From positions 1 through 20,061 of IMG/VR virus record IMGVR_UViG_3300031227_000568: 20,061 nucleotides of DNA. The stretch is one strand, 5' to 3'. The position numbers and the translations under genes are program-made. The notes under the pieces were generated by a model. It had not been told where the DNA came from, searched no databases, and saw nothing but the letters and a program-made list of their open reading frames with translations. The DNA comes from a virus. Of this stretch, positions 1 to 20,061 are shown piece after piece; position 1 is the first letter of the stretch; the number at the start of each line of letters is the position of its first letter.

Positions 1-897
1 CACCTGCTTCTTATCCATCAGGGCCTGCTGGTCGTAACTATCCCCTGATTCTACTATCGAAACCATCTTGGCAAAGACTTCGTTATCCACAAAGGACTGG
101 GGGATGTTTCCTACAGGATACTCTACCCTATGGACTCGAATCATGTCGGCTACATCAGACAAGTCAATGTGAGTCTGATTCTTTACATAACTGATAGTGA
201 CTGTGTCTTCTGCCACAATGTCTCCATCTACCACAGCCTTAATCCTGCCATTGACATAGTCAATCCAGAAGTCTGTATCTCTAACAATGGTATTGTCATC
301 ACTGTCAGTTGCGCTGGCTTCACTTCCCCACTTGATAGGCTTGTTAGCTAAGTACACCCAGACACCAGTGTATACTCCCCAACCTACATCCAGCACGTCT
401 CCCGCACCTGCCCCGGCAAGCTGGTCAACATAGACCATGTAGACATTCTTAAAGTATTCCTTACCGGGAATGGTTTTGCTGTCTCCTCTAAGCCAGTGGA
501 ATGTTTCCTCAACTGCCAGTTCATCCTCATCAGTACCGTATGCTGTGATAGTCAGGCCAGTCAAAGTATCATTGGCATCAGTAATGGTAATGGTCAGAGG
601 TCTCGGAACATCAGGCTGTCCGGCAATACTAGTGTTGGAGCCAGCAGTTATGGCAGTGAGGTCCTCGTCTGCCACTACTCCATCAACATCAGTATCCTTT
701 GGCATGGTGACTTCTTCGCCAGTTACAGTGAAGTCAAGTATCTCCTCATATGTCAACTCCTGGGGAAGAAAACGGCTAAGGTCAGATACCGCTCTCTCAA
801 TACAACGATTGAGTTCAGCAGCAGTTACCTCAGTTTCAATAGTTATCTTGAGGTCTGTCGCCAGGTCGGTTCTCATTTGTAATCGTGTCTTTCCCAT
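1..897 (-). CDS. Probable head-tail adaptor (connector) protein, 3' end outside window
   Basis: The reading frame is open from an ATG at 895-897 to the window edge (299 codons, no stop), so the C-terminus is missing. AAGGAG lies six bases before the ATG. The N-terminal 50 residues are helical and match a pattern I know from phage neck/adaptor proteins: a short helix (LQMRTDLATDL), then a helix with LNRCIERAVSDLSRFLP. The middle is a beta-rich, acidic insert that looks Ig-like (about residues 70-170). After it come YLANKPIKWGSE and a DTDFWIDYVNGRI stretch, then RVHRVEYPVGNIPQSF, all familiar from uncharacterised phage adaptor-like proteins. The expected role is binding the portal after packaging and forming the interface to the tail. 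It starts two bases after the stop of the 38-residue gene. The family assignment is from remembered patterns; a tail protein is the main alternative. Confidence 0.6.
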   Translation of the reverse strand, partial: MGKTRLQMRTDLATDLKITIETEVTAAELNRCIERAVSDLSRFLPQELTYEEILDFTVTGEEVTMPKDTDVDGVVADEDLTAITAGSNTSIAGQPDVPRPLTITITDANDTLTGLTITAYGTDEDELAVEETFHWLRGDSKTIPGKEYFKNVYMVYVDQLAGAGAGDVLDVGWGVYTGVWVYLANKPIKWGSEASATDSDDNTIVRDTDFWIDYVNGRIKAVVDGDIVAEDTVTISYVKNQTHIDLSDVADMIRVHRVEYPVGNIPQSFVDNEVFAKMVSIVESGDSYDQQALMDKKQV

Positions 898-899
898 AG

Positions 900-1016
900 C
901 TATCTCCTTACTCTACCTCCACCCGTCTTCCTTGTAGTAGTACATCCACCTCTACCCTGATTGGCCCTTACACCCCTGCCACTACCGTCTTTTTTAGGTA
1001 CTCTTTTAGTAGCCAT
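900..1016 (-). CDS. Gly/Arg-rich miniprotein with one cysteine, 38 aa
   Basis: A short gene starts at ATG 1014-1016 and ends at TAG 900-902. AAGGAG lies seven bases before the ATG. The product is 38 residues, very basic and glycine-rich. It contains KKDGSGRG (residues 8-15), GRGG followed by a single Cys25, and a tail of Thr, Arg and Gly. It fills the gap between its neighbours almost exactly (11 bases after one stop, 2 bases before the next start), which supports real coding. A second gene of the same type lies at 7230-7334 and shares the DGSGxG, then GRGG, then Cys arrangement. The function is unknown. Such peptides could bind nucleic acid or coat a virion surface, but nothing in the sequence decides this. 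Confidence 0.7.
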   Translation of the reverse strand: MATKRVPKKDGSGRGVRANQGRGGCTTTRKTGGGRVRR

Positions 1017-1027
1017 ATAGTTTCTCC

Positions 1028-1492
1028 TTATCTTTCTGAGTTCCATACACTGTAAGATTTGGACTCAGCCTTAGTATTTTTAACATAACCTATAGTAATA
1101 GCTCCAGTTGAGTTACCTCCGGCCACTGTGTAGTAAAGTACAGCATCCCTCCACCCCTTCATTCTGCCAGCTATATTGAGAGCTAGCTGTAGTGGAGCAT
1201 CTGTAAGTGACCCATTTATTAGAGTTTCAGTATTAGTACCATCGTCAAAAGTTAATGTCACAGTACCGGCCTGAGTCTTATCGGTAGATACTATCAAGTC
1301 TGTTATCTCAATAGAGCCACCGCTAATCGGAGTGACCATAGCTGTCTTGATTACAGTGCCGGAACTCCAGCTAACAGACTGCCACTGACCATGCTTCTGT
1401 CTGTAGTTTAACACAGACAAAGCATAGCCCCAGGGAGTCTTAAACTGCTCAAATACCTTATTCAGTGAACCTACTAGCTGAACTGCCCACAT
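1028..1492 (-). CDS. Small beta-rich phage structural protein, unknown function
   Basis: This is a 154-residue protein with AGGAG six bases before the ATG. I do not recognise a named family. The first 35 residues (LVGSLNKVFEQFKTPWGYAL) may form one helix. The rest has alternating hydrophobic patterning typical of beta strands, with segments such as GGSIEITDLIVST, GTVTLTFDDGT and GAITIGYV. There is no signal peptide, membrane helix or cysteine motif. It lies nine bases after the 188-residue gene and before the 38-residue miniprotein gene, inside the run of probable fibre and tail genes. A small virion accessory, chaperone or fibre-associated protein is possible. The gene call itself is secure. 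Confidence 0.8.
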   Translation of the reverse strand: MWAVQLVGSLNKVFEQFKTPWGYALSVLNYRQKHGQWQSVSWSSGTVIKTAMVTPISGGSIEITDLIVSTDKTQAGTVTLTFDDGTNTETLINGSLTDAPLQLALNIAGRMKGWRDAVLYYTVAGGNSTGAITIGYVKNTKAESKSYSVWNSER

Positions 1493-1501
1493 AATCTACT
1501 C

Positions 1502-2068
1502 CTATGCTTCTTTATAATAGAATGATATGTAGCCAGAATACTTGTTATCATTACCGTTGTTGAAGAGAGAGAATACACCTCCAGGTGCGACATGCCAACC
1601 ACTTTCTTTCTGCCACTTAGCAAATGCAGTACCCCAGATATGCCTGCCTGCTATGACAGCATTGGTAGTGACGAAGGTAGTCATGTCTGTGCCTGCCACA
1701 GCTATGACGTAGAAGCTACCCTGAGCACCTCCAAGTTTGTCAGAGCGCATGTTAGCAGGAACTACTGCAGTACCCTCGGCCAGGTAAGAGAAGGCCTCTC
1801 CTAATCTGGCTTCCAAGAATGTAGTACTTTTGTACTCAGCACACCAAAGACTAACATCAGTAATAACAAGCTCTTTGGTGCTATGCCCATTCTTGATGAC
1901 AGCCAGATGTTCAGCACCGTTTACACTGACTGCATCTATGTCCATAGTGAAAGCTTCACCTTCATGGGCGGCTTCGTAGTCAGTCGCAAAGTGTTCAGCA
2001 TAGACTTTCATCTGCCCCTTTTCATTTACGTCTACAGTATTCTTTCTGCCCCATCCGAATAGTTCCAT
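1502..2068 (-). CDS. Beta-rich phage structural protein, unknown function
   Basis: This is a 188-residue protein that starts in a one-base TAATG overlap with the preceding gene, which suggests translational coupling. The N-terminus (MELFGWGRKNTVDVNEKGQMKVYAEHFATDYEA) is followed by beta-type sequence, including LAVIKNGHSTKELVITDVSLW and a C-terminal NKYSGYISFYYKEA strand pair. The pattern, with 'ikN.st.k.lvit.i.l' in the middle and 'y.g.i.F.y' at the end, recalls single-domain beta-sandwich proteins that occur in many phage structural operons. I cannot attach a name. It has no visible enzymatic motif. Its neighbours are small beta-rich proteins of the same cluster, so a fibre, appendage or decoration role is a reasonable inference only. 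Confidence 0.8.
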   Translation of the reverse strand: MELFGWGRKNTVDVNEKGQMKVYAEHFATDYEAAHEGEAFTMDIDAVSVNGAEHLAVIKNGHSTKELVITDVSLWCAEYKSTTFLEARLGEAFSYLAEGTAVVPANMRSDKLGGAQGSFYVIAVAGTDMTTFVTTNAVIAGRHIWGTAFAKWQKESGWHVAPGGVFSLFNNGNDNKYSGYISFYYKEA

Positions 2069-2595
2069 TATGATTCTCCCTCCAGTTCCTCACCTGAGCC
2101 TAAACTCAAATGAATCACTGTATCCTTAGTATTATTCCTTATCTCTTCAAGCAGGTCCAGTTGCTGCTCCAGTAATTCTTCCATCTTCACATACTCACCT
2201 CCTATAATAAACCAGTCCGAACCATCACATACAATAGATATATACTGGTACTGGAATTGAAGCGTAACTGATTCTTCACCATCAATGGTCTCACTTACAT
2301 CATTGCCCTTTATGACCACAACTCCAGGTGAGTCATCAATCTTCTTTATAACATATACCTTGTGGACACTCCCGGCAGCTATAGGCAATATCAGTTCAAT
2401 GGAGAATGCTGCATCTACTAGCACTACCATCTGGTTGCCTAGGGTAGTATCAGTAGTAACTTCAGTAACTCTAAACTCCCCGGAATAGATGAATGTATTA
2501 CCGCCGGGAGAAACTATTGGTGTGCCTTTCTCCAGGTCATAATAGTTGTGTATAGGAGGTGAAGACCGTTCTGGTCTACCAGTTTTGTCCTTTAT
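2068..2595 (-). CDS. Beta-rich phage protein with no standard start codon at its apparent N-terminus
   Basis: The frame is continuous from about 2640 to the stop at 2068-2070. The first ATG (2428-2430) has no Shine-Dalgarno sequence and would leave about 160 bases non-coding in a packed operon. Upstream of that ATG the frame encodes plausible protein (DKTGRPERSSPPIHNYYDLE, then GNTFIYSGEFRVTEV), continuous in style with the rest. No ATG, GTG or TTG occurs there. A strong GGGGAGGT lies eight bases before an in-frame ATA at 2593-2595 that overlaps the upstream TAA. I take this ATA as the tentative start (175 residues). The C-terminal part is beta-rich up to WFIIGGEY, then an acidic coiled-coil-like helix (MEELLEQQLDLLEEIRNN). 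Function is unknown; it is probably a virion component. The start could also be a sequencing error, a mutated ATG or a frameshift. Confidence 0.65.
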   Translation of the reverse strand: MKDKTGRPERSSPPIHNYYDLEKGTPIVSPGGNTFIYSGEFRVTEVTTDTTLGNQMVVLVDAAFSIELILPIAAGSVHKVYVIKKIDDSPGVVVIKGNDVSETIDGEESVTLQFQYQYISIVCDGSDWFIIGGEYVKMEELLEQQLDLLEEIRNNTKDTVIHLSLGSGEELEGES

Positions 2596-4133
2596 TTGAA
2601 CAGACCTCCCCAGAAGTCTACGATGGTCTTACCAAGTTTCTCTACCTCTCGTAGTCCTCCTCCCATGATTCTACCAAACTCACTACCAAAGGTTTCTCCT
2701 TTATCTTCCTGCCAAGGTGTAGAGCTTTGCCAGATACGACTAATCTCACTACCTAATGTTGCACCCTCTTCTTCTTTCCAAGGTGTAATCCGTTGCCATA
2801 AGTTCTCAGGTTTTAGTCTGTCAGCAGATAAAGGCATTACATCTTTTGCCATCTCTTGCATCAGAGCTATAACCTCAGGAGCAGTGGCCTGTGGTACTTC
2901 TACCTCAATATGCCCTATTGCTCCTTCAGCTGAGTAACCCCCTTCTCGCCATCTTTCTTCAGTTGGCTCAGGTACCCGAACCTTAACTCGTTCTGGTGCA
3001 CTTGCAATATCAGTGGTAGTGCTGACGTCTCCTAAGGTAGCTTCCAATCTAAAACTTCCCGGCCGATAGACATGATGGAGACCAGATATTCTTCTCAGTG
3101 CATCAGGTGGCGCAACAGCATTATAAGAAGCAATTCCCCTTGCAGTAGAGGTAGTATGGCGACCTACGTAGAGTTGCCCTTCTTCACTAACAACAAAACC
3201 GCCAATGCGACCACCTGCTACTCCCCAGGGAGCGTCTGCGGTTAAATCAAGAGACTTAGTCCGAACCGGTGCAGTGCGGTCAGAAATGCTATAAGCTGTG
3301 ACATAGGGGATGAGTCCAGTGAAGTTCATTGCGTATAGTATGTTACCAATTATCTGAATTCTACGCACACCATTCAAATAGACATTATCAGTGAAGACTG
3401 CAACCTCAGAAACATTAGTCGGGTCTCTGGTATCAATGATGTGTAGACGGTCATTAAAGTAGTCCTTGACATACACATACCCGTCATTTGTCTGAGCCAT
3501 TCGAGAAATATCGCTTACACTGCCAGCAATACCAGTACTGTTATTGAATACTAAAGTTGCGCCACTAAAGGTAAAGACAGAGAAACGAGTGGTAGATGAC
3601 ACAAACAAGTATGTATCAGTAGGGTCAACCAGGATTCCCGTAGGTGTGCCTGCCAGATTAGTACTGTCAGTAAAAATCGCTTCTTCAACTATGTTAGTAG
3701 GGTCACTTACATTGACAATTCCAATATGATGCCAAGTTGGACCTGCAACGAGCCATCCTGGAAGATACACATAGTCACCATGTTTGGCCAGGTCAGTCAA
3801 AAAGCTACCAGTGCCTGCTGACAACACAAGGAAGTCATTCAGTACTGGTGCAGCAGGGTCAGTAATATCGAAAGAGCGTAGTAGCTTAGCATGACTGTTA
3901 ATCAAGTACACATGCTTAGAATTAGTAGGGTCAATAAGTATAGCACCTGGAACATAGCCACTGCCTACGGCTGTCCGACTTGCCAAGTCAATATTGGTAG
4001 GTTCAGACATGTCAAATATAGTTACATATCCCCGTTCCGCTAAGATAACATACGGGTCTTGCCACAGCATATCACGAACTGTGATACCACCAGAAGTAGT
4101 ATTTGCATCTAATCTTGCCCCAAACTCTGCCAT
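2592..4133 (-). CDS. LVIVD-type beta-propeller virion protein with C-terminal tandem repeat
   Basis: This is a 513-residue protein with GAGGAG seven bases before the ATG and a one-base overlap with the preceding gene. Residues 30 to about 340 contain about six degenerate LVIVD-like blade motifs: YVTIFDMSEPTNI (36-48), LRSFDITDPAAPV (85-97), IGIVNVSDPTNIV (137-149), FSVFTFSGATL (184-194), LHIIDTRDPTNVS (230-242) and VTAYSISDRTAPV (278-290). Their spacing of about 45-52 residues is that of propeller blades. LVIVD-repeat proteins are known as surface-associated beta-propellers. Residues 445-488 are two tandem 22-residue repeats with core WQxxTPWxExxGxTxGSE, followed by a hydrophobic end (FWGGLFK). 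Lying among fibre-like genes, it may be a receptor-binding or tail-tip protein. No catalytic motif is visible. Confidence 0.75.
   Translation of the reverse strand: MAEFGARLDANTTSGGITVRDMLWQDPYVILAERGYVTIFDMSEPTNIDLASRTAVGSGYVPGAILIDPTNSKHVYLINSHAKLLRSFDITDPAAPVLNDFLVLSAGTGSFLTDLAKHGDYVYLPGWLVAGPTWHHIGIVNVSDPTNIVEEAIFTDSTNLAGTPTGILVDPTDTYLFVSSTTRFSVFTFSGATLVFNNSTGIAGSVSDISRMAQTNDGYVYVKDYFNDRLHIIDTRDPTNVSEVAVFTDNVYLNGVRRIQIIGNILYAMNFTGLIPYVTAYSISDRTAPVRTKSLDLTADAPWGVAGGRIGGFVVSEEGQLYVGRHTTSTARGIASYNAVAPPDALRRISGLHHVYRPGSFRLEATLGDVSTTTDIASAPERVKVRVPEPTEERWREGGYSAEGAIGHIEVEVPQATAPEVIALMQEMAKDVMPLSADRLKPENLWQRITPWKEEEGATLGSEISRIWQSSTPWQEDKGETFGSEFGRIMGGGLREVEKLGKTIVDFWGGLFK
2670..2801 (-). repeat. 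22-residue tandem duplication at the end of the beta-propeller gene
   Basis: Two adjacent 66-base units encode residues 445-466 and 467-488 of the propeller protein. Each has the form [LI]WQxxTPWxExxGxTxGSExxR. About half the residues are identical, and the DNA still shares blocks such as CCAAGGTGTA on the plus strand, so the units probably arose by duplication. Confidence 0.75.
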
Positions 4134-5218
4134 TAAGATGCTCCTCTACTGTCGTAAATTGTAACTCTGTCATACATTTCTAACTGACAGTCATGTGGTA
4201 TGACCAGCTTACCTGCAACAGATTCAGCAATTGTTCTATACAGTATTGCTTCTGCTCTATTATCTGCATCAGCTTTAGTTGTAAGATTGGGAGCCAAAAC
4301 AACCATAGAAACTATTCCATACTTATCTTGGCTATCTGTATTATCAGCCTGGCCAGTAACAATATCATTATAGAGTTCATCACTTCCGGCGTTAGCAAAG
4401 ACATAGACTCTATTCGGGATAACCACACTATTCCGCTCTGTAAACTGGTAGAACTTAGGGGTAGTTTTGGAGTAGTATGCTATAACTGCAGTATCCCCGG
4501 CCTGCGGATATTTTACTTCCCATGCTAGACCAGACTTTGGCTTCAGATAACTCTTTGTCATTTTGACTAAGTCATAGATTACTTCCGCAGCATACTGAAA
4601 AGGTCTATTAACATTAACTTCAAAGGAAGGCTCTAAAGTATTTATGATAGAATCATCTTCCACTAAGGCATCCAAAGACATCACAGGGTCAATTTCTGAG
4701 GTTAGTAAATAGTCAATAAGACCATATGGAGTCTTTGCTGCGGAGAAGTCACCATCTGCTGTAGTGGCTTCGTAGAATGGGGCAGTACCCATCCGCAGGA
4801 GTGTCTCTCTTAACTTAGCCCACATGCCTTCAAGCTCCAGTATAGCTATGAGTTTACCTCCGGCACTCACAGTCTGCTGATGTTTGACCCAGAGTCGTGG
4901 AGTTGATTCACTCCCACCGTTAACTCCATCGCCACAATATTCTTTCCCGGTAGCAGTAGTATCGCCATAGCCTATCTCGACCCAGTAACCCTTGAGGTCA
5001 GGAACAAGCAGGTCATGGTTCTTCAATATAATAATAGCATAGTCATTATAAGGTTCTTCGTGGTGGTCAACTAACATTATCCTATTACCATACACACTTG
5101 AATCCTTACTCATATCAACCTCATTACTATCATCATAGCTGGTAAAGACAGCCTTGATAAAAGGCACACGGCTATTAGATGACTGCGCTGTGAGTAAGGT
5201 ATCAGTGATAGTTCTCAT
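4133..5218 (-). CDS. Probable tail hub / baseplate-like protein
   Basis: This is a 361-residue protein that starts one base after the stop of the fibre-like gene (TAG-T-ATG). The Shine-Dalgarno match is weak (AAGG), consistent with coupling. Three features suggest a hub-type tail protein. The N-terminal third has VSAGGKLIAILELEGMWAKL after a GYWVEIGYGD strand, like the first domain of hub proteins. The middle has helical FQYAAEVIYDLVKMTKSYL. The end has DADNRAEAILYRTIAESVAGKLVIPHDCQLEMYDRVTIYD, which follows the usual pattern 'aea.a.ail.r...e...g.l.iP....lel.D.V.v.D' of hub/late-control-like proteins. The resemblance is by pattern only; no structural comparison could be made. In the operon it stands between a fibre and a propeller protein, fitting a tail-tip or appendage assembly. 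Confidence 0.5.
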   Translation of the reverse strand: MRTITDTLLTAQSSNSRVPFIKAVFTSYDDSNEVDMSKDSSVYGNRIMLVDHHEEPYNDYAIIILKNHDLLVPDLKGYWVEIGYGDTTATGKEYCGDGVNGGSESTPRLWVKHQQTVSAGGKLIAILELEGMWAKLRETLLRMGTAPFYEATTADGDFSAAKTPYGLIDYLLTSEIDPVMSLDALVEDDSIINTLEPSFEVNVNRPFQYAAEVIYDLVKMTKSYLKPKSGLAWEVKYPQAGDTAVIAYYSKTTPKFYQFTERNSVVIPNRVYVFANAGSDELYNDIVTGQADNTDSQDKYGIVSMVVLAPNLTTKADADNRAEAILYRTIAESVAGKLVIPHDCQLEMYDRVTIYDSRGAS

Positions 5219-5219
5219 A

Positions 5220-6569
5220 CTAATCAGCCTTCATCAGAACTATATTCATCCAAGTATGCGCCCCGGCTGCACTACCATAAACGTCACTGGTATCCACTCC
5301 CGCATAACTCTCTACTGCCAGCGCAACTTTATCATCAACGTCAAGGTGTACCATGTCTACAGACAGTGGATTAAGGCCCTTGGCTGCTGCACTTTGAGCT
5401 ATAATCCTTCCCGTATATACCCCATTTACCAGGAATTGACTCAGATATTCCTTATCAGGCACTACGCTACTCCATATCCAGTGTGCAGTCCCGGACAAGA
5501 GCCAATAGCCCGCAGTGGGAATCAAGAAGTATGCCTTGGTAATAACGTAGGTGTCACTAACTGCAAAGTCTGTCCCAGAAGTCTTGTAGATACTGATACT
5601 GGTCGCACTGTTTATAGCGGTAATGAATCCGTAACTACTCCCTCCATCCCATACGATACGGGAGTAAAGCATAGATGCTTCAAAGCCTGCGCCTGTAGTA
5701 GGGTTAGCGTCTATAACAGTAGTGCTACCTGAACCAGCATCTCCAACTCCGCCCTGCCAGACACCAGTCTGAAATATGCTGGAAGGGTCGAAGGCAGTAT
5801 CATTGAGTGTAATCGTGGCATTCTTAGCATGGGGGAAGTTTAACTCTGCTACATTCAAGAAAGCTCTGGCGAGTACTGTAGAAGCCACGCCATCCAACTT
5901 GCTCTTGTCTGCCTTAGACATCAGCCCATGTAAGGCGGCAGTTGCATCCAAGTCAGTATTATCATCAGGCACAGCATGGTCATCTAGCTTGGCTGCCTCT
6001 GCCTGAGTCTTGGCCTCAGCATCTGTATACTTTACATGATGAGGTGAATTATCACCTGTTGCAGAGTGCTCAGTAGCACCCCACTCATCAGCCTGGTCAT
6101 GGTTCAAAGAGTTGTCATCTGCCTTGACCCCCATTGCAGTGACTGCTTCTGCATCTGTGTATTTTGCATGGTGAGAGTCATCATCAGTAGCATGGACAAC
6201 TATAGCCGCAGCCGCTACTGCCAGAGCTTCAGCATCATTATACTTAACATGGTGACTGTCTGCATCCACATCATCTAACCTATCATGAGACAACCTGGAA
6301 CCTGCTCCTAACGCCTCCAACAGCACAACAATCTCAGCACCTGTTAAGGTAGAACCCGCAGCAAGAATAATACTCTCGCCATTGTAGTTGACAATCAGAG
6401 TACCCTCAGAATGGTTGATGTAGACGTTGCCGACCTCCTCAAATCCGTCAGGCGGAGTCGACACCACAGTATCTCTATACACAATAGAACGTCTGAACAC
6501 ACGACCATCTGAATAGGTAATAATCAATATGTTTCCGTCTTTAACTGCGGATGAGATAGTAATAGCCAT
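5220..6569 (-). CDS. Fibre-like protein with HHxKYTDAEA repeats and probable C1q-like C-terminal domain
   Basis: This is a 449-residue protein that overlaps its upstream neighbour by one base (TAATG). Residues 1-85 form a beta-rich N-terminal domain, probably the particle anchor. Residues 104-115, 131-142 and 175-186 are three copies of a DSHHxKYTDAEA repeat, a type common in phage fibre shafts, with acidic Ala-rich spacers. Residues 214-229 read HGLMSKADKSKLDGVA, a classic phage tail-fibre motif. The last 110 residues (AGYWLLSGTAHWIW, a central strand set, then AGAHTWMNIVLM) have the strand pattern of a C1q/TNF-like jelly roll, which usually forms trimers and binds receptors. It is therefore a probable receptor-binding fibre on the tail or head. 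Which of the two cannot be told, because it lies close to capsid genes. Confidence 0.75.
   Translation of the reverse strand: MAITISSAVKDGNILIITYSDGRVFRRSIVYRDTVVSTPPDGFEEVGNVYINHSEGTLIVNYNGESIILAAGSTLTGAEIVVLLEALGAGSRLSHDRLDDVDADSHHVKYNDAEALAVAAAAIVVHATDDDSHHAKYTDAEAVTAMGVKADDNSLNHDQADEWGATEHSATGDNSPHHVKYTDAEAKTQAEAAKLDDHAVPDDNTDLDATAALHGLMSKADKSKLDGVASTVLARAFLNVAELNFPHAKNATITLNDTAFDPSSIFQTGVWQGGVGDAGSGSTTVIDANPTTGAGFEASMLYSRIVWDGGSSYGFITAINSATSISIYKTSGTDFAVSDTYVITKAYFLIPTAGYWLLSGTAHWIWSSVVPDKEYLSQFLVNGVYTGRIIAQSAAAKGLNPLSVDMVHLDVDDKVALAVESYAGVDTSDVYGSAAGAHTWMNIVLMKAD
6012..6260 (-). repeat. Three DSHHxKYTDAEA-coding repeats in the fibre shaft
   Basis: The fibre gene contains three related 36-base units coding for DSHHVKYNDAEA, DSHHAKYTDAEA and SPHHVKYTDAEA. 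They are separated by acidic spacers of 15 and 32 residues. Shaft repeats of this kind are typical of trimeric phage fibres and are prone to recombination between copies. Confidence 0.8.
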
Positions 6570-6820
6570 TAAATGCCACCTACTTCAAAAGTATTCCCAG
6601 GGTCGGCTTCTTCAAAGGACACACCTGATTCAAACTGCACATAGACATCATCAGGAAACAATGATACTATGTCCTTCGCTTCGCTAATTCTCAGCGTCCC
6701 TTCAAACTGCAGTCTAACCTGCGGATAAGGGGCACTGACCCAAGAGAACCGATACTTCTTTTTCAGTCTCTTGAATCGCTGATTTATTTCTGCTCTGACA
6801 GTGTAATCACTCCAACCCAT
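6569..6820 (-). CDS. Small phage structural-operon protein, unknown, 83 aa
   Basis: I choose the ATG at 6818-6820 (MGWSDYTVRAEI). It lies one base after the upstream TAG stop and has AGAGGT four bases before it. An earlier in-frame ATG at 6845-6847 would add nine residues but has no ribosome site and lies inside the preceding gene. The product has a basic helix (INQRFKRLKKKYRFSW, about residues 12-27) and then strand-like segments (VRLQFEGTLRI, DDVYVQFESGVSFEE). It is not recognised. It sits between a 125-residue unknown protein and the fibre-like protein and is coupled to both, so a small connector or appendage-base protein is plausible but unproven. Confidence 0.75.
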   Translation of the reverse strand: MGWSDYTVRAEINQRFKRLKKKYRFSWVSAPYPQVRLQFEGTLRISEAKDIVSLFPDDVYVQFESGVSFEEADPGNTFEVGGI

Positions 6821-6821
6821 A

Positions 6822-7199
6822 CTAACCTCTATTGTACCCACGTACATAGAATGTTCTGTCTGCCGCCTGGTTCGTGTCTGCTTTGATACGTATGAACTCC
6901 GCTGCGCCTACCCGAAAGACAATTACCTGGGCAGTAACAGCCGCAGTATGTGCATGTAGGAATGAGCCAGTTGCGTCAGCATCTAGTACATACACTCGGA
7001 CGGGAACCTCGTCCTCCTCAGCACCTCGCTGAATAACTACTCCTATAACCGAGCTAGTGATAGTAGGGATTACTACCACAATAAACTCGAAGTCTGCACC
7101 TAGGTCAACCAGTTTGGAGTACTGGTCAACGTCATCCCCGGCAAATTCTGTTGCCCGGTCAATATCCATCAGGACGGGTTTCCAGCCACCTGCAATCAT
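6822..7199 (-). CDS. Beta-rich phage protein, unknown function, 125 aa
   Basis: This 125-residue protein has a strong GGGAGG eight bases before its ATG. The sequence is largely hydrophobic and strand-like: FEFIVVVIPTITSSVIGVVIQRG in the middle, VPVRVYVLDADATGSFL, then VTAQVIVFRVGAAEFIRIKAD, ending in RTFYVRGYNRG. The 'eyiRi.a..nqa.d.tfyvrGyn' ending occurs in small single-domain phage structural proteins, but I cannot name a family. The hydrophobic stretch is interrupted by charged residues and is more likely buried strands than a membrane helix. It lies 30 bases after a miniprotein gene. Confidence 0.75.
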   Translation of the reverse strand: MIAGGWKPVLMDIDRATEFAGDDVDQYSKLVDLGADFEFIVVVIPTITSSVIGVVIQRGAEEDEVPVRVYVLDADATGSFLHAHTAAVTAQVIVFRVGAAEFIRIKADTNQAADRTFYVRGYNRG

Positions 7200-7229
7200 A
7201 GTTACTTCCTCCCTAGTTTATTACAAGTT

Positions 7230-7334
7230 TTATTTCTTTCTGCCTGGGCATCTTCCACCACGCCCATCTTGAGGGCCATTTCCACTTCCATCCCTCGGAC
7301 CTTGTGCGCTACCGCCACCTTTGCTCTTAGTCAT
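7230..7334 (-). CDS. Gly/Arg-rich miniprotein with one cysteine, 34 aa
   Basis: A short gene runs from ATG 7332-7334 to TAA 7230-7232, with a near-perfect AGGAGGT five bases before the start. The 34-residue product is basic and glycine-rich: a GGG cluster at residues 6-8, PRDGSGNG at 13-20, GRGG at 24-27, then Cys29 and a GRKK end. It fills a 147-base gap between two larger genes. The 38-residue gene at 900-1016 has the same arrangement (DGSGxG, GRGG, single Cys, basic tail), so the two are probably related. Glycine-arginine-rich phage peptides with a lone Cys are familiar to me as unannotated short genes. The function is unknown. Confidence 0.75.
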   Translation of the reverse strand: MTKSKGGGSAQGPRDGSGNGPQDGRGGRCPGRKK

Positions 7335-7346
7335 TACAACCTCCTG

Positions 7347-7823
7347 TTAGTCTTCCATTATATCCAGGCGCAGAACTTTTACCCACACCCGAACCTGGCC
7401 TTCCACTGTCGGTGCAGCATCAGCAACTGTAACTTGCACAATTACTTCTCCACCATCCTTGTACCACTTACCCACTCTTTGCCAGTTGGGTAGGGTTTTC
7501 TCTTCATTGGATATGGTTTCGTATCTTAATAGATAGTCACCAATCTCATCAGTATCGTTGCCATATACATCTCTTGCCTTGGCAGCAACAATGCTCTGCT
7601 CCAGAACAAAACCGTCTGCATCCAGAGCATCCCCGACTACCACTACTGCAGTTCCCGCGACAATCGGTACCTTAACTACTTCCACGAGTACATCCTTTAC
7701 AAAGGAATTCGAAGGAATGGTTATAGTATCAGTTTTTACCCCAGTGCTGAACCCAGTCTTAACCGCTGCAGTATCCCAGTACTCATCAGCATTGAAGTTT
7801 CTACTTGAAAATTGTTTTTTCAT
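7347..7823 (-). CDS. Probable minor capsid / decoration-type structural protein
   Basis: This is a 158-residue protein with AAGGAG four bases before the ATG. After a basic N-terminus (MKKQFSSRNF) it reads as a beta-sandwich. TDTITIPSNSFVKDVLVEVV is followed by a VVVVGDALDADGFVLEQS stretch, and the C-terminus has GGEVIVQVTVADAAPTVEGQVRVWVKVLRLD. The combination of 'iP.nsfV.dV...V' with 'vGd..daDgf' is one I know from small virion proteins encoded next to capsid genes, but not under one settled name. It follows the probable decoration gene by 58 bases, and the gap holds a strong hairpin. A head decoration, head-fibre or neck role fits; enzymatic function is unlikely. Confidence 0.6.
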   Translation of the reverse strand: MKKQFSSRNFNADEYWDTAAVKTGFSTGVKTDTITIPSNSFVKDVLVEVVKVPIVAGTAVVVVGDALDADGFVLEQSIVAAKARDVYGNDTDEIGDYLLRYETISNEEKTLPNWQRVGKWYKDGGEVIVQVTVADAAPTVEGQVRVWVKVLRLDIMED

Positions 7824-7840
7824 GCTACTCCTTAGAAGTA

Positions 7841-7869
7841 GAGGAGGGAGAATTATCTCCCCCCTCCTC
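7841..7869. other. Strong hairpin between two structural genes
   Basis: GAGGAGGGAGA (7841-7851) pairs with TCTCCC and TCCTC (7856-7869) around a four-base ATTA loop, with a three-cytosine bulge: 11 base pairs, mostly G-C. It is about eight bases upstream of the ribosome site of the 158-residue gene. In the minus-strand transcript it is not followed by a run of U, so it is not a standard intrinsic terminator. It may act as an RNA processing or stability element or modulate translation. Confidence 0.5.
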
Positions 7870-7881
7870 CGCTGTCTTCGC

Positions 7882-8700
7882 TTAGTGGTCGAGAGTCAGG
7901 AATACCAGAGAACCCTGTCCGGCTGCATCACAGATGGAGATAGGCCAACCGATTTCTGAGAGCGCAGCCATGTTGTCTACTGACGGGTCAATCTGGGCAG
8001 CGGTAGTACCTGCCATTGCCTTGTGTCCGGCATCTATGGCAGCATGGGTGAGGATACAGGCAGGGCCACTGGTCTGCATCCAGAAGTAATAGGATGCTGT
8101 CAGAGTAAGCATGTTCACTCCGACTGGTACTCCGGACATGGCAGCAGCAGAGGCGATTACGGAATCATAGACATTCTTCCGCAGACCCCAGAGAGAATTG
8201 CCTATAGTTGACGCCACTACCAGTGGGTCATACAGGGTGAAGATGCTGCCCGCGGCAGTACCTACCAGCGCAGCATGAGAGCGGATTTTGTAGACAGAGC
8301 CAAAGCCTAAGCCAGTGTTTATAAAGGCATAGCCTTCTTTGTAGAAGTTGGCTGCGACTGCCCCGTTGGTAGTTGAGGTTAACGAAATGGTGAAGGCACC
8401 GATTGCAGTGGTAGCATCAACTACCAAGTCCAGGTCATCTTCAGCATGGTTGACTATTGCAGTCTGCAGGACAGTACCAGGCCCCGGAGTACCCGCACCG
8501 TTCAAGGTGTAACGCCAGGTTCTCTCACCCTGAATAAGTTTGGTGCCAAGAGGAAATTCCTGGGTGGCTGACTGGGCGTAGGGGTTAAGGGTAGGAGAAC
8601 CATCCAACAGAGCAGCCATGCTAGCTACATTTGGAAACTCCAGTATGTAGCCTGAACGGTTCATTACTTTCCTCGTGTATAACTGGTTTCCAGTGGTCAT
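7882..8700 (-). CDS. Probable capsid decoration protein
   Basis: This is a 272-residue protein encoded directly after the major capsid gene, with GGGAG eight bases before the ATG. The order of segments matches a family I know from phage head operons. An FPLGTKLIQGERTWRYTLNG segment is followed by an AGAFTISLT-like strand, then EGYAFINTG..GFGSVYKIRSH, FTLYDPLVV and LTLTASYYFWMQTSGPACIL, and it ends with GQGSLVFLTLDH. Members of this group are annotated as head decoration or stabilising proteins. They are beta-rich, bind the outside of the capsid and are made in large amounts. The position after the capsid protein supports this. There is no membrane segment or catalytic motif. A fibre on the head surface is the alternative. 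Confidence 0.65.
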   Translation of the reverse strand: MTTGNQLYTRKVMNRSGYILEFPNVASMAALLDGSPTLNPYAQSATQEFPLGTKLIQGERTWRYTLNGAGTPGPGTVLQTAIVNHAEDDLDLVVDATTAIGAFTISLTSTTNGAVAANFYKEGYAFINTGLGFGSVYKIRSHAALVGTAAGSIFTLYDPLVVASTIGNSLWGLRKNVYDSVIASAAAMSGVPVGVNMLTLTASYYFWMQTSGPACILTHAAIDAGHKAMAGTTAAQIDPSVDNMAALSEIGWPISICDAAGQGSLVFLTLDH

Positions 8701-8714
8701 TTTTATTTCTCCCT

Positions 8715-8731
8715 TTTAGCTTTCGGCTAAA
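8715..8731. other. Small hairpin upstream of the decoration gene
   Basis: TTTAGC (8715-8720) and GCTAAA (8726-8731) form a six-pair stem with a five-base loop, just before the ribosome site of the decoration gene in the 67-base gap after the capsid gene. A second weaker inverted pair (GGATG at 8747-8751, CATCC at 8761-8765) lies next to the capsid stop. No U-run follows either, so a terminator is not supported. Confidence 0.35.
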
Positions 8732-8767
8732 CACTCTAAGCTAGGAGGATGTTAAGATTTCATCCAC

Positions 8768-9838
8768 CTATATGATTACTGCCACGTCATCCACGTCATA
8801 CTGCCTACCAAGGCACTGGGATGACGGGAGTATCAGGGCGCCGTAGTTGACCAGACGGATACCGCCTGCATCGTAGTCCTCCAGTTCCGGGAAACGCACC
8901 AGTTTATAGAAGTCCCCCTGGCCCTTCGTTCCGCCATAGCAGAAGTAGATACCGGGGTTTGAACTCATCACGTCTCCGTCACCATACTTGAGTCCAAATA
9001 TGGAATAGGTCTTGTCAGTTGAATACAGAGCCCTTGCATTGGCAGACGAGCCTGTGCCAGTGGCACTCTCTTCGCCAACCAGGAAGTCAGTCCGGGTGAG
9101 AGGAATACCATCCCAGAAGAGGACTCTCTTGCCCAGTTCATTGTACCCCATTGAGATAAAGGCCATGCTGGTAGTGTTGGCGGCAGCCTGCAGAATACCA
9201 CGCTCCTGGTAAGTGGCATCCATTCTTCGGACAATCTCGTAAGGCATCAGAAGTTCATCCACTCCGTGCTTCATGGAGTCCACCAGGACACGGAGAAGAG
9301 AAAGACTCAACCCCACATTACCGTTGTTGATGTTCTTCGGGTCATAGGCACTTCCGGCAGTGTATGGCGTACCGTGTTCTGCCGCCAGAGCATGAAGACC
9401 GTCAAACTGTTTGTTACTGGTGTAGGTATAATCGGCGTAGATAATCCGGGCGCCGACTCGCCTCTTCAACCCCTTCTCACACTCCAGCAGCATCCTGGCC
9501 TCGTAGTTGTTGTAGGTACCGTAGATACCCTCAACGTAGTGGTCAAGTTTGCGCTGGATATAACTGCGCCTCAGGGTCATTTCCTTCTCATCGTACTCGA
9601 CATCATCAGACCAGGACAACTGCTCGCCGATGTCAATGTCAGCTACCGCATCTTCGGTAGTTGTTTTCTCTCTCAGCCACTCGACTTTGAGACCAGTACC
9701 CGCAGCCTGGGCTACAGGAAATCTCTCCACCGGATTGACACGTTTGATGTCTTCCTCGAAGACACCGGGAACTTTCAATGACTGAGTAAGCTTTTGCGCC
9801 TCAGCCAGAGTCTTCCAATGTCCACCACTGTCAACCAT
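8768..9838 (-). CDS. Major capsid protein (HK97-like fold)
   Basis: This is a 356-residue protein that directly follows the scaffold gene (19-base gap), with AAGGAG eight bases before its ATG. It assembles the icosahedral head. The layout agrees with an HK97-like fold. There is a short N-arm and a probable E-loop at about residues 47-80 (GTGLKVEW onwards, charged and strand-like). A long spine helix follows at about 109-135 (NYEARMLLECEKGLKRRVGA), then the FDGL motif at 145-148 that is typical of this group, and a mixed A-domain region afterwards. The C-terminus (ALILPSSQCLGRQYDVDDVAVII) is strand-rich. Length is normal for the family. No maturation protease gene is visible nearby. The assignment rests on order and pattern, which agree well. 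Confidence 0.85.
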   Translation of the reverse strand: MVDSGGHWKTLAEAQKLTQSLKVPGVFEEDIKRVNPVERFPVAQAAGTGLKVEWLREKTTTEDAVADIDIGEQLSWSDDVEYDEKEMTLRRSYIQRKLDHYVEGIYGTYNNYEARMLLECEKGLKRRVGARIIYADYTYTSNKQFDGLHALAAEHGTPYTAGSAYDPKNINNGNVGLSLSLLRVLVDSMKHGVDELLMPYEIVRRMDATYQERGILQAAANTTSMAFISMGYNELGKRVLFWDGIPLTRTDFLVGEESATGTGSSANARALYSTDKTYSIFGLKYGDGDVMSSNPGIYFCYGGTKGQGDFYKLVRFPELEDYDAGGIRLVNYGALILPSSQCLGRQYDVDDVAVII

Positions 9839-9857
9839 AATTTTTACTCCTTAGTTA

Positions 9858-10520
9858 TTAACCTGCCGGGTTGCGTACTCCACGAACAGGAGTAGCATCA
9901 AGTACCTTTGAGGCTCTCTCCATCTCTGTCATCGGTGTTGCGCTAGAAGTGAATCCACCGAGAGCATAGTTTCCAGGTCCTCTGGGATTTGTTGATAGAG
10001 CCTTCAGGGCTTCTTCAAAAGAATCAAGCTGTGTGCTGTCTTTTTGAAGGAGGCTTTGACCAGCTTCAGAATCCGCCGGGATATTGTAGGATGCCATGAT
10101 GAGTTTCCTCTTCATATCCAGTAAAGAAGTGTTGGCGGTAGTGAGGTCGGTCTTAGCAGTTTCAGCTTCCTGCTTAATTCTCGATGTCTCTTCGGCAGAA
10201 ACATCTCCCGTACTACGGGCATCAGTGGCTTCTTTAAGAGCAGCGTTTGCCTTGGCTACTTCCTGATTAGACTCAGATACCTGAAGACTCAGTTTATCAA
10301 CTGCGTCCTTATGTACTGTCTGAGCTTCATCTAGTCGCCCCTGCAAACTCCCCTTCGCAGCGATTAAGTCAGACTCTCTGACAAACTTCTTACCGTCTAC
10401 CGTTACCACTCCATCAATTACTTCAAACTTCGGAGCGTCACTGATAGGCGGAGAAGCAGGTGTAGTCTCCCCTTCGCTAACCGGGGCATTGGGTATATTC
10501 TGTTCTCCGTTTGTAACCAT
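9858..10520 (-). CDS. Capsid scaffolding protein
   Basis: This is a 220-residue, mostly hydrophilic protein encoded immediately before the major capsid gene, the standard place for scaffold. GGAGG lies nine bases before the ATG. The N-terminus is Pro-, Thr- and Glu-rich and disordered-looking. VTVDGKKFVRESDLIAAKGS at about 39-58 is a segment often seen in phage scaffolds. Residues about 55-150 are a long Ala-, Glu-, Lys-, Gln-rich coiled coil. The C-terminal 40 residues are Gly-, Ser- and Arg-containing (PVRGVRNPAG), probably the capsid-binding end. Scaffold directs capsid subunit assembly and leaves the prohead before maturation. It is the first gene after the promoter in the gap. No protease domain is fused to it. 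Confidence 0.85.
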   Translation of the reverse strand: MVTNGEQNIPNAPVSEGETTPASPPISDAPKFEVIDGVVTVDGKKFVRESDLIAAKGSLQGRLDEAQTVHKDAVDKLSLQVSESNQEVAKANAALKEATDARSTGDVSAEETSRIKQEAETAKTDLTTANTSLLDMKRKLIMASYNIPADSEAGQSLLQKDSTQLDSFEEALKALSTNPRGPGNYALGGFTSSATPMTEMERASKVLDATPVRGVRNPAG

Positions 10521-10542
10521 CTTGCTTTGCCTCCATTACTAT

Positions 10543-10571
10543 AGTCTACCACAATTAAATACGGCTGTCAA
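10543..10571 (-). promoter_or_regulatory. Sigma70-type promoter for the scaffold-capsid operon
   Basis: On the minus strand a perfect TTGACA (10566-10571) is followed by a 17-base spacer and TAGACT (10543-10548, four of six matches to TATAAT). The spacer ends in TGG, giving an extended -10. Transcription would start near 10536, about 16 bases before the scaffold ATG, leaving a short leader that holds GGAGG. It is the only intergenic gap of any size in the head region, and it would raise expression of scaffold and capsid relative to the upstream terminase and giant-protein genes. Activity is inferred. Confidence 0.7.
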
Positions 10572-10619
10572 GTATAAATAATAATACATATATAATGTTA
10601 TAGCGATTATTTTTTATAC
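10572..10619. repeat. AT-rich inverted repeat abutting the promoter -35 box
   Basis: GTATAAATAATAAT (10572-10585) and ATTATTTTTTATAC (10606-10619) are inverted copies matching at 13 of 14 positions, with a 20-base spacer that itself contains ACAT/ATGT arms. One arm touches the -35 hexamer, the other ends two bases from the stop codon of the giant gene. It may be an operator for a repressor or activator, or a weak hairpin that ends upstream transcription. It has no G-C core, so a classical terminator is unlikely. Confidence 0.55.
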
Positions 10620-10620
10620 A

Positions 10621-13600
10621 CTACTCCACCATGCTTTCTTTCAAGTACTGCTTAGTCATATCATTATACATTTCCTCAGCAGTGGTGGTTATGAAAGAGT
10701 CAGTGTTGCCGAAGAAATAAGACCATGCGTCTAACTCCGGGTCAGCGTAGCGAAGGCGTTGGCGAGCTTCTCTCACATTAGTATTGAAGCCTGCGATTAG
10801 CTTCTCGCCATCAGGTCCTATGACTTCTTTCAATGCTTCACGCTCTGTCCCTCGGGCTACTTCATACCTCCTTATTTGCTGACGTTCTTCGTCAGAATAC
10901 TGACCCATTACAATGGTTCGGACGTTTCTGTAAGGTCTGAGGTATTCTCGGCTCACAGACCAGTACAGACGTTCCATCGGAGTCCAGTCAGACTGAATCC
11001 TGGTTAACAATCTCTGCCTATGTGTTTCATCAAGAGACTCTAACAACGCATCTACATGAGCGTAGTATGTGTCGAAGTCTAACTCCATTCGGTCAGAATC
11101 CCAGTTGTATTTGAGTTCAGGCTCAAGCTCATAGTAATACCAAAGGAGTTCCTGGTCAGCACCGTAAGTTGGAGTGACAACGCCCTTCTCTCTCAACCAT
11201 GCCTCACGTTCTTCCAGAGTCTTTGGCACGTCTTTGTATGCAGGACTCTCGCCGAGAACTCTCGCTGCTTCGCCTTGCTGAGACTTAATACTTCCCACAG
11301 CAGATTTCCACTGGTCAGGACCTATCTCCCCTGTCACTCTCTGCCGATTCAAGTCTACAATGGAGGGCCTGACTAACTCCCCATCTTCGTACAACCCAGT
11401 GTACCGAGCTTCAGTTGACATCTTTTCCAGAGTCTCATAATAATCTCTGATTTTTATTTCCATGTTCTGCCAGCCAGAAGGTAATAGTGGAGTAACCATT
11501 CCCTGCCATCGTCTGAAGTCCTCATTTTGGTATAGGAGTTTCTGCTGCAGTACATCTAACTTATAGTAATCACTGAACCGTTTGCCAGTGACTGCACTCA
11601 TCCGGTCAATCTGTTGTTGGATAGAAACTGGTACACCTGTAGCCTCCTCAATAGCCAGGCCCATTTCTCTCTTAATATCTTCATATTCTTCAGGACGAAT
11701 CCTGAATATCCCGGACTGTTCCATTAGAATCCCCTTCAGTCCGTTTGCTTCGGCTTCTGCCCTTAGCCAGATTTTTTCCTCGCCTTCCTCCAACTTAATC
11801 CCCTGCTGCACCTTACTCCATATATCGTCTGCATCGTAGCCATGTTTGCCTAGAGTAAGCATTGTCTGGAAGTCTCGGTAACGGTCAGGGAAGAAATGGT
11901 CTATAACCTTACCCATATGCTCAGGAGACAATGCCCGGAGAGCGGATAGTCCAGTTTTCATAAAGGCTGGCAGTACCTCATTAAACTCAGGTTTGTCTCC
12001 TACAGTAGCTCCCCATACAGTAATAGGAGCCATGATATGTATGCCGGGGTAGAAACCTGCTCTGCCTATAGTGTCAATCTGCTCCATACCTGGCATGGCA
12101 TCGTAGTACTCAGGGAAGTCTTTCATAAAGAATCTTCTCATACCGCCAGCCCAGATAGAGCCTCTGAGAGGATTGAGTTGTAAGTCAGTCCCTGGGATAG
12201 GAATGTAACCACCGTCAGTGTTGTCCATGTATCTAGCCATACCAGTCATTGTGCCGGGAGTCCGCATCCATGTTCTAGGCATCCACTTCCAACGGAAGGC
12301 CTCGTAAGTCCAGAAGGGAAAGATAGCTCTCATAGTTTCATCTATGACATTGGCATCATCGTAAGTAGGGTATGCAAGTTCGTGCATTTCCCTGGCTCGA
12401 GTCATGGCTTGTTCTTTCTTGTCTAACCAAGCTGCCTGGTCAGGAGTCGTAACACCAGGCTTGCCAACCTTTGAAACAGCCTTAGCAGGTCTAATAATAT
12501 CATCCTTAAGAACTATAAACCAAGTATCTAAGTCTATGGCATCGTATCCGGCCTTCTTAGCAGCATTTACTATAAGCTCTTCGCCAGTCCAGTCATACAA
12601 CTCATCTTGCCAATCGTCACCAAACTTGGATACCATATCAGGTTCTATGCCAAGTAGCTTAACAGCCTCCTCCTCACTTTCTGCGACCAGAGGTTTAGAA
12701 GGGCTGAATGTAGACTCGACTACTTCAGGCCCGAACATATCAACTGCTTCTTCTTTGCTCGTAGTATAAAACTGGTGCTCTGCCCATTTTTCTTTCTGGA
12801 CTGCTTCCCCCAAACCTCTATAGTAAACCTTACCTTCTTTATATGTACCAGGGAGTTTTGCTTCTGGAACATCTGTCTTATACATTGAACTTCCCTTCAC
12901 ATCTTCCGCCACTCCACTAACATACTTCCTCCACTTCACTACATCAGTTTCATCCATCTTAACTGTAGCATGGAGTCTATTCAATTCTTGCCTGATGTCA
13001 TCCAACTGCATTACAGTGGGAGAGTCAGGGGTCAGTGTACTTGGTTCCATGCCGAGGTTCCGCCAGAGTTGGTCATAGACTTCTCCTATAGCATCACTAC
13101 TAAATCCAATGTCTGCGGCAGATGTTTCAAACTTCCTAGCATATGCGTCTGCCTGATTTTTGATGTATAGTACAAAGTCTTCCTTTGGTCTGATAGTACT
13201 ATGGTGATGTACCCGAGTCAGTCCTCTATACACATCATCGCCGGAGACTCCGAACAGGTAACTGATATGGCTTGGAGTTAGTTTACCTGCAACTGGCATG
13301 AGGGTTTCAGGAAGATACGGAGCCTTTCCTGCAGATGTCAAGAATGACCGACTCGCATCCAGACGGAGATTCTTAAGTTTCCTTGCATTGATGGTATGAG
13401 TATTCCATACTACAGACTTATCAAGTCGCTGCTGTTTCCAGAATCTGTCACTCGCTGCAATTCTAGCATCAACATCTTTAATCGCACGGATTTTCTTTCT
13501 GGTATTAGGGATGACTGACTCAATCTTACTCAGTTCATTTCTCGTAGCCATTACGTTGGAGTTTTCCAGACGATATAAGTCAGCAAGGCTATCCACTGAG

Positions 13601-16600
13601 GACTTCTGCTGAGGAGTCAACGGAGCATCTACAGTCCCTGTAAAACGCTTTAACTCGTCTACTATCTTGTCCATCTGAACCTTGGACTCTTCCATGAACT
13701 TTCCAAGCAGTTTATTAGAGCCAGTGTGAAAGTCATCTACTTCTTTCCCAGGCTTGAGCTTCTGACTCCTCAATTCCACTAGACTTCTATAGTCATGTAT
13801 CCTTTCATCCACAGCATTCTGGATACCTGTGATATTCTCCAGGTCTCCTAATAGTTCATCAAGATTCTTGGGTGCATGAGAGGCAGGCTCCATGAGTTCT
13901 TTACTGAAATAACCTGGGATAGTTTGTTTGTAGCCAGTACCAGTATACATTAACTTATGCTTGTCTTTGGATACAATAGTTACTTTGCTATATCCTCGTT
14001 CTTTAGCTAAGTTATGAATTACTGTATCCATGTCTAGCATGAATCTGCGGTTAAGTTTGCCAACAGCAGTTACCTCTAGCTCAGAAATCACCATCTCGTC
14101 AGGAGTTGCGCCGGGATGAAAGGTAAGCTTACCTACATCTTCGCCATCTAAACGGATAGGTGCGTCAGAGAACACAAGTCCTTCAGTCACATCTCCTAGA
14201 CCTATGTCTTGGCTAAGTTCATCCAGCAGTGTAGCTGTGTTTGTGTAGGCCTTGACAAAGTCATCTGCTTCAGTCTGCATGGCATCAATCTGTTTAGTCA
14301 GGCTTACCAAAGACATCTCTTGTTCTTCCGCCACCCTCGCTGCCATTCTACCGTCAATGTCTGCAAAGATGCTACCGTCCAGTATCTCATTCCTGATACC
14401 TACTTTTGTGCCTGTACGTACATCAGTACATTTGTCAAAGGTTTTGCCGAGTTGCTGAGAAATCTGTCTCTTCTCAAGCTCTAGTACATCTACTTCCAGA
14501 TGCGCTGCAACGGCTTCATATCCTACAGTAGCGTCCTGAATCATTACTCTCTCAACATCTGTTATATCTTTGGGAGAGTACTTACCTATCTGCTCAAGCT
14601 CGTTACGACGAGTAAGTACGAAGTCTGCCAACTGCTGCATTTCATCCGGGGCAGTTTCATACAGTGCCTTCATATAATGTACTTGATAGTCGTATGACCG
14701 CTGAATAGTAGTCATTTCTTCCCACATGTCATTGTAGGATTGGAAGTCTGTCAGCTTGTATTCTTTACCTCTAATGCTAATACTCTTGCCTATGTCACGG
14801 CCTCGAAACTTTACCCCTTTAGTAATGAAAGGTATTTTGCCATTATTGAACGCAGTAGTGCTACCAGTCTTTGGGTCTACCAAAGCCATTTCCATTCTCT
14901 GTGCGCCACGCTCTGCCATCTGTAACTCATACGGTGCGTTTGTGAGGCCTCGGAATAGACGGTTAGTTTCAGCTACTCCGCCATAACTTTTCGGATATAG
15001 TATCTCCCCACCGCCGAGAAAACTCCGCTGCATGTTCTCGAGGAAGTTAAAAGGCCCGAAATTGGCAAAGAGTAAATTCCACCGAGCATAAGGCATTACG
15101 ACCTTGCGCTCAAAGTTAACTAAACGAGATGCGTGGAGAAACCTGTCAGATACTCGGCTAACCCATGATACGGCTCTTCCCGCCTGGGTCATGTGAGTTG
15201 CTAGCGGACTGGCAAGATTTGCATAACGATTCTCTACCGCATTGTCAAACATGGAGATGAGTTGAGTTGTAGGATTCTCTCCCTTAAACGGTTTCAATGC
15301 TCCTGCAATGATGTCGTCTTTTAGCACCGCTAACTTCGCCATTACTTTATTAAAGGAAGCATCAGTCTGAATCAGCCCTAACTTAGTAATAATGTTGCCT
15401 GATGTTATCTGAGGACTTTGTCCGGAGAACATATTGAGGACTTCGTCATTCAGGCGACTGAGACGGATAGTATCAAATTCAAAGCCTTCATCTACTACAC
15501 CTTTCAGAATAGCTCCCCACTCGTCTGAACCTATGTACTTGAACTCCATTAACTCAGTTCCAGTTTTCACCATAAGGTCATGGCCTTCGCCAGGTCTTTC
15601 TATCGCAGCATTGACACAGGCCTCAGCAGTTTCACGTAGTTCTCTCGCAGTCAGTCCTGTCATATTTCTTACATTAGGAAATGCTCTGTCTGCCACAGCC
15701 TTGAAATTCATGGAAGTCTGACGAGCAAAGTTCCTGGACATCTGAGTTATGGTTCTGGGTATCTGATATCCTGCTCCAGAAAGCCAGAAGCCTCCTTTAA
15801 CAGGAGCACTGATAAGCCAGAAAGCACCTTTGACAGGAACCAATGCTGCCTTCATTCCAGCCTTAAACACTAAGTCAGAAGTCTCTGCAAAGCCACTTTC
15901 CATTGCACCTACGAAAGGACCGATTCTGCTGCCTACAGTTTTCAGTCCAACTCTGGTAAGACTTCTTCCCGCCATTTTTGCAGCGGCAGTTCCGAAACCT
16001 ATTCCAATGTAGGAAGTGAGGTCAAAGGCAGTCTCAATTCCCATACGCATAAGCCAGTTCATGTCTGTCTCACTCATAGCCAAGGCGTAGGATGCCCAGT
16101 CTGTCTCACCCTTACTTTTGTAGTACTGGTAAGTATCGTGCATTCTCCCGGCAAGAGTTTCATCGTCAGTCTTAAATAACTTATGCACTCCAATGATTGC
16201 AGCAGAGGCTAATGGTCTTGGAAGCATGTCGAAGTACTTATCTAACAGTTGAATCGAACCCATGACAGGCTGGACGAACATCAAGTTGGCAAACTCGCCA
16301 GGAGTTAACTCAGGGGACTCAGGCTGAAGTAAACCAGCCCGGATTAGATTCAGACGGTCAGTTTCCTTTGCCCAGGCACTGGCTCGCTCTCTCAGATACA
16401 CATCTAACTCTACCTGAGTTTCCTCGTCAAGTTGCATGTACGACAAGGTTTTCCTCATGTTCTCGGCAGTCAACCCCTCAGGCATGTCTATTGCAAAAGG
16501 CTGCATAGACCGCTCAAGTTCGTCAATCGCTAAGTTATGGACTGCCCGAGTCTCCAGCTTCGGCTCAGACAATATCTCAGTTACAATTTTATTCTGGGCA

Positions 16601-17172
16601 TCTTCAATGGAGCCTGTGAAGTCTGCAGGCAGTGTGTTGTTGAGATAATCTAACTTATCCAGTGTACCTTCCAGCCAGTCTCTATCCACTGCGCTTAGAG
16701 TACTGTTAGAAGTCAACTTAAGCACATCGTCTACATTAGATATGGTGTAGTTCTGGCTAGCCAAGTAACCAGGCAGTGTGTTCAGAATCTCTAACCGCCA
16801 CTCAAGACTTTCAAGTTCACGAGTGCTAAGGTCAAGTTCAGCCTGCGCCTCTGCTCTTTGCTGTGCAATAGTTTCTGGAGAAATAATTCCGCCTGCCGCA
16901 GACTGAAACCATCCTTCAGGAGTACCAAAAAGCAGACGCATTACAGGACTTGTACCCTGGTAGCTGAGAGGATGAGGAGTACCTGCCAGGTTTATCTTAT
17001 CTACTCTCGTAGCAGCCTTGATAACTTGCTTCTCTATCCCATACAAACCTTCGCTGTACTGTTGTTTCTCTGCACCAAAACCTGGGAAGTACTCAGAAGG
17101 TTTAGGCGGAGGAGGCACTTCTCTCGGCTTATCTCTTATCAGTTCTTCTTTATCTTCTATCGGTTGAGTCAT
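10621..17172 (-). CDS. Giant multidomain virion protein (2183 aa) with ADP-ribosyltransferase-like and GNAT-like regions
   Basis: The protein has 2183 residues and starts nine bases after the portal stop, with AAGGAG five bases before the ATG. Its place between portal and scaffold is where minor head (MuF-type) proteins usually lie, and very long polyvalent proteins in phages are thought to be packed in the head and injected with DNA. Visible parts: a Pro-rich N-terminus (about 15-35); helical regions; a hydrophobic stretch at about 380-470 (AFWLISAPVKGGFWLSGAG); a Pro/aromatic segment at about 695-720 (FANFGPFNFLENMQ); a GNAT-like region at about 995-1095; coiled-coil-like helices at 1100-1280; an ADP-ribosyltransferase-like region at about 1447-1565; an aromatic block at about 1614-1682 (IFPFWTYEAFRWKWMPRTW); and a helical C-terminus. 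No RNA polymerase, transglycosylase or Walker motif was seen. Overall role is inferred from position and length. Confidence 0.7.
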   Translation of the reverse strand: MTQPIEDKEELIRDKPREVPPPPKPSEYFPGFGAEKQQYSEGLYGIEKQVIKAATRVDKINLAGTPHPLSYQGTSPVMRLLFGTPEGWFQSAAGGIISPETIAQQRAEAQAELDLSTRELESLEWRLEILNTLPGYLASQNYTISNVDDVLKLTSNSTLSAVDRDWLEGTLDKLDYLNNTLPADFTGSIEDAQNKIVTEILSEPKLETRAVHNLAIDELERSMQPFAIDMPEGLTAENMRKTLSYMQLDEETQVELDVYLRERASAWAKETDRLNLIRAGLLQPESPELTPGEFANLMFVQPVMGSIQLLDKYFDMLPRPLASAAIIGVHKLFKTDDETLAGRMHDTYQYYKSKGETDWASYALAMSETDMNWLMRMGIETAFDLTSYIGIGFGTAAAKMAGRSLTRVGLKTVGSRIGPFVGAMESGFAETSDLVFKAGMKAALVPVKGAFWLISAPVKGGFWLSGAGYQIPRTITQMSRNFARQTSMNFKAVADRAFPNVRNMTGLTARELRETAEACVNAAIERPGEGHDLMVKTGTELMEFKYIGSDEWGAILKGVVDEGFEFDTIRLSRLNDEVLNMFSGQSPQITSGNIITKLGLIQTDASFNKVMAKLAVLKDDIIAGALKPFKGENPTTQLISMFDNAVENRYANLASPLATHMTQAGRAVSWVSRVSDRFLHASRLVNFERKVVMPYARWNLLFANFGPFNFLENMQRSFLGGGEILYPKSYGGVAETNRLFRGLTNAPYELQMAERGAQRMEMALVDPKTGSTTAFNNGKIPFITKGVKFRGRDIGKSISIRGKEYKLTDFQSYNDMWEEMTTIQRSYDYQVHYMKALYETAPDEMQQLADFVLTRRNELEQIGKYSPKDITDVERVMIQDATVGYEAVAAHLEVDVLELEKRQISQQLGKTFDKCTDVRTGTKVGIRNEILDGSIFADIDGRMAARVAEEQEMSLVSLTKQIDAMQTEADDFVKAYTNTATLLDELSQDIGLGDVTEGLVFSDAPIRLDGEDVGKLTFHPGATPDEMVISELEVTAVGKLNRRFMLDMDTVIHNLAKERGYSKVTIVSKDKHKLMYTGTGYKQTIPGYFSKELMEPASHAPKNLDELLGDLENITGIQNAVDERIHDYRSLVELRSQKLKPGKEVDDFHTGSNKLLGKFMEESKVQMDKIVDELKRFTGTVDAPLTPQQKSSVDSLADLYRLENSNVMATRNELSKIESVIPNTRKKIRAIKDVDARIAASDRFWKQQRLDKSVVWNTHTINARKLKNLRLDASRSFLTSAGKAPYLPETLMPVAGKLTPSHISYLFGVSGDDVYRGLTRVHHHSTIRPKEDFVLYIKNQADAYARKFETSAADIGFSSDAIGEVYDQLWRNLGMEPSTLTPDSPTVMQLDDIRQELNRLHATVKMDETDVVKWRKYVSGVAEDVKGSSMYKTDVPEAKLPGTYKEGKVYYRGLGEAVQKEKWAEHQFYTTSKEEAVDMFGPEVVESTFSPSKPLVAESEEEAVKLLGIEPDMVSKFGDDWQDELYDWTGEELIVNAAKKAGYDAIDLDTWFIVLKDDIIRPAKAVSKVGKPGVTTPDQAAWLDKKEQAMTRAREMHELAYPTYDDANVIDETMRAIFPFWTYEAFRWKWMPRTWMRTPGTMTGMARYMDNTDGGYIPIPGTDLQLNPLRGSIWAGGMRRFFMKDFPEYYDAMPGMEQIDTIGRAGFYPGIHIMAPITVWGATVGDKPEFNEVLPAFMKTGLSALRALSPEHMGKVIDHFFPDRYRDFQTMLTLGKHGYDADDIWSKVQQGIKLEEGEEKIWLRAEAEANGLKGILMEQSGIFRIRPEEYEDIKREMGLAIEEATGVPVSIQQQIDRMSAVTGKRFSDYYKLDVLQQKLLYQNEDFRRWQGMVTPLLPSGWQNMEIKIRDYYETLEKMSTEARYTGLYEDGELVRPSIVDLNRQRVTGEIGPDQWKSAVGSIKSQQGEAARVLGESPAYKDVPKTLEEREAWLREKGVVTPTYGADQELLWYYYELEPELKYNWDSDRMELDFDTYYAHVDALLESLDETHRQRLLTRIQSDWTPMERLYWSVSREYLRPYRNVRTIVMGQYSDEERQQIRRYEVARGTEREALKEVIGPDGEKLIAGFNTNVREARQRLRYADPELDAWSYFFGNTDSFITTTAEEMYNDMTKQYLKESMVE

Positions 17173-17181
17173 GTTAACTCC

Positions 17182-18897
17182 TTATCCTGAGACATTAGGT
17201 GCCGGAGGAATACCTTCAGTTCTATTACCTATAGCAGGGCGTTGAGGAGGAGGAGCAGTAGGTGAAGGTTGCTGAGGGATAAGTTTAGCTTCTGCTGCAT
17301 TAGCCGCCGCCTCGTATAACTTCGCAGCCGCAGCATCTTTATCAGCCAGGTAAGCAGCTTGCTTTCTGTAATATCTCACCTGCACTATGACTGCGTTCTC
17401 CGGGCTGAGTTCAACCTGGTCTTCTAACCGCCTTGCACGTTCTCTCATCGGGTCTCGAATCTCCGGGAATAGTTTACTAACAGTTAACGTGTATGACAGA
17501 GCGAAGTCCGGGTCAAGCATCCTGGCCACAGTAGCTCGCTGTATTAAGTCTCCCGGTATCTCAATTTCAAAGTCAGCGGAGACTTCAGCATTGGAAGGCA
17601 GACCTACAGGTAGTTTCCAGCCGTAAGGCCTTATCCCTCGCTGTTTAACATCTTCAAGCCAGTCGTTGTCTATGTCAGATATGAGGTTCTGTAATGCCTG
17701 ATGAAATGGCCGGATTACTTGGTTAGCAGAAGCAGAAATCTGAGCCATGACGTAGGCAGACATTTGGCCTGTGACACTGCCATACATCGCCCAACTAACC
17801 CCACCTCTCTGCAACATCGCTTCCAAGTCAAGCTGAGTACTTCTCAATTCCATTGGCATAGGAGGAGTACCCATGAAGTCCACAGAATCCTCTGGAGAAC
17901 CTCTGAATATGGCTCCTCTTCTCCACACATCCTCCGGCATGACGATTTTCTTCCCCGACCTGCTACGCTCAAATATTCTGGGCTGAGCAGTATCCCGGAG
18001 AAGTTGTAGACTGAATGTCTCCCACTTGTTCCAACTCTTATACACAAACTCATTAGTCGCCAGTATGCTCTGGCCGATTTCTTCCTTCCACCTCTCCCCA
18101 GTAGTTGAGCCTGCATTGAAGGATGTGCTGAGTTCAGAATTCTCACTCAATGGGCCTGTATCAGGAAGTCCCCCCACAGGCGCAATGTATATAGGCATTT
18201 TGGTAAAGCGTGTGGGTTCGAACTTTACTAACTTACCTGCTATAACTGTAGAGTTCCAGACTCTATATGTGAAAGGAAATTCCGATGCAATCTCCATCCA
18301 CCAGAGGTCATAGACTATCTGGTCTCCTCTCAATGCACCCACATCAGTTAAACCACTTGCCAGTATCATCTGCATAGCTCGCTTTGCGCTGACAGGGAAG
18401 ATATGGGCTACTTCGCCCAGACCCATGTCTCCGTCCCACATAGGGAATACTTGGGCAGGATTCCATAGGTCAAGATATGCCTCTTTACCCCAGTCATCAA
18501 AGGCCGCCCAGACAGAATACCAGCCAGTCGCCAGTAGCAGCCCGATTAGACTTCTGTTAAGACTCTGTCTAGGGCCAGACTTTCTGAATTTCTTCGCCAC
18601 GTCTGCCCAGGCAGTGTCCATGAGTCTACCAACCGCAGCACTCGCTCCTGCAAACTCCATGTCAACATCATCCTGAGACTTTAGTCTATGAGGAATGTCT
18701 GTATCGAGCATGTGGAGGACTAAGTTGAACATTGACCTGGGGTCATTGCCTACAAAACTTTCCATCTTTGCAGTCTTCAACTCATCAATCATTTCAATGA
18801 GTTTATACCACACTCTCATCTTGGCATTTCGAGGTTCCCAGAAAGTCTTTAACTCATTACAATGAGCTATTATTTCTCTACTCTCAGCTTTAATCAT
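17182..18897 (-). CDS. Portal protein
   Basis: This is a 571-residue protein encoded right after the terminase large subunit (14-base gap), with GGAGG five bases before the ATG. It would form the dodecameric ring at one head vertex through which DNA enters and leaves. The length is usual for phage portals. The N-terminal part is helical and charged (EIIAHCNELKTFWEPRNAKM). The middle has a wing-like region with DLWNPAQVFPMWD and VYDLWWMEIASEFPF strands, patterns often seen in portals. A later VSWAMYGSVTGQMSAYVMAQISASANQV helix may correspond to the crown/stem helices. The C-terminus after about residue 520 is Ala-rich helix followed by a Pro-rich tail (PSPTAPPPQRPAIGNR). Identity rests on gene order plus these patterns; the portal fold itself cannot be checked here. 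Confidence 0.8.
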   Translation of the reverse strand: MIKAESREIIAHCNELKTFWEPRNAKMRVWYKLIEMIDELKTAKMESFVGNDPRSMFNLVLHMLDTDIPHRLKSQDDVDMEFAGASAAVGRLMDTAWADVAKKFRKSGPRQSLNRSLIGLLLATGWYSVWAAFDDWGKEAYLDLWNPAQVFPMWDGDMGLGEVAHIFPVSAKRAMQMILASGLTDVGALRGDQIVYDLWWMEIASEFPFTYRVWNSTVIAGKLVKFEPTRFTKMPIYIAPVGGLPDTGPLSENSELSTSFNAGSTTGERWKEEIGQSILATNEFVYKSWNKWETFSLQLLRDTAQPRIFERSRSGKKIVMPEDVWRRGAIFRGSPEDSVDFMGTPPMPMELRSTQLDLEAMLQRGGVSWAMYGSVTGQMSAYVMAQISASANQVIRPFHQALQNLISDIDNDWLEDVKQRGIRPYGWKLPVGLPSNAEVSADFEIEIPGDLIQRATVARMLDPDFALSYTLTVSKLFPEIRDPMRERARRLEDQVELSPENAVIVQVRYYRKQAAYLADKDAAAAKLYEAAANAAEAKLIPQQPSPTAPPPQRPAIGNRTEGIPPAPNVSG

Positions 18898-18911
18898 CTA
18901 TTCCTCCAAGA

Positions 18912-20061
18912 CTATTTGCCCCAGTCATCGTCCCATCCTCCGTCATCCCCAGTGTTGCCTGCATAACCTATTGCGACAGACTGTGCAAATCTACAGCATA
19001 CTGCAATCACTCCTGCGTCATGGTGGTCATCTGCTCCAACTACCGATATTCCATACTTCTTCGTAGGGTCTCTACGGATGTTCTTGCACTGAGACCAGAA
19101 TCTATCATCATTACATTCTATGTCTTCCATGTGGCGGTTAAGTTCTGTCAGCATATAAGGCTTAGTAGATGTGTTAGTCTGCCAACCGACAGACCTGACT
19201 GACTTACCACTACGAACATCTTCACGGTAGTAGAGACTTGGATACCCTCGCAGATGGCTTACTATGTCTAAGTTATCTTCTGGACACGCCACCGCATCAT
19301 TATAGTACTTACCAAACTCTTTACAGTACTCCGCCATTTCCCACTCGTCATACCAGCCTGATAAAGTAGCATCGTGACGAAGTACTGGCGGTATGTCATT
19401 GTTATCCTTATCAGTGAAGCCATCTTCAAAGTGCCAGATATGGCCTACAGATTCTGACGCCTTTCCCTTCCCAGGGTCTATGCTCATGACGTAAGGAAGA
19501 CCTTTCTCAACGTCTCTCCATATCTGAGCGTCAACACTTACTCCAGTCTTCTTGTTAATGAAAGGACGAGTTATCGGGGCAGGATAGCATGTTCGGAGTT
19601 TCTGGCTAATAATGTCTGTCGAGTATGCTTGGTTTCCCGCAGTGATAAAGCATGACTCGTCATCTTCAGGATACTCCTGATTGAACATAAATATCGTTGC
19701 ACCTGTACGTTGCAGAGACTTCATTTCGGCCTGCTTGTACCTTCTCCAACGAAGTTTCGCCATAGATAGTTTTGTACCCCAGTTGAAGTCACTGATAAAC
19801 TTCTTCATTAGAAGTTGCTCCTCAGCATCCAAGTTGGGCAGGGGGTCTACAGCGTCAGCAGTAAGACAGAATGGGTCGTCAACGTACATGACGTATTCTG
19901 GATGGAAGAACCAGGGGTAAAAGTGAGGCCTGTATACAGATTCAATGCCTCCTGCCCCGATACGTTGTCCTTCTTTTGCAGTACAATACATTTCACAGAA
20001 TGGGTTATCTTCACCATTTGCAGTGCTGCCAATCCGAATCTTAGTTCCTGCCTTCAATGGA
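18912..20061 (-). CDS. Terminase large subunit, 5' end outside window
   Basis: The frame stays open to the window edge. The TTG at 20055-20057 is internal, because the first visible residues (IRIGSTANGEDNPF) already match the coupling motif late in the terminase ATPase domain. The Walker A and B part is therefore missing. About 380 residues remain. The nuclease domain (RNase H-like) shows YVMSIDPGKGKA with its metal-binding Asp, ACPEDNLDIV as the second acidic motif, and GADDHHDAGVIAVCC as the third, close to the usual HDD/HxDx pattern. The C-terminus is Asp/Trp/Gly-rich (GGWDDDWGK). The protein cuts concatemeric DNA and drives it into the prohead through the portal encoded next. There is no sign of the small subunit inside the window. 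Confidence 0.9.
   Translation of the reverse strand, partial: PLKAGTKIRIGSTANGEDNPFCEMYCTAKEGQRIGAGGIESVYRPHFYPWFFHPEYVMYVDDPFCLTADAVDPLPNLDAEEQLLMKKFISDFNWGTKLSMAKLRWRRYKQAEMKSLQRTGATIFMFNQEYPEDDESCFITAGNQAYSTDIISQKLRTCYPAPITRPFINKKTGVSVDAQIWRDVEKGLPYVMSIDPGKGKASESVGHIWHFEDGFTDKDNNDIPPVLRHDATLSGWYDEWEMAEYCKEFGKYYNDAVACPEDNLDIVSHLRGYPSLYYREDVRSGKSVRSVGWQTNTSTKPYMLTELNRHMEDIECNDDRFWSQCKNIRRDPTKKYGISVVGADDHHDAGVIAVCCRFAQSVAIGYAGNTGDDGGWDDDWGK

Follow-up and report, generated by a model that had tools for sequence, protein, structure and literature searches.

Phage polyvalent proteins carry ADP-ribosyltransferase (ART), GNAT acetyltransferase, Pol-beta nucleotidyltransferase (NTase) and zincin-like domains (PMC5512222), with a RimI-like GNAT described beside an ART among them (Iyer et al. 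2017, PMC5512222), and T4 Alt is a head-packed ART that is injected with the DNA (as described in PMC5512222). Among ejection proteins, T7 gp16 has an N-terminal SLT transglycosylase domain, those of P22 and Sf6 are without it, and domain loss and swapping between such proteins have been described (PMC8954989). Further points of comparison are the MuF polymorphic toxins, reported only from temperate phages (PMC5576092), and the virion RNA polymerase gp50 of N4, a giant protein of several domains that exits the virion along with the DNA (PMC12633501). What the family reported here adds to these known enzyme classes and ejection proteins, in our best reading, is a set of exchangeable cassettes at fixed sites on one scaffold.

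The window, a stretch of 20,061 nucleotides from the IMG/VR virus record IMGVR_UViG_3300031227_000568, contains a single 2183-residue frame (∼242 kDa) that starts with ATG, is open throughout with no internal stop, and has AAGGAG directly upstream of the start codon. The probability of such a frame arising by chance at the base composition of the window is ∼4e-52, the conserved frame is maintained in relatives at 22–70% identity, and a 100% identical copy of the protein lies within a 43.4-kb record. A preliminary description of this DNA had placed the gene between portal and scaffold, and this placement was borne out in the window and in the relatives, as the order TerL-portal-giant-scaffold-MCP (major capsid protein) is common to every locus with flanks, deep members included, with portal homologues upstream of the giant gene in nearly all of them. 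The names portal and scaffold are taken from order and size, the portal being named by no profile and the head-maturation PHROG match of the scaffold-like gene being weak. TerL is similar to podovirus terminases.

Table 1. Features of the window and of the giant protein it encodes (residue numbers refer to the 2183-residue protein)
Feature	Position	Strand	Basis
Major capsid protein, 356 aa	8768..9838	-	PHROG 212, E 6e-10
Coiled-coil scaffold-like protein, 220 aa, immediately downstream of giant	9858..10520	-	PHROG 530, E 0.005; conserved order
Giant protein, 2183 aa, helical scaffold with two cassettes	10621..17172	-	ORF; 49 or more distinct relatives
Scaffold block C1, residues 1592-2183, the family's best conserved region	10624..12399	-	relatives, hmmsearch
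Most conserved motif FPFWxYE..RW.W.PR..TPG..RYM..TDGGY, residues 1617-1657	12202..12324	-	relatives
Probable ART-like cassette, residues ~1436-1570, hypervariable site 1430	12463..12867	-	phmmer to module of relative L048
Scaffold block M2, residues 1290-1412, holding site ~1406 (empty in window)	12937..13305	-	relatives, hmmsearch
Cassette site ~1182, a loop linking two long predicted helices, empty in window	13615..13641	-	filled in 10 of ~26 relatives
GNAT-fold cassette, residues 989-1092, site ~980	13897..14208	-	AlphaFold2 fold; Foldseek; conservation
Scaffold block N2, residues 478-960, with strongly conserved 691-750	14293..15741	-	relatives, hmmsearch
Scaffold block N1, residues 95-470, all-helical	15763..16890	-	hmmsearch in relatives; AlphaFold2 pLDDT 66.7 overall
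Portal-like protein, 571 aa, immediately upstream of giant	17182..18897	-	order and size
Terminase large subunit TerL, partial (window end)	18912..20060	-	tblastn to podovirus terminases, best E 5e-21

The protein is not the one-off oddity it was first taken for. Searches of IMG/VR revealed at least 49 distinct relatives of about 1830–2425 residues, all of which share a conserved helical scaffold that carries exchangeable cassettes, and three different intein insertion points were found among them within the most conserved motif. No relatives were detected among INPHARED phages (tblastn) or GTDB genome contigs; in the INPHARED search neither the window protein nor a second member (L108) gave a scaffold match, and a third (L102) matched only via its SLT domain. 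AlphaFold2 models of the window protein are nearly all helical, at moderate confidence (pLDDT 63–67, pTM ∼0.33), in agreement with the long helices already noted. Structure prediction, part of the check originally suggested, recovered a GNAT fold; in profile and sequence searches the whole protein had no significant match in Pfam, PHROGs or the PDB sequences. Foldseek with the N-terminal model found no match, and the scaffold matched no solved structure by PDB sequence search or Foldseek.

The cassettes occupy fixed sites between the helices of the scaffold, at window residues ∼609, 980, 1182, 1281, 1406 and 1430, which hold GNAT, ART-like, Pol-beta NTase or zincin-like domains, or nothing. 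Site 1430 is empty in 22 of 49 members and filled in 27, two of the latter having little beyond an intein. On the scaffold tree this site switches state 18 times, compared with 16.6 ± 2.0 switches when labels are shuffled, and its state therefore carries no phylogenetic signal. Different cassettes are present in relatives whose scaffolds are 85–94% identical, and homologous cassettes are found at different sites. Cassettes are swapped faster than the scaffold diverges, and enzyme content is a property of the cassette rather than of the protein family. All members are metagenome-derived and their cassettes lie within otherwise similar sequence, as chimeric contigs might produce, but it is extremely improbable that the variation is an assembly artefact: identical arrangements were obtained from more than one independent assembly (L045/L051, L049/L056/L067, L039/L065 and L043/L072/L074), reading frames are open across the cassette junctions, and the same sites are used family-wide.

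The cassette at site ∼980 of the window protein was modeled by AlphaFold2 with the order β-β-β-β-α-β-α-β-β. The top 50 PDB matches of this model in Foldseek are all GNAT-type acetyltransferases, with a probability mostly of 0.96–1.00, and the best of them is a ribosomal-protein-alanine acetyltransferase. The identification was made by fold alone, a PDB profile search with the module giving no meaningful match. The cassette is found in the window and five relatives at site ∼980 and in two others at site 1182, with its conserved residues kept in all eight members, and at the search sensitivity used the module was found in IMG/VR only within this family. Its activity is uncertain because the usual [RQ]xxGx[GA] CoA signature is missing at the expected place, where the cassette has GxLN[RK][RQ].

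The second cassette of the window protein, judging from its sequence, is probably an ART. It contains the motif line YYRG..FYTTS..EA..GEE..GYDAIDL and resembles, flanks included, the site-1182 module of one relative (L048, phmmer E 9.5e-7); it was also the second-best untrained match among 1429 ORFs to the ART-module profile, but at an E of 0.3–1. The cassette has no Pfam match of its own, a PDB profile search with the ART module gave no meaningful match, and a close copy of the window allele was not found elsewhere in IMG/VR. In the relatives, Pfam scans revealed GNAT (PF00583, in L049) and NTP_transf_2 (PF01909, in L073 and L119) above cut-off, and ART-PolyVal (PF18760, in L077) below it with an E of 9.4e-6. 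Among the first 31 members HExxH occurs only in the site-1182 modules of two (L062 and L057); chance alone would yield about one to two occurrences in 57,000 residues, so that the two seen are not proof by count, and the confinement to these modules is the sole, suggestive pointer that the motif provides. Some members appear to combine two or more enzyme classes in one chain, on weak profile, motif and similarity evidence. Several of the cassette domains score under the curated cut-offs or lack a profile match and look divergent, and four cassette modules compared with phages by tblastn gave nothing significant. The enzyme-like regions of the preliminary description are thus upheld by the GNAT fold, the ART-like appearance of the other region being weaker.

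The reading given in the preliminary description, a multidomain protein of the polyvalent type that is injected with the DNA, is supported in part by these data. The giant gene belongs to the head module, among late virion genes of a portal-terminase phage. The domain classes of the polyvalent repertoire are present in the family (PF00583, PF01909, PF18760 and HExxH), the window itself contributing GNAT by fold. Polyvalent proteins are likewise large, are encoded beside late virion genes of such phages and carry the same enzyme classes; the giant family differs from them in its single conserved scaffold, its fixed internal sites and very fast exchange, and its scaffold is absent from the phage collection searched. 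Alternatively, the giant could be a portal-proximal structural head protein whose inserts are neutral or parasitic passengers rather than delivered effectors. The gene position in the head module, the inteins that also reside in the giant gene, and the frequency of empty sites, which implies that no single cassette is essential, would fit such a protein. Nevertheless, this appears unlikely, as the inserts belong to polyvalent-protein enzyme classes, unlike random sequence, the GNAT cassette has retained its conserved residues at two sites, and deep members carry an SLT domain.

This SLT domain (PF01464) is N-terminal in five distant members (L098, L099, L102, L103 and L112; E 3e-12 to 2e-16, above cut-off) and is absent from the window protein in the Pfam scan. 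By analogy with T7 gp16, which is also a long helical protein, its presence favours an ejected internal protein. The family differs from gp16 in the location of its gene between portal and scaffold, in its effector-type cassettes and in the absence of SLT from the window clade, and no sequence or fold match to gp16 was detectable (PDB sequence search, Foldseek). With the MuF toxins the family shares a gene immediately downstream of the portal and a conserved carrier bearing variable domains of enzyme type; in contrast to them, its variable parts are internal and its C terminus is the best conserved region, with no variable C-terminal toxin domain. PF04233 was absent from nine records at E≤1, other MuF domains being covered by the Pfam scan of the protein only, and no tyrosine integrase was found in nine 42–44 kb records.

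The SLT domain of one of the five (L102) best matches tail lytic or tape-measure proteins, and the giant might be a tape measure, or lie inside the tail in some other capacity, with SLT and tolerated insertions and a gene out of its usual order. The protein is long and helical, as this would require, and in two terminal-repeat records (43.4 and 42.2 kb) no gene apart from the giant exceeds 607 aa, so that neither has a separate tape-measure or ejection protein of its size, a point that also counts for the ejection role; tape measure proteins also occur in the BFVD Foldseek list, yet with TM-scores of ∼0.1. However, the gene sits between portal and scaffold and never beside recognisable tail genes, globular insertions of 100–350 residues would alter tail length, the enzyme-type domains would be left unexplained, and TerL points to podoviruses, which together make a tail-internal role improbable.

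Collectively, these data suggest, with reasonable though limited confidence, that the giant is an internal-virion (ejection or pilot) protein of a short-tailed-type phage with exchangeable polyvalent-type effectors, whose presence in the virion, ejection and enzyme activity we infer. Weighing against this role, the window protein has neither SLT nor a clear transmembrane helix, its scaffold resembles no solved structure, its ART assignment is weak when taken alone, its GNAT cassette is without the usual CoA signature and the models are of moderate confidence. That the giant is instead a non-virion, late-expressed cytoplasmic protein, directed at superinfection or at host functions in the cell that makes the phage, is very unlikely: the cassette enzymes could work there, but the strict placement of the gene in the head assembly module and the SLT of relatives argue against it. 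As an ejection protein, the giant would be packaged close to the portal while the head assembles, leave the virion together with the DNA, aid passage of the DNA across the envelope and bring its cassettes (in the window GNAT and probably ART) into the cytoplasm. Such an exit would liken it to N4 gp50, in contrast to which no RNA polymerase module was found in the giant by Pfam or fold search. Once delivered, the cassettes would modify host proteins and most likely blunt defence or steer early transcription and translation. T4 Alt serves as a model for this action, although it is a single-function ART of the R-S-E clade with no cassette on a giant scaffold. Cassette choice may track the defences of the local host, which would explain the rapid exchange.

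More tentatively, and as a possibility that we rate below the ejection role itself, the scaffold could be a general carrier with fixed inter-helix docking sites for interchangeable effectors, turning over so quickly that cassette content would not depend on phage ancestry, each phage delivering different counter-defence enzymes before viral gene expression, and with inteins repeatedly colonising its most conserved motif. If true, the cassette sites would form a ready-made catalogue of phage effectors that act within minutes of the start of infection. Closely related members that share a carrier but differ in cassettes would then be natural swap experiments matching cassette to host defence. 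A DNA-ejection protein would also tolerate, and possibly transport, added folded domains, which bears on protein passage through the portal channel.

Pfam matches to DUF2390 and to a C1orf109-like family (E 0.03–0.04) were judged to be chance, and PHROG "tape measure/lysin" matches, one member each, probably reflect hydrophobic or low-complexity inserts, the members not being traced. Of the hydrophobic segments noted at the outset, moderate ones exist in the window protein, the best 19-residue Kyte-Doolittle mean being 1.24 at residues 440–458, but this hydropathy analysis revealed no clear transmembrane helix. Two relatives (L043 and L018) have inserts near residue 330, that of L043 being glycine-zipper-like.

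The giant gene of the window is a single open frame of 2183 codons that begins at an ATG just preceded by AAGGAG, and its length is not attributable to chance (P about 4e-52 at this base composition). Over 19.4 kb the window, a 20-kb virus record, has 100% identity to part of a 43,377-bp IMG/VR contig, which, like a 42,188-bp relative, carries a 127-bp direct repeat at both ends; as circular assemblies typically end in direct repeats, both contigs are probably complete, and their giant genes are the only ones exceeding 607 aa. The gene order runs from the terminase large subunit through the portal-like protein, giant, scaffold-like protein and major capsid to small structural proteins, with the order from terminase to capsid conserved in every locus with flanks, including deep members. 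The uninterrupted frame and these neighbors confirm the preliminary description of one 2183-residue protein between portal and scaffold. The terminase best matches 'Podoviridae sp.' MW202692 (E 5e-21), and the 571-aa protein, named by no profile, would be the portal. No tyrosine integrase, the only type sought, was found in nine records of 42-44 kb. A 513-aa protein with weak LVIVD/propeller-like matches is possibly a receptor-binding or tail protein, and the 361-aa structural protein of the window has enlarged homologues in two loci.

Features of the window, its genome and related loci (L-numbers; insert sites in window residues)
Feature	Locus	Position or size	Basis
Giant gene	window	10621-17172 (minus)	
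513-aa protein	window	2592-4133	
Terminase large subunit	43,377-bp contig	564 aa	matches podovirus terminases
Portal-like protein		571 aa, between terminase and giant	order and size
Scaffold-like protein		220 aa, between giant and major capsid genes	
Major capsid protein		356 aa	PHROG 212, E 6e-10
Enlarged 361-aa homologue	L100	13070-15964 (965 aa)	
Enlarged 361-aa homologue	L132	20494-23085 (864 aa)	
Giant in two frames	L118	8011-14568	
Giant in two frames	L101	687-3042	
Giant in two frames	L068	7938-11620	
GNAT cassette	L049		PF00583, above cut-off
NTP_transf_2 cassette	L073, L119		PF01909, above cut-off
ART-PolyVal cassette	L077		PF18760, E 9.4e-6, below cut-off
ART-PolyVal cassette	L039		E 0.036
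Zincin-like HExxH modules	L062, L057		motif level only
Intein-like insert	L002/L041	after 1651	
Intein-like insert	L032	after 1621	
Intein-like insert	L052	after 1624	
Intein-like insert, Cas4-like gene	L009	9550-11091 (minus)	

The whole protein had no match in Pfam, PHROG, PDB or INPHARED, and GTDB genome contigs contained no relatives. IMG/VR was searched with terminase and portal seeds and later with the growing giant alignment, the last scan alone yielding 74 loci with a giant; 73 proteins (49 distinct) had the conserved M2 and C1 blocks required for site analysis. In three loci the giant gene lies in two frames, through sequencing error, frameshift or real fission. Alignment of 31 members (22-70% identical) revealed a conserved scaffold with inserts at fixed places, near window residues 609, 980, 1182, 1281, 1406, and 1430. 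AlphaFold2 models of residues 1-985 (pLDDT 66.7) and 978-2177 (pLDDT 63.0) predict a nearly all-helical scaffold, in line with the long helices described earlier, with a GNAT-fold module set in it; structure searches with these models gave no convincing fold match for the scaffold. Comparison of coordinates would place sites 980, 1182, and 1406 in loops between long helices. In five relatives (L098, L099, L102, L103, and L112) an N-terminal SLT transglycosylase (PF01464, E 3e-12 to 2e-16) precedes the family scaffold, and L098 combines it with an ART-like insert in one chain.

The enzyme-like regions first noted were specified in part. Residues 989-1092 of the window protein are modeled with the order b-b-b-b-a-b-a-b-b, and when the 1200-residue model was compared with the PDB by Foldseek, the best 50 matches were without exception GNAT-type acetyltransferases, mostly at probability 0.96-1.00, headed by a ribosomal-protein-alanine acetyltransferase; their E-values are only 0.05-0.4, probably because of the long query. 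The module also occurs in five relatives at site 980 and two others at site 1182 (phmmer E 1e-17 to 1e-22, plus hhalign). Conservation across these homologues showed that GxLN[RK][RQ] (with variants) and KxxHxxxYxxxxY are retained and the usual CoA signature is absent, so that activity is uncertain. Residues ~1436-1570, with motifs YYRG, FYTTS, GEE, and GYDAIDL, look like an ADP-ribosyltransferase, with indirect backing by similarity: they match the site-1182 module of L048 (phmmer 9.5e-7 including flanks; hhalign E 0.0035 without) and rank second of the untrained ORFs among 1429 with a small ART-module profile (E 0.3-1). Modules of relatives are better identified than this region. A helical-looking module recurs at site 1182 (L042/L044/L061) and site 1406 (L044/L046), the two copies inside L044 matching at E 4e-28.

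Cassettes differ even between close relatives. With scaffolds 94% identical, L052 and L046 still have different contents at sites 1182, 1406, and 1430, and L044, L049, L053, and L055, 81-88% identical mutually or to L052, have different modules or none; in such pairs DNA identity is roughly 78-91% either side of the cassette and ends at it. That this variation reflects assembly chimeras is unlikely, since identical arrangements were found repeatedly in independent assemblies. Site 1430 is empty in 22/49 members and filled in 27/49, two of the latter (L041 and L052) mainly by inteins. With these two scored as empty, a quick tree of the C1 block required 18 state changes compared with 16.6 ± 2.0 for shuffled labels, an indication from this single site that occupancy may retain no phylogenetic signal. 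The site-1430 module of L044 (12681-13358) lies between copies of a 13-bp direct repeat, ACTACTGCTAAGG, whereas in L052 (scaffold 88% identical) a single similar copy is present and the module is missing, a pattern that suggests deletion or acquisition through recombination of short repeats.

The most economical reading, given where the gene lies, how long and how helical its product is, and the SLT domain of its relatives, is an internal-virion ejection protein, which would be carried in the particle and ejected. At its N-terminus T7 gp16 carries a peptidoglycan hydrolase that is absent in P22 and Sf6, and ejection proteins swap domains among themselves (PMC8954989); the N-terminal SLT domain of the five deep relatives resembles this arrangement. 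The domain classes listed for phage polyvalent proteins (PMC5512222) are those of the giant family's cassettes. Like the giant, MuF polymorphic toxins are encoded next to the portal, but the giant lacks a MuF domain and a variable C-terminal part. Collectively, these comparative data argue for a scaffold of the ejection type whose polyvalent-type cassettes are exchanged fast and would be catalytic and directed at host targets. The earlier proposal of a head-packed, injected polyvalent-type protein is supported in part, and extended by the exchangeable setting of the enzyme-type domains.

The motif conserved best in the giant protein is interrupted at three different points by intein-like insertions, each some 300 aa long, that have HINT-like ends and LAGLIDADG-like motifs. 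Because inteins mostly occupy motifs critical to function, this one may be essential. A further intein-like insert, absent from the window's own genome, lies in a Cas4-like nuclease gene of the 42-kb relative.
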